Shown: piece by piece, positions 1-64,000 of the stretch
How the letters are laid out: each line of letters begins with the position of its first letter
Numbering within the stretch: the stretch's first letter is position 1
IMG/VR virus record: IMGVR_UViG_3300008261_000001
Coordinates: 226,180-290,179 of that record
Source of the DNA: a virus
Length of the DNA stretch: 64,000 bases
Strand: one strand, 5' to 3'
Notes under the pieces: generated by a model
The model's database searches: none
Told to the model about the DNA's origin: nothing
What the model saw: only the letters and a program-made list of their open reading frames with translations
Translations under genes and position numbers: made by a program

Positions 1-4
1 TCTA

Positions 5-544
5 TTATTTGTCGTCATCTGTTTTGGGTATCCATTCGTTTATGACTTGGGGTAGGGTGACATCCTTTTCGCTTTTGGTCTTGATGGGGGGTTCACCGTT
101 GACGAAAATGGATAGTCGGTTAATGACGGCATTTTGGAGTTCGAAGACTTGTTCGCGTAGGAGTTGCATTTGTATCTGTGCATCTCTCAGTCGGGCAATA
201 AGTGCGGCTCTGTCTGCGTTAGCGGTGGCGAGTTTATCCTTTAGCTCTTCGACTTCGGAGGGGTCACGACCGCTTGCGATGGCGAGCATAGAGGATATGC
301 TCCCTGTGAGCATCCCTATGATGCCGATGAGGATATCCCTGTTTTGTTCTACGATCTGCACATAGGATAAGAAGATGATGAGTAGGACGATAAGGAGCAT
401 GAAGACCACGCTTGCCCACCAGCCCCTTTTTGCTTTTTCGGACTGAGTGAACTGCTTGTGGTTTGCGGATACGGAGTACGATTTTTGGTTGTCTGATTTT
501 TGGTCGTTACCTGATGACCCATTACCTGACATGAGCTTATTCAT
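5..544 (-). CDS. Two-TM membrane protein with coiled coil, overlaps the cyclase gene
   Basis: 179 residues. A polar, probably disordered N-terminus (about 1-42) is followed by a strong hydrophobic segment near 44-62, a second weaker one near 70-90, and a charged heptad-like coiled coil near 95-145. There is no signal peptide and no recognised catalytic or cyclic-nucleotide-binding domain. The start overlaps the stop of the upstream cyclase gene by ATGA, so the two are probably co-translated. The topology would suit a holin-like protein or a membrane effector of the cyclase. Neither is shown by sequence, so the function is left open. Confidence 0.7.
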   Translation of the reverse strand: MNKLMSGNGSSGNDQKSDNQKSYSVSANHKQFTQSEKAKRGWWASVVFMLLIVLLIIFLSYVQIVEQNRDILIGIIGMLTGSISSMLAIASGRDPSEVEELKDKLATANADRAALIARLRDAQIQMQLLREQVFELQNAVINRLSIFVNGEPPIKTKSEKDVTLPQVINEWIPKTDDDK

Positions 545-1434
545 TTAGTGTTCCTCTGTATTTTTGAGAGATATTGGATAAGTGCTTCGAGGTAGACTTT
601 TAAGTCGTCTAACCAATCGAAGCCTTTGATTCCTAAAACATCTCTTAAAAATGGATATCGCAGTACATAATAATAAATGATAAAAATCCAGACGAGTACA
701 GATAACTTTGAGAGCTTATAGTAGACGATGAGCATCCGTTCTTTGCGGGTGAGGTTGACCCAACGGACTTTGATTCCGGAGTGGGAGACCCTTTTAGCTT
801 TTTCGGAGTCTGGTGGTGGTTTCAAGCATTCGAGGGTTTCACCGACTGCATAGATTTCTTGTGGTTGCCAAACACCTTTGAACTTGTATCTACCTACGCA
901 CACATATCTTGTACTTGGGGGAGTGTCTTTATTGGTACGGAAACGGATAACAGTCATGGCTTCTCTAGTAAGCAGAACTTGTCCTGCTTGGCAGAGGCTC
1001 ATGGTTCTAGCTGCTATGTTTTTGGCTAGACCTTCTAGTTCTATGCGTTTGGCGTTGGCGGCAACCCATACATCGTCTTGGTGTACTTCTACGACTACAT
1101 CCCAATGGATACCTATCCTTGCACCTATACCTGTCTTAGCAGGTATGGTTTTTTGATAGATAAGGGCGAAGTTTACAGCGTCTATTACATTCTCAAAGGA
1201 GCAAAGAAAGCCATCGGATCTGTCTATTTCTCTACCTCTAAATCTAAACAGAAGGGATCGTGTGGCTCTGTCGTGGTTTTGGAAGTGTAGAGCGGCATTT
1301 TTTGCCCCATGTTTTTGGACAAAAGCGGTGCTACCGATGAGGTCTAGGAGCAGAATGGCGAGCTTACGCTCGGTCATTTGTACATCTGCACCTACAGGCT
1401 TTTCTCCTTCAGTCCCTACAGGAAGGTTTTTCAA
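541..1434 (-). CDS. Class III adenylate/guanylate-type nucleotidyl cyclase with C-terminal TM segment
   Basis: 297 residues. The cyclase homology domain spans about 24-160. The first metal aspartate is D31 in LLLDLIGST, and the second is D74 in SDG, where the family usually has GDG. RIGIH lies at 106-110 and the NxxAR motif at N139-R143. A GRYKFKGV segment near 185 is the usual tail of bacterial class III cyclases. A hydrophobic stretch near 235-262 could anchor the protein in the membrane. The start is TTG with an AGGAGG site about nine bases upstream; the next ATG (M20) has no good site. Class III enzymes make cAMP or cGMP, and in Pycsar defence cCMP or cUMP. The base specificity cannot be read here. 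The ATGA overlap with a small membrane protein suggests a two-gene signalling unit. Confidence 0.85.
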   Translation of the reverse strand: MKNLPVGTEGEKPVGADVQMTERKLAILLLDLIGSTAFVQKHGAKNAALHFQNHDRATRSLLFRFRGREIDRSDGFLCSFENVIDAVNFALIYQKTIPAKTGIGARIGIHWDVVVEVHQDDVWVAANAKRIELEGLAKNIAARTMSLCQAGQVLLTREAMTVIRFRTNKDTPPSTRYVCVGRYKFKGVWQPQEIYAVGETLECLKPPPDSEKAKRVSHSGIKVRWVNLTRKERMLIVYYKLSKLSVLVWIFIIYYYVLRYPFLRDVLGIKGFDWLDDLKVYLEALIQYLSKIQRNTK

Positions 1435-1455
1435 TCTTTAGCCCTCCTTATACTC

Positions 1456-1471
1456 CCTTATGTACATAAGG
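1456..1471. promoter_or_regulatory. 16-bp perfect palindrome upstream of the cyclase gene
   Basis: CCTTATGTACATAAGG is a perfect 16-bp palindrome. It lies about 22 bases upstream of the cyclase TTG start and just before its AGGAGG ribosome site. It could be a dimeric repressor operator or a short RNA hairpin near the ribosome site. No regulator is identified. Confidence 0.45.
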
Positions 1472-1498
1472 TGGAGGGTTATAAATGGATAACTAAAG

Positions 1499-1678
1499 CT
1501 AGTATCCTCCCGTCTTGAACCAACCGCTTCCTTTTAGGATAAACGAACTCTGGCTGATGATCCTTTCGGTTTCACCTGAGCATTTTTCACAAACGGGTGG
1601 TGCGTCCTCAAACTTCTGTTGTTTGGTTTGGGTGTGTTGGCAGTTTGTGTCTTTGCACTTAAATGAGTATCTGGGCAT
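1499..1678 (-). CDS. Small FmdB-like zinc-ribbon protein (59 aa)
   Basis: 59 residues starting MPRYSFKC. Four cysteines, C8, C13, C30 and C33 (the latter two as CEKC), form a zinc ribbon. The tail SFILKGSGW resembles the usual FmdB-family ending. The start shares its A with the TAA stop of the upstream gene (TAATG), which indicates translational coupling. A second, longer FmdB-like protein is at 53261-53641 and carries the matching QFILVGDGW segment. FmdB-like ribbons are common small phage and bacterial proteins of unclear function, perhaps binding nucleic acid. Confidence 0.8.
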   Translation of the reverse strand: MPRYSFKCKDTNCQHTQTKQQKFEDAPPVCEKCSGETERIISQSSFILKGSGWFKTGGY

Positions 1679-1920
1679 TATTTCTTTTCCTTATCGTTCT
1701 TGGGTTGGGTTTTTGTGATCTCAGAGGAGCGGATATTTCTCAATATTCTGTCTTGGTGTGAGATAAGGTTTTCCAAATCTCTTCTTACCCTTCTTAATAG
1801 GGCAGTATCCAAGTTCGCGTTCTTATACTTAGACCTACTTAGGACTGAGGTTATTCGCATAAGAGCGATGCTCAAGTCTTCAGTGTCCTTTTTCACCTCT
1901 TTTAAGGGATCGTCTGACAT
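1678..1920 (-). CDS. Small charged helical protein of unknown function
   Basis: 80 residues from the ATG (MSDDPLKEVKKD...). A GGAG ribosome site nine bases upstream supports this start over a longer in-frame extension. The protein is predicted to be almost wholly helical, Arg/Lys/Glu rich, with a lysine-rich tail. It is coupled by TAATG to the zinc-ribbon gene downstream. No family is recognised. Confidence 0.7.
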   Translation of the reverse strand: MSDDPLKEVKKDTEDLSIALMRITSVLSRSKYKNANLDTALLRRVRRDLENLISHQDRILRNIRSSEITKTQPKNDKEKK

Positions 1921-1984
1921 GGTTAAAACTCCAGATAAGAATATCATCACCGCATTATACTTGTTTGTAAGGGAGTACTTCAAT

Positions 1985-2386
1985 ATGACAAGCAGTTCGA
2001 TTGCTCCAGTGGATAAGACACAACCTCATTTCTGTATGTACACGATGGGCGAGCAGAAAAAGGATTGTTTTAACATCGAACTTGAGAAGCCCACTTGTTT
2101 ATCCAATCTCGACCCTATTAGTTGGGGGGATTGGGCGAATATGTCTCTCCAAAACAACCCCCTCTCCCACGGTTGTTTATTTTGGGGGGTGGTACATTTA
2201 AACTTCCCCACAGAGACACCCAATCCCCATGCCTTTTTAGCTATTTACGAGAGGGGTAAGCCTGTTATTTGTTTTTACTCCACCCTCGGTTTTAGCGAGC
2301 CCTTGAAGTTCTTGCCGTCTTCTTATTTATTCCCCGAGGGATGTTTTGATTTTGTAGACCACCTCTTAGAGTTCGCCCCTCAGTAA
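1985..2386 (+). CDS. Hypothetical protein, plus-strand gene between minus-strand operons
   Basis: 133 residues from the ATG at 1985 (MTSSSIAPVDKT...), which has a GGGAG site eight bases upstream. The open frame extends further 5' but then runs antisense to the neighbouring gene. Cysteine and aromatic rich, with a WGVVHLNFP segment and a hydrophobic core. Its stop lies three bases from the stop of the convergent gene at 2390. No family is recognised. Confidence 0.6.
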   Translation: MTSSSIAPVDKTQPHFCMYTMGEQKKDCFNIELEKPTCLSNLDPISWGDWANMSLQNNPLSHGCLFWGVVHLNFPTETPNPHAFLAIYERGKPVICFYSTLGFSEPLKFLPSSYLFPEGCFDFVDHLLEFAPQ

Positions 2387-2389
2387 GTT

Positions 2390-3505
2390 TCAACCCCTAG
2401 TGGAAGGGTTCCAGTTTCCAATACGGGCATCGTAGTGCTTAATCTCTAGTTCTAATGAGTGTATATGGTTCTCAATAACCCCTGCTTTTCTGAGTTTCTC
2501 ACTCTTAACTGTTATGACTTCTTCCCTAGCCGCCTCTAGTTCTAACCTCAGCTTCAAAGATCTTTTTTCTTTGATCGTATCCTCCAGAAGCCTCTTTACG
2601 CCCTGTAGTCCTTCAACGGAGTCCTCTACGGGAGGGAACCCTGTACCGAAACAACCCGTAGAGGTTGTCCAATGCCTTATTATTTTATATCCGTGCTTTC
2701 GAATCATCTTATTAGCTGTGTTGACGGACCATACTTGAAAACAACCAGGACAAGTCCCTTCGTCTGCTCTCAATGTAGGTTTCTCGGTTGTGCCTACAAA
2801 TGAGCTACCCAAATAACTCTTTGCCTTTTCCACTCCGCCTTCCTTCACCACAAAGGCGATGAGCTTACTCAAGTCGAAGGATTGCAAACTATCCGTAATA
2901 GATAAGGTTAACTTAACCTTAGAAGATCCGCTAGATACAATCAGATTTTTAACGCCCTCTAAATAAGAGACATCATACCGTACATAAGTACTCCCAGATA
3001 CTTCAAAAATATCAACCTTCGAGGGGTCGAACACAAAGGCTATTTTTCCAAAAGGGATGCTCTTGGGCTTTGATCTGCTTACTGAAATGTTTGGGTCTTG
3101 TTCGTGTGTCCTTATTATGTGGCTTACAGCGGAGTTGGCACTCGCATTGTCCACCCTGTTCCTAAAAGGGATTGTATGTTGATCATGTTGTAACGACAAT
3201 CTATTGAAATCTATGTTGGGGTACAAACTTGGGAGTTGCTGATACAATCTGTTTATCAAATCCGACACTTCTTGTCTTTGTGCGACTTGTGTAGAATCTT
3301 CGGTTTTAACCCCGTATCCCAAAACGGTGAGAGCCTCTTGAAAGTGGTTTAGATTACCAACACTTGGCATCTTACTCGTCCTTGAGTGGTTTGCCAATGC
3401 TTGTATCATACCCTGTGCAGATGGGGATAGGCTATCACTAGCCTTACGCTCTAAACGAGCTAAACGATACTCAAGATTTCTTAAAACTTCGGATGCTGTT
3501 CTCAT
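2390..3505 (-). CDS. Virion-type protein with MRTASEVLR N-terminal tag and C-terminal zinc motif
   Basis: 371 residues from the second ATG, which has the better ribosome-site spacing (GGAG plus eight). The first 19 residues, MRTASEVLRNLEYRLARLE, form an amphipathic tag shared almost exactly with the otherwise different protein at 51950-52273. The middle has no recognised fold. Near 255-300 a CPGC pair, HGYK and a later TGCFGTG resemble a small zinc-binding domain found in many phage proteins of unknown function. The C-terminus is a coiled coil. A hairpin lies just upstream of the ribosome site. A structural or packaged internal protein is plausible but inferred. Confidence 0.7.
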   Translation of the reverse strand: MRTASEVLRNLEYRLARLERKASDSLSPSAQGMIQALANHSRTSKMPSVGNLNHFQEALTVLGYGVKTEDSTQVAQRQEVSDLINRLYQQLPSLYPNIDFNRLSLQHDQHTIPFRNRVDNASANSAVSHIIRTHEQDPNISVSRSKPKSIPFGKIAFVFDPSKVDIFEVSGSTYVRYDVSYLEGVKNLIVSSGSSKVKLTLSITDSLQSFDLSKLIAFVVKEGGVEKAKSYLGSSFVGTTEKPTLRADEGTCPGCFQVWSVNTANKMIRKHGYKIIRHWTTSTGCFGTGFPPVEDSVEGLQGVKRLLEDTIKEKRSLKLRLELEAAREEVITVKSEKLRKAGVIENHIHSLELEIKHYDARIGNWNPSTRG

Positions 3506-3518
3506 ATTCATTACTCCA

Positions 3519-3538
3519 AGTTAGGGCATATCCTAACT
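3519..3538. repeat. Hairpin in the leader of the 2390-3505 gene
   Basis: AGTTAGG and CCTAACT form a 7-bp perfect stem with a six-base loop, directly upstream of the GGAG ribosome site. The paralogous-tag gene at 51950-52273 has a different-sequence hairpin (52304-52322) in the same place. This suggests a shared leader architecture. Confidence 0.4.
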
Positions 3539-3555
3539 GGAGTATAAAAAGATTA

Positions 3556-3840
3556 TCAGTAAGTGTGATCCCAAGATAGCCTAGCCTTACCTCGGAGCTT
3601 CTTAACAGCCCTCTCCGCTCTCATGGCTTCAGATCTGTTTGCATAGGTGCAATAGACACACATAAGCACCCACGGACGATACTTAGCTGTGTACTTAGCC
3701 CCACCAGCGATTTCTCCGTTGTGTTGCCTCAGTCGCCTCTCCACATTCGTCGTGCAACCCACATAATAAAAACCCTCTGCTGGCTTACCCTTCGCTGTGG
3801 TTCTCGGCATCTGACTTTGGATCACATAGACATACCACAT
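3556..3840 (-). CDS. GIY-YIG nuclease-domain protein (YhbQ/UPF0213-like)
   Basis: 94 residues from the ATG with an AGGAGG site seven to eight bases upstream. The start MWYVYVIQS and YYVGCTTNVERRLRQHN (25-41) match the two strands and the arginine helix of the GIY-YIG catalytic fold; Y3-V4-Y5 and Y25-Y26-V27-G28 stand for GIY and YIG. The length matches single-domain GIY-YIG proteins. There is no DNA-binding domain, so it need not be a homing endonuclease. In phages such proteins may act in repair or DNA degradation. Confidence 0.85.
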   Translation of the reverse strand: MWYVYVIQSQMPRTTAKGKPAEGFYYVGCTTNVERRLRQHNGEIAGGAKYTAKYRPWVLMCVYCTYANRSEAMRAERAVKKLRGKARLSWDHTY

Positions 3841-3850
3841 AGCATTCCTC

Positions 3851-3889
3851 CTATAATGGATAAGTAGATAGGACACCTATCCATTATAG
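3851..3889. repeat. 12-bp perfect inverted repeat between two minus-strand genes
   Basis: CTATAATGGATA at 3851-3862 pairs perfectly with TATCCATTATAG at 3878-3889, with a smaller GATAGG/CCTATC stem inside. On the transcribed strand the stem partly covers the AGGAGG site of the GIY-YIG gene. It could therefore mask translation or stabilise mRNA ends. It also contains the over-represented GGATA core. Confidence 0.55.
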
Positions 3890-3892
3890 AGA

Positions 3893-4498
3893 CTATCTGT
3901 GAAGCTGTCTGAGATATAGGTCGGCTATTTTTTGTGATGGACTCATGGGCTGTGTGGATCCAACCCTTCTTAGACTCGCCATGATTTGTCTGCCGTCTGC
4001 GTCTACCTCACGCTCAATCTTGAGAGCAGGTCTTCTGACTAAGTAGTTGGGCCACTTCTCAAACCACTTGGCGTAGAACTCGTCTTCCGCCACCTCACGA
4101 GTTGTCTTATCGGGGTTTGGGATATTGGGGTCTGCCACATGGACTATGTAGTTGCCCTTCTCTCCCGTCACATCGAAGATGAGGCTTGCATGGCTCCACT
4201 CTCGCCCCTCAGGGTTCCAAGCGATGAGGACTGGGTGTCCAGCGTCTGTCCACTCTTTGACTTGAGTGAGCGTAGCGGGAGTTGTGAGCGTTGCTCTACA
4301 ACCGAAGTACTGAGCACACGCTAGGACTTCTTCCCATCGAGCCCCTTGCATGGGTTTTGCACCGATGACCGAGTTTACTTCGTCTTCGGTGCATTTCACT
4401 CCTACTGCATTTAGTGCCATACAGGTGGAGGTGGCGACACAAGAGAACTGAGTTCTTTGGCGGATAGGACTTACATCTGCTTTGGCTAATCTTCTCAT
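3893..4498 (-). CDS. C39-like papain-fold cysteine peptidase
   Basis: 201 residues; ATG with AGGAG nine bases upstream. The pattern fits a C39/papain-like fold: Q17 and C20 in RTQFSCVATSTCMALN, then H103 in WSHASLIFDV and D123 in VADPNIPNP form a complete Cys-His-Asp triad. The C-terminus (150-201) is a charged helical extension ending YLRQLHR. Related proteins occur in large environmental phages. There is no signal peptide or transporter fusion, so bacteriocin export is unlikely. Roles in virion protein maturation or host targeting are possible, but I cannot choose between them. Confidence 0.75.
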   Translation of the reverse strand: MRRLAKADVSPIRQRTQFSCVATSTCMALNAVGVKCTEDEVNSVIGAKPMQGARWEEVLACAQYFGCRATLTTPATLTQVKEWTDAGHPVLIAWNPEGREWSHASLIFDVTGEKGNYIVHVADPNIPNPDKTTREVAEDEFYAKWFEKWPNYLVRRPALKIEREVDADGRQIMASLRRVGSTQPMSPSQKIADLYLRQLHR

Positions 4499-4562
4499 GC
4501 TAGTAGTCTCCTACTTGGACTTATGCTTATCCAATAGGTGATGTATAGAGACTCTAGTAGAT

Positions 4563-4991
4563 TTATCCAATCACTACGCAGTATCCAGAGCTTGGGTACT
4601 GCTTCTTTAAGGATTTCCAGACCCTATCCGCTTGCTCGGAGGTGGAGCCTCTAACGCTACATTTTTCTGGTATAATAACGAACGGCTTTCCAATCTCTTT
4701 CAGCCATCCTTTTATGAGTTGATTGTAGATTTCTGATCCAATGCCTTTTCCGTGATATTCTTTATTTAGGCTCACCACATTTACTTCGAGTATCCGTATG
4801 TCTTCTCCGTCCATGACTTTTGGATACTCGTAGCTAATGTCGATGAGGTCATCGGAGCAGGCGTAGGTGTGGACTACCTCCAACATGGATATGGAGTTTC
4901 CATAAGCCCTAGCAAGACCTATAGACTCACCATCGTCTTTCACCTCTACAAACACATTAGTTGGTGTTGTGGATATGGAGTAGGTGATCAT
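4563..4991 (-). CDS. GNAT-family N-acetyltransferase
   Basis: 142 residues. The acetyl-CoA binding motif A is visible as VNVVSLNKEYHGKGIGSEIY (about 69-88): strand beta4, then the Q/R-x-x-G-x-G/A loop as HGKGIG. Length and strand order suit GNAT. It is last of three co-oriented genes and directly abuts the coiled-coil membrane-protein gene upstream (TAA then ATG). The substrate is unknown. Phage GNATs can modify host proteins, small molecules or DNA bases. Confidence 0.75.
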   Translation of the reverse strand: MITYSISTTPTNVFVEVKDDGESIGLARAYGNSISMLEVVHTYACSDDLIDISYEYPKVMDGEDIRILEVNVVSLNKEYHGKGIGSEIYNQLIKGWLKEIGKPFVIIPEKCSVRGSTSEQADRVWKSLKKQYPSSGYCVVIG

Positions 4992-5660
4992 TTACTCTTC
5001 TTCTGTAGTGGTAGCGGTCTTCTTACCCCCTTTTGCAGAAGTCGAAGCACTAGATGAAGGGCTAGACTTGGTTGAGTACTTTAGCTCCATCTCCACAGCG
5101 TAGAGCTTCTTCTCTAAGTTCGACAGATCGGTGTCTACCTTGCTTTGAAGAGCGTCTGTTTTGCTCTGCACAGCGTCTAGCTTTTTGGATAAGCCATCTT
5201 GCTGTGTGGAGAGGGTGTCGAGCTGTTTTGACGCATTATTGGATAGTGTCTCGATCTCGCCTTTAAGAGTTCCGTAGGTCGCTTGAGCGATATCCATTTT
5301 CTCTAGATACTTTTTGCCCAAGAAGCCGACCACAAGGACAATGGCAAGCCACACATTGTCTCCAGCTAGGCGAACTACTTGTACAAGGTCTAGATCTCCG
5401 CCTTGTGTGTTCTGTTGAACCATTGGCTGTTGAACCATTGGCTGTTGTTGAGGGACACTTACAGGCTGATAAGTCTGTGGGGTGACAGCCACCACAGGTA
5501 CTTCTACGGGCTCTGTATCGCCAACAGAAGGTGCTTCCTCCTTAGAGGCATGGAGGAACTTGCACTCGGACAAGTCCGCCACCTTTGTCTTTCCGTCTAT
5601 GACCCAAAGGTTGCCCTCACGAGTGATGACGGGGTTTTTGGTTTTGATTACGCAAGTCAT
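4992..5660 (-). CDS. Membrane coiled-coil protein, paralogue of 9208-9873
   Basis: 222 residues. The N-terminal domain (about 3-39) has the pattern CVI...NLWVIDG...V.DLSEC, shared with the protein at 9208-9873. A Pro/Gln-rich linker with a QQPMV repeat follows (60-88), then a hydrophobic segment near 103-116, a long coiled coil (120-190) and a Ser/Lys-rich tail. It overlaps the M15 peptidase stop by ATGA. Next to an endolysin, a holin- or spanin-like lysis role is possible. The architecture could equally be a virion protein. Confidence 0.7.
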   Translation of the reverse strand: MTCVIKTKNPVITREGNLWVIDGKTKVADLSECKFLHASKEEAPSVGDTEPVEVPVVAVTPQTYQPVSVPQQQPMVQQPMVQQNTQGGDLDLVQVVRLAGDNVWLAIVLVVGFLGKKYLEKMDIAQATYGTLKGEIETLSNNASKQLDTLSTQQDGLSKKLDAVQSKTDALQSKVDTDLSNLEKKLYAVEMELKYSTKSSPSSSASTSAKGGKKTATTTEEE

Positions 5661-6100
5661 TTAGCCGCCCCCGATCTCTCGTCCCACCTTGCACCCTGCT
5701 TGTGTCCTGTAGCCTCACTTCTGACATCGTAGTGACAGAAATCGTCATAGACACCCAAGCCCCCATTGTACACCTTGCCCTCTTTGATGAGCTTGGTGAT
5801 GAGGGTGTGTACTTGTGTGGAGGTCATACCCTTGATTTTGATATCAGCGGCGGCGGCTTGTAGGTGGAGGGACTTGTCTTTCCCACCCACTGCCGCGTTG
5901 CGGGCGGCAGAACGATAACCACTTATGATGGTTATAGGTGCGTTAGCCGCTTCTCGGATAACCTGTAGGTTTTCCAATAGAAGGGTCGCGTTAGCCATAA
6001 ACTCAGGCGGGATTACATCGTAGAACTCAAGCTCTGAGTACTTGAAGTTCTTAGTGCAGGAAATATTTGTCTTTTGATCTTGAGAGAGGGGTGACGACAT
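5657..6100 (-). CDS. M15-family peptidoglycan peptidase (endolysin-like)
   Basis: 147 residues; ATG with GGAG nine bases upstream. SGYRS at 60-64, H79 in SLHL, D86 in ADIKI and H123 in FCHYDVR give the HxxxxxxD...H zinc site of M15 D-Ala-D-Ala carboxypeptidases and L-Ala-D-Glu endopeptidases. It would cut peptide crosslinks in the host cell wall during lysis. There is no signal peptide, so it would need a holin or virion delivery. It is first in a three-gene run with a membrane coiled-coil protein and an acetyltransferase. Confidence 0.85.
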   Translation of the reverse strand: MSSPLSQDQKTNISCTKNFKYSELEFYDVIPPEFMANATLLLENLQVIREAANAPITIISGYRSAARNAAVGGKDKSLHLQAAAADIKIKGMTSTQVHTLITKLIKEGKVYNGGLGVYDDFCHYDVRSEATGHKQGARWDERSGAAK

Positions 6101-6147
6101 GACTTACACTCCTATTGGGTTGTGTAAGTCCCCCCTATCATAAAAGG

Positions 6148-6549
6148 TTAATGATAAATATGTCCGAAGTCTGGGCAGTCACCACGGATGTCGAAGAACT
6201 CAGCTTTGGGGTTTTCGTTCTTTTCGAAGTCGATGAGGTCGAACTGATAAGACGAGACATTGTCTGACCCCTCGTTTTTGTAAATAGTAACGAGGACAAC
6301 CTCAGTGTTGTCCTCTTTGATTAAGATAGCCACCATCACGAAGCCTCCCTTCTCTAACAGAAGGTGTCTAGTGTAGTCCCCCCAACAGCAGATATCGGCA
6401 TGGACTTCCTCTGGAGCTTCGAGCCGTACTAGACCTTGAGAACCACCGAGTTTGAACATATACGGAGGCATATCGGATAGTTTTGGTGATTCTGGGCTGA
6501 CGAGTATCCCTCGAACTGCTTTTAAGATTTCCGCATTTGATGGGAGCAT
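6148..6549 (-). CDS. Hypothetical protein
   Basis: 133 residues, acidic, predicted alpha/beta, no membrane segment. The ribosome site is weak (AGAAAG). The composition is typical of small soluble phage early proteins. No motif is recognised. It lies upstream of the endolysin group and just downstream of the tRNA terminator on the same strand. Confidence 0.6.
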   Translation of the reverse strand: MLPSNAEILKAVRGILVSPESPKLSDMPPYMFKLGGSQGLVRLEAPEEVHADICCWGDYTRHLLLEKGGFVMVAILIKEDNTEVVLVTIYKNEGSDNVSSYQFDLIDFEKNENPKAEFFDIRGDCPDFGHIYH

Positions 6550-6629
6550 ATAACCAACTTTCTATTAAGAGCAACGACAGCAATATTACCCATTATAGCT
6601 ATCTAACGAGGATAAACCCGAGAAAAAGA

Positions 6630-6655
6630 AAAAGGGCTGATTTCTCAGCCCTTTT
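6630..6655 (-). terminator. Rho-independent terminator after tRNA-Lys
   Basis: AAAAGGGCTGA (6630-6640), a four-base loop and TCAGCCCTTTT (6645-6655) give an 11-bp stem. Read on the minus strand it is followed by a U-rich run. It sits immediately after the tRNA-Lys 3' end and so ends the tRNA transcript. Confidence 0.8.
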
Positions 6656-6656
6656 A

Positions 6657-6729
6657 TGGGTCCTCTGGGGCTCGAACCCAGAACTAACGGATTAAAAGTC
6701 CGCTACTCTACCGATTGAGTTAAGAACCC
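6657..6729 (-). tRNA. tRNA-Lys (anticodon UUU)
   Basis: A 73-nt cloverleaf can be drawn. The acceptor is GGGTTCT with AGGACCC (one G-U pair), the anticodon stem-loop is GCGGA-CTTTTAA-TCCGT with anticodon TTT, and the T arm is CTGGG-TTCGAGC-CCCAG. The discriminator is A and CCA is not encoded. A GGTATAAGGG box lies about nine bases upstream, the same as for tRNA-Thr. Confidence 0.92.
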
Positions 6730-7092
6730 TTGTTGTAGCCCTTATACCACATAAATCAAACCTAGCAAAAAAAATAGTCCAACCCCTCGCCAACTCCCGA
6801 AGGTTGACTGAGGGGTTGTGGGGTGGAGCGACTTCCCTGTCTATCTGAGTCCACATAACGCCCCTGTGTCGCCATACTGCTTCCCTTATCGTCTCCCCCT
6901 ATAGGTTGGGTTCAGAACCTCCCAACCTATAGGGCTTATCTAGCTTGCTTAGACACATTAAACACCTAGAGTCAGGATCTAGGTGCTTGGGGCTAGACAG
7001 ATCGATAAAGATATACATTTAGGTGTAAGCCCCTAAATGACGCATACCATCACCGCTTACTGCGTTTAAGGTGGCTTCTAGACCCCTTAAAG
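6730..7092. other. Gene-free inter-tRNA region with consecutive hairpins
   Basis: No protein gene is supported here. It holds at least four inverted repeats: 6781-6788 with 6810-6817 (AACCCCTC/GAGGGGTT), 6897-6910 with 6921-6934 (14 bp, perfect), 6963-6970 with 6978-6985 (8 bp), and 7016-7023 with 7032-7039 (8 bp). A fifth, 7069-7075 with 7094-7100, overlaps the tRNA-Thr 3' acceptor strand. It may be a processed spacer transcript, a small RNA or a set of regulatory hairpins. Confidence 0.6.
6897..6934. repeat. 14-bp perfect hairpin between the tRNAs
   Basis: CCCTATAGGTTGGG and CCCAACCTATAGGG pair perfectly around a ten-base loop. There is no U tract on either side, so it is not a simple terminator. 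It is the strongest fold in the inter-tRNA region. Confidence 0.7.
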
Positions 7093-7165
7093 TGCCACCT
7101 ACAGGATTTGAACCTGTGACATCCTGTTTACAAGACAGGTGCTCTACCAACTGAGCTAAGGGGGC
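7093..7165 (-). tRNA. tRNA-Thr (anticodon UGU)
   Basis: A 73-nt cloverleaf: acceptor GCCCCCT with AGGTGGC, D arm GCTCAGTTGGTAGAGC, anticodon stem-loop CCTGT-CTTGTAA-ACAGG with anticodon TGT, and T arm ACAGG-TTCAAAT-CCTGT. One acceptor pair (4-69, C against T) is mismatched. CCA is not encoded. A GGTATAAGGG box lies nine bases upstream, matching the one before tRNA-Lys. Confidence 0.92.
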
Positions 7166-7203
7166 GTGTGCTTACCCTTATACCAAACCCCTCCCCCTCA
7201 AAC

Positions 7204-7596
7204 TCAAATAAATTTATCTAGTATCGGCTTTCTGTCCTTTGGGTGGAGCTTGCAGTTAGAAAGATACGAGAACGGAACCCATTTCCACTCGTCATTTTCG
7301 TTATCCAATATGGGAGTAAACTTAGTCGATACTTCTGCCAAATAGAGCGTGTACCCCGAGCCATACAACTCGTCGTAAATCTGAAAAGGAACCTTCTCCA
7401 CTCCAATCAAGTTCTCTGAAGGATCTCCCCCTACCTCTTCGTAGAGTTCACGCATAGCTGTTTCGTAGTGCGTCTCCCCGCCCTCGGTTTTACCTCCAGG
7501 GAAGTTCCAATATCCGCTCCATCTGTCCTCTGTTTTGGATACCCTTCTTAGAATCAGCGTGTCCCCACCGCTTATGAACATAACACCTGCACCCAT
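7204..7596 (-). CDS. Nudix hydrolase
   Basis: 130 residues; ATG with AGGAG five to six bases upstream. The Nudix box runs from G35 to G57 (GKTEGGE...REL.EEVGG) and keeps the glutates that bind metal; the last position is Gly rather than the usual hydrophobic residue. The FPGGK approach and the strand order fit MutT-like NTP pyrophosphohydrolases. In phages such enzymes clean up or select nucleotides, so it could remove an unwanted dNTP if this phage uses a modified base. The substrate cannot be told from sequence. Confidence 0.88.
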   Translation of the reverse strand: MGAGVMFISGGDTLILRRVSKTEDRWSGYWNFPGGKTEGGETHYETAMRELYEEVGGDPSENLIGVEKVPFQIYDELYGSGYTLYLAEVSTKFTPILDNENDEWKWVPFSYLSNCKLHPKDRKPILDKFI

Positions 7597-7684
7597 AGCG
7601 ACTCCTTTTATGTTTAGGTTGTAGGTTTTATTACCATAATAAACCTTTTATGTTTTTTCAGCCTAAACAATCGGAGAGAAAAAG

Positions 7685-8053
7685 ATGAAGTACTTATATC
7701 ACTACGAAGCTGAGGTGTTATCCGTTTACGATGGGGACACCTGTACCCTACAGATTTGCTGTGGGTTCGATATGTACACAAGGGTGACTTTTAGACTCAC
7801 AGGCATAGACACCGCTGAGATGAAGTCCAAAGACCCCTTAAAGAAAGAGGCAGCTCTACAAGCTAGAGACCACCTCAGAAGTCGTATCCTCGGCAAGAAG
7901 GTCATCGTCAACACTAGAGAGCGAGAGAAATACGGAAGGTGGCTTGGATACATTTGGGCAGACGAGGGACAAGATGAACTAGGGGAGTCCATCAACGACG
8001 AGATGATTCGTCTCGGTCATGCCAAGCCCTACGATGGTGGTAAGAAAGAATAA
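7685..8053 (+). CDS. Thermonuclease (SNase-like) family nuclease
   Basis: 122 residues; ATG with GGAGAG nine bases upstream. YDGDT at 15-19, RLTGIDTAE at 37-45 and YGR at 83-85 supply the calcium aspartates and the catalytic Arg-Glu-Arg set of staphylococcal-nuclease-like enzymes (R37, E45, R85). The ending GHAKPYDGG is also typical. There is no signal peptide, so it would act inside the cell, perhaps on host nucleic acid. It faces away from the Nudix gene across an 88-bp divergent region. Confidence 0.88.
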   Translation: MKYLYHYEAEVLSVYDGDTCTLQICCGFDMYTRVTFRLTGIDTAEMKSKDPLKKEAALQARDHLRSRILGKKVIVNTREREKYGRWLGYIWADEGQDELGESINDEMIRLGHAKPYDGGKKE

Positions 8054-8059
8054 ACTGCT

Positions 8060-8716
8060 CTATAGAGCTTTAGGGGAGGGTACTAAGGGTATTAGCTTAT
8101 CAAAGCCCTTAAAAGCAGACTTGTGGGTTACATCATTACTTTTAATCAGTGTGTCGCTATAGTTATCAGAGTCGTTTAAGACGCTAACATCTGCAATACC
8201 ACAGATGTAAAAATCTAGTCCCTCCTTCATTACGATCACTTGAGGGTACTCGTGCTTTTTAGCCGTGATAGAAGGTTTCTTCAGCAAAGGATAGTCGTAC
8301 TGATCCCCCTCTTTAGACCCAGTCTTAACGCCTATGGATAAACCACCACGCTCTAGATCTGGACTGTCGAAGTCAGCAGACTCACCCACAGAGAAATCTA
8401 CCACCTCTCTGTGGTCTAACCCAAGATACACACAGACTGCTATCTCACCTAGCTTTCCTGTAGTATGCCTCTTCCTTATAGACCCACCATCGTTTTTGTA
8501 CCCACCCTCACCCCTCTTTTTCTCTATGATGGGTGAGACCATCTCGGATACATACTGTTCAATATCTTCTGTTAGGGTGATTTTTGGTTTATCCGACACA
8601 TATTTCCAAATAGTATGTGGGTTGTTTTGTGACCACCTTGATTTGTTTAGCCTCTCCGCCCAATCGCCATTCTTGTCCTCATCCCCCAAGCTCTCTAGAA
8701 TCTTATCTAAGCTCAC
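8060..8716 (-). CDS. Possible PD-(D/E)XK-fold nuclease
   Basis: 218 residues; GTG start supported by AGGAGG six to seven bases upstream. The central part shows GKLGEIAV (a helix with conserved Glu), then SADFDSPDL and SIGVKTGS, the E...D...xxK spacing of PD-(D/E)XK nucleases with VKT as the E/QxK strand variant. The flanks are charged and helical. No target-recognition domain is recognised. It could be a repair, host-degradation or anti-competitor nuclease. The motif reading is moderate only. Confidence 0.5.
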   Translation of the reverse strand: MSLDKILESLGDEDKNGDWAERLNKSRWSQNNPHTIWKYVSDKPKITLTEDIEQYVSEMVSPIIEKKRGEGGYKNDGGSIRKRHTTGKLGEIAVCVYLGLDHREVVDFSVGESADFDSPDLERGGLSIGVKTGSKEGDQYDYPLLKKPSITAKKHEYPQVIVMKEGLDFYICGIADVSVLNDSDNYSDTLIKSNDVTHKSAFKGFDKLIPLVPSPKAL

Positions 8717-8771
8717 GCTGACCTCCTTTGGTTTCTCGTAGTTATTATGGGATTTAGGTGCTTAATAATTT

Positions 8772-8778
8772 GTTTATA
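8772..8778 (+). promoter_or_regulatory. GTTTATA element upstream of the decarboxylase homologue
   Basis: GTTTATA follows AATAATTT and lies 50 bases before the start at 8828. It is one of seven such elements placed 33-58 bases upstream of plus-strand genes (10948, 52833, 54381, 57404, 58117, 61088), taken here as a putative phage promoter. Confidence 0.45.
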
Positions 8779-8827
8779 TACCCACAAAACATTGTCCAAA
8801 TAACCCCAACAAGAGAGTATATAGAGT

Positions 8828-9211
8828 ATGCCCCTAGTCCATCAGCACATCGTTGTCCGCTCCCATGTCATGAAGCCTCCCATGAGCGAGGAGGAGACGA
8901 AGAACTGGCTCAAAGAGCTTATTTCTAAAATCGACATGAAGATCCTAAACGGTCCTCATGCGACTTATTTAGATAAAGAGGGTAATAGGGGTGTGACGGG
9001 CGTCTGCATTATCGAGACTTCTCACATTGCAATCCATGTGTGGGATGAGGAGTCTCCAGGTCTTATTCAGCTTGATGTGTACTCGTGTAAGGACTTCGAC
9101 AAAGAGGTGGTGTTCAAGCACTTTGAGTGCTTTGAGCCTGTCTCGACCGAGTGGTTCATGCTCGACCGCACCGACAAGTTATCCATTACGGACGACATAC
9201 AGAAGAAATGA
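8828..9211 (+). CDS. speH: S-adenosylmethionine decarboxylase proenzyme homologue (SpeD/SpeH-like)
   Basis: 127 residues. S65 in ETSHIAIH would become the pyruvoyl group on self-cleavage; H70 and C87 (in LDVYSC) match the other catalytic residues of the small bacterial class. All three are present, with a two-residue insertion before the Cys relative to the usual spacing. AdoMet decarboxylase supplies aminopropyl groups for spermidine. Some viral homologues are reported to act on other amino acids, so the substrate is uncertain. It overlaps the next gene by ATGA. A GTTTATA element lies 50 bases upstream. Confidence 0.85.
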   Translation: MPLVHQHIVVRSHVMKPPMSEEETKNWLKELISKIDMKILNGPHATYLDKEGNRGVTGVCIIETSHIAIHVWDEESPGLIQLDVYSCKDFDKEVVFKHFECFEPVSTEWFMLDRTDKLSITDDIQKK

Positions 9212-9873
9212 GCGATCCTCGTTGTGTGATAGGTGCGGATGTAAAGCTCATCGAGAAAACCCCTGAGGGTTGGATTCTCGATGGGGCTGTGTATGTATCG
9301 GATATATCCGATTGCATAATCATGCCCTCACCACACGACAGAAGGATAGTCTTGTCCGTATTGGAAAAGAAGCCCATGCCCTCTAAGCCCAATAAAGTTA
9401 TCCCTCCTCTACCCCCTTTACCACCTAGCTCTGTGGGTGTGGCTGAAGTACCCCCACCCCCTCCTCACTTAACGGAGTACCCCTTGTTAAGTGAGGAGAT
9501 TGTAGAAGTCGTACAAGACACCTTATTGGATAAGTTAGGGGACAAGTTAGGAGAGAATATGTGGGCAGTAGGTTTAGCCATAGGTTTTACGCTGTTAAAG
9601 AAGTTAATGACTCAACAAGGTCAACAAGCGAGCAAGGCTCAAGAGGAAATGGATAAAAAGTGCAAGGGGAGGCACTCAGACTCAGAGAGCTATAAGGCTG
9701 AGATGGAAGCTCGCATAAAGGAGCTTACTGAGCAACTGCAAGCGAGGGACTTAGAGCTTAAGGGGTTCGCTTCGAGGCAATCCCTTAGAGCTACAGACGA
9801 GAGGTTAAAAGCCTTGTATGAGGAGTTCCATAAGTTCAAGAAGGAACTGCTCTTAAACATAGACGAGGACTAG
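9208..9873 (+). CDS. Coiled-coil protein with hydrophobic segment, paralogue of 4992-5660
   Basis: 221 residues from the ATG inside the ATGA overlap. The N-terminal domain has CVI...GWILDGAVYVSDISDC, matching the N-terminus of the protein at 4992-5660. Then come a proline-rich linker (about 60-90), a hydrophobic stretch near 118-133 (MWAVGLAIGFTLLKK) and a long coiled coil to the end. A GAGGACT/AGTCCTC hairpin covers the stop codon. The shared order of domain, proline linker, membrane segment and coiled coil suggests a duplicated envelope or virion protein of unknown role. Confidence 0.7.
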   Translation: MSDPRCVIGADVKLIEKTPEGWILDGAVYVSDISDCIIMPSPHDRRIVLSVLEKKPMPSKPNKVIPPLPPLPPSSVGVAEVPPPPPHLTEYPLLSEEIVEVVQDTLLDKLGDKLGENMWAVGLAIGFTLLKKLMTQQGQQASKAQEEMDKKCKGRHSDSESYKAEMEARIKELTEQLQARDLELKGFASRQSLRATDERLKALYEEFHKFKKELLLNIDED

Positions 9874-9902
9874 CCTCAGTCCTCATCCCCTCAAGAGCCG
9901 TA

Positions 9903-10775
9903 TTAGTATCCAAAGTCCTCTGAGTTTTGGGAGATGACTTTCTCGATTTGGTCGATGTGCTTTTTAAGCACCACTACTGAAACACCACGAGCCTCTGCCC
10001 AATCGTTCTGGTTTTGGAAAGTCTCGTCTACCTTGTCACGATAGATTTGGTAGCGGATACCCCCCTGCTCTTCACCGAACTTTTGGTTGAGAAGGCGTTG
10101 GACATGGTTAGAGACCGATTCAGCTTCGGCTATCTTTTCAGCCTCGGTGGAGTAGTCGGCATAGAAGTAGTCGGTTTCCGTTTTTTCAGGGTTGTCCTCG
10201 TTGGTTCGGATAACCTGCTTGGCTGAGTTTTCCGATATGTAGGCGTAGCGTGAGCCTCGCTTACACTCTTGTTGGGTCTTACGACCGCGTTGGCGTTGAA
10301 GAGCGTCTTGCCCCTCCACCATGCTCGCCCGCCAGATGAACTGCTTAAAGTGGTAGAAGATGCTGTTAAAGGTGGGGTCTTTGCCCTTAACCAACATTGG
10401 AGAGAGGTTGTCTTTCTCACACAGAAAGACAACAAAGTCGTGGTAGTAGTCCTCAAGGTCTTGCATTGCAAATGCGGTAGTGCTGTCCCTTGCCCCATGA
10501 CGGAGGCAAAAGTCCTTGAGCTTCTCGTAGTTTACAGACTTGCCCCCAAAGAGCCAATTTTCAGTCGCGTTCGTCTTACGCTTTTGACCGAAAGCCTTTG
10601 GTCTCTTAACTTGAGATGTGACCTCATAAGATGCCACCTGTAAGAGCACATCCGACCAATGCTCTTCCTTGAGAGTCGCCCTTGAGATTTGAGCCTCCAC
10701 TTGAGCGATCTGCTCTTTCAGAGCGTCCGCTTGGGCGTAGAGGCGGGTAAGAGTATCCTTTAAATTTTTCAACAC
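9903..10775 (-). CDS. DNA-binding-like protein, possibly a divergent sigma factor
   Basis: 290 residues; GTG start with GAGGAG seven bases upstream. Residues 1-35 form a coiled coil. The middle segment near 125-165 (FNSIFYHFKQFIWRA) and a C-terminal helical segment near 240-285 (RYQIYRDKVDE...DWAEARGVSVVVLKKHIDQI) look like sigma region 2 and a region-4 helix-turn-helix. The similarity is weak and linker spacing is unusual. A transcription factor for late genes is a reasonable guess. Confidence 0.45.
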   Translation of the reverse strand: MLKNLKDTLTRLYAQADALKEQIAQVEAQISRATLKEEHWSDVLLQVASYEVTSQVKRPKAFGQKRKTNATENWLFGGKSVNYEKLKDFCLRHGARDSTTAFAMQDLEDYYHDFVVFLCEKDNLSPMLVKGKDPTFNSIFYHFKQFIWRASMVEGQDALQRQRGRKTQQECKRGSRYAYISENSAKQVIRTNEDNPEKTETDYFYADYSTEAEKIAEAESVSNHVQRLLNQKFGEEQGGIRYQIYRDKVDETFQNQNDWAEARGVSVVVLKKHIDQIEKVISQNSEDFGY

Positions 10776-10947
10776 TATGGGTCTCCTCGTACAGAGGGTT
10801 AGGTGTGCCTTAAGGGTTAGTCACCAGGCACGGGAGTACACATAGTAGGTACATCGAACATAAAAATCAAGTTCAAAATCAACCCCCCCAGAAAAAAGAT
10901 CGTAGAGGTGTGGGTGTGGGGGGGAGACTCGAAAAAGATTTTTTTTT

Positions 10948-10954
10948 GTTTATA
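10948..10954 (+). promoter_or_regulatory. GTTTATA element before the structural module
   Basis: GTTTATA follows a run of nine T residues and lies 47 bases before the start at 11001. The 225-bp region 10776-11000 is divergent and otherwise gene-free, with G- and C-rich runs. Confidence 0.5.
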
Positions 10955-11000
10955 CCCCTGCTCTTGCAAACGAAACCGATCTGAGAAATGGATACTTATA

Positions 11001-12608
11001 ATGGATAAGCAACTACAACGAGTGGGCATGATGTTGGAGCTTAGTGGTCTAGCTGAGACCAACAAGCAAGCCTCAGAAATCTTAGGGCTGTTACGCAAGC
11101 AAGCTGGAGTAGACAAGTTCGCCATGATGCCGACGAAGTGGAAAGACTCAAAAAAGAGTTATCATGGCACGATACCCTTAGACTCTTTACAGGGTTATTT
11201 CGTTCAGATGTGGTGGGGTGCTTTAAAGAAGCTAGGTTTGACAACTCTTGAGTGTCCACCTACATCGGACATAAAGGTACTCAGTCGTGCTTTGGGTGCG
11301 TCCTCTTTGTTCGGTAAGCTCATTAAGAATCCGCTTCCAGATTCAGACCCTCGTAAAGTCCTTTGGGCTTCATTAAGGGAGGCTTGGAACAAGCACAGCA
11401 CGGATTTCGAAACCTCTTGGAACAGGATTTTCGAGAGAGCTTATAACGCCACGAACTACATCAGAGGGGATAAAAGGATACCTGACTCTGAAACACGAAC
11501 ACAGCTTGAGATGGAGCAAGCCTCTGCGGTGTTCGATAGGTACTTTAAGGGCAATAAACTTTACACATTTGTGCAGAGTCTGAACCTTAGTAATCCCGAG
11601 TCTGTTTTTGAGCAAGCCTCGGCATTGGTGGTTTCTAATATCGCTAATGGGAACCACTCTTCAAAGTCAGTCTCTACAAAGCCCACGGACTTTGAGGCTC
11701 CAGAGGGTGGTGAGGCTTACAACTTCAGTGCTGAGGATGCCTTTATTCCTTACGGTTACACAAGGGACAGTGGCAACACTCCACTTACTGATGCTCAACT
11801 ACAAACCAACCAACAGATTTTGGAGGAGGCGGAGAAGCAAGAGGATTGGGCCGAGCTTGTTCGTGATATGCAAAAGAACGATCCAGATTTCTACAAGGAC
11901 TTAATGGATATTGTATCCGAAACTGTAGAGATCAAGAGGTTGTCTCCTGAGGCGGTTTTATCCACAAAGATTACTACTCTAGCACAGATGGAGATCCTTG
12001 CTACGCTCATAGACGACTGCTTATCGGCAGAATCTAGGGATAGGATAAAGAGGTCTGCTCTTTCAAGCATCAAGGCAGGCACATACGCGATTCTCTATGC
12101 GTATCTTGTGATGGCAGGTTTCACTTTTAGCACTCGTGAAGGGGAGAGCGTCACCATTAAGTTATCTGGAAACCCCTTCTTGGTTAACTACAGATCTTTC
12201 CAAAGGGATGTGGCAGTACCGCTAAGGTTAGCGGATGACTTTGAGAGGGTGGTCTCACGCTTGTGGGGGCTCATTGAGAAGTACATACCCAAAAAGCTCT
12301 TTAAGGCGGACTTAGAGACCTTTAGCACACAGATGCAGAAACTTGTGTTCGGTGGTGTTCACCCTGGTGTTGCTTTCCCTGAGATCACCCTAAAGGACAG
12401 CCGTTGGTTCTTGGTTTCTTGTCTTAAAGAGTTCATTCGTTTGAGGATGATTCTTGAAATCTCGGACGAGGATGTTTTAGAGGAGTTCGAGCCAGAGATG
12501 GATGGGGATTTGTGTATTAAGGCTCTTAGGGCTATCACGATTGCTCCCACACAGATTGTAGAGGAAGCGAGATTAGCCCTCATTAGTAGTATCGAGAAGA
12601 GAAGGTAA
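11001..12608 (+). CDS. Hypothetical protein at the head of the tail module
   Basis: 535 residues from ATG (MDKQLQRVGMM...). Mostly helical in the N-terminal half, with an acidic linker rich in Gln/Glu near 255-280 and a helical C-terminal half containing one hydrophobic helix near 365-380. No catalytic motif is recognised. Its position as first gene after a promoter-like element and before the baseplate genes suggests a virion or tail-assembly protein. The next gene starts 68 bases downstream. Confidence 0.75.
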   Translation: MDKQLQRVGMMLELSGLAETNKQASEILGLLRKQAGVDKFAMMPTKWKDSKKSYHGTIPLDSLQGYFVQMWWGALKKLGLTTLECPPTSDIKVLSRALGASSLFGKLIKNPLPDSDPRKVLWASLREAWNKHSTDFETSWNRIFERAYNATNYIRGDKRIPDSETRTQLEMEQASAVFDRYFKGNKLYTFVQSLNLSNPESVFEQASALVVSNIANGNHSSKSVSTKPTDFEAPEGGEAYNFSAEDAFIPYGYTRDSGNTPLTDAQLQTNQQILEEAEKQEDWAELVRDMQKNDPDFYKDLMDIVSETVEIKRLSPEAVLSTKITTLAQMEILATLIDDCLSAESRDRIKRSALSSIKAGTYAILYAYLVMAGFTFSTREGESVTIKLSGNPFLVNYRSFQRDVAVPLRLADDFERVVSRLWGLIEKYIPKKLFKADLETFSTQMQKLVFGGVHPGVAFPEITLKDSRWFLVSCLKEFIRLRMILEISDEDVLEEFEPEMDGDLCIKALRAITIAPTQIVEEARLALISSIEKRR

Positions 12609-12676
12609 AATCCCTTATCTATTTATGATGACACCCATGTAGAGAAAACACACTCTTCGTGGAGTGACATCATATT

Positions 12677-13717
12677 ATGAGTAAAGACTTACAGATCGCA
12701 TATGCGTGTCCGCATTTGATACGATATGAAAGAGTTTCTTTGGACAGCGGTCGGTTTGTATCTGCCTCTAGTCCCATAGAGGGGGATAACCTACTTGTTC
12801 TTAGACGAGATGGTGTCGAACTGCCCGCTGAGGGACTCTTTAGGGAAGCATTTATCCAATGCCCTCTCAAAGGTCCTTATCGGATAAAGACGGATAAGAA
12901 CTCTCTTACGCTTGTCTTGGAGGGTGGTGCTACATATCAGGTGTCTATCCCACCTAAGATTTACAGCACTACGGCACTCGTGACTTTACTTAATGGAAAG
13001 TTCGGTGAGATTTCTGTTTTGGAGGATAACTTATCGGTTCGTTTTACGGATGAGCAAAGGGGTGTTGGTTTTAGTCTTTATGGGACAGCGATGGAGAGCT
13101 TGGGTTTTGTGGTATCCAAAGTCAGAGCAAAGCCTTTACGCCTAACGCCCTCTTGGAAACTGCGGAAAAGCACAACTGGGGGTTATTTAGTAGCTTTCGA
13201 TAAGCCTCTCGATCCGGAGGGCTTATTAGATGTCACCTATACGACCACAAAGAGCGAATGTCGTAGGTGCAACGCCACTGGGGTGGAGAACGACATAAGG
13301 TTCTCTATGGATGGTGATTTATCCACAATAGAGGGTTATGACTTATTGTATCAGAACATAGCAAAGACGCTTTTGACCATACAAGGGAGCAATCCTTATC
13401 ACGAGTGGTATGGGTCGAACGCTGTAGGTTTGGTGGGTAAGAAGTCCACCACTGCTTTACCTTCTCTGATCCGACAGAGCGTTAAAGAGGCATTGGATAG
13501 ATTTCAGGGTCTTCAGCGAGAGCAGGCGAAGTTACAGAGGGTATCTAATGAGGAACGCTTATTGAGCGTAGACAGCGTGACGGTGGAACGCATAGGGTCA
13601 GATGAGACATCTGTCTTGTGTACGGTCGTCGTTCGGGCGGCAAGTGGTTCGCCCGTTAACATAAACATTGTGTTTGCTGTACCTGGCAGTATTCCACTTG
13701 ATGGAGATCTAAGATGA
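12677..13717 (+). CDS. Baseplate wedge protein, gp25-like C-terminal domain
   Basis: 346 residues. The C-terminal part (about 215-340) has DLLYQNIAKTLLTIQGSNPYHEWYGS followed by a long helix and beta strands, the arrangement seen in gp25/W-type baseplate wedge proteins. The N-terminal part is beta rich and holds a C195-x2-C198 pair. The stop overlaps the baseplate J start by ATGA, which supports a joint role in the baseplate. Assignment rests on motif pattern and neighbour, not on a search. Confidence 0.65.
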   Translation: MSKDLQIAYACPHLIRYERVSLDSGRFVSASSPIEGDNLLVLRRDGVELPAEGLFREAFIQCPLKGPYRIKTDKNSLTLVLEGGATYQVSIPPKIYSTTALVTLLNGKFGEISVLEDNLSVRFTDEQRGVGFSLYGTAMESLGFVVSKVRAKPLRLTPSWKLRKSTTGGYLVAFDKPLDPEGLLDVTYTTTKSECRRCNATGVENDIRFSMDGDLSTIEGYDLLYQNIAKTLLTIQGSNPYHEWYGSNAVGLVGKKSTTALPSLIRQSVKEALDRFQGLQREQAKLQRVSNEERLLSVDSVTVERIGSDETSVLCTVVVRAASGSPVNINIVFAVPGSIPLDGDLR

Positions 13718-16700
13718 GCCTTTTTGAAATAATCAAACCTGATGGGGTTAAGACTTCCAATCCCTCTGTCGTTTACTCTACTCTCAAAGACGAAGTGACC
13801 ATTAGGGGTAACATCGAGGGATACACGAGTATCGTCATAACTTTTAATGGAACCACCTACACTTCCACCGGTATAGACTCAGATATAAGCATATTGGATA
13901 ACTCTTGGTTATTCCCATCTGTTGGTGGTATAGACATCACTCAAGGTACGAACTCTTTTGAGATAGTAGCCTCAGGTGTGGGTTTATCCAATAAGTCCAT
14001 ACGGCTAGACATAGTATCTCCAGAGAACGAGCAGATATCTCCACCTGCTCCACCCACGAACATCAGAGTTTCTCGTCTCCAAAACGCTGTAGAGATTTCT
14101 TTTAACCACTCGGACACATCCGTGAGCTATTACAATGTGTATGGCTCATCAGCAAGTGGTGGGGGTCTTAATGGATACTTTTTGGTAAACGCGGTTCCTT
14201 TAGATCCAGTGACTTACGGTGTGCGTGTTGAGCAGTCTACAACACTTGGTGACTTGAGTGTGGATTTGAGTCCACAAGATGCCGACCCTTTATTTGTGGG
14301 GGTGCAGGCGTTGCAGAGTTCTAGTTCTCAAACCTTATCTACTACTAGCTTGGGGGATATTGAGATTCCAGAGGGTGCTATAAGGGTGAGGGTTACCTCT
14401 GTGGTTTCTTCTCTAACTCTTAATGAGACAGTTAAGTTTAAGCACTCTAGGACAGCCACCCCCAACTCACAACCACCGACCTATCAGATAGGTGAGTTCT
14501 CGACCTTACCCGCGACTACTCCCATTTATTATGTGGTCACAGCAGTTAAAGTGGCTGACGATGTTGAGATAGAGTCCTCTTACAGCATAGAAGTGGCAGG
14601 ACAGCCCATAGAGGTTCAATCCACCAATCTGAGCCTCCCCAATGTATCGGATAACGACATCACAACGAGTCTTATCCAATCAATCTACGCGGCGGACGAG
14701 GATGCGAGCGTTCAAGCTGGGTCTGCCATCCGAGACTTGATGATAGACCCTATGGTGTCTGAGCTATCTAGGGTGCGTTTTGTGTTGGACTACACCTATC
14801 GAGCCACGAGCTTTTTGAGCCTATTACGGATAGACGACCCCTTAAACACAGGTGCTTCCATTTCTGTGTCTGCGAGTTCTTACAAGCTCGCTCTGAAAGA
14901 CGCTTTGTTTTTACAAACGGATGCTCAGACACAGAACCTCATAGACTCTTCCTTTGACCGACTTGCCTCTAACTTTGGCTTGTCCCGCAGAATAGGCGTA
15001 AAGGCGAGGGGAGAGGTGGTGTTTTATGTTTCCGCTAAACCCACCTACACTATATCAGTTCCTCTAGGGACAGTTCTGACAGGCGGTGGAGTTTCCTTTA
15101 AGACGACTGAAACGGATAGCTTTAGTCCAGAGAACGCATCGAGCCTCTACAACCCTATCCGTAAACGATATGAGCTTACTTTACAAATAGAGGCGATAAA
15201 TGAGGGTTCAAGCGGAAATGTAACGAGCGGTCAGATCACACAAGGTGCTCCAGCAGGGTTGAGGGTTTCCAATACCGCACCAACTTTTGGGGGACAAGAC
15301 ACAGAGAGCAATAGTGATCTGTCCGCAAGAGCTTTGGGTTATTTATCTTCTGTGGATGTCGGCACTCGTAATGGATACTATCGCGTAGCACGAGAGACAG
15401 CAGGTGTATCCTCCGTCCTCATTATTGACGCAGACAGCCCCTACATGGTCAGAGATGATGGGATCGGTGGCAAAGTGGATGTGTGGGTAAGGGGTGAGAG
15501 CATAGCGAGTGTCACCGATGTGTACGCCCCCACCTACAAAACCAAACGCGGTGCTAGGTTCTTGCCCCTCATTAGCGAGGGGGCTTACATCTTCAAAGTG
15601 GCAGACATCTCGTCCCCCTCTATCTTTGAAATGATCGACAGAGAGGACTTGGGTCTTGGACTCCGTAACGCCACCACAAATGAGTTCTTCGACTTATCCA
15701 ATGTGGTCATATCTAATGGGAATACAATCACATTGGATAGTTCGATAGTACAGCCCTCTTATGTGTTTGGGGATGTGATACTAGGTGACTATAGGTCTAG
15801 CACCTCGGCAAATATCGTCTTAGATAGACAGCCTGTAAGAGAAGTCTTATCCGTGGCGAAAGAAGATGGGACACTCTTGGGTTTTGAGTTTGTTAAAGCT
15901 GAAGACCCCTTGAGGCTTGGGCAGTCAACTAGAGCTTCCGATTATGTGGTGGTGACGAATGATGGTTTGGATAAGTTTAAAGAAGTCTCCCAAGAGTCTC
16001 ATACGCTCATAGGATTTTACGGAGACCGTTTAGCCTATTTGGGTGTCGATGTGAACAGCATAGTGGTGACGAACACATCGGGTGTTGTGTTCGATAGCCC
16101 TCTCGACCCAAGTGTTTCCCAACCCCATTATGAGATCATCTCAGAAGTCGATCAGGTTTCTATACGCAGAACGAGCGTCAGTGGCGGTATAGCAGATGGG
16201 CAGATAGTGCTAGTCTCTTATCGTTACATAGAGAATATCACCATCACCTACAAGACGAACCTCGTTTTATCCAATCTACAATCAAACCTAGATGCGAATA
16301 AGCACTTAGGGGCGGATGTATTGGCTAAAGAGGTTTCTCCAGTATTTGTGGACATCAAAGCTGTGGTGGTCTTAGAGCGGGGTACACCCATCTCCACAGC
16401 GGACTCCCTCATACGCAACAACTTATCCAATCTTATCTTAGGGCAAGTACTCGGTGGGACGCTGAGAGTCTCAGATGTCATTAGGGAGATAGATAGCAGT
16501 ACAGGCGTTAGCTATGTCATCATGCCTCTCACACAACTCGCTCTACAGCAAGGGTCTAGTGTACTAAGAGAAGAAATCTTAGTGGGTTCTCTCCGAAACA
16601 TCACCCAACTTAACAACCCAACACATAACTTATGGTTATTGGATAGCCCTTTATCCAATGTGGTGGGGGTCGGAGGGGGTGCGACCGCTCGTGTGTTTTT

Positions 16701-17016
16701 AGATGGAGCGGAGATACCCCTCTTGAGCGTCTCACAGAGGGGACTCAAATCAAATTGGATAACCACGAGTGCATCGCTCATAGGTTTGGAGGGGTTGAGT
16801 GTTTACGACTCAACTATCTCTGCGTATGTGAACATAACAGCGAGCCAAAATAAGGTTTTGTTGTGTTTGCCTATAGGCGATCACCCTAGCAATCATCTTC
16901 TGAGTGCCAACTACACAACTGGAGACTCCACAGGTGTGGTGTCGGACATAGTGGTGAACGAGTTTTCTTATTTACAAGTGGGCGACTTGAGCTTTACTTA
17001 CGAGGAGGAACGATGA
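13714..17016 (+). CDS. Baseplate J-like protein with fibronectin-type III-like domain
   Basis: 1100 residues, about three times a minimal gpJ. A fibronectin type III-like module lies near 108-160 (PPAPPTNIRVS...YYNVYGSS). The baseplate J core follows at about 310-600: AGSAIRDLMIDP, a long region leading to VPLGTVL, then GSSGNV and GGQDTESNSDLSARA, all hallmarks of the gpJ/gp6 family. The C-terminal half is beta rich and possibly repeats the fold. It is coupled by ATGA on both sides. It would form the baseplate ring around the tail tube. Confidence 0.88.
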   Translation: MSLFEIIKPDGVKTSNPSVVYSTLKDEVTIRGNIEGYTSIVITFNGTTYTSTGIDSDISILDNSWLFPSVGGIDITQGTNSFEIVASGVGLSNKSIRLDIVSPENEQISPPAPPTNIRVSRLQNAVEISFNHSDTSVSYYNVYGSSASGGGLNGYFLVNAVPLDPVTYGVRVEQSTTLGDLSVDLSPQDADPLFVGVQALQSSSSQTLSTTSLGDIEIPEGAIRVRVTSVVSSLTLNETVKFKHSRTATPNSQPPTYQIGEFSTLPATTPIYYVVTAVKVADDVEIESSYSIEVAGQPIEVQSTNLSLPNVSDNDITTSLIQSIYAADEDASVQAGSAIRDLMIDPMVSELSRVRFVLDYTYRATSFLSLLRIDDPLNTGASISVSASSYKLALKDALFLQTDAQTQNLIDSSFDRLASNFGLSRRIGVKARGEVVFYVSAKPTYTISVPLGTVLTGGGVSFKTTETDSFSPENASSLYNPIRKRYELTLQIEAINEGSSGNVTSGQITQGAPAGLRVSNTAPTFGGQDTESNSDLSARALGYLSSVDVGTRNGYYRVARETAGVSSVLIIDADSPYMVRDDGIGGKVDVWVRGESIASVTDVYAPTYKTKRGARFLPLISEGAYIFKVADISSPSIFEMIDREDLGLGLRNATTNEFFDLSNVVISNGNTITLDSSIVQPSYVFGDVILGDYRSSTSANIVLDRQPVREVLSVAKEDGTLLGFEFVKAEDPLRLGQSTRASDYVVVTNDGLDKFKEVSQESHTLIGFYGDRLAYLGVDVNSIVVTNTSGVVFDSPLDPSVSQPHYEIISEVDQVSIRRTSVSGGIADGQIVLVSYRYIENITITYKTNLVLSNLQSNLDANKHLGADVLAKEVSPVFVDIKAVVVLERGTPISTADSLIRNNLSNLILGQVLGGTLRVSDVIREIDSSTGVSYVIMPLTQLALQQGSSVLREEILVGSLRNITQLNNPTHNLWLLDSPLSNVVGVGGGATARVFLDGAEIPLLSVSQRGLKSNWITTSASLIGLEGLSVYDSTISAYVNITASQNKVLLCLPIGDHPSNHLLSANYTTGDSTGVVSDIVVNEFSYLQVGDLSFTYEEER

Positions 17017-20000
17017 GCGTTTATCCGTATGACCCAAGATTCCAAAAAGACCCACTTGGGGCGACTACCAAGTCGAGTTCTAGGCGACTATTAGAGGATA
17101 TCCTATCCGAAAGGATAGTGTCCTCTCTAGCTCGTAGCACTGCTTCTAACTATATCACGGAGTCCTACGGATCTAACCACCGCATATTTTATGAGGGTGT
17201 AGCGAGCTTGCTCTCAGAGATCCTCGTGGACTCGGTGGACAACATAGACGACTCTGAACTGAGCCAACTTAGAGCAGAGTTCTTGTCCACCCGTTTGCTT
17301 TACTCGATTTTTCCACCTACGAACAACTCTGTACCTGAGACGGATACTATCGAGGAACTGCATAAGATACTTATTTTAGCCTTAGAATCTCTTTTTAGAG
17401 GTAGCACCCTAGAGTCCATAAAGCAAGCATTGGATAGTGTGTACTCAGAGAAGGTAGGTTTAGAGCTTGAGGGGTACATAGTCCGCCTCACATCGAGTAT
17501 ATTAAGCATCACAACGATTGAGGACAACCACCAACACTTCGTATTCACCCAATCTAAAGGTCTTGGCTCGACCACTTATCCAATAGGGCTGAAATGGGGT
17601 GATGATTTACACTCGCACCTGATCGTAGATGGTGTGGTGCAACCTTACACAGACGCAGAGGGTAACACACATACACACGAGGTCTCTTTAGGACTTATTC
17701 CGAATGTAGTACGCCTACAAGAAAACCTAAGGAAAGTCCTCTCGGTCATTAAACCTGCCCATATCAAGACAGGTACTATTTCATCGGTGTTGGAGGAAAA
17801 TGGAAACCTCGGTGTCTCCGAGGACGAGATGATCCTAAGCCTCGGTGGTCTTTATCAAGACGACATGAGACGAGTGAGGCTCGGCACTTGGGAAGATGTC
17901 TTATTTGGATACGCCTCGAATAAGACCTTGAGGGTCTATCGCACGAATATCACAAAACCCAACTCCCTCTTGGTCAAACCCAACGAAAACTCATCTACTG
18001 GTCAACGCACACGAGTCTTATCCATTTCCTCAAGCGTCCCTGCTAACGGAGAGTACACCTCTTGGAGCTTTCCATTAGACTCCGCCTCTGAAGCACTTTT
18101 TAGATCTACAGGTGTAGACACCCTCTCTGTAGATAATGGCTTCATCACAGGTAAAGACTCGTCAGACCCTAGCTCAGAACAAATACCAGCTTATTTCACC
18201 GATGGTAGCCTCGTTCTCTTAAATGGCGTGGCTTACTACATAGAACTGTTTCTGACCGAACCACCCAAGTACAAAGTCTCAGCACAAGTCATAACCACCG
18301 ACACACGCTTAAACGCAACAAACAGCGTTGTAGAAATCACCAATCTATCTAGTCCGTGGAAGGTTCGCCAAGACATACGCTATGAGACATACACCTTCAC
18401 TTACTATCCTCCAGCAGGCTCGGCTAACCTTTGGTTCAGCCTACCTCCTCTGAATGTACGGTTTTTCTACAAGGGCATTGCCCTCAACCCCACCAACTCT
18501 TTCTCGATATCCATTAATGGTGTGGCTGTCCCATCGAGCGTACTGAAGTTTTATAGCCACTACGACAACAACTTCTATCTGCTTAATGCGGGCGACTACT
18601 CGGCTGTACTCAATCCCCTTGATCGTGTGACGATCACCTACCCCTATGACGAAGATGAAGTTTATCGGTTTACATCACTCAATGACCCCCGCTTAGTCTT
18701 AAACGCCACACGCAAAGTAGGACAAGTCACCACCACCAACGGACGCAAGAGTTCTTACTTAGCTCCATCCGCTCCCCCTTACTACATTCGTCGCAAAAAC
18801 TATGTACTGAACAAAGTAGTGCCTATATCCCCTTACACTACAGAGTATCGTGATGCAACCTATGGGATAGGGTCTACCTCCACCACAAATACGATCACAC
18901 AAAAGATTAACAGCTCCTTTGTGTTAAACAGAGTTTCCCCTTCGTCTAAGGTGGCAAGTGTTTCCGCTCCCGCCACGAAAGTCATTACTACAAAAGATGG
19001 GGTTATCTCGTTTGTACAGCTTGGGTTCAAACCAGATTACATATTATCCATTTTTGATGGTGGTGGTACTGAGTACATAGGAGCATTGAGCAAAGGATAT
19101 CTCAGAGTAGCTGGGATAACCACCCCCACAACATTAACAATATCAGCCTTGAGTACTAGCCCCTTAACGGATAGTGGGACTTGGTATGAGGGCAGTAAAT
19201 ACTTAGAGGGACAAGCTCCCCTTAAAAAAACAGAACACTCGGTGAGCGGTCTGACTGAGAGTTCTGCCGATGAGATTATGGCTAACCCCTTAGGGTTGGC
19301 AGAACCTCAAGTGGGCGGAGGATTTAAAGACGCGGTAAGGAGCGTTATAGCCCGCTCTAGTTCGACTTCTATTGGCACTAGGGGTGAACCAGCCTTCTAT
19401 GAAGACCGACCCACCTCTTTTGCTGTTGGTGGATACCTCTCTGAAGTTCATACTGAGACTCAGTACTTGGACGAGGTCTTGTATGGGGATTATTCCCTCT
19501 ACCTTTTAGGACCCATCAGCACCACAGAGCTAACTACCCTTACAACTATCCCTACATATCTGTTTTTCCATTATAGCTTCCTCAGTACCTTCGGTGGAAA
19601 TGGATACTACTTTTCCATTTACCGTATAAGCTCAGACGGCATTAAGTACTATCAGACCCTTTATCCATTAGCCGATAGCGGAGCGTTTGAGTGTTTTGAA
19701 GAGCATCCAGCACCACCCAATGGGGCTCCGCTCGCTTATCGTTGGAAAGACGATGGGTCTGGAAGCGGTTTCTCTCTTAACTATCCCAATGGGAGCTTCC
19801 CTACTTATGAAGCCGACCCTAATGGGTACTTTAATCATATTCCCAATCAGACCTATTATGTAGAAGTGTACATGGAGCAGAATGGGGGCATAGACGAGCT
19901 TTACTTCTTCTCTAGTGGCACTAACGCCCCATACACGCTCGGTTCTTCATGGACGACTTCATCCGAAACATACGCCCTAGACGACCCAATGGATATGGGC

Positions 20001-23000
20001 TTCGGTAAAACCTACACCTTTCAAGTGACCTTCGCCACCAACCCAGGTGAGGTCACTTCTTGGTTGCAGATAGCAGACCCTGCTCCATCGGCTACAAAGA
20101 GTTCTGAGGAGGTCGGAGCTACCATAGAGATCATAGCGGATGTACTCTCACCTAGTGAGCCTCTCTACGGAGAGAGAGTATCTTTCATCCCTAATGGTGG
20201 CTTGTTTACTCCATTGGGGTTGCCATATTCTTTAGACCCAGTACCAGCCATATTGGATAGCGTTTCGATAGCTGAAACGAGGAACATTCAAGAGTTCTTA
20301 CCCACCACAGCAGACACTCTCTCTTTGAGTTACCTTTTATCGCCTTGTTCGATCACTGAGACGACCCAAGCTATAAACGACTCATTCACCTACACTTATA
20401 GGGTGGCTTTAGCCGATAGCTTATCTGTAAATGATGGGTCTACACAAGCCACCCAACTTATCCTAGAAGACAGCTTATTGTTGTTAGACGAGATAGACCA
20501 CAAACTCGGTCTTAACTTTTCTGACACATCTGTGGTCGTAGATACTATCCAAGCGAGCTTAGATATCAGTTTGACGCTTGAGGACTCTGTGTTTGTCGCG
20601 ACAAACACTGTCTCTACTACATATGGGTTCTCTCCCTCTATCTCTGTAGAGAGCGTTCCCTTGCCCTCTGATACGCTCACCACGAACCTAACACTCAGCA
20701 GAGGGGTACAAGACTCTCTATCTGAGATATTGGATAGTGTGGTTTTGAACCTATCAGGATATGACTTCTCGGATGTAGTACAGCCCGCAGATGACCAAGT
20801 GGCTGTACTTTATGCTTACGCCCCCACCGCTGTTCAAGACACGCTCGGTGGTATCTTAGATGATGTGCTGTTCAAGTACAGCGTACTTGAGGGAGACTCT
20901 GTTAGCCCCATATTGGATAGTGTATTAACGCAAGTTTCGGAGTATTTACTGCTCGACAGCGTGACCATTAGTGATGATGTAACCCTCAACTACGCCTACA
21001 CAAGCCAAGCTCTTCTTGATGCGGTTTTAGCCCTACAAGACGAAGTGACACATAGGGTGAGTTCCTTCAACCTAACGGATAGCTTGACGAATATCCTAGA
21101 TGAAGTGGGCGTACTAGAAACACGCTCTATCAGCCTATTGGATAGCTTGAGCTTAACCGACAGCGTGAGTACCTCTTATGTGTATGGGAACATCAACATA
21201 ACTGAGAGCGTTGCCTCTATTTTAGACTCTGTCTCGACCTCTTACTTGTTCTCGGCTTTGACGCTCTCGGATAGCGTGTCGGCTCAAGTGGACGCTGTAC
21301 AAGCGTACATAAAGAGCCTTCACATAAGCGACCAAGTGGGCGTGACGGATGAAGGCTCTGCCCGCATCTCGTCTTTTGGGGTGACTGACGACTTATCCAT
21401 TACTGATGTGGTGGGCATCACAGTACCTGTCATTTCTGTTTCTGACAGCACTAGCCTATCCGATGTTGGGCAAGCACATATATCCTCAATAAAGACATTG
21501 GATACTTTGTCTTGGGGGGACACAATAGAAACGAGTTTGAGTTTAACTTCTTTATTGGTTGAGGACTTGGTTGTATTGAACGACACGGTTCTAACAACTT
21601 ACGCACTTAATGGTTTGGATTTGGTGGATACCGTAGGTTTTAGCGACTCTGATGTAGAGATCACACCCATTGTTTATGTTTCGGATAGTGTTTCTGCCCC
21701 CACAGACGAAACAGATACAGTTCAGTTATTCGAACCTTTGGAAAAATCTGATAGCGTAGTGTTCTCAGACGGTGTTTTAACAAGCTATGTCTTATTACCC
21801 AGCTCAGTATCTGAGAGCGTACCTGATGTAGAAGACTCTACGGATTTGTCTTTGAGCTTAACCTCGACTTTGAATGAGGGGGCAGTGAGCGTTTTAGACA
21901 CGGGACTTGCTCGCATCTCCTCTAAGTTCTTGTCCGATACCCTAGATATGACGGACGATGTTTCGACCACTTATGAGGAGTCCTTGAGACTTGTAGATGG
22001 GAGCATAGCGTTTGCGGGTACAGACACGAGTTATCTTGTGGGTGCGGACATATCTGCGTTCGATACGGGTACTAATGCCTTCCGCATAGAGTGGTGGATG
22101 TATTTGGACAGCACAGGAGCTGGAAATAACCCTGTTGTGTTCTCAAGAAATCTTAGGGGGACATCGGATAGATTTAGGGTGAAGCTCCTCAATAAGACAG
22201 GTCTTCAACTGTCCCTTTCTACAGGTTCTGCCCTTGTAACCAACAGCTTTGGTTCCGTTGCGAATGACGAGTGGGTACACATCGCTATCGTTGGTCGTAG
22301 CTCGGTTGTAAGGGCTTATGTGAACGGAGTACAGCTTGGTTCGAGCTGGTCAACGACCTACAACATCACCAACGCAAGCACTGCCGCTTTCTACATAGGA
22401 AACGAGACAACCCCCATAGCAGATACTGCTTTCAAGGGCTACATCACCAACCTAAGGTATCTTTACCAAATCTCAGGTGCATCCGACCTCACCACACGAA
22501 CAGGAACATTCAGCATCCCCACAGCACCTTTACCATCTGTTTCTCTTAATGTGTTTAGGCTTGTAGCTACAGATTCGTCAACCGCGTTTACAGGAACAGG
22601 AACTACACTAACTAATACCTCTTCTGTGTCTTGGTCTAGCTCCGTACCTACAATCACTGACCCCATGAGTTCTCTGTCGTTAAATGGGGTTATATCTTTT
22701 CCCTATGCTAATGGATACTTGAGCAGACTGAGCGACAGCGACTTTAACTTGGGCTCTGGGGACTTTACCATAGAGTGGCATCAGTATTTAACGACCACAG
22801 AACTAGCCACCAGCTACTCTCATAGGGCTTATATCTTCGACCTAGACTACACCGCTGCTATAAAACAGATTTCTGTGTATTACGACTCCGCATTGGAAAA
22901 GATTGTTTTGTTCTATCGTGTGAACGGATCTACCTCTTACACGATTGGCTATCAAGTTAACAACATAAGGGACAGATGGTCTCACTTTGCCCTAAGCAGA

Positions 23001-24368
23001 CACAATGGTACTTTGTACCTTTACCAAAATGGATACTCTTTATCCGCCACCAAGATAGACGATGCCTTCTCTCTCGCAGACTTCTCTACTGGCAGTAGCG
23101 GTAGCTTCTACATAGGCACAGACAAAGCTCTAACATCAAACTACTTCTTTAATGGATACCTATCCAACTTTAGGTTGAGCGTGGGTATAGCGAGGCATAC
23201 AACAGCGGACGCTCCATTTACACCCCCCACGAGTGTTTTCACCACGGATGTCTACACTAAGCTCTTGCTTACTGCGGATAGCCTAAGCGATCTTGGTACA
23301 GATACAAGTGGTTCATCTAATACTATGACTTTATCCAATGTAGAGTGGGAGAGTTTCTCAAAATCCTACGCGGATAAGTCTCTGAGTGTGGCGGTGCAGA
23401 CGGGATCTTCTGTTTACGGTGCTTCTCAGTTCTTTGTCTATAGCTCTAACGATTACTACGCTAGACAAGCGAGGGGAAATAACTCGTACCCAACTCTTGT
23501 ATCGAGCTTGCCTAGATATAAAGAGCTACCCACGAACGCTTTGGCTTACGAGGGCAACTATAAAGGGGCATATGAGCCTGCTTTGAGTGCTGGGTACTCC
23601 AATACCACACCCACCCAACCCGACTTGGTATTTAAGGCATTAGCGACTAGCACTAGAAACAATGTGGTCGAGGAATACAACTCTCCCTCTCAACCCACAG
23701 AGTACAAAATCTTCTCTCGGTTGAATAACGATGCGAGTCCTACTCCAGAGTTCAACATCGCCTTCCGATACAAAAATAACACATGGGGTAGCTATTACAA
23801 TCTGTTCCCCTCCACAGGTGCCACTAACATCAGACGCAACTACCTACACACGCTAAGAGTAAACAGCGATGGCACGACCACATTTACACAAGACACCACA
23901 GGACAGACGGCACTTTATCCTTATTCGACAACCGTGAGGCTCTACGCTTATTTTAAGAACTTGGACAATGGCTTGGGGGCGAGTGCCACACCACAGTCCA
24001 CCGTGTTACTAAGGACTGACCCCTCGTTAGGTTCATTAACAGGGCAAGTGGCTTCTGTTCCTAGTGAGTACTCTTTTACAGGTGGTTTAATACCCAAGAC
24101 TTTGATTACAAACACGAATAATGTGTCTCAAATGTCTTGGCAGGTTGTTACAGGTACTAAGTATAGGTTGTACCTCGACAAAGCCACAGGAGTAGATTTA
24201 ATCCTTGCGTTTAGAGCGTACACCTACACAGCAGGTGCGACCGATTACAACACGCTGTATGACGCGAACAACCCCCCCAACTACAAGTCGTTCTCTAACG
24301 CTGTGTGTCAGCAAAACCTCTATCTTCAAGTGCTTGAAGATGGCTCAGTTCTTATCACTCAATCATAA
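17013..24368 (+). CDS. Giant tail/baseplate-adhesin fusion with DS-rich repeats and two LamG-like domains
   Basis: 2451 residues, start inside an ATGA overlap. The first 130 residues (YPYDPRFQKDP..., YRIFYE-like and LRAEFLSTRLLYSIFP segments) resemble a gpI-type baseplate/tail protein. A beta-rich region follows to about 1080. Residues about 1080-1660 are made of some two dozen degenerate repeats of about 24 residues around LDSVSLTDSV. Two laminin-G/concanavalin-like modules then lie near 1665-1840 and 1890-2100 (each with an EWWMYL/EWHQYL strand and a VRAYVNGVQLG/LYLYQNGYSL strand). The C-terminus is another beta domain. The likely role is a long fibre with carbohydrate-binding modules. Confidence 0.8.
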   Translation: MSVYPYDPRFQKDPLGATTKSSSRRLLEDILSERIVSSLARSTASNYITESYGSNHRIFYEGVASLLSEILVDSVDNIDDSELSQLRAEFLSTRLLYSIFPPTNNSVPETDTIEELHKILILALESLFRGSTLESIKQALDSVYSEKVGLELEGYIVRLTSSILSITTIEDNHQHFVFTQSKGLGSTTYPIGLKWGDDLHSHLIVDGVVQPYTDAEGNTHTHEVSLGLIPNVVRLQENLRKVLSVIKPAHIKTGTISSVLEENGNLGVSEDEMILSLGGLYQDDMRRVRLGTWEDVLFGYASNKTLRVYRTNITKPNSLLVKPNENSSTGQRTRVLSISSSVPANGEYTSWSFPLDSASEALFRSTGVDTLSVDNGFITGKDSSDPSSEQIPAYFTDGSLVLLNGVAYYIELFLTEPPKYKVSAQVITTDTRLNATNSVVEITNLSSPWKVRQDIRYETYTFTYYPPAGSANLWFSLPPLNVRFFYKGIALNPTNSFSISINGVAVPSSVLKFYSHYDNNFYLLNAGDYSAVLNPLDRVTITYPYDEDEVYRFTSLNDPRLVLNATRKVGQVTTTNGRKSSYLAPSAPPYYIRRKNYVLNKVVPISPYTTEYRDATYGIGSTSTTNTITQKINSSFVLNRVSPSSKVASVSAPATKVITTKDGVISFVQLGFKPDYILSIFDGGGTEYIGALSKGYLRVAGITTPTTLTISALSTSPLTDSGTWYEGSKYLEGQAPLKKTEHSVSGLTESSADEIMANPLGLAEPQVGGGFKDAVRSVIARSSSTSIGTRGEPAFYEDRPTSFAVGGYLSEVHTETQYLDEVLYGDYSLYLLGPISTTELTTLTTIPTYLFFHYSFLSTFGGNGYYFSIYRISSDGIKYYQTLYPLADSGAFECFEEHPAPPNGAPLAYRWKDDGSGSGFSLNYPNGSFPTYEADPNGYFNHIPNQTYYVEVYMEQNGGIDELYFFSSGTNAPYTLGSSWTTSSETYALDDPMDMGFGKTYTFQVTFATNPGEVTSWLQIADPAPSATKSSEEVGATIEIIADVLSPSEPLYGERVSFIPNGGLFTPLGLPYSLDPVPAILDSVSIAETRNIQEFLPTTADTLSLSYLLSPCSITETTQAINDSFTYTYRVALADSLSVNDGSTQATQLILEDSLLLLDEIDHKLGLNFSDTSVVVDTIQASLDISLTLEDSVFVATNTVSTTYGFSPSISVESVPLPSDTLTTNLTLSRGVQDSLSEILDSVVLNLSGYDFSDVVQPADDQVAVLYAYAPTAVQDTLGGILDDVLFKYSVLEGDSVSPILDSVLTQVSEYLLLDSVTISDDVTLNYAYTSQALLDAVLALQDEVTHRVSSFNLTDSLTNILDEVGVLETRSISLLDSLSLTDSVSTSYVYGNINITESVASILDSVSTSYLFSALTLSDSVSAQVDAVQAYIKSLHISDQVGVTDEGSARISSFGVTDDLSITDVVGITVPVISVSDSTSLSDVGQAHISSIKTLDTLSWGDTIETSLSLTSLLVEDLVVLNDTVLTTYALNGLDLVDTVGFSDSDVEITPIVYVSDSVSAPTDETDTVQLFEPLEKSDSVVFSDGVLTSYVLLPSSVSESVPDVEDSTDLSLSLTSTLNEGAVSVLDTGLARISSKFLSDTLDMTDDVSTTYEESLRLVDGSIAFAGTDTSYLVGADISAFDTGTNAFRIEWWMYLDSTGAGNNPVVFSRNLRGTSDRFRVKLLNKTGLQLSLSTGSALVTNSFGSVANDEWVHIAIVGRSSVVRAYVNGVQLGSSWSTTYNITNASTAAFYIGNETTPIADTAFKGYITNLRYLYQISGASDLTTRTGTFSIPTAPLPSVSLNVFRLVATDSSTAFTGTGTTLTNTSSVSWSSSVPTITDPMSSLSLNGVISFPYANGYLSRLSDSDFNLGSGDFTIEWHQYLTTTELATSYSHRAYIFDLDYTAAIKQISVYYDSALEKIVLFYRVNGSTSYTIGYQVNNIRDRWSHFALSRHNGTLYLYQNGYSLSATKIDDAFSLADFSTGSSGSFYIGTDKALTSNYFFNGYLSNFRLSVGIARHTTADAPFTPPTSVFTTDVYTKLLLTADSLSDLGTDTSGSSNTMTLSNVEWESFSKSYADKSLSVAVQTGSSVYGASQFFVYSSNDYYARQARGNNSYPTLVSSLPRYKELPTNALAYEGNYKGAYEPALSAGYSNTTPTQPDLVFKALATSTRNNVVEEYNSPSQPTEYKIFSRLNNDASPTPEFNIAFRYKNNTWGSYYNLFPSTGATNIRRNYLHTLRVNSDGTTTFTQDTTGQTALYPYSTTVRLYAYFKNLDNGLGASATPQSTVLLRTDPSLGSLTGQVASVPSEYSFTGGLIPKTLITNTNNVSQMSWQVVTGTKYRLYLDKATGVDLILAFRAYTYTAGATDYNTLYDANNPPNYKSFSNAVCQQNLYLQVLEDGSVLITQS
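20250..21990 (+). repeat. Coding repeat array of about 24-residue DSVS-type units
   Basis: Within the giant fibre gene, units such as ILDSV, LTDSVST and LSDSVSA recur about every 70-75 bases, with strong divergence between copies. Aspartate and serine dominate. The array probably forms an extended beta stalk. Several LDS codons are written TTGGATAGC, which adds copies of the ATTGGATA octamer. Confidence 0.7.
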
Positions 24369-24421
24369 ACCCTTTATGATTGAGTGCATACAAAGGCAAC
24401 CCTCTAAATGGAGTATCCGAT

Positions 24422-25093
24422 ATGATGATCATCACAGGTAAAGTACACGCTATCGTCCGCAACACAGCAGGCGAGGTTATCCAAGAAGTCTTTGGACCTA
24501 ACGCTGTTGTGGAGATGTCGAATAATATCCTCATGGACTCGATTTTCCCCAAGCTCGGGACCAACGCATCCCCCACGGCTATTCCCAATAGACCCGAGGG
24601 TACGAACATGACGGATAACACGACCTTCCCTACAGGTGGCAACTACATCGGTGCAGGTGGAGCGAGCCAAACTATCCAAGAAGCGGCTCGTAATCACATT
24701 GCCTATATTGCTGTGGGCGATAACGAAGGCTCTAACGATACGGGTGTGGCGAATCAAAACCAAAAGGTCACGATGGTAGACACGAGTTTCGATCCTACGG
24801 ACGCTGTGACCGTGTATGCGAGGAGCGTGGACTCAGTCACTTTCCCTGCATACAACCAAGTCAAGTTCACCACAACTTACTCCACCGCACAAGGCAACCT
24901 CGCAGGTGGTATCTCTGAAATAGGTCTTTGGACAGCGGGCAATAACGCGGACGCAAATGGGTTCATCACCTCTGAAGTCCCCACAACCTCAACCAACATG
25001 AGATTGTTTGCCCGTAAGATCCTCGCTAATGCGATCACCAAGACCGACGATGGTACACTTGAGATTAACTACACTCTAACCTTTGGGGCGTAA
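24422..25093 (+). CDS. Tail fibre-type structural protein, paralogue of 25186-25842
   Basis: 223 residues from the ATG at 24422, with GGAG eight bases upstream. Shared features with the next gene: a mid-protein invariant-glycine segment (AVGDNEG / GVGTGAS), EIGLW against EMGLL, and an ending of NYTLTFGA against TWRLTF. This is a common phage tail/virion domain of unknown function. It lies after the giant fibre gene, so it is likely a fibre accessory or tip protein. Confidence 0.7.
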   Translation: MMIITGKVHAIVRNTAGEVIQEVFGPNAVVEMSNNILMDSIFPKLGTNASPTAIPNRPEGTNMTDNTTFPTGGNYIGAGGASQTIQEAARNHIAYIAVGDNEGSNDTGVANQNQKVTMVDTSFDPTDAVTVYARSVDSVTFPAYNQVKFTTTYSTAQGNLAGGISEIGLWTAGNNADANGFITSEVPTTSTNMRLFARKILANAITKTDDGTLEINYTLTFGA

Positions 25094-25185
25094 AGGTTAA
25101 TGGGTGGGGTTTAAACACGCTAGGTGTGTGGGGTTGTAGTTATTTAATACTCCATAACCTAGCCCCATAGGTCATGGAGGACAAT

Positions 25186-25842
25186 ATGATCAAATCTGTA
25201 ATCCCACCACCCAAGACTTCCAGTATCCAATTTGGCTTGGGCTTTTCTGAGCTAGGTGTCAAAGTCAAAGGTGATGTCTTTGGCGTACTGCTCCATGCCG
25301 ATGGGCGTGAAGAAGTCGTATTGGATAAGTCGAACATCTACACACTGGACGGTGGTGTGTTGGCGGCCTTGTTATTTTCTGGTGACTCCCGCTCTCGCCC
25401 CATAGATATGCTCGGTGTGGGTACAGGAGCGAGCGGAAACGCTCAGTCACCAGATGTGGCGGATAACCGTCAACGGAGGCTACAAACTCCCCTCTATCGC
25501 AAGGCTTTCTCTACGCCTATTTTCCGTACCGCCCTCGGAGAAATCTCGGAGGATGTAGATGGAAACTCTATCCCCACCAACATTGTGGACTTCACAACGA
25601 CCTTTGAGGCGAGCGAAGCTGTAGGTGCTTTGACGGAGATGGGTCTTTTATCTACGGCTGATGGGGTAGAGGGTTCAGTCTTTACTCCTGTTCAAGAAGA
25701 TGGCTCCGATGTCGTTTTCCCAAGCAGAGATACGACCGTAGATATATCCGATTACGACATACTTGTGAACTACTTGACCTTCCCTGTGATAAATAAACCC
25801 AGTGGATCAATCCTAGCCATCACTTGGCGACTCACCTTTTAA
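25186..25842 (+). CDS. Tail fibre-type structural protein, paralogue of 24422-25093
   Basis: 218 residues from the ATG preceded by GGAGG. The same LTEMGLL and C-terminal LTF signature as the upstream gene points to an old tandem duplication. The 92-bp gap between the two contains a GTTATTTAATAC stretch that could be a weak promoter. Beta rich, no catalytic motif. Confidence 0.7.
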   Translation: MIKSVIPPPKTSSIQFGLGFSELGVKVKGDVFGVLLHADGREEVVLDKSNIYTLDGGVLAALLFSGDSRSRPIDMLGVGTGASGNAQSPDVADNRQRRLQTPLYRKAFSTPIFRTALGEISEDVDGNSIPTNIVDFTTTFEASEAVGALTEMGLLSTADGVEGSVFTPVQEDGSDVVFPSRDTTVDISDYDILVNYLTFPVINKPSGSILAITWRLTF

Positions 25843-25863
25843 ATAGGGAAAGGGTTATCCATT

Positions 25864-28800
25864 ATGACTAAGTATCTATCTACGGTCAGTAGGAGCTTGT
25901 CCCCCACTGATTACGCTTGGGACTCGGTGGTTCATCAGTTTGCCCGCCCCCTCTTGGACAGCGAGCTAAACTTATCACAAGACATACTATCCGAAAAGAC
26001 ACGACCAGATCTCCCCTCAGGTATCTTAACTCGTTATCCAATAAACGATAACGAGGTTGGATTTGAGTTCTTAAAGCCAACAGATGGAGACTTTGAGCCG
26101 AATGTTCTGAGGCTCAAGCGTTTCAAAGCATTGGTGGCTGGAAAAATCCTCGATGTTAAAAGCACCTCATCCACGACCACGATAAATAAAGTCATTTTAC
26201 CTGACCCTGAGACCACAAGTGGTCCTGGCACCAACACCAAAAGAACCGACTTTGTGTTCTTAGAGATGTGGCTTCAAGAAGTCACCCCCTCCATGAACGC
26301 ACGAGCTAGACTTCGTGCCGTAGGCGTGTTAGCTGGAGATACGCTCACCATAGGTGATGGTGTTAATCCCGATGTAGTGCTGACGGCAGATACCGATTTC
26401 TCTGTGGGTGCCTCCAATCCACATACGGCAAGAAACATCTCTGAAGCCATAAACAACTATGACGGACTCAACCTCGGTTTAACGCTAGGTTCGGTGACGA
26501 TTACGGCTGAGACCAGAGGTTCTGACTTTCTGTTTATACTGATGACAGGTGGGGCTGACGGAAACAATATAACCTTTACGCCTAGCTCCTTGTCCTCCAT
26601 AGAGGTGACCAATACTTCTTCAGGTGGTACTACAGGTACGGGTAAACCCGATGCCAACCATGTGTACTATGCGGGAAATGTACTATCCGATAGTTCACTA
26701 TGGCTTGATGACGACATACAAGACCCCAACATAGCCACATCTAGCACAAGACGAGTGCAGGTGCAGTATCGCATAAGGGTCTACTCAAGCACCTTTTTTA
26801 ACCCAGTCACCACCCCCTTTGGTTTGGACGATGGGTCTATCTATGCACAAGGTGGAGCAGGTTCAGTAGTCTCCCCTTACATATTCTCTCGTCACGACAC
26901 CGACTATGGATTATGGATAGCTGGGAGTGGAGACTTAACCTCGGCTACGGACTTAAATACCGTAGACGGATTCGTTTATGCCATACCCCTTTGCTTTGTG
27001 TTTAGACGCAACCAAGCTGATGTGGGTAATGGATACGGATTCAACCCTTATGACGATGTAAACACGGGTCTGTTATCTACACATGACGGAACATTTACGA
27101 ACGCTGTTATCTGTGCCGACCCCATACCTGTAGGTGAATCGGATAGACCCGATGGGTTATTTGCCGATGAGATTTCTGAGGCTGATGTATTGGACTTGAG
27201 GAGGAGGGTCTTTCCACAGGGTGTGGACTACTCTTCTGCCTTAGAGTATCAGTTCCACTCATTATTGGATAACACCAACAGAACATGGTTCTTAGACGAG
27301 TCCGTGTTCAACACCTATGGCGACAGCACAGGTGGTATATCAACGACACCGATGGTGTGTGATGTGTTTGGGTTGGAGGATTTGTCTAGTGGAAACTACA
27401 AGAGAGACTTTGACCGCATAGCTCGTAGGTTCTCGACCGCTCCTTTAATCGAGAGAACGACAATAGTCGCGTACCCTCAAGACTCCTTTACGGTGGCACC
27501 TTTTTTTGTCTCTCCCAACGGAGTAAGCGTAACTTCAGCGGGGGGTGATCCAACGAAGTGGTTTGAGGGTGACGAGATCATCATAGACTTTCAGCAGTTA
27601 AATGCTCGCTCTAATGCCCTATGGGTCAACTTTGAACCTGGAGACCCACAGACTGATAATCCAAGTGATTATTGGATAAGTGGGACTAAGGTGTTGGATG
27701 TGGGGTTATGCTGGCATGACGACACTGATGGTAGCCCTACCTCCACCACGAACAATAGGGCTAAGTTTTCCAAAATAGAAATCTTGTCCGAAACTCAAGT
27801 GAAACTGACACTTGGTAGGAACGCACAACTTGCCAACAGAGGAAATGGGGTCACACCACCTGCACCGACTGAGTGCTTGGTGGGCGACTCTACAGGCAAC
27901 ACGGGCAGTGCATATGGGTTGTACATAGAGGTGATTTTGGAATATCCAGCTACGGATAAGGGCTTGACCGAGACACCCATAGGTTCTCTAGAGCCAAGTG
28001 TGACGGCTTATCCAACAGGAGCAGTGCTTAATCTACCCGTAGGGACAATGCCTCATGATGACGCTGAAAACGAAAAGCCTTTGGTTTATCTAGCTGATCA
28101 AAGGCGAGAGGTATCCATTGAGTACATAGGGCAAGCTATCACGACAGAGCTTGTGTCTATAAGCGGAACGGCTGTTAGACTTCCTTACAGGGTGTACTAC
28201 GACGGAATAACGCCTCCCACGGTAGAGGACATATCTGGAGGTGCTGAGGATGGGACTCTTAAGACGCTCATCTTATCGGAGTGTAAGTTTGGACAAGCGG
28301 AGACGCTTCTCGTTTGGGTGGCGGATACGATAACAACACCTAGATTGGTGAGCGTTACGGCTTATCCATTATTGCCCTGTGTGCCAACAAAGGTGAGTTA
28401 TTATCTCTACTACCGAGCGGTGTGTCCTCAGACTTGTGGGACAAAGGTGGGTTCGGTAAGTGGATATTGTCCTGACGAGTTAGAGCTACAGCCCTTGAGT
28501 GTATCGAGGAACATCACAACCTTATTGCAAGGTGCTGGGGCAAGCACATCTGGTTATCCATTTTATGCCCCTTATGAGCAACTAGGTACGAGTTCTTTGG
28601 CAGAGACGACTTATGTGTACACCGAGTGGGGGGTGTTAAATGGGACCGAGGTGTACTTAGATGATTTACGGATAAACACGGGCATGGTGGATTTGCCGAG
28701 CTTTGTGCCTTTTGTGAGTTCTGTGAACATCACACTAGGTGAGATTACAGGCGGTGGAGTTCCGACAAAGGATAACGAGGGTCGTGTGGTTTATCCAACT

Positions 28801-29064
28801 CTAGAGAACGCGAGCTATTTCCCATCAGCTTTTGCCAAGAACTTGAGTGCGTTTTATCGGGACTACAAGACCTGTTTGCCTGCTTTGATGAAAATCACTT
28901 CGGACGAACACACGCTTTATCGCAAGGGTGAAGTAGTCCTTGTGGTGTTTGTTAAGACTAATCCGTGGGGTCAAGGGGTGTCTGTGGATATGAGAGAAGA
29001 TGAAACAAACCTCGTAGTGGCTTGTGTCTATCGCACACGCCATCTCATGTTGTTGGGAGACTGA
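25864..29064 (+). CDS. Large tail adhesin with LDSELNL N-terminal domain
   Basis: 1066 residues. The N-terminal 450 residues share a set of signatures with the protein at 35472-40640: LDSELNL near 33, RTDFVFLE, RRVQVQYRIRV, DGFVYAIPL..VFRRN and a DRPDGLFADEI...LDLRRRV block. Phage fibre N-termini of the DUF4815 type look alike. An inserted segment near 148-250 (AGDTLTIGDG...TARNISEAINN) resembles a phage tail bead domain. Cysteines near 850-880 are paired. The C-terminus ends in a beta domain. The role is probably a tail or fibre component. Confidence 0.7.
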   Translation: MTKYLSTVSRSLSPTDYAWDSVVHQFARPLLDSELNLSQDILSEKTRPDLPSGILTRYPINDNEVGFEFLKPTDGDFEPNVLRLKRFKALVAGKILDVKSTSSTTTINKVILPDPETTSGPGTNTKRTDFVFLEMWLQEVTPSMNARARLRAVGVLAGDTLTIGDGVNPDVVLTADTDFSVGASNPHTARNISEAINNYDGLNLGLTLGSVTITAETRGSDFLFILMTGGADGNNITFTPSSLSSIEVTNTSSGGTTGTGKPDANHVYYAGNVLSDSSLWLDDDIQDPNIATSSTRRVQVQYRIRVYSSTFFNPVTTPFGLDDGSIYAQGGAGSVVSPYIFSRHDTDYGLWIAGSGDLTSATDLNTVDGFVYAIPLCFVFRRNQADVGNGYGFNPYDDVNTGLLSTHDGTFTNAVICADPIPVGESDRPDGLFADEISEADVLDLRRRVFPQGVDYSSALEYQFHSLLDNTNRTWFLDESVFNTYGDSTGGISTTPMVCDVFGLEDLSSGNYKRDFDRIARRFSTAPLIERTTIVAYPQDSFTVAPFFVSPNGVSVTSAGGDPTKWFEGDEIIIDFQQLNARSNALWVNFEPGDPQTDNPSDYWISGTKVLDVGLCWHDDTDGSPTSTTNNRAKFSKIEILSETQVKLTLGRNAQLANRGNGVTPPAPTECLVGDSTGNTGSAYGLYIEVILEYPATDKGLTETPIGSLEPSVTAYPTGAVLNLPVGTMPHDDAENEKPLVYLADQRREVSIEYIGQAITTELVSISGTAVRLPYRVYYDGITPPTVEDISGGAEDGTLKTLILSECKFGQAETLLVWVADTITTPRLVSVTAYPLLPCVPTKVSYYLYYRAVCPQTCGTKVGSVSGYCPDELELQPLSVSRNITTLLQGAGASTSGYPFYAPYEQLGTSSLAETTYVYTEWGVLNGTEVYLDDLRINTGMVDLPSFVPFVSSVNITLGEITGGGVPTKDNEGRVVYPTLENASYFPSAFAKNLSAFYRDYKTCLPALMKITSDEHTLYRKGEVVLVVFVKTNPWGQGVSVDMREDETNLVVACVYRTRHLMLLGD

Positions 29065-29067
29065 GCC

Positions 29068-32000
29068 ATGCCTAAGAAATCCATAAACCGCAACGATGTG
29101 GTCATCTCTTCCAATAGGGGTACAGACGAGTCCTCTTGGTTGATTAATATCTTTAATAATCAGTCTGGGTCTTCTTCTGCTGATCAAGTCTCTAGCACTA
29201 ACCCTTTTGGGGCTTATCTAGGAGAAACTGTACAGTTCAACCTAGACGACTTAAGCTCTTCTGCTTTACAAAACCAACCTCCTCGTATTGGATACTCCCC
29301 CATAACATACACCAACCGCTTGGGTATGACCGCTTCCCATGACGGCAGACCCGATTGGGGTGGTGCCAAGATAAACGATCTGCCTACTTGGAAGTACTTA
29401 GGAAAGAAGTGGGCTGAAGAACGCGAAATGCCCCATAAGGGTGTGGGTGTGAAGCAGAGTGATGGATTGTATGGAGACTCAGCAGAGGAGCAATACAAAT
29501 ACATCAACGAAGGGGGCGTTTATGACACACTTTCCATTTCCTACAGGGACGAGGGTGCTAACTCCTTTTATGGGGTAGTCACACCCACAACACCTTTGCT
29601 TCCTCAGTTTAGCTCTGGGTTAAACACCGACATCCGACACGCTGTACCAAGACAAGCCTTTAACCTCGGATTAATGGATAACACCATCTATCCATTCTTG
29701 TACGGTTCATCAGGTATATCAGAGACACAATCGGATTTGTTCAACTCAGCCACAGGGTTAACTTTAGGCTTCACTGGAGACATAGCCACGGCATCGTTGG
29801 GTGTTAAGAACTCGTTAGAACCCTCTATGGTGGTAGTCCCATCGGCTCAGTCTTATGACCCCCTCAAGGCATATGACCTTTTAGATGCGACCGCTACGGA
29901 TAACGGCTTGGATAATGTAGGGCTTGTGGTGTCCGGCATAGTGTTCCCCGCAGATAGGGGTACGCTCGCTCTCATTAGATTTCCATCAGAAGAAGATGGT
30001 GTTAGTGGGTCTATCCTAACACCTGCGACTACAACTCAAGACATATTGGATAGAGTCGTAGCAGCGATAAATCTAGGACAAGGGGTAGGTCTTAATGACG
30101 GACAGCCAGGTGGGGATCTCTTTACTGACTTATCCAATATGGACTTCCCAAGTAGGATAACAGGTCAGTATGACCTATACGAGCTACACACGGGCAACTA
30201 TATTCCTCACTCGACCCGAACGGGATCTATCAGCGGGCTAACTGGTGATAAGTTCAAGGGGCAGGTAAGGCTTCTATCCGACCCTATGGCTTTCAATGTA
30301 AGCTCCCCCACAATAACAGGTGGGATACCAGTTCTGTTCTCTCCTTATGTGTGGGACACAGCGGGCGGAACACAAACGCTTAAAGAAGACCGCAACTTTC
30401 TGAGCTATAGGTTGCCGTTGTTGGCGGATTATTCCCCACAAGGCTTAAAGACCCCTAGCGTAGAGAGAGACAGATACTTCACCAAAAACCGACCCAATAA
30501 GGACGAGTACTTGGGGGACTATAATCCAGTCTTTGATACAGCGGGTGGTTATGTGACCTTTGGTGAAGCGGATAACTACAGCTATCAAGTGGCGAGATAC
30601 CGCCATGTGGTGACCCTCATTGAGGACTACATAGACCACATGACCAACACCGCAGGTGTGGAGGGTGAAAGCAACTTCGGTAGCTTTGCACTTATTCATT
30701 TTAAGACTGAGAGTGCCTTTGAACGCTTGGTTCGAGATGGTGTTTCACCTTCGGACAGCGAGGTTTACAGCAGAAATCTAATATCCTATTCTGACATTAA
30801 GCAGAACATTGGATACTCTTTAGGCACTACAGGTGATGATGGTTTATTGGATAGTTCTGAGTCTTTTGAGCGTAGTGCGAGCTTATCGGTTTTTAGGGCG
30901 AATGTGAGTTTTGAGCGTAGGGCGAATCCCCCATTGAAGTCCGCCATATCACACGAGACAAAGACAAGGGCTTATCATCCCACAATAGCGACTGCGACCA
31001 CATTGGATAGACTGAACAGCTATTTCATGTTCATGTCTGGGGTGGTTTACACACATCCCACAACACATACAGGCTACACAGGGCATAAAGCCACACGAGA
31101 TGACGATGCTGAGTTTGTTCTACCTGAGAGTATCCGTTATAGCCGTATGTCAACCAAGATAGGTGTTTGGCAAGAGGTCGTTCCCAACTTCGGTGGGACT
31201 TCTTACTCTTACACCTATTGGGACGGCACAGCGGAGTCTTCATCTACTCCCTTCGCCACAATCAGACCGCTCGCTCAAGCTCTATTGAGCGACTACACAG
31301 CACAAGACAACCTCTACGCCAACAGCTATGACTATCTTAGCGGTGATGCCTTCGCCACCGAGTTCGATTTCTCACCTAAGCACCAACAGATGTGGATCAC
31401 CTTACAGGGGTTCAATGGAGAGGACATAACAGCGGGGTATGTCTTTACTGAAGTTTATCCAACAGGTGACGCACCGAGAGCCATAGACGACTTGACCCTT
31501 TGGGATAAAAAGGACGGCTTGTGTGTGATGAGTTCTGTAGGTGGTAGGGCAAGTCTTTTGGTTAATAATCCGTATGTACAGCACAGCAACTCAGGTGTGG
31601 ACTATGTAAAAGACAGCGTAGAGTACTCGAACATACCCAAGACCCTCTACCATAGCTCGCGTAAGGTGTCCCTATTAGAACTTTATGGACACAGACTCGA
31701 CCCACAAGGCACAACAAGCTCTTTCGATGGGGCTACAGCGAGCATAGCACCCATAACGAGCGTGACCTATAGGGAAAACCCTGACTATCCATTTGGTGCT
31801 TATATTTGGGGTTCTAACGGCACAGACATTGTGTACAACGAGTTCAATCAGAACTTCAAGTATGTGTATTTATGGATAGATTGGGGTACGAATATATCCT
31901 TACCTTCGCCTAAGGCTATGGGGCAGTCTTTCGCTATCTACCGCTATGATGATGAGGGCTATAAGGTGTATCAAGACCTTGAGCTTTTACCCATAGGTGG

Positions 32001-34656
32001 TGATGAAGATAATGGATATGCTTTAGAGGCGTGTGCGGGTTGGGATTGGGTGTCCTCGTTGGACTTAGACTTAAATGTGAACTATCCATTTCGTTATCCA
32101 AACGACCGACCTGTGTTCAGGCCTACGGAGAACTCCAATACGGCTAGGTCTTCACTAAAGACTCATGCAGACGCTCGGTTCTTGGGTGTTTTGGGTGTGA
32201 CTTATTACATAGAGGTGTTGCCCTCTATTGATACGGATACATACAACAACCCTAGCGTTTGGGACGAGGTGACCCAAGTCTTGACTGTAAGGGACTCTGC
32301 AACGGCTACCTCAGCGGACGACTTATGTTTGGGCTTTAGTAGTGCTTTAGATACCCCTGCTAGTACCTATTACAACCTCTATTATCAGTACTCCACTATT
32401 GCTCTTACACAGCTTGAGACTCTCATCGCTAGTCCCCTATCTGCGGATCATCCATCTGCCAATACGGGTGCAATACTAGCTTTAAGAAAACTATCCATTA
32501 ACCCATCCACAGGGTCTTTGTCTTACACAGCGAGTCCTGTGGCGAACCCTCATCCCTATGCGACTTCGGTCAATAGCGATGGGACGATGAACTATGGATA
32601 CCGCATAATAGAAATCGCACCTACGGGTAGGAGACAACTGCCTGAGTATGGAAACCTCACAATGGATACAAGGGGTTTCATTAGCGTGTGTGGTGTGGGC
32701 AATCCGCCCGCTGATATAGGTGACGACATATTAGCTGTGTCGGATCCTTCTTACGCTCGCAGAGTTCCATTAAGGTCTTTGTTTACACTAAGGAAGGACA
32801 CACAAGAGAGGTTCTTAGACGAGTCCTACCGCGTAGAGTCATTGTTTACGAACTTGAACTCGGATACGCTCTCTTCGAGGTACAGCGTAAATATGGAGGA
32901 AAACCTAAGGGGACCAGGTGTACCCTATCCTACTGAGGGAGAGAACATAGCTGGTTACATCAGCTTCCCTGTAAGGGACGACTACTTTATTACAGCTTCA
33001 AACCCACAGAGTGGCGTACACGACTCAGAGTATAGCGTAGCCCCTCATGGAAAGGCTGGGTATTTGAGGAACAGCCTGCACTTACGGAGAATATCGAGCG
33101 ACTTTAGAGAAGCACAAGTGATGGGATTTCCCAATGCCACGAGAAATCTCTTAAGTGGCTCTCAGTATGGAACACCGCCACGAGGTGTCTTGGTTTATCC
33201 ATTTAATGATTTCCAAGACGCAACGAGCGTGTTTTTGGGAGAGGACTTAACGACCAACACGATGTTGCTTGCTAATCAGGGTTTTCACGCACCGAACTCT
33301 GAGGTCGCGAATGTAAACGCAGGAGATGGTTGGATAGACGACTTGGTTGCGACAGACCCCATTTTACGCCATGCCCAACCTCAGTACAACAACTTACCTC
33401 AAGGGGACTTAACGAGCGTAGATGTGAACTATGTGAGGGCTTTCGATGCCAACTTTGGAAAAGACCCTCGTTTAACCCCTCAACAGCCTTATTGGAATAA
33501 GGATTGGACAGAGACGACCACAAGTGGGGCTCTCGTCTATAGATCAGCCGAGTCCGCCCAAAACTCAGGCTTGATTGAAAAGGGCGACCTACAGCGTGTT
33601 AGCCTAGATGCAAGCGGAGTTATCCAATTTGCACCCTTAAAGCTAAGGCTTGTGGGTGTGGATTGGGACATGATTTCTTATGTGGATCCCAAGTTTCCAT
33701 TACAGCGTAGAGACGGATATGTGCATGAGATAGGTTCGGACTTGTATCTTATGCGTAAGAGGGTCATGCGTGTATTCGTTAAAGTGCCTGGCTTAACTTG
33801 TTGGTTAGATGTTGGTGTGATGGATGGGCAAGAGGGCGAGTCCTACTTACACTATGATGCTGACGAGAGCTTAATAGGTGGACGAGACCCCAATGGTTCA
33901 ACCTCTGAGAAGTCTCACCCCACAACAGACGGAGCTGGATGTTGTGTTCGCTATGTAGAGAAGTATCTACCTGCGGAGGGTGTGGTGTGCTTAGACTTGG
34001 ACTTAAATGTGGGGTTCATACCCTCGTTCAACAGCCGTTCAGTCACGAGCGAAGACACTTATTTGGGGATAACCACAACAATCGACTTACGCAAAGACAA
34101 CGCCATATCGGATACTTTGTTTGGGTTTGAGCCTGCACAAGACGAGTACATCATAGAGGCGAGGAGGGCATCGAACTACGAGGCACCTGTCTTGGTTAAG
34201 GTGATCTTATCCGACACTTCTTATCCAAAATACGAGGTGGATGGTGGGGGTGATCTTCTCGGACTCGGTGGGTTCACAACTTATCCAATAGGTGATTTGG
34301 GTGTGACGATAAAGGATATTAAGCCTGCACCGAACAAGAGCTATGTGGGTCAATCTTATCCGCCAGACGATAGGGCTCCTACATGGGCTAGGCGTGGTTT
34401 GATGGGTGTAGAAATCCTAAGACCAGATGGGAAGAACTACGATGGTGATTTGGCGGTGGATAGACCCGACTTTTGTGGTGTAAATCTGCATGACGATGTG
34501 GGGTTGTACTATTGGAAACAATCGGCAATAGGGACTTACGAGTGGTACTCGAAGGCTGAGTCTTCGATGACAAACGCGGTGACTTACACACATGAAACAG
34601 ATGCGGACACGCAAGTGTCTAGCTTAGACTCGCTAACCAATAAGGGAGAGGGTTAA
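29068..34656 (+). CDS. Very large virion protein of unknown function
   Basis: 1862 residues; ATG with GGGAG upstream. Beta rich, Tyr/Asn/Ser/Thr rich, low cysteine, with no transmembrane segment and no enzymatic motif I can recognise. Size, composition and position between two LDSELNL-type adhesins argue for an extracellular virion component such as a fibre, spike or tail-tip protein. The ATTGGATA octamer appears repeatedly in different frames along the gene. Confidence 0.7.
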   Translation: MPKKSINRNDVVISSNRGTDESSWLINIFNNQSGSSSADQVSSTNPFGAYLGETVQFNLDDLSSSALQNQPPRIGYSPITYTNRLGMTASHDGRPDWGGAKINDLPTWKYLGKKWAEEREMPHKGVGVKQSDGLYGDSAEEQYKYINEGGVYDTLSISYRDEGANSFYGVVTPTTPLLPQFSSGLNTDIRHAVPRQAFNLGLMDNTIYPFLYGSSGISETQSDLFNSATGLTLGFTGDIATASLGVKNSLEPSMVVVPSAQSYDPLKAYDLLDATATDNGLDNVGLVVSGIVFPADRGTLALIRFPSEEDGVSGSILTPATTTQDILDRVVAAINLGQGVGLNDGQPGGDLFTDLSNMDFPSRITGQYDLYELHTGNYIPHSTRTGSISGLTGDKFKGQVRLLSDPMAFNVSSPTITGGIPVLFSPYVWDTAGGTQTLKEDRNFLSYRLPLLADYSPQGLKTPSVERDRYFTKNRPNKDEYLGDYNPVFDTAGGYVTFGEADNYSYQVARYRHVVTLIEDYIDHMTNTAGVEGESNFGSFALIHFKTESAFERLVRDGVSPSDSEVYSRNLISYSDIKQNIGYSLGTTGDDGLLDSSESFERSASLSVFRANVSFERRANPPLKSAISHETKTRAYHPTIATATTLDRLNSYFMFMSGVVYTHPTTHTGYTGHKATRDDDAEFVLPESIRYSRMSTKIGVWQEVVPNFGGTSYSYTYWDGTAESSSTPFATIRPLAQALLSDYTAQDNLYANSYDYLSGDAFATEFDFSPKHQQMWITLQGFNGEDITAGYVFTEVYPTGDAPRAIDDLTLWDKKDGLCVMSSVGGRASLLVNNPYVQHSNSGVDYVKDSVEYSNIPKTLYHSSRKVSLLELYGHRLDPQGTTSSFDGATASIAPITSVTYRENPDYPFGAYIWGSNGTDIVYNEFNQNFKYVYLWIDWGTNISLPSPKAMGQSFAIYRYDDEGYKVYQDLELLPIGGDEDNGYALEACAGWDWVSSLDLDLNVNYPFRYPNDRPVFRPTENSNTARSSLKTHADARFLGVLGVTYYIEVLPSIDTDTYNNPSVWDEVTQVLTVRDSATATSADDLCLGFSSALDTPASTYYNLYYQYSTIALTQLETLIASPLSADHPSANTGAILALRKLSINPSTGSLSYTASPVANPHPYATSVNSDGTMNYGYRIIEIAPTGRRQLPEYGNLTMDTRGFISVCGVGNPPADIGDDILAVSDPSYARRVPLRSLFTLRKDTQERFLDESYRVESLFTNLNSDTLSSRYSVNMEENLRGPGVPYPTEGENIAGYISFPVRDDYFITASNPQSGVHDSEYSVAPHGKAGYLRNSLHLRRISSDFREAQVMGFPNATRNLLSGSQYGTPPRGVLVYPFNDFQDATSVFLGEDLTTNTMLLANQGFHAPNSEVANVNAGDGWIDDLVATDPILRHAQPQYNNLPQGDLTSVDVNYVRAFDANFGKDPRLTPQQPYWNKDWTETTTSGALVYRSAESAQNSGLIEKGDLQRVSLDASGVIQFAPLKLRLVGVDWDMISYVDPKFPLQRRDGYVHEIGSDLYLMRKRVMRVFVKVPGLTCWLDVGVMDGQEGESYLHYDADESLIGGRDPNGSTSEKSHPTTDGAGCCVRYVEKYLPAEGVVCLDLDLNVGFIPSFNSRSVTSEDTYLGITTTIDLRKDNAISDTLFGFEPAQDEYIIEARRASNYEAPVLVKVILSDTSYPKYEVDGGGDLLGLGGFTTYPIGDLGVTIKDIKPAPNKSYVGQSYPPDDRAPTWARRGLMGVEILRPDGKNYDGDLAVDRPDFCGVNLHDDVGLYYWKQSAIGTYEWYSKAESSMTNAVTYTHETDADTQVSSLDSLTNKGEG

Positions 34657-34660
34657 TCTA

Positions 34661-35458
34661 ATGCCAGCGATATTTGAACGCTCAACTGAAAGGTTGATCC
34701 AAGTCATCCCCAACTATCCATCTTCTTTGGAAATGGTAGGGAAGTATGTGGTGGATTATCCAGACTATATGAACCTAGACATAGATGGGTTGGACATCAC
34801 AGCGAGCGTGGTCGCAATAAAGGCAGATATCCTATCGGCTAAGGACACGATTATGGAGTCTACTTTTAGCAACTACAAACACATATTAACCAACAACTTA
34901 GAGGACTTAGCGTCTGTGGATCCTAGCTCTGATTTGGGTTTTGAGTTAGACCAAGTTTTTCCGTGGGCTACAACAGGAGAGTTTTTGGAGAGTGGGGTAA
35001 AGATATCTGACTCCCCCAACTGTGTGGCGGTTATGGGTCGTTATCCAACTGTGAACCATGTGTCCGCTGGGGTGGCTGTAAACGACGACACCCTTACAGG
35101 TGGACACGCTTTGATTACTAAAGAAATAGACATAACGAGCTATACTGCTGATGGTTTGGGACGGTCTGACTATATGGTGTATTTTAGGGGTGCTTTGAAG
35201 TCTTATGTTAAAGACATAACGCCTTTAGAGGGCGTTAACAGTGAAGGGGTGAGGGGGGGTTTGTTTTACACCCAAACGGATAAGTCTTCTGAGTTAAAAC
35301 TTAGATTGTTTATATCGGCAGATAATGGAAACAGCTACCAAGAAATGGATAGTTTAAGTCCATTTCAGTTTCCATCGAGTAAGGACAAGATAAGGTTAGC
35401 TTTTGTGAACTTCACGAATGTAGACCTACACCTCCTCTCTTTCACATTGATGTTCTGA
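34661..35458 (+). CDS. Tail-tip or fibre accessory protein
   Basis: 265 residues; starts four bases after the preceding stop. A helical N-terminal third is followed by a beta-sandwich-like C-terminal half ending VDLHLLSFTLMF, similar in style to the LTF endings of the small fibre proteins at 24422 and 25186. No enzyme motif. It sits between two giant adhesin genes and probably joins or caps one of them. Confidence 0.6.
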   Translation: MPAIFERSTERLIQVIPNYPSSLEMVGKYVVDYPDYMNLDIDGLDITASVVAIKADILSAKDTIMESTFSNYKHILTNNLEDLASVDPSSDLGFELDQVFPWATTGEFLESGVKISDSPNCVAVMGRYPTVNHVSAGVAVNDDTLTGGHALITKEIDITSYTADGLGRSDYMVYFRGALKSYVKDITPLEGVNSEGVRGGLFYTQTDKSSELKLRLFISADNGNSYQEMDSLSPFQFPSSKDKIRLAFVNFTNVDLHLLSFTLMF

Positions 35459-35471
35459 AAGGGCAGATAAC

Positions 35472-38400
35472 ATGGCGAATGACAACTATGGATCGAGCGT
35501 AAGTAGAACACTAGCCACGGACAACACTCGTTTTTCTGGCGTTGTGTGGCAAGCAGGGAAACCACCCCTCGACTCAGAGCTAAACCTCGTGGGTCAACTC
35601 GCTTGGGAAAACCAAGCGGATATGCTCAGAACTCTGACGCATAGCGGATTTTTACTAGACCCTCGCAACCCACAACAAGATTTTGTATTCGACCCCCTCT
35701 GGTCGAACTACTTTGAAGTGGGGAACTCGACAACACCACTTCATGCCTTAGTTAACGGTTGGGTTATCCCCTTAGCAGGAAGCGACTCCGACAACTCTGT
35801 TCTACCGCTGTCTATTAAGCTACCTCCGCCCCCAGCCACAGGCTCTAGAACTGACTTTGTGTTCCTAGAGGTGTGGAAGGCTATCATACCTGAGGGTGTG
35901 GCGAGCGTGATTAAGCCTGCTGACGGATTCATTTACGAGAGAGGAAATGTCGTAAATGGAAAGGCAGTAGAAGACGAGCTAGTCGATCCTGAGGTTGGCT
36001 TTGAAACCACAAAGCGTGTGCAAGTGCAGTACCGCATAAGGGTCGAAGCAGGTGTGGACTTAACCACCTATGTGGAAGGCTTCTACCCTAGCCTCTATGG
36101 GCAAGGTCCTAGCTCGGTAGCCAGTGGGGGGGAGTTCTTAAATGACACCTCGGATAAAGGACTTTGGAGGTCTGTACACACAGATACGGCAGATGGCTAT
36201 GTGTACGCCTTGCCCATAGGGGCTGTCTTTAGACGGAACTCAACTCCGTATTTAATGAAAGACCCCACAGGTGGTAATCAAAACGGAGCGGTCAATCGCA
36301 AGCCCTCATCATCTTCTGTAGATGACGCAACTATCCTTGTGCAAGCAGAGCTAGGTTCTCAACTATCCGCTTCGTACACGGGTAGCTTTGGTTTATCCAA
36401 TTTGGAGAACTCTGGTATAGATGACGCGGACTTTATGGATACAAATCCTCGTTTGTTGGTCATAGGTGAGGGTTTGGAAGCTGAAGTGGTGGCTATAACG
36501 GCAGTAGGTAGTACCTCTGTGACTATATCGGAGAGGGGCAGAGCAGGAACTCAAGCGAAGCTACACACAGCAGGTGCAAAAGTATCCGTTTATAACGGCA
36601 GACCAGATGGTAAGTACGCGGACGAGATACACCCACTAGATTTCTTAGACATGAGACACGCAGTTCGTGTGGGCGAGTGGGACTATCAGTCCATGCTTGT
36701 TAACGCTGTCTCAGATTTGTTAAATAACAATTTACGCACTACACAGAAGCAGAACTCTTTAGGGGCGGATAGTAGGGGTGTGTGTGTAGAGGAGGTGAGC
36801 CTATTGCACCATACGGCAGTGAACAATACGCATAAGCTAGATGCTCCGAACGGCATAAGAAGCGTATGGTCAGATGGTGCAGTAGCTCAGTATGGGATAA
36901 CGCTGTATTTAGACCCAAGTGTGGCTGTGGACACAAGGGGTTTATCTACCGCAACTCTGGACTCTACAGAGGCAGGATTCTGGGCTATTGGTGCTGATGT
37001 ACAACCCAATGCCTTCTTATATCCATCAGGTTTGGATAAGGGCTCGGTTATATTCCTCTCTTTGGATAACTCAGAGGGCAATATATCTTATGGGGTGAAG
37101 GGTACTACGCCCAACAAAAGGGGTGTGAGGCTCATCTCTCCTCTAGAGAACTCTTATGAGAGTCGTTATTACAACACAGCACCTCCTGTAAAGATAGAGC
37201 TAAAGGGCGATGAAACCGAGTATTATCCAAAATCTACGGAGCAGTACGAAGCTCCGTTTGTCGTGTTGGGAGATCAGCTTAGTTCTGTAGACTTCTTAGC
37301 GGATACGACCAACAACATAGCGACTCTGTATTTGTCTGAGGTTAACTACTCTTCAGCGAGCCATGAGTCTCTTGGGACATTCGACAATCAGATTAAGGTG
37401 TATGCTTTTAAGACGGGGACCACTTACAACTCCGTGTGGGCATCCACGAGCCTATACAGTGGAGAGACAACTTACACTGATCTGATTCTTAAGAGTGGAG
37501 AGGACTTATCTGGTCGTAGTTCTGAGCTTTATGCTTTGGTGTATGGAGATCCGAACAATCAAGACAACAATGGCTTGTTTAGGGTTATCTCAGCGGGCGT
37601 GGTAAACGAGACAACCTTTTACACCAATACTTCGGGTGCGGTATGGACACCTGCGGACAGAGAAGAATGGATAGTTTGTTTACCTGTGGGTGACAACTCG
37701 GCAAGAACACCCGTTAACTCTGGTGTGAGTTTGACTTTGGAACTGAGGACTCAGCACCTCAGAGACACGGATACTTCGGCAGTTATTGCCATCACCTCTT
37801 CTGATTTAGCCACCTCAGATCCGTTTTACTTGAGCTTTGCTATCCAATATCCTGCGGGACTCGGTGGTACAGCGAGCGTAGCGGATGACATTCACTTCAT
37901 AGGTGTCCAACCATCGGATACAACTTCGTTTCTTAGGAACGCTATTTCCGCTTTAGACCCAACACCAGGTGAAGTACCCTCTCTCAATACAGATGAGATC
38001 GCCTTACCAAGTAAGAATCACATCAGCTTCTGGAACAGACTTGGGAGCAATGGATGGGGTACGAGAGCTGGTTTGAACTTGGTTTATGGCGGTCGTGTTG
38101 TAAATAACGAGATAGACAGAGAGAGCGAAGCGTTTTATGATGCGGGAAGTAAGACGCTTTTATTACAGGCTTATCAGAATAAGTCTGTTATTCTCCACAC
38201 AAAGCAACAGGCGAGTGCTGTAATCCCCTCTGCATATGCAGACTCAACCCCAACGGATGACGCTGGTATCTTCGAGACGACTCATAGGGGTGTGTTTATC
38301 CTCCCTCAGACGGTCATGCCTCGGTTTGGCAGACAAGATATCCCAATGCACACCTATTTAGGGAGTGGGGACTCGTTTTTGAGTGGGCTTAACCACTTAT

Positions 38401-40640
38401 TTACGGATGTGAGTGGAAACACAGACACTGTGTTTAACCTGATCGGTGGGCGTGATAACAACGGAACAGCCAATGTGTATCCAATGTTGTTCGACACAGC
38501 AGGTACAACCTATGGCTTGTACGACTCGACCTTATCCTCGGGTGCTTTTACGCTCACGAGTCGTAAGGTGAGCTTATCTGTGCCTTCAAGCGATTTTGGA
38601 GCTATCCTAAAGGGCATAGAGTTACCTGCCTTCGTAGGGATTGCCCGTGTGTATGGTGTGTATGAGAGATCAAACTACGATGCCAATCTAGGTCAAGGCG
38701 GTGGACATGACTCGACTAGGATAAACCCTGTCGTAGCCGTCACAAACGGAACCGTAGTGAATCTGCTGAGAACCGATGCTTCTGAGTTCACCATGTACAT
38801 CAGAGAGGGCGGTGCAGATGCCGATGTGGGCGAGACAGGTTGCCACACCTATGTGCTTACTGAACACGCGGTGGACATAACACGCATCCCCACATGGAGC
38901 GAGGGTACTGCTTTTGAGGACTATGACTATGTTGTAGAGGCGGTGGTGTTCGGTTTTGCTCAGAACTTCATCAACGAGAACCGTTTTGTGATGATGAGGA
39001 ACCACAGCGGTCTTGGCACAACGCTATCCTCAACAGACGACATAACTGCTCGCATAGGTGCTTGCATACCCTACGCTTTACCTTTGGGGGCAGAGGTGGG
39101 TGTGGCTTACAGAAGAACTCCCTATCAAGGAAATGTGTATCACACACAGACAAGTGTGGGGTTGAATGATGACGATCAGATGGTTCCATATGGGAGAATA
39201 GACAGGGATGACGCATACAGCTTTAGTTCCCCTCGTCTACAAGACACCCCCACAACGGAAAACATCAACTTATCCAATCCCAAAAAGCTCCAAGTCCTCG
39301 CCACGATGGATTTCTACACGACCCTCGGTACGGGCGGAATCGGAGGGAGTTTCTATCCCTCTACGCTACACGATATTGGATACCACACATTGGATAGAAT
39401 CCCAAGTAGTGTTGGGTCACTTCACCCTCAGACCTTGAGTGGTGCTTTCAACACAGCAACCGCAGGGGTTAAGGGTTTTGTGTCTTTGTTCTTGATGGCG
39501 AACGCACACGGACGCTATAACGATGCCTCCGATGGTCTTGTCGTCACCTTAACGGATAGTAAACTCAACACCACGAATACTATCCAATATAACACACTAG
39601 GGGCAACGACCGTAGAAGAGGCAGTGCTTCTTATTCAAAAAGAGATGTTGTTGTTAGAGCCCTCTTACAAGGCATACATCATAAAGGGCTTTACAGAGGC
39701 GGATACGAAGAAATACTTCTGCCTTTTAATCGAGGCACCTACTTCAGACAAGACACATGAGATAAGCGTATCCCTATCTATTGGTGGAAAGACCTCCCCT
39801 TATGTGGGGCAAGATTTTCAGTTATTTGAGGGCATAAGAGAAATGCCCTTACAGATGTTATTTAACTCGTATGTTGAGGCTCGTTTACCAAGCGTTCTGA
39901 GAACCGCAACTAGGGCGAGTTTTGTAGAGTCTAAGCCCATAGTATCCAATGCTGGGACTGGAGACATCCCCCTCTCTCTTGTAGGACTAACAAGTCGTCT
40001 TCCTCTTGGGGTATTGGTGCGTGACTTCGATTTCTTATGTGAGGACATCTTAAACGATGGTTCGAGCTATCTTGGATCTAGTTTGGGGCAAGTGGGTGTA
40101 AGAGCTTTATCTGTACCCGTGAACGAGTTCGGTCTCCCCTACACTCAAATAGGTGGTTTGGTTGGAGATGTTATCCATTTATGTGACGGAGATCGGCTCG
40201 TTTATAATAAGTGGAATGGTTTGAGCGGTAGCAAGAACTATCTTATTGCCCGAGGTGGGGGTAGCGTCTATGGAATCAGCGGAGATAATCCAGGTGCTCC
40301 TTTATCCTATTCTGTCACCTCGTTTGGGCAGTCGGATAACCCTGTACTTAAGGGTTCGGCTTTAGCTTGTCGTGCTATGCTCGTTCGGAACTACGAGGAG
40401 ACCAACCCTGTATCTGGAGGACTTGTCTCTAGGGGTGATGAGATACAGCTTGTGATTGTAACAAATTGTGTTGATGGCACAACCTCGACAGGGGTATCTC
40501 TCAGTGGAGAGATTTCTCCATCTGGTTATGGAGAGGGGTATGCTTCAGCGGATAGATTTAGAGTAAAGGGTTTGCCTTTAGTAAAGACACACTCAGACCT
40601 CGGTGCTAGTAGCGTAAGACCTGCTCCATATAACCCTTAA
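35472..40640 (+). CDS. Giant tail adhesin with LDSELNL N-terminal domain
   Basis: 1722 residues. The N-terminal 430 residues match those of the 25864-29064 protein in order: PPLDSELNL, RTDFVFLEVW, KRVQVQYRIRV, DGYVYALPIGAVFRRN, then NGRPDGKYADEIHPLDFLDMR. The rest is different: long, beta rich, with no recognised lyase or depolymerase motif. Near the C-terminus RGDEIQLVIVTNC resembles the RKGEVVLVVFVKTN segment of the shorter paralogue. Shared ends with different middles suggest two fibres mounted on a common base. Confidence 0.7.
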   Translation: MANDNYGSSVSRTLATDNTRFSGVVWQAGKPPLDSELNLVGQLAWENQADMLRTLTHSGFLLDPRNPQQDFVFDPLWSNYFEVGNSTTPLHALVNGWVIPLAGSDSDNSVLPLSIKLPPPPATGSRTDFVFLEVWKAIIPEGVASVIKPADGFIYERGNVVNGKAVEDELVDPEVGFETTKRVQVQYRIRVEAGVDLTTYVEGFYPSLYGQGPSSVASGGEFLNDTSDKGLWRSVHTDTADGYVYALPIGAVFRRNSTPYLMKDPTGGNQNGAVNRKPSSSSVDDATILVQAELGSQLSASYTGSFGLSNLENSGIDDADFMDTNPRLLVIGEGLEAEVVAITAVGSTSVTISERGRAGTQAKLHTAGAKVSVYNGRPDGKYADEIHPLDFLDMRHAVRVGEWDYQSMLVNAVSDLLNNNLRTTQKQNSLGADSRGVCVEEVSLLHHTAVNNTHKLDAPNGIRSVWSDGAVAQYGITLYLDPSVAVDTRGLSTATLDSTEAGFWAIGADVQPNAFLYPSGLDKGSVIFLSLDNSEGNISYGVKGTTPNKRGVRLISPLENSYESRYYNTAPPVKIELKGDETEYYPKSTEQYEAPFVVLGDQLSSVDFLADTTNNIATLYLSEVNYSSASHESLGTFDNQIKVYAFKTGTTYNSVWASTSLYSGETTYTDLILKSGEDLSGRSSELYALVYGDPNNQDNNGLFRVISAGVVNETTFYTNTSGAVWTPADREEWIVCLPVGDNSARTPVNSGVSLTLELRTQHLRDTDTSAVIAITSSDLATSDPFYLSFAIQYPAGLGGTASVADDIHFIGVQPSDTTSFLRNAISALDPTPGEVPSLNTDEIALPSKNHISFWNRLGSNGWGTRAGLNLVYGGRVVNNEIDRESEAFYDAGSKTLLLQAYQNKSVILHTKQQASAVIPSAYADSTPTDDAGIFETTHRGVFILPQTVMPRFGRQDIPMHTYLGSGDSFLSGLNHLFTDVSGNTDTVFNLIGGRDNNGTANVYPMLFDTAGTTYGLYDSTLSSGAFTLTSRKVSLSVPSSDFGAILKGIELPAFVGIARVYGVYERSNYDANLGQGGGHDSTRINPVVAVTNGTVVNLLRTDASEFTMYIREGGADADVGETGCHTYVLTEHAVDITRIPTWSEGTAFEDYDYVVEAVVFGFAQNFINENRFVMMRNHSGLGTTLSSTDDITARIGACIPYALPLGAEVGVAYRRTPYQGNVYHTQTSVGLNDDDQMVPYGRIDRDDAYSFSSPRLQDTPTTENINLSNPKKLQVLATMDFYTTLGTGGIGGSFYPSTLHDIGYHTLDRIPSSVGSLHPQTLSGAFNTATAGVKGFVSLFLMANAHGRYNDASDGLVVTLTDSKLNTTNTIQYNTLGATTVEEAVLLIQKEMLLLEPSYKAYIIKGFTEADTKKYFCLLIEAPTSDKTHEISVSLSIGGKTSPYVGQDFQLFEGIREMPLQMLFNSYVEARLPSVLRTATRASFVESKPIVSNAGTGDIPLSLVGLTSRLPLGVLVRDFDFLCEDILNDGSSYLGSSLGQVGVRALSVPVNEFGLPYTQIGGLVGDVIHLCDGDRLVYNKWNGLSGSKNYLIARGGGSVYGISGDNPGAPLSYSVTSFGQSDNPVLKGSALACRAMLVRNYEETNPVSGGLVSRGDEIQLVIVTNCVDGTTSTGVSLSGEISPSGYGEGYASADRFRVKGLPLVKTHSDLGASSVRPAPYNP

Positions 40641-40647
40641 GAGGCTT

Positions 40648-40857
40648 ATGAGAACCGCCAACGATAAACAAAGACCATTAGACCATTGCACAGGTTGTGG
40701 TAAGAGACTTCCCGAAACAAGGAGAGGTTGGGGGCTTGTTTGGGACGATGGGTCCGGATTTTGTGCAAAATGCTTATACGACATAAGGGTAAAAATAGGA
40801 TACTTTGAGCGTATAGATAAGACCTACGCTCCTAAAAGACGCAAGGATTATAAGTAA
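40648..40857 (+). CDS. Small zinc-finger protein
   Basis: 69 residues. CTGC near 14-17 and CAKC near 38-42 make a CxxC...CxxC ribbon with GWGLVWDDGSG between. Lys/Arg-rich tail. It starts eight bases after the giant adhesin gene. Probably binds zinc and perhaps nucleic acid. Confidence 0.65.
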   Translation: MRTANDKQRPLDHCTGCGKRLPETRRGWGLVWDDGSGFCAKCLYDIRVKIGYFERIDKTYAPKRRKDYK

Positions 40858-40910
40858 AATGTGGAGTCTCGGTAAGGTATAAAATACATACCTTCTTTAG
40901 AGAGCCCCAC

Positions 40911-41216
40911 ATGACAAAATGGATAACACCCCTAGCTAGTAGTAATCAGATTTACGATGTTGTCTCTTCCATGTTCTCACAGCCCTATGAGAAATCTAGT
41001 CTAAGTCGCTTATCCGTCTTGGGCTTCTCTATCAGTAGAACAGATAGGGGCGTTATCTTAATGAGTAGGGGATTATCCACCTACATAAATGAGGTGACCG
41101 AAAATGAAAACGCCTTGTATGTTGGCTCAGACGGCAGAACATACAAGGCGTTAGAAGAGGCGATTGTGGGGCTATTCGAGCCTCATCTGAGGGCTGAGGT
41201 GTCTAGGAGGCTTTAG
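40911..41216 (+). CDS. Hypothetical protein
   Basis: 101 residues, mixed alpha/beta, no recognised motif. A GGTATAAAATACATACC stretch about 30 bases upstream is both A/T rich and a short inverted repeat and may be its promoter. The stop overlaps the stop of the convergent gene by three bases (TTAG). Confidence 0.55.
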   Translation: MTKWITPLASSNQIYDVVSSMFSQPYEKSSLSRLSVLGFSISRTDRGVILMSRGLSTYINEVTENENALYVGSDGRTYKALEEAIVGLFEPHLRAEVSRRL

Positions 41217-41572
41217 TCCTCGTCAATAATGCTCTCGACCTTAGCGTCTTGAATATTAGCGTCTTGAACCTTCGAGGGTGCTGGCAAGAGCTTCACATCG
41301 AGGGTAGCACCGAACAACTGACGCTTAGAGAGCATACGGATAGTGTCCGAGTCCCACTCCTCGACATTGTAGTAGTCCGTGTCCTCAAAGTCGAACATAT
41401 CCGTATTCGTGAGGGGGAGCTTCAGAGCCTCGATCTTGGAGGGGGCAAAGTCGGTGCGGAGGATCTTGTACTCCCCCTCGTCATCGGACTTGGCTGAAAG
41501 CACAATCCCAAAGGAAAACTGATCCTTGTTCGCTGTGTTTAAGAAAAAGGATAAACCGCGTCTAGGCTTCAT
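41213..41572 (-). CDS. Hypothetical acidic protein
   Basis: 119 residues; ATG with GAGG upstream. Beta-rich N-terminus and an acidic tail. No family recognised. The 158 bp upstream to the next plus-strand gene form a divergent region with no other gene. Confidence 0.55.
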   Translation of the reverse strand: MKPRRGLSFFLNTANKDQFSFGIVLSAKSDDEGEYKILRTDFAPSKIEALKLPLTNTDMFDFEDTDYYNVEEWDSDTIRMLSKRQLFGATLDVKLLPAPSKVQDANIQDAKVESIIDED

Positions 41573-41730
41573 AAAACCTCGCTCAAGGGTTAAGGGTTCG
41601 TGCTTTTACTTATAGAAAAAGCAGAATCCAACCACCGAAAACTCGAACTTGAAAACTTGTACTTTTTTCATCCCAACCCTCGAAGCTCTATATTAGAGGG
41701 GGCAACCAACAGACACACAAAGGATGTTGC

Positions 41731-42042
41731 ATGGCTACGAAACGCAAGCTCCCCCTCCCCCTCAAGGATCACAACCCCACAGCCGACTCTTTTTGGCAGA
41801 GTCGCCCACGCACCATGTCTTCAGAGCAGGCTTTTTACGCTGTTTATCTGTGGGCGACGAACACATGGAGCTGGCAGGAGTTTTGCCTCAAGGGCGACCC
41901 AGTCCTCTCAGCCCTCAACCCCTTAAGCAAGGATCAAACTAAGCTCTTCCTTGAGGTGACGGACGACTCCCGTTGGGAGTGGGGCGACATCTCTAAGATT
42001 GCAGAGGAGAACTATGCTCGCCTCGTATCTCCCCACCCCTAA
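41731..42042 (+). CDS. Hypothetical tryptophan-rich small protein
   Basis: 103 residues from ATG with AGGA upstream. Contains SSEQAFYAVYLWATNTWSW and several further Trp residues. Probably a compact helical soluble protein. It converges on the gene ending at 42064. No family recognised. Confidence 0.55.
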   Translation: MATKRKLPLPLKDHNPTADSFWQSRPRTMSSEQAFYAVYLWATNTWSWQEFCLKGDPVLSALNPLSKDQTKLFLEVTDDSRWEWGDISKIAEENYARLVSPHP

Positions 42043-42063
42043 GACCACCAACGACTATGGCAT

Positions 42064-42408
42064 CTAAGGGTTAAGGGGCTTCTGACACCACAAGGTGCGT
42101 ATAGTCTCTAACACCCTATTGCCAAAGTCTTCTGTGTCTTGAGCAATGTGATCGTACTCAAGGATGAACTGAGTTTTTCCATTATATACGCTCACGACTA
42201 GCTCCTCACTATCTGGGTCGAAGTCTGGGTCGTGGTCGGAGCGGAAAACTATTTGCACCCATACAGTGTTCTGTAGGTGCATGGTCAGCAAGGGTAGGCT
42301 TTGGTCTAGGATAAATCCAGCTTCACCGAGCATGAGGGGTAAAGCTCTGATGTAAAAGAGGGGTGTGCAGACCCTCTTTCCATTTTCTATTTTGCTGAAG
42401 TTAGTCAT
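42064..42408 (-). CDS. Small protein of a three-copy paralogous family
   Basis: 114 residues. NGKRV near 8-12, GEAGF near 29-33 and an ending of TEDFGNRVLETIRTLW parallel the two genes at 63228-63611 and 63617-63994 (GKRV, ECGF, and TEDFF...FLRESW or FYKRLG...FLRESW). The fold is probably alpha/beta. Function unknown. It overlaps the upstream gene by eight bases. Confidence 0.6.
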   Translation of the reverse strand: MTNFSKIENGKRVCTPLFYIRALPLMLGEAGFILDQSLPLLTMHLQNTVWVQIVFRSDHDPDFDPDSEELVVSVYNGKTQFILEYDHIAQDTEDFGNRVLETIRTLWCQKPLNP

Positions 42409-42694
42409 CTAAGAGCTTTAAGAGGCAGTCATTGAGCCTCTCTCCAGACACGGACTTGTTGTTGAATATAACCACCCAACGATAGTCTTCGAAGGCTAGT
42501 GAAAACACCTCGGGTTGCCGAGATAGCAGAAGGGATAGAAGGCAGCCTGTGTTAGCAGGGTCAAGGGGGTCTATTCCGTTTGGTCTCCACTTTTGAGCGT
42601 CTTGGTTTCCATTAGAGGCTCTCCAAGTTCCATCGAAGTTTTGTTGGTGTACTCTCCACCCATTAGCGTCTAACATACCAGCAAGAAATCTCAT
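42401..42694 (-). CDS. Hypothetical protein
   Basis: 97 residues, with an alpha/beta pattern and no recognised motif. It is translationally coupled to the downstream paralogue-family gene and follows the primase-like gene by 27 bases. It may be a more distant member of the same small-protein family. Confidence 0.5.
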   Translation of the reverse strand: MRFLAGMLDANGWRVHQQNFDGTWRASNGNQDAQKWRPNGIDPLDPANTGCLLSLLLSRQPEVFSLAFEDYRWVVIFNNKSVSGERLNDCLLKLLDD

Positions 42695-42721
42695 GGTGTT
42701 TATCCTATTGGTGAGTTTATT

Positions 42722-43393
42722 TTAATAGAAGAGCTTTTTGAGGGCTTGTAGCCCACCAGCTTTCCAAACTTCCCCAGGGTCTTTTCCTCTGTACTTCCAT
42801 TGTACGGATCGGATGCCGATGTCTGTCATTTGCTTGTGTAGCCAAGCTGATTTTTTACGACCTGTTTCATCGTTATCGTAGCAGATATATATAGTGGACA
42901 GAGGCGTGTAAAACTGAGCAATGGTAGCTAGGGTGTTTGAGTCCATACCTGCTCTGAGTGTGGAACACACAGCGTCTGTGGGGGGTATGGATTTCTCGAC
43001 TGCTATAAGGTCAAAAACGCCTTCGACTATCCAAAGGTCGTTTCCCTCCCACAAAGCGTTCAGTGCTTTTTCACTGCCGAGTAGGTAGGGGTTCCATTGG
43101 GATTTTGGTGTTCTGTACTGAAGAACTTTCTTTTGTCCCTCAGCGTCTATGGAACGCACCTCAAGACCGAGTATCTCACCACGGGGGGATGTGATCGGAA
43201 TAATCAGATGGTCTTTGATGCGTTCGCCTAAAGAGCCGAACATGGCTTTGAAGCGTGGGTCTTGGATCTGATCGTGGGGTATCCAAGAGTGAAAGGATAT
43301 TGAAGATTGGCTATCTACACCCCTAGAGGCTAGATAGGGCTTGTAAGCCTCTAGGGGTGAACCGAGTCCTTTTCGTAGCCAACCATCGTCCAT
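42722..43393 (-). CDS. DnaG-type primase core with Toprim domain, zinc domain missing
   Basis: 223 residues. LIIPITSPRGEILGLEVRSI (63-82) is the start of the RNA-polymerase-like core. E124 in WIVEGVFD and D173/D175 in CYDNDETG are the Toprim metal residues, and YRGKDPGEVW near 200 closes the domain. The N-terminal CHC2 zinc-binding domain and the C-terminal helicase-binding domain are absent. It could prime phage replication on its own, rely on a separate zinc protein, or be a relic. It follows the lysozyme-like gene by only three bases. Confidence 0.8.
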   Translation of the reverse strand: MDDGWLRKGLGSPLEAYKPYLASRGVDSQSSISFHSWIPHDQIQDPRFKAMFGSLGERIKDHLIIPITSPRGEILGLEVRSIDAEGQKKVLQYRTPKSQWNPYLLGSEKALNALWEGNDLWIVEGVFDLIAVEKSIPPTDAVCSTLRAGMDSNTLATIAQFYTPLSTIYICYDNDETGRKKSAWLHKQMTDIGIRSVQWKYRGKDPGEVWKAGGLQALKKLFY

Positions 43394-43396
43394 TTT

Positions 43397-44152
43397 TTAT
43401 CCGTTATTCTGACTAACCGCCCAAGAAGGAGCCTCGGCTTCTCCTTTTTTAACTTTAAGGGCGAGTTCGTATCCCGCTTTATAGACATCGGCTTGAGAGT
43501 TCATTGGTTTTCCTTGAATACCATCTAGATAGCCTTGAACCATCTCTACGGGGGTAGCGGAGGCGGGGGTGCCTGTTCTCATCATAGCCATGTTTTGTAC
43601 TCCTTTATCTGAGCAGGTGACGATTTTATATTGGAAGTAGGTTATCCAATAATCGAGTCTCTTTTTATACCAAGCATCGCAAGTGCCGTTGATACCACTC
43701 TGATGGTGGCACGGATGTAAGTCCTTATCGTCGAACAAAGTTAAGAACTTTTTCATCACTTCGACTGAGTACTTGGTGTTGGGGTTTTTGAGCTTAACGC
43801 ACTCCTTTTGGATAGCGTCTTTATGCTCTTCTGGTTTCCAACCGTTCCAATGCCCCCTAGTGAACTGAGGGTACGAGTACCTAGCGTGTATTTGAAACAC
43901 ACCGCAAGCTCGTCCATTATCTCCTCTGTTCACATTAGGACGGATACGGCTTTCCATCCAAGCGAGAGCGAGAAGTCTGGGGTCTGGGTTTCCATCTTCC
44001 CATGCGTGTTGGAGCAATCGAATCTGATCGGAGTAGTTCGCAGGCTTAGAGTAGTGGAACTTCCAATTTGGTTCGATGTTTACCCGAGACGCATACTGAA
44101 GGGAATCCATCATACAATGGAAAGATAGGGTTAAGATTAAGAGATGAGGCAT
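43397..44152 (-). CDS. Secreted SLT/lysozyme-like transglycosylase
   Basis: 251 residues from the ATG with GAGGA seven bases upstream. Residues 4-20 (LLILTLSFHCMMDSLQY) look like a weak signal or anchor segment. E67 in ALAWMESRI with GRACGVFQIHA (80-90) is the SLT/goose-lysozyme catalytic helix and loop. Four cysteines further on may pair. The tail is Gln/Ser rich. It would cut glycan strands during entry or lysis. It is one of three murein-active proteins in the window. Confidence 0.75.
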   Translation of the reverse strand: MPHLLILTLSFHCMMDSLQYASRVNIEPNWKFHYSKPANYSDQIRLLQHAWEDGNPDPRLLALAWMESRIRPNVNRGDNGRACGVFQIHARYSYPQFTRGHWNGWKPEEHKDAIQKECVKLKNPNTKYSVEVMKKFLTLFDDKDLHPCHHQSGINGTCDAWYKKRLDYWITYFQYKIVTCSDKGVQNMAMMRTGTPASATPVEMVQGYLDGIQGKPMNSQADVYKAGYELALKVKKGEAEAPSWAVSQNNG

Positions 44153-44153
44153 C

Positions 44154-44330
44154 TCATTCCTCGTGGGGATTTGGGAGCTTCTCTGATGTATGTGATCGAA
44201 AATGGAAATCCTCACGGGGTACGCGGAGGGGGGTACGCTTCCATATTCCTTTGTATTTCAGTCCGAGCAACACCCCATTTGAGTACTTCTCGGAGCTTGG
44301 ATACATCGTGTCGGCTAGTTGAAAGAGCAT
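44154..44330 (-). CDS. Small hypothetical protein upstream of the transglycosylase
   Basis: 58 residues from the ATG at 44330, with AAGGTG four bases upstream. The stop lies one base before the transglycosylase ATG, which would fit coupling. No motif. Coding status is only moderately supported because of its size. Confidence 0.4.
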   Translation of the reverse strand: MLFQLADTMYPSSEKYSNGVLLGLKYKGIWKRTPLRVPREDFHFRSHTSEKLPNPHEE

Positions 44331-44607
44331 AAGCACCTTATGGTGAGATAGTCAGGTGCTTATATAAGATATGGGGCATCAACCCCACATCTAGACTAGT
44401 GTTCATCGCTATCTCGAAAAGACTTCGGATAGTCTTCGGATTGTTTAACTCCTTTACGCTGAGATCGGTTGTGGCGGTGTTAAAAAGGGGTTTAGTCTGC
44501 ATCTAACTAGAACCTTGCTTCATTTTAGATTTGACTCCCCTTGATTTATGGTTAATAACCTCGTATCCATTTCATACCCCTACCCCCCCACCATAAGAGA
44601 GTAAAGC
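44331..44607. other. Divergent intergenic region before the sigma factor gene
   Basis: 277 bp without a gene. It contains an imperfect hairpin near 44369-44394 (AGATATGGGG against CCCCACATCT), a local repeat of a GACTTCGGAT-like word near 44427-44451 and an A/T-rich stretch near 44535-44560. Promoters for both flanking operons probably lie here. None matches GTTTATA exactly. Confidence 0.5.
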
Positions 44608-45231
44608 ATGGATTGTGTTGTGGACTATACCCAAGTGCAACCAACCAAGCGTTGGCATTTGGGTGTGTGTACGATTCTTACATTTAACTTTAAGCAGATT
44701 TCACTTAAAAACAAAAAGAAACTAGGGATAGACATAGACAAAAAGCGTGAAGATATAAGACTTCTCTTTTACAAGAGGCAAGCCAAGCAGGTGGCTCGTT
44801 TGGGGCTAGACCCAGAGGATGTACTTCAAGAGGTCTACAAGGGCTTGATTATCCGCAACGAGGGTACTTGCCCTTACGACCCAAAGAAATCTGCCTTCTC
44901 CACCTATGTTGTCATGGTCATGAACTGCGTAGTCATGAACATCGTCAAAAAGCGTAAGCTCTACAACGATAGAGAGGTTGTCGGTGAAGAGGACGATGCC
45001 GCCACCTATAATGTTGCTTCCCATTATCAGAACCAAGACGAAGAGTTATTACTAGAGCAAGTTCGTGGGTCTTTTAACGGAGATTTGCTTAAGGTATATG
45101 ACGCTCTGATGGAGGGTACAAAACACGCCCATATTGCAAACGAGCTTGGTTGGGAGATTCGTAAGGTGAATATGTGCATTAAAGAGATCAGAACGAAGGT
45201 AGCTAACTACTTGGGGCGGTCTGCGGACTAA
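44608..45231 (+). CDS. Sigma-70 family RNA polymerase sigma factor
   Basis: 207 residues; ATG with AGAGAG upstream. Region 2 lies at about 45-118: LGLDPEDVLQEVYKGLI, then FSTYVVMVMNCVV, the core-binding and -10 recognition helices. After an acidic linker, region 4 lies near 160-200 with the helix-turn-helix HIANELGWEIRKVNMCIKEIR. Region 1 and most of region 3 are absent, as in ECF-type and phage late sigma factors. It would redirect host RNA polymerase to phage promoters. The stop overlaps the thymidine kinase stop. Confidence 0.85.
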   Translation: MDCVVDYTQVQPTKRWHLGVCTILTFNFKQISLKNKKKLGIDIDKKREDIRLLFYKRQAKQVARLGLDPEDVLQEVYKGLIIRNEGTCPYDPKKSAFSTYVVMVMNCVVMNIVKKRKLYNDREVVGEEDDAATYNVASHYQNQDEELLLEQVRGSFNGDLLKVYDALMEGTKHAHIANELGWEIRKVNMCIKEIRTKVANYLGRSAD

Positions 45232-45803
45232 ACAGAGAACTTGTAAAGCCCAAAGACCCTCCTCGAAACAGGTAGGTATCCAAAACCTGGGTCTATAGAA
45301 GTACCTTGTGTGATCTGCTGTCCAAGCTCGTCTATCTTCATGTTAAAAGTAGCCCTCTCTGCTTTATTCGAATCAGACCCTACACCAAAAGTGGAAATCT
45401 CTTCGATATTGTCAGCCCAAGCCATAAGATAAATACTGCCCTCAAAAGGTTCACCCTTAAAGTCGGTTCTAAGCCCGTAAGCGAACACAGGTATCTGTAG
45501 TTCGTCTGCAATACGAGTAAGACCCAAGACTTGGTCTTTACTCAAGAACTGAGCCTCATCCACGAATAAGACTTTGATGGGTTTATCCAATACTGCTAGG
45601 TAGGGACATTCTGAGGAGCTTAAGGATTGAGCCTTCTGTGTGAAGCCGATGCGGGAAGCGACTTTGGATACTTCGTCTCTCTGTGAAGCGACATGAGGCA
45701 CTAAGACCTCGTATGGGATTTCTCGCTCAAAGCATGAGTGAGCCCTCATGATAAGGTTGGCACTCTTACCAGCGTTGACGGTGGAGTAGATGAAGGTGAG
45801 CAT
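45228..45803 (-). CDS. tdk: Thymidine kinase (type II)
   Basis: 191 residues from the ATG giving MLTFIYSTVNAGKS, the usual type II start and P-loop. VLFVDEAQFLS is the Walker B and lasso entry; PVFAYGLRTDFKGEPF and SIYLMAWAD follow as in the family. The zinc ribbon that normally has four cysteines lacks them here (STFGVGSDSNKAERATF). It phosphorylates thymidine to dTMP and could also supply precursors for modified pyrimidines. A GTATAAAGGTAAG promoter-like stretch lies about 30 bases upstream. Confidence 0.9.
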   Translation of the reverse strand: MLTFIYSTVNAGKSANLIMRAHSCFEREIPYEVLVPHVASQRDEVSKVASRIGFTQKAQSLSSSECPYLAVLDKPIKVLFVDEAQFLSKDQVLGLTRIADELQIPVFAYGLRTDFKGEPFEGSIYLMAWADNIEEISTFGVGSDSNKAERATFNMKIDELGQQITQGTSIDPGFGYLPVSRRVFGLYKFSV

Positions 45804-45947
45804 CGTTTTTCTTTCCATTTCTAGTTTTCTTACCTTTATACACCTCCAGCACTTATGTGAAATAAAGATTATCCGAAAAAAGATTATCCCAACTCGTGAT
45901 GTTCTCTATTAGGGGGGTGTACACACCCACACCACAGAGAGAACACC

Positions 45948-46523
45948 ATGACCAAGCTCGACATCCTCAACATCATCATCAAGCTCCTTGTCCTCGACAA
46001 CGCAGTCGGGCTCGACAACCCTAAGGTCAAGACGCACCTGGACGCGGTCGCCACCGCCATCCATGCCGAGGCTGGTGAGGTTCCCGCCTCACGCCTCATC
46101 AGCCTCGCTTATAACGAGTCTCGATTTGGATATAAAGAGATCAAGCTCGACTCTTACCCCACCACCTCGTGGGGGGCTTGTGGCATCTATCAGCAGGTGG
46201 CGAAGTTCTCCACCATCCCCACCACCTGCCACAAGCTGGGGACAGATGTTCGTCACGCCACGAAGGTGGCTGTGGCTTACCTCAAGTACATGAAGGGTCG
46301 GTGGAAGGTCACGACCTCCACCGAGAAGATGGACGACCTCATGTGCCACTACTACAGCGGAAACACCTGTGATCGAGAGGCTAAGGCTTACGCCAAGAGG
46401 CATAAGAAAATCCGCGAGAAGGCGAGCGAGCTTCTAGCTTCTAAGGCTAAGGGGCTGAAGAAGCCTAAGTCTAAGGGGCTGATGGTAGCTTCTCGTAAGG
46501 GGCTTCCCCCTCGCACCATCTAA
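45948..46523 (+). CDS. SLT-type lysozyme/transglycosylase with basic tail
   Basis: 191 residues. E57 in LISLAYNESRF and WGACGIYQQVA (75-85) form the SLT catalytic Glu and following loop; CHYYSGNTC with two cysteines lies near 135. The C-terminal 40 residues are very basic with a KGL repeat. No signal peptide. Codon use is markedly richer in C-ending codons than its neighbours, so it may have been acquired separately or be highly expressed. A role in lysis or virion-associated wall digestion is likely. Confidence 0.8.
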   Translation: MTKLDILNIIIKLLVLDNAVGLDNPKVKTHLDAVATAIHAEAGEVPASRLISLAYNESRFGYKEIKLDSYPTTSWGACGIYQQVAKFSTIPTTCHKLGTDVRHATKVAVAYLKYMKGRWKVTTSTEKMDDLMCHYYSGNTCDREAKAYAKRHKKIREKASELLASKAKGLKKPKSKGLMVASRKGLPPRTI

Positions 46524-46536
46524 GAGGAGTGTACAC

Positions 46537-47058
46537 ATGAAGATACATAGCAATGCGGGTATCACTCATTGGTCTAAAGAGATCGAGGACGACACCCTCT
46601 TAGGTTCCCTAGAAATGGGTCTAGGGGAGGATGGCAAGAGGGTGGTGGTTTCTTGGAAAGAGGGGGAATCTGCCTTCAAGGTCTTCGGATCTTGGTTCTT
46701 GCAGATGGGGCTACAAGACTTAATCTTGATCGTTAATGGGACATACGATTGTCGTGTGAACACCCTAGAGGGTGGTACACACAAAGGCGAGGGGGGTATG
46801 GTACTGAGGGTAGAGTGGTCTACAGGGAACGACCCAGATAGGAATGTGATCGTTTATAACGACTTGAAGGATAAGGAAAGCTACACGGGTCATAACTTTC
46901 AGAAGCAAGAGGGGTATCTGAGGGTTGTACTTATCCGTGGTACTCAGGTACATCTTGGGACATGGGGTGGAGGTTATCCGACTGCTGATTTTGGGGCTTT
47001 AGGTTCTCATATGAACTCTATAATGGATTGGATTAGGTATATCTACAAAGCCAACTGA
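46537..47058 (+). CDS. Hypothetical protein upstream of the modification cassette
   Basis: 173 residues; ATG with GAGGAG. Beta rich with several Trp and Gly residues; no motif recognised. It ends 12 bases before the first methyltransferase gene on the same strand, so it may be transcribed with the cassette, although nothing in it suggests a shared function. Confidence 0.6.
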   Translation: MKIHSNAGITHWSKEIEDDTLLGSLEMGLGEDGKRVVVSWKEGESAFKVFGSWFLQMGLQDLILIVNGTYDCRVNTLEGGTHKGEGGMVLRVEWSTGNDPDRNVIVYNDLKDKESYTGHNFQKQEGYLRVVLIRGTQVHLGTWGGGYPTADFGALGSHMNSIMDWIRYIYKAN

Positions 47059-47069
47059 GGAGGGCTTTA

Positions 47070-48281
47070 ATGTTTGAGTATGACAGAGAAAAGGGCTTCA
47101 AGACACTTGCGGAGTACAAGCTGTTTGAGGACGGAGAAATCTACATACCACCGCATATATGGAAAGAGATTAAGGATCAGTTCCCTCGTGATGAGGTGAT
47201 ACTACACTTATCCAATCTTTTGAGGGCTATGCCTTTTCCTTTGACGCAGTATTCGGCGGCGGAGGTTCTATCCGATTGGAACAGCTTGAAGAACACCCCT
47301 CAAAATGTCGAGATGACTGAATGGACTTGTCATAGGTTGTTCGACAGTATTCCCCTTCTGTACCGAGGAAAGCCTTGCCTTATCCAATCTAACACGAAGG
47401 GCAGAAAGGTATCCAATCAGTTTACTGAGTCTGTTAGGATGGAGTGTGGTTCAAAAGCATTTCCATCCCCTATTTCGTACTGGACGGAAAACAAGGTCAT
47501 GTATTGGCTCAGATCTCTTTGGACTCTCTTAGACGATAAAGAGGGGTTAAACGGAAGGAGTATTCAACAATGCATCGCCTTAAGTTCTTATGTGGCGAGT
47601 CAGTTTAATCCTAGCACAGCTAAGTGCATTTATGACTTCTTTGGGGCTAAGAAGGTCTTGGACTTATCTATGGGTTGGGGGGATAGACTCGTAGGGTTTC
47701 TAGCTAGTGGTGCGGATAGTTATGTGGGCATAGACCCCAACACTAAGCTCCACACGCCCTATCAGAGCATCTGCGATTGGACAGAGAACAAGGGGGGCTT
47801 GGATAAGCCTAAAACGACTCGGTTCATCTGTTCACCTGCTGAGGAGGCGGACTTATCCAATATGAAGTTCGACTTTGTGTTTACCTCGCCTCCGTACTTC
47901 AACATAGAGAGGTACTCCGAGGATGGAACACAGAGCTGGAAACGCTATAAGCAGTTATCCGCTTGGCATGAGGGCTTTTTGTTCCCGTCTTTGAAGAAGG
48001 CTTGGGACAGCTTAGAGGAGGGCGGTCGGATAGCCATCAACATCGCAGACAGCTTGAGAGATAAGCATAACATCTGTACGCCCATGTTATCCTATATGGA
48101 GTCGATAGGTGCAACTTACGAGGGTGTTATGGGGTATCGTATGTCTAAGCGACCTGGGAACTTTTCTCAGTACACGGATGATATAAAAGAGATCGGTGTG
48201 TTTGGTGAGCCGATATTTATATGGAGTAAGGGGGAAGCCCCTGAGCCCAAGTGGAACCAAGATAACTTCTTTGGAGTCTGA
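47070..48281 (+). CDS. TSPPY-type SAM-dependent methyltransferase, copy 1
   Basis: 403 residues; ATG with GAGGAGG. Motif I is VLDLSMGWGDRLVGF (D198-G204 core), the acidic SAM-ribose loop is GIDPN (220-224) and motif IV is FTSPPYF (271-277), the amino-methyltransferase signature of N4-cytosine and N6-adenine enzymes. The N-terminal 180 residues are a conserved non-catalytic domain shared with copy 2. No separate target-recognition domain and no restriction partner are seen. It is the first of five tightly linked genes (TGATG overlap with the next). It could methylate DNA, or a modified nucleotide or small molecule made by the cassette. Confidence 0.85.
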   Translation: MFEYDREKGFKTLAEYKLFEDGEIYIPPHIWKEIKDQFPRDEVILHLSNLLRAMPFPLTQYSAAEVLSDWNSLKNTPQNVEMTEWTCHRLFDSIPLLYRGKPCLIQSNTKGRKVSNQFTESVRMECGSKAFPSPISYWTENKVMYWLRSLWTLLDDKEGLNGRSIQQCIALSSYVASQFNPSTAKCIYDFFGAKKVLDLSMGWGDRLVGFLASGADSYVGIDPNTKLHTPYQSICDWTENKGGLDKPKTTRFICSPAEEADLSNMKFDFVFTSPPYFNIERYSEDGTQSWKRYKQLSAWHEGFLFPSLKKAWDSLEEGGRIAINIADSLRDKHNICTPMLSYMESIGATYEGVMGYRMSKRPGNFSQYTDDIKEIGVFGEPIFIWSKGEAPEPKWNQDNFFGV

Positions 48282-48991
48282 TGATGTACCATATAACAGC
48301 AAAAAATTGTGCAGAGGCATGGGTGAAAGCCACACAAGATATTCTCGACAAAGGGGAGGATATGGGGGGGTTGTACGAGATATTAAATATGGGGATAGAG
48401 ATAACCTCTTCTGAAGTGTGTCCTTTGTTTGACGAGGAGTTTCGTAAGGTTTTTGGGGACGAGAGAATAGACTATGCGAAGTCTGTGACTTTCGTGCGTC
48501 CTGAGCCTAATGTGCTTTTCCCTCAAATGATGGATTATAGACAGAACCAAGAAGGGAAATGGACTAATAGTTATTGGGGTCGTATGATCTCTTGGAACGG
48601 TGGATATAATCAGATAGAGCAGGCGATAAAGAGGCTTCAACAAAACAAGCAGTCTAAAACCATCGTCATTGGTGTTTTCGATCCTCAGACGGATGGGAAA
48701 AAACAAATGGGTGGTATGCCCTGCTTACTGACAATAGACTTAAAGCCTAGAGGTGGGAAGCTCAATCTCACAGCAAACTTTAGAAGCCAAGCGGTATCTA
48801 AGTCTGGCTATGCCGATTATATGGCGTTAGTAGAGTTGTGTGATTTCTTGTGCAAAGAGAGCGGTTGTCTCGACTTTGGACTTGTCACTTCATTCGCTCA
48901 CTCTTGCCATGTACGCACCGAAAACAACGAGCTGAAAAACTCAAAGCGACTTATGGAGCAGTATGGAAACCGAATGGGTGAACTCGTTTAA
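48281..48991 (+). CDS. Thymidylate synthase-like pyrimidine C5-modifying enzyme
   Basis: 236 residues (a second ATG three bases on is an equal choice). C148 in GGMPCLLTIDL is the nucleophile that attacks C6 of the pyrimidine; FRSQ (167-170) gives the phosphate-binding arginine; SGYADYMALVEL replaces the canonical GLPFNIASYALL, so the uracil-reading Asn is missing and an Asp is nearby; SFAHSCH stands where DAHIY is usual. The N-terminus (AEAWVKATQDIL) matches divergent phage homologues. These changes fit a dUMP/dCMP hydroxymethylase-type enzyme rather than standard ThyA. It overlaps the PP-loop gene by 29 bases. Confidence 0.8.
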   Translation: MMYHITAKNCAEAWVKATQDILDKGEDMGGLYEILNMGIEITSSEVCPLFDEEFRKVFGDERIDYAKSVTFVRPEPNVLFPQMMDYRQNQEGKWTNSYWGRMISWNGGYNQIEQAIKRLQQNKQSKTIVIGVFDPQTDGKKQMGGMPCLLTIDLKPRGGKLNLTANFRSQAVSKSGYADYMALVELCDFLCKESGCLDFGLVTSFAHSCHVRTENNELKNSKRLMEQYGNRMGELV

Positions 48992-49883
48992 GACACTCAT
49001 CTATGAGTCGATAAAATCGTTACCTGACGAGGTGAGCTTGTCTTTTAGCGGAGGTATTGACTCCTCTATGATCTTATTCACTATGATTGATTTAGGGAAG
49101 CCCCCCAAAGAACTCATCACATTTGAGATAGAGGGAGAGCCGTCTAAAGATTTAGAATATGCTAAAAAGATTGCACAGCATTACGATCTGCCTTTGAAGG
49201 TTGCGAAGATCCCATCTTCTCCGAGTCGTGACGACTTATTAGGGGAAGTTAAAGAAGTTATTAAGACCACACGCACCACGAGGAACATTGAAACTCAAGT
49301 GTGCTACGCATATTCCTACATGATACCCCTTATTACAACAGAGCATCTGGTCACAGGGTTTTACGAAGACATACTGTTCGCCACGAATGCAAACATCTCT
49401 TCAAAGTACAGCAAACACCTTAAAGGTTTAATGTCCAAAGAGGATTTTGATGATGAATATAAACTGATTAGAAAACAAGTATTTGAGGGGAAATACAAAT
49501 CTGGTGCGGAACACAACTACCTTGTGATTATGAGGTACTTGGAGGCGAAAGGCATTAAAGTAGAATGTCCTTATAATACGGATTGTATATACAATTTATT
49601 TCAATCCCTCACTTTTAAACAAACGAACTATAATCCCAATACAGGTAAGAAACATAAAAAGTGGTTCATCACAGAAGAAACGCATAAAGATTTTTTTGCT
49701 CTGTTCAATAACCATAAAAACATCAATAATATGCACACAACAGGTAAAGATGGCGGGCTTAAAGGTCTACATAGGCGTGTGTTATTAACAGGGACATCTT
49801 TTAAGGACACAAGGGCTATTTATAACGAGGTACTGAAAGAAATTGAGTTTGAAGAAAAGGCTATGTTCGATGTTAAACTTTAA
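48963..49883 (+). CDS. PP-loop ATPase, asparagine-synthase-like
   Basis: 306 residues. SFSGGIDSSM (27-36) is the PP-loop that binds ATP and makes an adenylate; the following strand and helix (ELITFEIEGEPSKDLEYAKKIAQHYDLPL) match the adenine nucleotide alpha-hydrolase fold. There is no N-terminal glutaminase domain and no QueC-type zinc cysteines, so it is neither a full asparagine synthetase nor an obvious 7-deazaguanine enzyme. It would activate a carboxylate or carbonyl for amide, amidine or thio transfer. Embedded between the thymidylate-synthase-like and PLP genes with overlaps on both sides. Confidence 0.82.
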   Translation: METEWVNSFKTLIYESIKSLPDEVSLSFSGGIDSSMILFTMIDLGKPPKELITFEIEGEPSKDLEYAKKIAQHYDLPLKVAKIPSSPSRDDLLGEVKEVIKTTRTTRNIETQVCYAYSYMIPLITTEHLVTGFYEDILFATNANISSKYSKHLKGLMSKEDFDDEYKLIRKQVFEGKYKSGAEHNYLVIMRYLEAKGIKVECPYNTDCIYNLFQSLTFKQTNYNPNTGKKHKKWFITEETHKDFFALFNNHKNINNMHTTGKDGGLKGLHRRVLLTGTSFKDTRAIYNEVLKEIEFEEKAMFDVKL

Positions 49884-50703
49884 TACGCCTTTAGAGACTT
49901 ACACTGTGGCTCACAAAAACATAGATGTGAAGCGAGATGACTTGCTTAATGGAGACCTCGATCTGCCTCCGTGGGCTAAACTTGAAGGGGTTCGCAGACT
50001 GCTCGAATCGGATTACTATAAGAAGGATAAACCGATTGTGCATCTGACCGTTAGGGGGAGTTACACAGGGTGGGTGTTGTCTTATTGGGGGAAACAAATG
50101 GGGTACGACATAAAGATTGCTTACCCTAACACAAAAAACTACGGACAAGTTATGCTCGATAAGATCACCCAGTATGGCGGAGAACTTATCCCTCTTAAAC
50201 ACAACATGGTAGCTGTTCTTTCGGCACAAACTAAAAAAATGGCTTCTGAAAATGATTGGCAGATGAGCCCAGACGCTTTTAATCATCCGATCTATATAGA
50301 CTATTGGACACAACGCTCGACTGAGTTTTTCAAAGAAAACGAGTACGATACTCTTGTCGTACAAGGAGGGAGTGGAGTCACATCTGTTGGACTCATCAAA
50401 GGGTTTTTAGGTGTGGATTACATCTCAGGGTCTCTATTTGAATCGGATTACGGAAAGAAGAAAATCGTCCTCGTGGCTACCTCAAGTGTTAAGACCGTCA
50501 CAAACGCTCTGATCTCTAATCTAGGTGCTGTGCCTTCTTGTCTCAAGGTCTATAAGTCTGAGTACGACTTTTACGATGAAATGGAACACCTAACGACCCC
50601 ATTCCCTTGCAACCCTTATTGGGACAAGAAAGCGTGGGGCTGGATTCAAGATAACCCAGATAAGATGAAAGGTCGTACCCTGTTTTGGAATCTAGGAGCT
50701 TAA
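49870..50703 (+). CDS. PLP-dependent enzyme, ACC deaminase/cysteine synthase-like (fold type II)
   Basis: 277 residues from the ATG at 49870, which overlaps the PP-loop stop by 14 bases; an upstream TTG is less likely. VKRDDLL (20-26) followed by LPPWAKLEGVRRLLE places K37 where ACC deaminase and D-cysteine desulfhydrase have the Schiff-base lysine in GGNKxRKLE. TVRGSYTGWVLSYWGKQMG matches the substrate loop and helix, and VVQGGSGVTSVGL (163-175) the phosphate cup. Fold type II enzymes do beta- or gamma-replacement and elimination on amino acids. In this cassette it may make or attach an amino-acid-derived group. The exact reaction is not readable. Confidence 0.82.
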   Translation: MLNFNTPLETYTVAHKNIDVKRDDLLNGDLDLPPWAKLEGVRRLLESDYYKKDKPIVHLTVRGSYTGWVLSYWGKQMGYDIKIAYPNTKNYGQVMLDKITQYGGELIPLKHNMVAVLSAQTKKMASENDWQMSPDAFNHPIYIDYWTQRSTEFFKENEYDTLVVQGGSGVTSVGLIKGFLGVDYISGSLFESDYGKKKIVLVATSSVKTVTNALISNLGAVPSCLKVYKSEYDFYDEMEHLTTPFPCNPYWDKKAWGWIQDNPDKMKGRTLFWNLGA

Positions 50704-50724
50704 ACCTTTTTTCGGGGTCTAGTT

Positions 50725-51945
50725 ATGTTTTTTGATTATGAGCGAACAAAGTTATCTTCTCTAGATGACTATGAACTGACGACCGACTCTAAGATTTCTA
50801 TTCCTCCCCACATATGGCGTGAGATTACAACGACTTTCAGTAAGAAAGATATCATTGAACATCTGTCCAATCTTATTGAAGTGGGGAAACTCCCTTTTCC
50901 GCTGAGGGAGTACTCATCAGCGGGGTTGGATCTTGACTTCAAGATGCTGAAAAACGAGGATTGCTTAGTAAAGCTAGGTGATTGGGAGTGCCTAAGGACA
51001 ATCCCCAACCAAGAGCTGAGTTATCGTGGGCGTAGGTGTTATTTTAACCCTTCTTCTAATGGATTAAGCGTTTCGGATAACTTCACTCAGCTTGAAAGGA
51101 TGGAGTGTTCTCACTTTGAACATAAGAGTCCAATGAGGGAATGGACGAGGGAAGGTTGTAGGTCAAAGACACGCTATATGCTGAGGGTCTTATGGACACT
51201 TAACGAGAAGGACGCTTTAGAGAACGGTGTTAGCAATAAGCAGTTAAGAGACTGCATACGGCTTGGAAACTACCAAGCAAGTCAGTTCAAGCCCTCATGT
51301 GCTAAGACGATTTATGACTTCTTTGGGGCTAAGAAGGTCTTGGACTTTTCAGCAGGTTGGGGGGACAGACTCGTTGGCTTCCTAGCGTCTAGTGCCGAGA
51401 GCTATGTGGGCATAGATCCTAACTCAAAACTAACGGATAAGTATAGAGCCATATCTAGCTTTTGCTCTACGGATAAACAGACAAGTTTCATCTGCTCCCC
51501 CGCAGAAGACGCTGACTTATCCAATATGAGATTCGACTTTGTGTTTACCTCCCCCCCTTACTTCAACATCGAGAGGTATTCAGAGGAGAGTACTCAGTCT
51601 TGGAAACGCTATAAGACGGAGAGCGACTGGTTGGAGTTTTTCTTGTTGGTCGCTTTAAAGAAATCTTGGGACAGCTTAGAAGACGGTGGGAGGATAGCTA
51701 TCAACATCGCGGATAAGGGTCATTCAAGGACAGATGTCATTTCTTCTATCTGTACGCCTATGCTGTCTTATATGGAGTCTTTAGGTGCGGTGTTTGAGGG
51801 GGTGATAGGATATAGGATGAATAAAAGACCTGGTGACAGAATGGGTTCTGTAGGTGGTTCGGTGTTCGGTGAACCTATATTCGTGTGGTCTAAAGGTGTT
51901 GCCACCGAACCCAAGTGGAAGCAAGACAACTTCTTTGGGATCTGA
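50725..51945 (+). CDS. TSPPY-type SAM-dependent methyltransferase, copy 2
   Basis: 406 residues. Collinear with copy 1 over its whole length: FDYERTKL start, IPPHIWREI, VLDFSAGWGDRLVGF (D207-G213), GIDPN, SFICSPAEDADLSNM, FTSPPYFNIERYSEESTQSWKRY (motif IV 275-280) and the ending KWKQDNFFGI. Differences are spread across the middle of the N-terminal domain, which may read the substrate. A duplicated enzyme kept at both ends of a cassette suggests two related substrates or two steps. Confidence 0.85.
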   Translation: MFFDYERTKLSSLDDYELTTDSKISIPPHIWREITTTFSKKDIIEHLSNLIEVGKLPFPLREYSSAGLDLDFKMLKNEDCLVKLGDWECLRTIPNQELSYRGRRCYFNPSSNGLSVSDNFTQLERMECSHFEHKSPMREWTREGCRSKTRYMLRVLWTLNEKDALENGVSNKQLRDCIRLGNYQASQFKPSCAKTIYDFFGAKKVLDFSAGWGDRLVGFLASSAESYVGIDPNSKLTDKYRAISSFCSTDKQTSFICSPAEDADLSNMRFDFVFTSPPYFNIERYSEESTQSWKRYKTESDWLEFFLLVALKKSWDSLEDGGRIAINIADKGHSRTDVISSICTPMLSYMESLGAVFEGVIGYRMNKRPGDRMGSVGGSVFGEPIFVWSKGVATEPKWKQDNFFGI

Positions 51946-51949
51946 GCGT

Positions 51950-52273
51950 TTAACTATTCACGATGAAGTTAAACTGAGGCAACATCTGAGCGATCTTTTG
52001 AAGGCAATCGCTATCCGACCCACAAGAGACATAAATCTCTTTCATAGATCCAGCGTTTGAAGTTTCGGTCTTGTACCCTGCCTTCATGATAGTTCTCTCA
52101 ATAGTCGTAGCATCCCATGACGCTACGATGAGATTTAAGTCGTTCATACCCTCAAAGTTCACAAGCACAGGAGCTTTGACCTTATGGATGTTTCGTGAGG
52201 CAACCTTACGACCACCTTCGAGGGCGGCGAGGCGGACTTCAAGACTTCTTAATACTTCACTTGCTGTTCTCAT
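51950..52273 (-). CDS. Small protein with MRTASEVLR N-terminal tag
   Basis: 107 residues from ATG with GGAG eight bases upstream. The first 19 residues, MRTASEVLRSLEVRLAALE, match the tag of the protein at 2390-3505; the remainder is an unrelated alpha/beta domain with two cysteines. The leader sequence around the ribosome site (CTTGGAGTAATGA) is also conserved between the two genes. Lies convergent to the second methyltransferase gene, four bases from its stop. Function unknown. Confidence 0.65.
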   Translation of the reverse strand: MRTASEVLRSLEVRLAALEGGRKVASRNIHKVKAPVLVNFEGMNDLNLIVASWDATTIERTIMKAGYKTETSNAGSMKEIYVSCGSDSDCLQKIAQMLPQFNFIVNS

Positions 52274-52303
52274 GTCATTACTCCAAGATGGGGGGTGGTA
52301 TGT

Positions 52304-52322
52304 TAGGTGGTTATTCCACCTA
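52304..52322. repeat. Hairpin in the leader of the 51950-52273 gene
   Basis: TAGGTGG and CCACCTA form a 7-bp stem with a five-base loop, upstream of the GGAG site. A GTTTATA element on the minus strand (52336-52342) lies just before it. Confidence 0.4.
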
Positions 52323-52412
52323 TCCAAGACTACAGATTATAAACCTTTTATTATCCCAACTCTAAGAGTAGCTCATTAGTGGGCTAGAACCCCACAAGCT
52401 AGGAGACAGAAT

Positions 52413-52637
52413 ATGATTATCAAAGGACTCGACCCCAAGTTTTACGGAGAGAACGAGGTTGAAAACAGCCTCTCCCTTATCTACCCCCGCCTCACCCCCC
52501 GCGAAGCATTGCTTGAAGCCGTGGACGATTGGAACCGACTCAACGCTCGGAAAATCCCCCCAATGATGAAGGGCATGACGGCTTATGAGAAGTGCCTCAT
52601 ATTAGATACCCTGTTCGACCAACTTAACGAGTTTTAA
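52413..52637 (+). CDS. Small hypothetical protein
   Basis: 74 residues; ATG with AGGAGACAG upstream. All-helical prediction with LTPREALLEAVDDWNRLNARKIPP. No family recognised. Confidence 0.6.
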   Translation: MIIKGLDPKFYGENEVENSLSLIYPRLTPREALLEAVDDWNRLNARKIPPMMKGMTAYEKCLILDTLFDQLNEF

Positions 52638-52705
52638 GAAAAACCCTTTACATCTCAAGCCTTTTCTGCTAAAGGGCTGGCGACTATCTAAATAGGAGCT
52701 TTGAG

Positions 52706-52795
52706 ATGTGCAATCTAACCCTATGGGCGGTGCTCTCTGTAATATATGGCTGGTATGTAGTGGAGGCGTACAAGTCGTACAAGGGAAAGCACTAG
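52706..52795 (+). CDS. 29-residue membrane peptide
   Basis: ATG with AGGAG nine bases upstream encodes MCNLTLWAVLSVIYGWYVVE and a short basic tail. One hydrophobic helix (5-20) with a positive C-terminus would span the membrane. The start codon lies in TTGAGATG (52701-52708), which can pair with CATCTCAA at 52651-52658, so translation may be controlled by RNA folding. Candidate holin-like or toxin-like peptide; function unknown. Confidence 0.45.
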   Translation: MCNLTLWAVLSVIYGWYVVEAYKSYKGKH

Positions 52796-52826
52796 GAGGG
52801 GTGAGCTAGTAGGAGGGGTGAGCTAG
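52793..52826. repeat. 17-bp direct tandem duplication
   Basis: TAGGAGGGGTGAGCTAG occurs twice in a row, starting at the stop codon of the 29-residue peptide. Each copy contains an AGGAGG-like word. Probably a recent slippage duplication in the leader of the SWIM-protein gene. Confidence 0.75.
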
Positions 52827-52832
52827 TAGATT

Positions 52833-52839
52833 GTTTATG
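52833..52839 (+). promoter_or_regulatory. GTTTATG variant of the GTTTATA element
   Basis: GTTTATG after AGATT, 33 bases before the start at 52872. One base differs from the other six elements. Confidence 0.35.
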
Positions 52840-52871
52840 AGCCAAACACCTACAAGAAAGGTGCGTGGCTC

Positions 52872-53258
52872 ATGAAGAAATCTTCTGCTCAACTGAAAGA
52901 GATTTTATCCAATATGGACGAGGATATTATTTCCAAGTCGAGGGACTTGGTGTCCTCGGTGGTGGGTTCGTTCGAGGAACAGCTTTTAAAAAGCCCTTTA
53001 ACTTTTAGGGTTGGGGACTACGAGGTTTTGGTGGAGGCGAAGAGCGGAAGTCTTAGTGGTGGGGATTTGGATATTTATCTGTCGTGTAGCTGTGGTTATT
53101 GGCAGTATCAGGGACCAGAATATCACGCTAAACAAAATGGATACTTGTTTGGTAAAGCGAGGGGTACGGCTGAGAAGCCTACGAGTAAAGACCCCAACGG
53201 TACACATAAGCTATGTAAGCACTCTTATGTTGTACTTAAAGACTATTTTGGAGCTTGA
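52872..53258 (+). CDS. SWIM-type zinc-finger protein
   Basis: 128 residues. C72-x-C74 in LSCSCGYWQYQG and C115-x-H117 in HKLCKHSYVVLKDY give the CxCx(n)CxH pattern of SWIM zinc fingers, with the GPEYHAKQNGYLFGKARGTA insert often seen in phage members. The N-terminal 45 residues are helical. SWIM domains bind DNA or protein. Its place at the head of a small virion-type gene run suggests a role linked to the structural genes. Confidence 0.8.
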   Translation: MKKSSAQLKEILSNMDEDIISKSRDLVSSVVGSFEEQLLKSPLTFRVGDYEVLVEAKSGSLSGGDLDIYLSCSCGYWQYQGPEYHAKQNGYLFGKARGTAEKPTSKDPNGTHKLCKHSYVVLKDYFGA

Positions 53259-53260
53259 TT

Positions 53261-53641
53261 ATGCCAACCTATGATTTCTCATGTACCTCTTGCGAGGCTC
53301 ACTACACCAAATCCCTTCGTATGTCTGAGCGTGACTCAGAGACTCGTTGTCCTGAGTGTGGAGACTTAGGGCGTAGGGTTCCCTCTTTACCTCAGTTCAT
53401 CCTTGTGGGTGATGGGTGGACAGGTAAGAACCTTAGGGTGAAGCAGCAGATGCAAGAGAAGAACAACAAGCTAGAGACACGGCAGAATGAAATGAAGCGT
53501 GATGCTCCCGCAGTGACTCTTGCACCGAATGTGGATGGGGAGAGGGTGGACTCTTGGTCTGACGCACAAAAGCTCGCCAAGTCAAAGGGCAAGAACGCAG
53601 ATAGCTACAACGCACTCGTGCAGAAAGAGCAGGCTAAATAA
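53261..53641 (+). CDS. FmdB-like zinc-ribbon protein with coiled-coil tail
   Basis: 126 residues from the ATG (MPTYDFSC). C8-x2-C11 and C30-x2-C33 form the FmdB ribbon; QFILVGDGW follows, as in the 59-residue protein at 1499-1678. Residues 60-126 are charged and helical. It follows the SWIM gene by two bases and its TAA shares the A of the next ATG. Confidence 0.8.
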   Translation: MPTYDFSCTSCEAHYTKSLRMSERDSETRCPECGDLGRRVPSLPQFILVGDGWTGKNLRVKQQMQEKNNKLETRQNEMKRDAPAVTLAPNVDGERVDSWSDAQKLAKSKGKNADSYNALVQKEQAK

Positions 53642-54351
53642 TGTCTAGGGGTCGCTTAATACCAAGCCTTAACTATCGCTCCAAAGGACTGATAGATGTC
53701 TCTATACCGAATGCCTCATTAAGGGGTATGGACGAGATAAGGGTTTATGGAGCGTCAAATCTAAATGACGCTTTCAACAACCCCTTAGAAATCTTACGCA
53801 CTAAGTACGATGTGAACTTTAAGAGTTCGTCTATTTTATCTCAGCGGTTGAGGGTCGAGGAGAGCAATAGAGACTTAACTCGTATGGTTTTTAACCTCAA
53901 CGACTTCTCTACAGCACCTGCAAACCCTCGTATCCCAACTGACGAAGAGGTGTGTTTTATCCGACTGAGGGGTCGCATGAAGGCTACTGGGGAGCTTACT
54001 GACTTTGGTCCTGTGGTCGTAGTCGTACCCTATGACTTCTTTAGCGTGACTGCACCCATATTTACGGTTGTAGGTACTGCACCGGACATAAACTCTGGTG
54101 GGGTACCAGATAACTTGGGTATTGGATCTATGAATATCCATTTACCTTACTTCAGTCAGACGATAAGCGTTCAGAATCTAGACGATACGGACAGCTTGTA
54201 TGTGTCTTGTGCTCCAGGAATGAGTCCAACGATTATTCGCCCCTTGGATACTTTGGGCATAACGGGTGGTGCAGTGCCTGAGTTCTTTTTAGCTGGTGAT
54301 GGAGCGACTCCTCAGTTCACCATAAGGGCGAGTCTTGTAAATAGAGGTTAA
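53641..54351 (+). CDS. Putative virion structural protein
   Basis: 236 residues, start in a TAATG overlap. Beta rich, with a proline- and valine-rich core (DFGPVVVVVPYDFFSV) and no enzyme motif. Small, beta-rich and upstream of three tandem virion-type paralogues, so probably a neck, head or tail component. Confidence 0.55.
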   Translation: MSRGRLIPSLNYRSKGLIDVSIPNASLRGMDEIRVYGASNLNDAFNNPLEILRTKYDVNFKSSSILSQRLRVEESNRDLTRMVFNLNDFSTAPANPRIPTDEEVCFIRLRGRMKATGELTDFGPVVVVVPYDFFSVTAPIFTVVGTAPDINSGGVPDNLGIGSMNIHLPYFSQTISVQNLDDTDSLYVSCAPGMSPTIIRPLDTLGITGGAVPEFFLAGDGATPQFTIRASLVNRG

Positions 54352-54380
54352 TAATGGATAAGTGGTGTTAATAATAGTTC

Positions 54381-54387
54381 GTTTATA
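54381..54387 (+). promoter_or_regulatory. GTTTATA element before the triple-paralogue genes
   Basis: GTTTATA after ATAGTTC, 49 bases before the start at 54436. Confidence 0.45.
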
Positions 54388-54435
54388 ACAAGGCGTATTG
54401 TTAACGGATAACGATAACCCTCTAGGAGAGACAAT

Positions 54436-55143
54436 ATGCCATACATCATCGCAAGGCGTTCTGAGATTCAAAATGGCTCGGTGCAGATCACGGACTTGTT
54501 CCCTAATCAGAGCCAAGCCAACCCCATGATAGACCCTGCACCTCAAGGTCCTTTCTATGTAAGAGTTCCCAATATTGGGGATACAGGTAAGTATCGTCCT
54601 GTGTTGGTGACTTTAGGTGATGGCTCGATTGTGTTTGGTCGTGAGTCTCATGGCTTAACATCTTACATCATCAAAAACATAGACGCATCTCCAGCGGGCG
54701 GTGACACCACCGTAACCGTCACACAAGCAGAAGAAATCGCTTCTGCCCTTTTAACAAGGGCGAGGGGTGGTTTGGCACTCGCTGAGGCGAATATCAACGC
54801 GGTCTTGGTGGCGACTCTAGGTGCAGGAGCCGCGATAGATGCAGGTGACTCTACTGCGAGCGTAGATGTTATCCTTCAGATCCTTTCTGGTGAGTCTTAT
54901 GTTGTGCCTTATGGCTACACCGTTCAGACAGCCGGTGGTGACCATGTGGTTGTCATTTCGGATAGTAGCCTCGGCTCTACCGTTAGAAGGCTCGTGGAGA
55001 GGGATACCTCGTGGCAAGTATCTTTCAATGAGGGTTGCCTTGCAGGTTTAGTGGCGGCTCGTCCTAATGGCTTTGCAGGCAATACAGCCACCACCCCCCT
55101 CGTTGCTGTCTATAACGCTGACGGCACCATCTACAACGGATAA
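54436..55143 (+). CDS. Virion-type paralogue 1 of 3
   Basis: 235 residues. The N-terminus has NGSVQITDLFPNQSQANPMIDP followed by PQGPFYVR, the signature shared by the next two genes. The middle repeats a helix-rich segment (AEEIASALLTRARGGLALAEANINAVLV) with counterparts in both. The C-terminus has DTSWQVSFNEG. The RBS is AGGAGA. Three tandem copies of a small beta/alpha domain protein suggest an abundant virion component, such as capsid decoration, head fibre or neck proteins. No direct proof. Confidence 0.65.
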   Translation: MPYIIARRSEIQNGSVQITDLFPNQSQANPMIDPAPQGPFYVRVPNIGDTGKYRPVLVTLGDGSIVFGRESHGLTSYIIKNIDASPAGGDTTVTVTQAEEIASALLTRARGGLALAEANINAVLVATLGAGAAIDAGDSTASVDVILQILSGESYVVPYGYTVQTAGGDHVVVISDSSLGSTVRRLVERDTSWQVSFNEGCLAGLVAARPNGFAGNTATTPLVAVYNADGTIYNG

Positions 55144-55154
55144 GGAGTCTAACC

Positions 55155-55850
55155 ATGCCTTTCGTATGCACACCTAGAGTCACCAACTCAACGGATAGTG
55201 GCGTTGCACTTCAGATTACTGACTTGTTCCCCCACAAGACTCAGTCCAACGCTGTCATTACCCCCCGCTTTCAAGGTCCTCGCTACCTTTACGCTCATGG
55301 CAGAGCTTTGACTCAGACCGTAGCCCTCAATGGTGCTTTCAACACGACCGCAGCATTTACGGGTCTAGCGGCTTATATTCTCGCCACCATCGAGAACACC
55401 GCCGCCGCAGGCGTGTGCTTAACTGCCGCACAAGCGAATAACATCGCTTCGGACATCCTCTCTCTCATGGAAGCGGGAGAGGCTCTTACTGTATCCGCTA
55501 TCAACGCTGAGATTAGTGACCGCACGGGTGGTGGAGCCAACGGTATTGGTCTAGGGGACTCGACCGCTACCGTCTTGCAGATCCTTCAGATTGTGTCAGG
55601 CTACAAGGTATTCACCCTCCCCAACAACACCTCTGTAGGTGGTGTCGGTGGTGCCTTCGAGGCACCTGCTGTGGGTGGGTTCTTTGCTGACCCTGCGGAT
55701 GTAGCGAGCCTTTGGACCTCGTTCGATTCGAGCTTCTACCTCTCCGCTCGTAGTGGACAGCTAAAGAAAGCTCAGACCCGCGTGGACGCTAACGGAAACT
55801 CGGCTCCCTTCGTTGTCTGTTATGCAGATGACGGCACACTCATTCAGTAA
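55155..55850 (+). CDS. Virion-type paralogue 2 of 3
   Basis: 231 residues; AAGGAG site. LQITDLFPHKTQSNAVI and QGPRYLY correspond to the first copy; AAQANNIASDILSLMEAGEALTVSAIN and DSSFYLSARSG to the helical and C-terminal blocks. This copy has a more GC-rich codon choice and a glycine-rich insertion near 155-175. Confidence 0.65.
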   Translation: MPFVCTPRVTNSTDSGVALQITDLFPHKTQSNAVITPRFQGPRYLYAHGRALTQTVALNGAFNTTAAFTGLAAYILATIENTAAAGVCLTAAQANNIASDILSLMEAGEALTVSAINAEISDRTGGGANGIGLGDSTATVLQILQIVSGYKVFTLPNNTSVGGVGGAFEAPAVGGFFADPADVASLWTSFDSSFYLSARSGQLKKAQTRVDANGNSAPFVVCYADDGTLIQ

Positions 55851-55863
55851 GGACTAAGACACC

Positions 55864-56490
55864 ATGAATAACCCCGTTATTTGCTTACGCGATGCGAATA
55901 TCCCCAACGGCTCACTTATGATTAAGGATATGTGGCCAAACAGGTCACAAGCGAACCCTGTGGTCGATCCAGCACCTCAGGGTCCTCGTTATATCCGTCA
56001 GCCTGAGAACACCCTTCCTGTGGTAAATGCTTTAGCTGTGGCTAGAGAAGTAAGTGGTCTTGCCGCTTATCTCTTAGTCACCGTAGATGCAGACGGTGCC
56101 AACTTCACAGGTGCAGAAGCCAAAGAAGCGGCTGACGCCATCATCACCGCCATGAGAGCGGGCGATGCACTTGCGGAAGCAGACCTCAACGACATCCTCG
56201 ATGGTGTTGTTGCGGGAGCAGGTATTGTCGGCACAGGGAACTCCACCGCCACCGTGGGGAACATCCTCGCTGTCCTCGGTGGGGCTAAGTTCGTAGTACC
56301 AGCCGGTACCGATGTAGACGATGCTTATCTGACTGAGGCAGAGCAAGAGGCTTTGTTCGATACAGGTGCCTATGCTCCCATCGTTAACGAGGACTCTAGC
56401 TTTTGGATTTCTTTAGAGCAAGGGAATCTCTTTAAGGCTAAGACTAACGACTTCGTAGTCGTTTACGATGTCGATGGTTCTGTTCTCTGA
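55864..56490 (+). CDS. Virion-type paralogue 3 of 3
   Basis: 208 residues; shortest copy. NGSLMIKDMWPNRSQANPVVDP and PQGPRYIR are the clearest form of the shared motif. AEAKEAADAIITAMRAGDALAEADLNDIL and DSSFWISLEQG complete the match. It is closest to copy 1 in the N-terminal block. Confidence 0.65.
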   Translation: MNNPVICLRDANIPNGSLMIKDMWPNRSQANPVVDPAPQGPRYIRQPENTLPVVNALAVAREVSGLAAYLLVTVDADGANFTGAEAKEAADAIITAMRAGDALAEADLNDILDGVVAGAGIVGTGNSTATVGNILAVLGGAKFVVPAGTDVDDAYLTEAEQEALFDTGAYAPIVNEDSSFWISLEQGNLFKAKTNDFVVVYDVDGSVL

Positions 56491-56506
56491 GATTGGATAG
56501 GATAGA

Positions 56507-56731
56507 TTGAAAGTATCATTATCCGATAAAAAAGCTGTGGGTGCGTTCCTTCAAGGTGAGAGCTTTGAAGGAAGGGTGTTAGTATCCACGGGTAAAGAGC
56601 TAAGAGCCACATGGGGCAATAAGCCTTTAGTGGCACATTGGAAAGACGGAAAAGTTATCCAATGTGTCTCTGAGGACAAGGGAGTTAAGAGGGCATTGGA
56701 AATAATGGATAGTTTGGGGATAAAGGGCTGA
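56507..56731 (+). CDS. Small hypothetical protein with TTG start
   Basis: 74 residues; the only plausible start is TTG with AGGA seven bases upstream. Beta rich: repeated short strands around GKELRATWGNKPLVAHWKDGKVI. No known function. Confidence 0.5.
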   Translation: MKVSLSDKKAVGAFLQGESFEGRVLVSTGKELRATWGNKPLVAHWKDGKVIQCVSEDKGVKRALEIMDSLGIKG

Positions 56732-56735
56732 GTTT

Positions 56736-56990
56736 ATGGACTTCGAGCCTGCGGAGCTTTACAAGACTTCGGACTTGTATTTTGCCGCGTTCTTGAAGTC
56801 TGCGGGCTTAGACCTACTTACCTCTGAGGTATTGGATAAGAAGGTCGTTTTTGTCTTTGAGAAAATAGATTTAATAAAAGACCTCAAACGCGAGTACTTC
56901 AACCGCACCGCTCGCGTATCTGCTTTGACCTTTGTGGACGAAATAAGAAATCTTAAATCTCTCACCCACATGACTAGAGAAGGTTCTTAA
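56736..56990 (+). CDS. DUF5659-like small protein
   Basis: 84 residues. YKTSDLYFAAFLKSAGLDL at the N-terminus, a central FVFEK strand and NLKSLTH at the end resemble DUF5659 proteins of phages and bacteria. Function unknown. Starts four bases after the preceding stop. Confidence 0.6.
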   Translation: MDFEPAELYKTSDLYFAAFLKSAGLDLLTSEVLDKKVVFVFEKIDLIKDLKREYFNRTARVSALTFVDEIRNLKSLTHMTREGS

Positions 56991-57040
56991 AGGCTTTATA
57001 CCCCTTGTATTGGATAAAACCTAGAGGGGGTTTAAGCAAT

Positions 57041-57400
57041 ATGACACCAGCAGTTATTCATGTAGAAGAGGGCAAGTCTGTTCCATGTTCGGTGGGGTGG
57101 ACGGACTCTATTGGTCGTCCATTAGAGGTGGAGGATGTTCAAGCGTCACTTTACACCTATAACGGAAATGTAAGGAGCGTATTGGTCGAGCCAGCGTTGA
57201 TGATACAGACGGATCAGACGCATAGGTACATACTGAGGTTTGTGATACCTGAGGGGTACTTGGGCAAGTACTTGTATGTGGAGTTTACGGCTAATCTCGT
57301 ATCGGATAACTCAGCTTTGTCCTCTGATTTAATCCTTTATGTGATAGACCCATTATCCGATGGGGGTATAACCCCTAGCCCCATCGTAAGGGTTTTGTAA
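57041..57400 (+). CDS. Hypothetical beta-sandwich protein, virion-type
   Basis: 119 residues from the ATG (MTPAVIHVEEGK). GAGGGGG lies about ten bases upstream. The strands are arranged like a small immunoglobulin-like sandwich. The protein is loosely similar in layout to the protein at 57780-58100, so both may be virion adaptor or decoration proteins. Confidence 0.5.
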   Translation: MTPAVIHVEEGKSVPCSVGWTDSIGRPLEVEDVQASLYTYNGNVRSVLVEPALMIQTDQTHRYILRFVIPEGYLGKYLYVEFTANLVSDNSALSSDLILYVIDPLSDGGITPSPIVRVL

Positions 57401-57403
57401 ATC

Positions 57404-57410
57404 GTTTATA
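57404..57410 (+). promoter_or_regulatory. GTTTATA element
   Basis: GTTTATA after AAATC, 58 bases before the start at 57468 and directly after the preceding stop codon. Confidence 0.45.
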
Positions 57411-57467
57411 TTTAGCTATATAAGCCTATCTCTACAAAGATAGTCCTCTACACAAAGGATAATAAAA

Positions 57468-57779
57468 ATGAGCGTAAGAAAAGAACTGATTCGTATTGCC
57501 AACGAGAACCCTCACCTTCGTTCAGTGATCATCCCTGCGTTAAAGAAGAACGATCAGAGTGAGCTTGTTAGGGTTGCTCAGAGTATCTTGGCTGAAGAAG
57601 AGGCTGAAGCTCCTACATCGGCACCTGCTCCTGTAGAGCCAGAGGCTAAGACGGCATCTCAAGCTAAGACCGCTAAGGCTGATTTGGATGCGAATCTTCG
57701 CAAGCAGATTATCCGTTTGGCTTCTGAGCGTCCTGATCTTAGGGAAGTGCTTGTCCCTTTACTCAAGGCAACCAAGTGA
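57468..57779 (+). CDS. Small protein with duplicated LIRxAxExPxLRxxLxPxLK motif
   Basis: 103 residues. Residues 3-25 (RKELIRIANENPHLRSVIIP...) and 80-103 (RKQIIRLASERPDLREVLVP...) are two copies of one helix-turn-helix-sized motif, joined by an Ala/Glu/Pro-rich linker with a QAKTAKA repeat. Similar peptides occur at the ends of other large-phage proteins. The two copies may bind the same partner, for example as a bridging, scaffold or packaging tag. Its stop touches the next ATG. Confidence 0.6.
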   Translation: MSVRKELIRIANENPHLRSVIIPALKKNDQSELVRVAQSILAEEEAEAPTSAPAPVEPEAKTASQAKTAKADLDANLRKQIIRLASERPDLREVLVPLLKATK

Positions 57780-58100
57780 ATGTCGGTTGTCTTTAGACAG
57801 AGGCAGGTGCTTGGTCCAAACGACCTTCGGATAGAGTTTTATCTGTCTGATGGGAGTCCTTTTGAGCCTTACTCTATCACTTATGCTTTTTATGGTGACG
57901 ATCCTTTGATGGGTAAATGGCGTGTAGGGAGTGCGGGTCGTATCCCCTTTCAAGAAGCTGAGGGTAAGTACTTTGTAGCAGAGACGCTCACCACAGCGTT
58001 TAAGCCTGGTGCTTACTACATAGAGTGGACTATGCAGAGGACAAGCACCTCTCCTTTAGAAATCGCTAAGAAGCAAGAGTTTGCGTTTGTAGCCGAGTAG
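57780..58100 (+). CDS. Virion-type beta protein
   Basis: 106 residues. RIPFQEAEGKYFVAETL and KPGAYYIEWTMQ match a small phage protein family with a strand-turn pattern of G-R-I-P...G-x-Y...W. No enzyme motif. Adjacent to the duplicated-motif protein with no gap, so they are co-translated. Confidence 0.55.
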   Translation: MSVVFRQRQVLGPNDLRIEFYLSDGSPFEPYSITYAFYGDDPLMGKWRVGSAGRIPFQEAEGKYFVAETLTTAFKPGAYYIEWTMQRTSTSPLEIAKKQEFAFVAE

Positions 58101-58116
58101 ATTTTATCCATATTTC

Positions 58117-58123
58117 GTTTATA
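58117..58123 (+). promoter_or_regulatory. GTTTATA element
   Basis: GTTTATA after ATTTC, 41 bases before the start at 58164. Confidence 0.45.
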
Positions 58124-58163
58124 TCTTTTACCTTTTTCAAACAGAAAGAGGTAGGTGATATAA

Positions 58164-58532
58164 ATGGGAAACTTTTGGATTAGAGAAAATGGTGTGAACA
58201 CGCTCAAGGGTGTAGAGGGCGAAGAGGGTAACTTTCCAATCTTGCCAGCCATTCTCATCGTCACCATGCTAAATGAAAATCAGCAGGCGAGAGACGACTT
58301 TGAGAAGTTGTTTCCGATGATGTCCCCCACAGAGCAAGAGCGTTTAACCGAGTTATTTTCTTTTACACGACCGCCCTTAGAGTATCCGCAGGTGGTTGAG
58401 GATAAGTTCCAAAAGGGTTTAAATAACCTAGTAGTAAGGAGTGTCACAAACCTACCGAGGAACATAAACAGGTCTGAAAATAAGTACTCGGGTACGGTCG
58501 TTAGGCTCTCAAGCCCTCCGAGGAGTAGATAG
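58164..58532 (+). CDS. Hypothetical protein
   Basis: 122 residues; AGAGGTAGG upstream. A hydrophobic helix near 26-36 (LPAILIVTML) is too short to be a sure membrane segment. Basic C-terminus. No family recognised. Followed closely by a two-TM protein gene. Confidence 0.55.
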   Translation: MGNFWIRENGVNTLKGVEGEEGNFPILPAILIVTMLNENQQARDDFEKLFPMMSPTEQERLTELFSFTRPPLEYPQVVEDKFQKGLNNLVVRSVTNLPRNINRSENKYSGTVVRLSSPPRSR

Positions 58533-58535
58533 TTT

Positions 58536-58889
58536 ATGTTGCTCACACCGCCACCCAAAAAGACTGAACCTAAAGACGAGGGTTTTGACTTGGAGGATCT
58601 GAACAGACTGCCCTTAAAGAGTAAAAAGTTCTTGGCTTATCTGATATCCGAGGTAGGTTGGAAATGCTCCCTTTTTGGGGTTTTATATCTCTATCGTGCT
58701 GAGATAGATTACTATGCTTTCTTTCTGTTGTTAGCCATCGTAGTGACGAATGGTTTCCTACAAATCGGATACATTTTGGGGGAGGTCGCTTTAGACAAGT
58801 ACAGCCGAGTAGCGGTTCAGGCAGTTAAAGGCAGAAAACAAAAGGGTGAGAAGTGGGATAAAGTCGTCATAGACGAGGAAGAGGATTAA
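58536..58889 (+). CDS. Two-TM membrane protein
   Basis: 117 residues. A polar N-terminus (1-35) is followed by hydrophobic segments near 38-54 and 59-81 (YYAFFLLLAIVVTNGFLQIGYIL) and a charged tail. The topology fits class II holins but also many other small membrane proteins. Directly upstream of topoisomerase IB. Confidence 0.6.
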   Translation: MLLTPPPKKTEPKDEGFDLEDLNRLPLKSKKFLAYLISEVGWKCSLFGVLYLYRAEIDYYAFFLLLAIVVTNGFLQIGYILGEVALDKYSRVAVQAVKGRKQKGEKWDKVVIDEEED

Positions 58890-58893
58890 AGCC

Positions 58894-60261
58894 ATGAGTG
58901 CATCCACATCTTACGCTAATAAGACAACTAAAGCCCTAAAAGCCCTCGCTTTATCCCTAAGGCATTACAAGAAGCCATTACCATCATCGGATAAAGAAGA
59001 GCAAAGGGTTCACATCAAGGGCATATTGGATAAGATTAAAGAACTGCCGAATGTGGTTTTATTTTTAGATTCACACATAGGGAAAACACAAGTGAAGCCC
59101 GTTAAGTCGGGTCGGGCAGGTGCTGTAAGGCTACTTGCTCAGTACTTGGGTGGGAAGTTTTCTATTGTAGAGATGGAGGAGGCGGCGGTCGGTTTTTTCC
59201 AAAAGAACTACGAAGCTAGGGCTATTCATAGGGGGCAAGCTCCACTAAATGAAACGATACCCGAGAAGATTAAAGCGTTCCTACCACCTAAAATAGTGAT
59301 TAAATTGGATAACGATGGGTACATAAAGGAAATAACCGATATGTACGACAACGAGTCGTATGGGCTTTTAGAAAAAATAAACGCACAACAAAAGATACTG
59401 CGGGAGTACAAAACCATACAGAGGAAAGTATGGAATGGATTCGATTCAAAAGACGAGGCAGTTAAAAACTTATCCATTATTTTGGGTGTTATAATAGAGA
59501 CAGGGATTAGACCTGGGAGTAGGTCTAATGGGATAAAAGAGATACTGAGTGGTAAAGAGGTGAGAAAAGAGACTTTTGGTGCGGTCTCGTTGAAGAGAAA
59601 GCACTTGGTTTTATCCAAAGACGAAATCAAGCTAGAGTTCGAAGGAAAAAAGGGGACTATCAATAGGGCGACTATCAAGGATAAAAGACTTCTGATGGCT
59701 CTCAAAGGTGTCTGTGCGGAGAGGCGAGGGGGAGATCTGTACTTGTTTCCAGATGTGGAATATGAGGACTTAGCCAAGTTCTTCAAAAAGAACTTCGAGG
59801 GGTTGAAGATAACGGACTTTAGGAAGCTAAGAGCCACTAAAGAAGTTTACGATGGGTTAAAGGCAGAACAAGCTCGTTTGTTTAAGACCATTAAGGGGTT
59901 CGTTGGGTTAGAAGTAAAGAAGCAAGAGGAGATGGTGATTGACGCTATAGCCGATACGCTTAAGAGCGTACACTCAAAGGCTCAAACGGCACTCAGCCAT
60001 GAGTCCTCCAAAACCACTGAAAAGTCTTATATCAACCCACAGATCTTGTTGTCGTTTTTATCCAATGGTGGGCTTTTACCCTCTATCGAAGAGTGTGTCT
60101 TAGAGGGGAAAACACGACTTGTATTCGACATACAATCATTTCTTAAAAACTCTAAGCGTGTCGCCTCGGTTGGGGGGGTAAAATACCCTATAATGACTAC
60201 ATCTAAGGGACTCGACAGAAACCTATCGGATATCTTGTTCGATCTGATTGAGTGCCTCTAG
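58894..60261 (+). CDS. DNA topoisomerase IB
   Basis: 455 residues. The catalytic set of type IB enzymes is complete: R206 in ETGIRPGSRS, the lysine in EFEGKKG (252-253), R310 in ITDFRKLRATK, H369 in ALSHESSKTTEKSYI and the nucleophile Y379. KETFGAVSLKRKHL is the poxvirus-type linker to the catalytic core. The N-terminal 180 residues form a family-specific domain. It relaxes supercoils during phage replication or packaging. Similar TopIB genes occur in other large phages and giant viruses. Confidence 0.88.
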   Translation: MSASTSYANKTTKALKALALSLRHYKKPLPSSDKEEQRVHIKGILDKIKELPNVVLFLDSHIGKTQVKPVKSGRAGAVRLLAQYLGGKFSIVEMEEAAVGFFQKNYEARAIHRGQAPLNETIPEKIKAFLPPKIVIKLDNDGYIKEITDMYDNESYGLLEKINAQQKILREYKTIQRKVWNGFDSKDEAVKNLSIILGVIIETGIRPGSRSNGIKEILSGKEVRKETFGAVSLKRKHLVLSKDEIKLEFEGKKGTINRATIKDKRLLMALKGVCAERRGGDLYLFPDVEYEDLAKFFKKNFEGLKITDFRKLRATKEVYDGLKAEQARLFKTIKGFVGLEVKKQEEMVIDAIADTLKSVHSKAQTALSHESSKTTEKSYINPQILLSFLSNGGLLPSIEECVLEGKTRLVFDIQSFLKNSKRVASVGGVKYPIMTTSKGLDRNLSDILFDLIECL

Positions 60262-60275
60262 TTAGGAGTAATGTA

Positions 60276-60485
60276 ATGAACCGCCATATGTTCTTATCCA
60301 TTTTATTTGTCTGTTCTGTGGTGTTTGTGTACTACGCCACATCAACATCTCTAGCCCACGATCTAACACAGCCTTGTACTGATCTTCTCGAAAACAAGTT
60401 TGAGCAAGAAAAGCCAAAAGAGATAGACTATGGGCTTGAGGACTCGGATATGTACTCAGACGAAGATTTTAGGTGTGATTGTTAA
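60276..60485 (+). CDS. Small secreted or anchored protein
   Basis: 69 residues from ATG with AGGAG nine bases upstream. Residues 4-24 (MFLSILFVCSVVFVYYATSTS) look like a signal peptide or anchor; the rest is acidic with C33 and a terminal CDC. Possible spanin-like or periplasmic lysis accessory; function unknown. Confidence 0.55.
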   Translation: MNRHMFLSILFVCSVVFVYYATSTSLAHDLTQPCTDLLENKFEQEKPKEIDYGLEDSDMYSDEDFRCDC

Positions 60486-60487
60486 TC

Positions 60488-61081
60488 ATGAGTTCAGATA
60501 AAAATCCATTTGGGGGCGGTAACGCTGTCTCCCTTTACATACCCATCACCGACATCGAACAAGAGTTCTTAGCTCGTTTAACTGAGAGCAAAGACATAAT
60601 GCTTATTGTTCACGAGTGGGGCTACATAGAGTCACCGAGGATTACCTTTGGTGATAAGAACCTCCATGTACACTTCAAGATGTTGTTTGACCGACCTGAC
60701 CCACCGATGGGTGTGAGAGCGTTCGACCTAGAACTTAAGACGAGAAGTGGACTTTCTCTTTTTCGTCAAAAGATGAGCGTAGAGTACGATGGAGAACCGC
60801 TCTTGGTAGGTGCTGGTTTAGAGTTCGACATGGTGTGGGATATAGCCATCCGATACATAGACCCAAAAGTCATTAAAGCCCTTATGCCTCATACGATTGG
60901 GATGACATCTAGGCTCCAAGACACCGCCACACACGATATGACCGTAACAGGTAATATGAAGCTCACCCAAGACCTTGTTCGTAAGGCACACGCTCTAAGA
61001 GAGACAGAGCTACTACTGCCTTCCTTGATCGAAAAGGCAAAGCAAGAGGCGAGGGTGAAGGCAAGTAAGAAGAAGTCTTAA
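60488..61081 (+). CDS. Hypothetical virion-type protein
   Basis: 197 residues from ATG (MSSDKNPFGGGN). Beta-rich N-terminal two thirds (about 15-130) and a lysine/glutamate helix at the end. No motif of known function. Two bases after the small secreted protein gene. Confidence 0.55.
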   Translation: MSSDKNPFGGGNAVSLYIPITDIEQEFLARLTESKDIMLIVHEWGYIESPRITFGDKNLHVHFKMLFDRPDPPMGVRAFDLELKTRSGLSLFRQKMSVEYDGEPLLVGAGLEFDMVWDIAIRYIDPKVIKALMPHTIGMTSRLQDTATHDMTVTGNMKLTQDLVRKAHALRETELLLPSLIEKAKQEARVKASKKKS

Positions 61082-61087
61082 TAGTGC

Positions 61088-61094
61088 GTTTATA
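61088..61094 (+). promoter_or_regulatory. GTTTATA element
   Basis: GTTTATA after AGTGC, 36 bases before the start at 61130. Confidence 0.45.
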
Positions 61095-61129
61095 ACCCCC
61101 TTAAGGCACAACTTTAAGGAGGGTATTAA

Positions 61130-61564
61130 ATGCTCTTAAATCGCATAGCCTCACTACATAGGCGTATCTTAGCACTAGAAGAGGTAGCTCCTAGTGCAGA
61201 AGAGCACTTCTTCGATAACCCACAATATAAAAGCGTGAGGGAGTTCGGAAACTCTGAGGCTATATCCAATAAGCCCGATGTGGCTACCAAAGCCGTCAAA
61301 GAGTCCGATGCTCCAGATAGAAGCGTCACTGAGGCTAAAAGGGAAAGCCTTCAAGCACCTCCTCCTCCTGAGGAAATAATAGAAAAGCCAGGTGGTAAAG
61401 ACTTCTCTACGCTCACTCAGCTTCTGATCGAAACCGAAGAGCCTGTCAAGGGTGTTCCTGAGGGGTATGAAGACGCACCAAAAGCACAACCTGTCCCCCC
61501 TCACAGCGAGGAAGTCAAAAAACAGGCTGTTAAACAAGCCATGCGGAAACTCGGATACCGCTAA
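61130..61564 (+). CDS. Low-complexity protein with amphipathic N-terminal tag
   Basis: 144 residues. The N-terminus LLNRIASLHRRILALEE is an arginine/leucine amphipathic helix like the MRTASEVLR tags. FDNPQYKSVREFG follows. The middle is Glu/Pro/Lys-rich and probably disordered, and the end (AVKQAMRKLGYR) is a short basic helix. This layout recalls scaffold or internal head proteins, but that is inference. Confidence 0.55.
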   Translation: MLLNRIASLHRRILALEEVAPSAEEHFFDNPQYKSVREFGNSEAISNKPDVATKAVKESDAPDRSVTEAKRESLQAPPPPEEIIEKPGGKDFSTLTQLLIETEEPVKGVPEGYEDAPKAQPVPPHSEEVKKQAVKQAMRKLGYR

Positions 61565-61585
61565 CCATCACCTAAGGAGTACATG

Positions 61586-62152
61586 ATGACTATAGATAAC
61601 TTGATGGCAACGGCTCATGACTTAGATGTAATCGTCATGGGGGATAGATTCCCCGTCGTAGCTGGTCCTTTACTCAGAGCGAGTAAATGGAAATCTGGAA
61701 CATGGGTGCGTTATGTCGAGGACGAGAACAACACCAATAACTGGACTGTAGAGAAATCTAACGGCATATATGCGGCAGGTTTTCTCATCTATGGTAGTGA
61801 GGATTATTCCAACGCTCGTAGATCGAGCTATAGGAACTTCACCTCGTATCAGAACGCTGGCGAGTTATCCGAAGCCTCTGGTACTGCCGTTGTCACTATG
61901 ATTACAGGTGGGGGTAGGTTCCTCTTTGCTAACTACGAAACCGTAGCCCTCAACGGAGCAGGTGAGCGTTCCGGTGGTCCAATCACTTATGTGTTGGGTG
62001 AGTATCTAAAGGTATCCGAAAATGGACTGTTGTGTAACGATACGGACGCTAACCTATTAGCCGCTACAGGTGGAACAGAGACAATAACAGTGGGGGTGTG
62101 TTCCAAGCTACCTGTAAATGGTGGGAAAATAGGCTTCGACCTCAAGTACTGA
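61586..62152 (+). CDS. Putative virion structural or decoration protein
   Basis: 188 residues from the second of two adjacent ATGs, which has the better spacing to AGGAG. Beta rich, with ITGGGRFLFANYETV and SGGPITYVLGEYLKVSENG. No cysteine-rich or catalytic motif. Its length and composition resemble capsid decoration proteins. Its stop overlaps the convergent HTH gene by 11 bases. Confidence 0.55.
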   Translation: MTIDNLMATAHDLDVIVMGDRFPVVAGPLLRASKWKSGTWVRYVEDENNTNNWTVEKSNGIYAAGFLIYGSEDYSNARRSSYRNFTSYQNAGELSEASGTAVVTMITGGGRFLFANYETVALNGAGERSGGPITYVLGEYLKVSENGLLCNDTDANLLAATGGTETITVGVCSKLPVNGGKIGFDLKY

Positions 62153-62429
62153 GGGATAACCTATTTCGGATAGTTTTCTCACAAACTCCGTACCTCTGAG
62201 CGATCTTTTTGTGAGTGAACCCTAGCTCCCTTAACCTCTTTATTTCCTCCAAGTCTAGGGGTATGGGCTTTCGGTTAGATGGGCAACCTTGTTTGCGTAG
62301 AGGTTCTCCAGCACCCACTAAACGATTTCTTATGGTGTTGGTTGAAACCCCATACTTGCGGGCTATAACGCTCATGCTATGCCCATCTCTGTACTCTTGA
62401 AGTAAGGCGGATATGGAAAGCTGTATCAT
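62142..62429 (-). CDS. Tandem helix-turn-helix DNA-binding protein
   Basis: 95 residues from the ATG that overlaps the HNH stop by ATGA. Two resolvase/transposase-like HTH units repeat: MSVIARKYGVSTNTIRNRL (about 18-36) and HKKIAQRYGVCEKTIRNRL (about 72-90). The near-identical TIRNRL recognition helices suggest an internal duplication and binding to a direct repeat. The pair with an HNH protein looks like a small mobile or homing unit. Confidence 0.8.
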   Translation of the reverse strand: MIQLSISALLQEYRDGHSMSVIARKYGVSTNTIRNRLVGAGEPLRKQGCPSNRKPIPLDLEEIKRLRELGFTHKKIAQRYGVCEKTIRNRLSLST

Positions 62430-62866
62430 AGGTTGTCTTTTAGCCAAGACAAGTCGAGCGTCCACTCGAACCTAGAGCGGTCTGTCCACACATTAAAGAC
62501 CCCTTGTATGTAAGCAGCAAGCTGTGCATCGTCTAGTTCGTTCACTTTGGATAAGTGAATCAAAACACGAGCTGGATCGTCTCCTATGCTCAAGGTACGC
62601 CCGAGGTGCTTTGCCTTGTGACAGAGCGGACAGAGAGCGATGAGACCCATGAGCTTTTGAATATGGTTCTCATCGTCATATTCCCAAATCTCGTGGCACT
62701 CCACTGGATGGTTTCGACCGACTCCGTTGCATATTTCACACCGATGAGAAGCCTTAGCGTAGCAAGCCTTGCGGAGCTTGTCCCACTCTGATGTTTTAAG
62801 GTTAGCATCGCTACGGAGATTGTTTCCCCAAGAAGTTTTGGGTACTAACTCTATCTTTAGTCTCAT
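62426..62866 (-). CDS. HNH endonuclease-like protein
   Basis: 146 residues from the ATG with AGGAGG nine bases upstream. C43-x2-C46, H58 in ECHEIW, and C79-x2-C82-H83 with H87 form a zinc-stabilised HNH (beta-beta-alpha-metal) site. The C-terminal 50 residues may bind the substrate. It is coupled to the tandem HTH gene. Free-standing HNH proteins in phages are often homing endonucleases; packaging or repair roles are alternatives. Confidence 0.8.
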   Translation of the reverse strand: MRLKIELVPKTSWGNNLRSDANLKTSEWDKLRKACYAKASHRCEICNGVGRNHPVECHEIWEYDDENHIQKLMGLIALCPLCHKAKHLGRTLSIGDDPARVLIHLSKVNELDDAQLAAYIQGVFNVWTDRSRFEWTLDLSWLKDNL

Positions 62867-62927
62867 AAACACTACCTCCTCATGTATGATTGCACTTATA
62901 GAGAGGCACATCGGAAAGGATGAAAAA

Positions 62928-63245
62928 ATGAACCCTTTAAATAACCCTAAGTTTTACCTCAAGGCGGGCATGGAGTTTATGTCCAAAGCAGAGATGGGAG
63001 ATCTACATATAGTCGTACTGCGTGACGAGTCCGAGGATCCTACTATCCAAGCTCAAGACCTACCCACTAAGAAAGAAATGACAATGAGCTTGTCGAATCT
63101 AAAAGAAAACTTCATATACACGGCTTGTCCAGCTAATCTCACTTTCTTGAGAGCATATATCCGTCAAGAGGGTGTGGAGCCTTGCTCCTCAACGGACAAG
63201 ATTGCCCTTTTAAATCAGCTTTATCGGTTATGGGTTAGCTATTAA
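62928..63245 (+). CDS. Hypothetical protein
   Basis: 105 residues from ATG with AAAGGA upstream. The open frame continues 5' antisense to the HNH gene, so that part is not used. Alpha/beta, no motif recognised. Its end overlaps the convergent gene by 18 bases. Confidence 0.55.
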   Translation: MNPLNNPKFYLKAGMEFMSKAEMGDLHIVVLRDESEDPTIQAQDLPTKKEMTMSLSNLKENFIYTACPANLTFLRAYIRQEGVEPCSSTDKIALLNQLYRLWVSY

Positions 63246-63611
63246 AGCCCAAGACTCACGAAGGAAACCTAGTATATTCTCCCCCATAGTAATGAAAAAA
63301 TCCTCAGTGCCCTGAGCATCGTCTTTGAGGTACAAGTTGGGTGGGTTTTTCAAATCCGTGTAAAATATGATTAAATGCCCAGGGGATCCTCCCCCTGCAA
63401 TAACAAGTGGTGGGTAGCTAGGGTGGGTGAAGTTTGCAGACATAGCAGACATAGATTTGCTTACGGTTACTTGCTCTTGTATGAAACCACACTCCTCGAT
63501 GAGTTTAACACAGAATGAGAAGACCGATTGTGAGTTTACTTCGGATAAGTAAACTTGCAGATCGTCCGTTATGACCACTCGCTTTCCGTTAACTTTAGCT
63601 GTTATGGTCAT
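63228..63611 (-). CDS. Small paralogous-family protein, copy A
   Basis: 127 residues. GKRVV near 9, ECGF near 40, HPSYPPL near 63 and FFITMGENILGFLRESW at the end are shared with the next gene. A divergent third member is at 42064-42408. Function unknown; perhaps an abundant early protein family. Confidence 0.65.
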   Translation of the reverse strand: MTITAKVNGKRVVITDDLQVYLSEVNSQSVFSFCVKLIEECGFIQEQVTVSKSMSAMSANFTHPSYPPLVIAGGGSPGHLIIFYTDLKNPPNLYLKDDAQGTEDFFITMGENILGFLRESWALIANP

Positions 63612-63616
63612 GGGCG

Positions 63617-63994
63617 TTAACCTTTAGTGGAAAATAAATCCCAAGACTCCCTCAAGAAAAGCAGTAACTCTACCCCCAATCTTTTGTAGAACTGAGCTTT
63701 AGTTTCAGTAGGTATGATGGGTGGCACGGTCAGCCTCTTATCCACACCTTCCCAAGTGAACACCACATAGAAGCTGGGTTCGTTATGGCTGAAACCATAA
63801 AGAGTAGGATAGCTTGGGTGGTTGAACGACAGTTCTCTACTACTCTCATCTAACGACAATGAACACATCTTTAAGTAAAAACCGCACTCATGCAACACCC
63901 CCTGTAGAAATGCCCAACAGGTCGTTTGATTTAATGATTTCTCGTCTAACTCGACCACTACACGCTTGCCCTCTACAACCTTTGTGTATTGCAT
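63617..63994 (-). CDS. Small paralogous-family protein, copy B
   Basis: 125 residues. Shares GKRVV, ECGF, HPSYPTL and FYKRLGVELLLFLRESW with copy A, five bases downstream, in a tandem duplication. The ribosome site lies at the edge of the window. Confidence 0.65.
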   Translation of the reverse strand: MQYTKVVEGKRVVVELDEKSLNQTTCWAFLQGVLHECGFYLKMCSLSLDESSRELSFNHPSYPTLYGFSHNEPSFYVVFTWEGVDKRLTVPPIIPTETKAQFYKRLGVELLLFLRESWDLFSTKG

Positions 63995-64000
63995 GGCTTA

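Follow-up and report, generated by a model that had tools for sequence, protein, structure and literature searches.

A putative phage operon for cytosine hypermodification, combining parts of two known pathways

Known pathways of base hypermodification

Amino-acid hypermodification is known on thymidine, where it starts from 5-hydroxymethyl-dU. In the M6 system, which yields 5-(2-aminoethyl)-dU, Lee et al. (NAR 50:3001) are said to have found gp52 to be the decarboxylase of the amino acid once it is attached. In addition, Iyer et al. in 2013 reportedly predicted a large number of base-modification systems in phages, among them some in which PP-loop enzymes make lysidine-like pyrimidines, and these could cover part of the gene set described here.

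The thymidine-modification cassette of M6-like phages includes a PLP gene (PMC9476957). Amino-acid hypermodification of cytosine is also known, via carboxymethylation: in Synechococcus phage S-B43, CmoY joins glycine to the 5-carboxymethylcytosine of the DNA, and CmoA of the host can supply a phage carboxymethyltransferase (PMC12783734). For thymidylate synthase (TS) homologues, the change of Asn177 to Asp is an established uridine-to-cytidine switch, and Asp177 is the main residue that sets apart the TS homologues of contigs recovered by selection for modified cytosine, which also carry dCMP deaminase-family genes (PMC8670742).

A conserved five-gene cassette in a contractile-tailed phage

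The DNA analysed here (the window, 64,000 nucleotides) runs from position 226180 to the last base, 290179, of the virus record IMGVR_UViG_3300008261_000001, the whole of which (290,179 bases) is called G000. Baseplate wedge proteins encoded inside the window indicate a contractile-tailed phage (myovirus). The cassette consists of five open reading frames on the + strand at 47070-51945, in the order M1, TS-like, PP-loop, PLP, M2:

47070..48281, + strand: M1, SAM-dependent amino-methyltransferase with motif IV TSPPY, 403 aa (Pfam N6_N4_Mtase 3e-5, below the cut-off; AlphaFold2 pLDDT 84)
48281..48991, + strand: TS-like pyrimidine hydroxymethylase, predicted to be cytidine-type, 236 aa (Pfam PF00303 1.9e-6; PDB matches to MilA and T4 dCMP hydroxymethylase)
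48963..49883, + strand: predicted PP-loop ATP-dependent ligase with SGGIDSS, CmoY-like, 306 aa (Asn_synthase 1.4e-7; match to the vB-SscS-F1 ligase)
49870..50703, + strand: fold-type II PLP enzyme, M6 gp52-like, 277 aa from ATG (PHROG_7093 2.7e-23; gp52 alignment)
50725..51945, + strand: M2, paralogue of M1 with TSPPY, 406 aa (58% identity to M1; N6_N4_Mtase 2e-5)

The M1 stop and the TS-like start share TGATG, the TS-like and PP-loop genes overlap by 29 bases, and the PP-loop and PLP genes overlap by 14 bases counted from the ATG at 49870; the longest reading frame of the PLP gene opens further upstream, at TTG 49843. The five genes, their coordinates, these joins and the two TSPPY paralogues, all described in the initial annotation, were reproduced by our ORF calls. 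The cassette has a GC content of 38-47%, close to the 45-50% of the contig or a little lower.

A search for the same neighbourhood in other phage genomes, which the initial annotation had proposed as a check, found the TS-PP-PLP core in the same overlapping order in five more large viral contigs of 109-376 kb (six with the window), and methyltransferase homologues stand on both sides of this trio in the relatives. Protein identity to the window across the five contigs is 82-87% for TS, 52-62% for PP and 70-79% for PLP. Where measured, the overlaps are 20-29 bases for TS-PP and 7-14 bases for PP-PLP: L006 and L007 have the same values as the window, with ATG or GTG as the PLP start, and L008 has 20 and 7 bases. 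In the close pair L006/L007, dN/dS is ~0.03 for TS, ~0.08 for PP, ~0.06 for PLP and ~0.05 for one methyltransferase, while for the window compared with L006 synonymous changes have reached saturation and dN is 0.11-0.32. The recurrence in five other contigs, together with the low dN/dS, argues that the gene arrangement is not due to chance; by these measures the cassette genes are functional and kept together under strong purifying selection.

Seeded scans found the PLP subfamily at 31 viral loci and in no species genome among 84,980 from bacteria and archaea; the two scans of bacterial and archaeal genomes, neither of which gave a relative, depend on short exact seed peptides, and distant homologues could escape them. 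This distribution bears on the alternative that the middle three genes make a free, nucleotide-linked small molecule, derived from hydroxymethylcytidine or an amino acid as with MilA, the methyltransferases being chance neighbours. MilA is indeed the top PDB match of the TS-like protein (E 0.0019), and the Asp/Asn-hydroxylase-like and 2-hydroxyacid-dehydrogenase-like genes of relatives could use free amino or hydroxy acids. However, besides the confinement of the PLP subfamily to viral contigs in the seeded scans, the nearest phage PLP homologue sits in a DNA-modification cassette, and all 14 records tested retain a member of the DNA-type TSPPY methyltransferase family. Hence the small-molecule alternative, already named in the initial annotation, is weakened, and we regard it as distinctly unlikely.

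Comparison with the known pathways

As in M6, a TS-family hydroxymethylase and a gp52-homologous PLP enzyme occur here together in what would be a phage DNA-modification cassette. The window TS is of cytidine type, however (Asp, where M6 has Asn), and a PP-loop ligase is present instead of kinase and ADDT: neither the 5-hmdU kinase helical domain nor ADDT (PF18723, PF18724) was found in G000 or 13 relatives, records that may be fragments. The CmoA/CmoX/CmoY system of S-B43, with its ligase homologue in vB-SscS-F1, resembles the cassette in placing a member of a stand-alone PP-loop amide-ligase family beside a DNA-modification enzyme. It differs in that CmoA was not detected in G000 or the 13 relatives (again possibly fragments), that the CmoX-type C5-methyltransferase (PF00145) is absent from G000, with G010 alone positive among the 14 records, and that the TS-like and PLP genes are extra. 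Since neither CmoA/CmoX nor ADDT/kinase was detected, neither known base-preparing route was found in these records; no radical SAM enzyme lies within the cassette.

T4 dCMP hydroxymethylase and the MetaGPA cytosine modifications (5hmC, 5-carbamoyloxymethyl-C) share with this phage an Asp177-type TS and a dCMP deaminase-family gene in the genome, but the cassette has a ligase, a PLP enzyme and odd phosphate-site residues, and no glucosyl- or carbamoyltransferase. Mildiomycin MilA is by profile the nearest solved structure to the TS-like protein (weakly, E 0.002), yet it belongs to an antibiotic cluster rather than a phage operon. The initial annotation did not recognise the exact set as a described pathway, and no description of it was found in the literature searched.

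We lean towards reading the cassette as a phage operon for cytosine hypermodification in DNA, in a new combination of parts from two known pathways. The original proposal of a hypermodification cassette is thereby strengthened, through the conserved operon and the enzyme lineages, and is corrected in three respects: the base is more likely cytosine, the ligase is CmoY-like, and the PLP enzyme resembles gp52.

A TS-like protein with cytidine-type residues

The TS-like protein matches Thymidylat_synt in Pfam (PF00303, 1.9e-6), and its relatives among 50,697 phage records are weak (24-25% identity). A PDB profile search placed MilA, a CMP 5-hydroxymethylase, first, T4 dCMP hydroxymethylase next and thymidylate synthases behind, with E values of 0.002 to 0.1 (MilA 0.0019) that amount to a ranking and not to proof. 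The catalytic Cys148 is invariant in the family, as is Asp179, which aligns with T4 Asp179 and with Asn177 of TS. At this TS 177 position, all five aligned family members and the enzyme of Enterococcus phage nattely, whose gene is two genes away from one annotated as beta-glucosyltransferase, have Asp, and M6 gp58 has Asn. These residues point to cytosine, and hydroxymethylation of dCMP or CMP is predicted. Thus the earlier suggestion of pyrimidine C5 hydroxymethylation holds as to a TS-family hydroxymethylase, and the Asp177-type residue and the MilA/T4 ranking shift the probable base to cytosine. In addition, G000 has genes of the dCMP deaminase family; MazG-like PRA-PH was not found in any of the seven records tested.

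Two residue positions are unusual. The phosphate-binding Arg pair (R126/R127 of E. coli TS) is absent, being Lys-Thr in the window protein and its relatives, while the same pair is RR in M6, nattely, Forza and T4 and KR in MilA; moreover, where a Tyr usually follows the conserved His, the TS-like family has Arg or Gly. Because of the Lys-Thr site and the missing Tyr, the TS-like enzyme may use something other than an ordinary dNMP, which counts against the preferred reading. The altered phosphate site would also suit the idea that the target is thymine or RNA, that is, a uridine-derived base as in M6 or a modified RNA, and the nearest PLP homologue does come from a thymidine-hypermodification phage. 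Asp occupies the Asn177 position in every aligned family member, however, whereas the M6 enzyme has Asn, and a thymine or RNA target seems unlikely to us.

A PP-loop protein resembling CmoY and a PLP enzyme resembling gp52

The PP-loop protein matches the Asn_synthase PP-loop (1.4e-7), with about 117 columns aligned to the AsnB PP-loop domain, and it does not contain the glutaminase domain with N-terminal Cys that would make it an AsnB. Its residues 22-290 match, in a nearly full-length profile alignment (6.9e-10), a ligase of Staphylococcus phage vB-SscS-F1 whose gene neighbours are a CmoA homologue (TIGR00740 9e-49) and a C5-methyltransferase; this is the position that CmoY holds in S-B43 (PMC12783734). 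The protein thus appears to be a CmoY-like amide ligase, the comparison being with the vB-SscS-F1 ligase. The PP-loop step of the initial annotation accordingly stands as an ATP-dependent ligase in a conserved phage operon, and that match revises its type to CmoY-like. The cassette lacks an enzyme making the carboxylate that CmoY uses, a point against the preferred reading of cytosine hypermodification, as is the failure to detect CmoA, ADDT or the 5-hmdU kinase in G000 and the 13 relatives.

The PLP enzyme has a Pfam PALP match below the cut-off (1.5e-7), and its best phage family, matched over the full length, is PHROG_7093 (threonine dehydratase, 2.7e-23). The window protein has no blast-level relative among the 50,697 phage records; through the intermediate L019, 66 phage records were matched, M6 gp52 included (29% identity, 9e-21). 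Lys37 is invariant, and the alignment with gp52 contains a common lysine and a shared C-terminal PFPCN...KAW...FWNIG. It follows that the annotated PLP enzyme belongs to a DNA-hypermodification lineage with M6 gp52 as its closest functional relative, in place of the ACC deaminase that had been suggested for comparison.

These two proteins might instead thiolate a pyrimidine, the PLP enzyme freeing sulfide from cysteine and the PP-loop protein putting the sulfur in the base, as in tRNA thiolation. The PLP enzyme is of the PALP fold family, with cysteine synthases among its weak PDB matches, and PP-loop proteins include thiolases, one of which, TtuA, is a weak PDB match here. By contrast, Cys202 is the sole invariant Cys of the PP-loop family, which has no CxxC motif, the full-length match is to a ligase at the CmoY position, and relatives have a true AsnB architecture with glutaminase. 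Of all readings weighed, we consider thiolation the least probable.

Sister cassettes and a proposed pathway

PLP enzymes that are more distantly related, mostly with 41-57% identity, are encoded at further viral loci. In these sister cassettes, of which short loci show only part, the PLP gene is accompanied by a TSPPY methyltransferase and a full AsnB-like protein (glutaminase plus PP-loop). A TS-like gene is present in L020, L023 and L039, and other sister cassettes have 2-hydroxyacid-dehydrogenase-like and Asp/Asn-hydroxylase-like genes instead. Among 14 records searched in full, which are related (fewer than 14 independent events) and some of which are fragments, seven have TS (G000-G005, G008) and seven have the hydroxylase (G006, G007, G009-G013), with none having both and none neither. 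This mutually exclusive split suggests a shared pathway of PLP enzyme plus ligase that can be entered either through TS or through the hydroxylase/dehydrogenase pair. The seven records without any TS also count against the preferred reading.

From the operon, its conservation, the homologies and the diagnostic residues, all of them observed, we infer each reaction and the final base as follows. The TS-like enzyme, judged by its residues, would take a one-carbon unit from methylene-tetrahydrofolate and place it on C5 of a cytidine nucleotide; the product, 5-hydroxymethyl-dCMP, would then be built into DNA. By homology, the PP-loop protein would activate, at the cost of ATP, either the substituent on the base or the partner to be joined to it, so that an amino acid is coupled; relatives with a glutaminase domain would couple ammonia instead. 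The amino acid so attached would then be the substrate of the gp52-like PLP enzyme, which most likely removes its carboxyl group to leave an amine. We put forward only tentatively, as possible though on the doubtful side, the full scheme in which the PP-loop ligase replaces the kinase and amino-acid transferase of thymidine systems and directly loads an amino group or amino acid on a C5-hydroxymethyl-type cytosine, the gp52-like PLP enzyme decarboxylates, and the widespread sister version gets its handle from the TS-independent hydroxylase/dehydrogenase pair. The operon appears to combine one enzyme from each of the two known routes with a cytidine-type hydroxymethylase; amino-acid decoration would thereby extend to a hydroxymethylcytosine start, and new DNA-labelling enzymes would become available. 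Cassettes that carry this PLP enzyme occur widely among uncultured viral contigs, and the prediction is therefore testable on environmental viral DNA.

The tandem methyltransferases

M1 and M2, both with TSPPY and 58% identical, fall just under the Pfam cut-off for N6_N4_Mtase (3e-5 and 2e-5). The exocyclic-amine methyltransferase motifs I and (D/N/S)PP(Y/F) are present, with TSPPY as motif IV invariant in 13 copies. Of the structure predictions proposed as a check, the M1 model (pLDDT 84) gave general SAM-methyltransferase cores in the PDB, including CamA and Cx-SAM-bound CmoB, so that the predicted target may be either N4-C or N6-A, while the PP-loop model, built from four sequences, reached a pLDDT of 48.

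The CmoB match raises a carboxymethyl route, in which the TSPPY enzymes would move carboxymethyl from host-made Cx-SAM to an exocyclic amine (C or A) and the PP-loop or AsnB-like protein would amidate it, with TS and PLP acting elsewhere on the chain. The ligase is CmoY-like, Cx-SAM-bound CmoB is among the best folds for M1, CmoB is the sole (very weak) NCBIfam match, and there is the precedent of host CmoA supply (PMC12783734). Nevertheless, CmoA is undetected in G000 and the 13 relatives, the CmoB likeness is confined to the general SAM-binding core, and no N4/N6 candidates were found with CmoA (PMC12783734). We consider this route very unlikely, and it is ranked low together with thiolation. 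On adenine and with ammonia, it would yield a Mom-type base.

Within the preferred reading of cytosine hypermodification, the methyltransferases would act apart from the other three enzymes. In their family, the N-terminal halves have a mean pairwise identity of 34-41% and the catalytic halves one of 63-75%, and the whole records of large relatives have 3-7 TSPPY methyltransferase matches each. A multi-copy family with divergent N-terminal halves fits several DNA specificities, and hence sequence-specific methylation as a separate layer, so that methylation of the finished base by M1 and M2, as first suggested, is unsupported. At several DNA motifs, the paralogues would add methyl groups to exocyclic amines and so provide an extra anti-restriction layer. 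G000 itself encodes a third TSPPY methyltransferase, 54-55 kb upstream of the cassette.

Substrate site of the TS-like protein

In the family of the thymidylate synthase (TS)-like protein (window 48281-48991), neither the Arg pair that normally binds the phosphate nor the Tyr that binds the sugar is present, and because these residues are absent, the protein may act on an unusual substrate. A kinase gene lies just upstream of the cassette:

Window 45228-45818, minus strand: thymidine kinase

Related loci in other viruses

Viral contigs with more distant relatives of the PLP gene carry a cassette of the following composition:

L018-L040 and L051: PLP, AsnB-like, 2-hydroxyacid-dehydrogenase-like, Asp/Asn-hydroxylase-like and TSPPY methyltransferase genes

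Among these loci, TS is missing from this hydroxylase/dehydrogenase type, and the TS-less PLP/AsnB-like cassette is apparently a sister pathway. In many relatives (loci L018-L054), PLP is directly followed by a cluster c4 gene, whose product could remove canonical nucleotides:

L023 8789-9547 (example): HD-domain phosphohydrolase-like gene, immediately 3' of PLP

Three consecutive genes of Staphylococcus phage vB-SscS-F1 likely constitute a 5-carboxymethylcytosine pathway of this staphylococcal phage:

L001 6260-8778: CmoA homologue, PP-loop ligase and C5-methyltransferase

Other methyltransferase genes of the phage

Far from the cassette, the complete virus record (G000) encodes a third TSPPY family member, and four closely similar DPPY genes, directly followed by a dCMP deaminase-family gene, form a second methyltransferase array:

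G000 217762-218973 (L065 17753-18973): TSPPY methyltransferase of the cassette M1/M2 family
L059 (G000 80001-100000) 15830-19400: four tandem small DPPY methyltransferase genes (N6_N4_Mtase, 189-196 aa)
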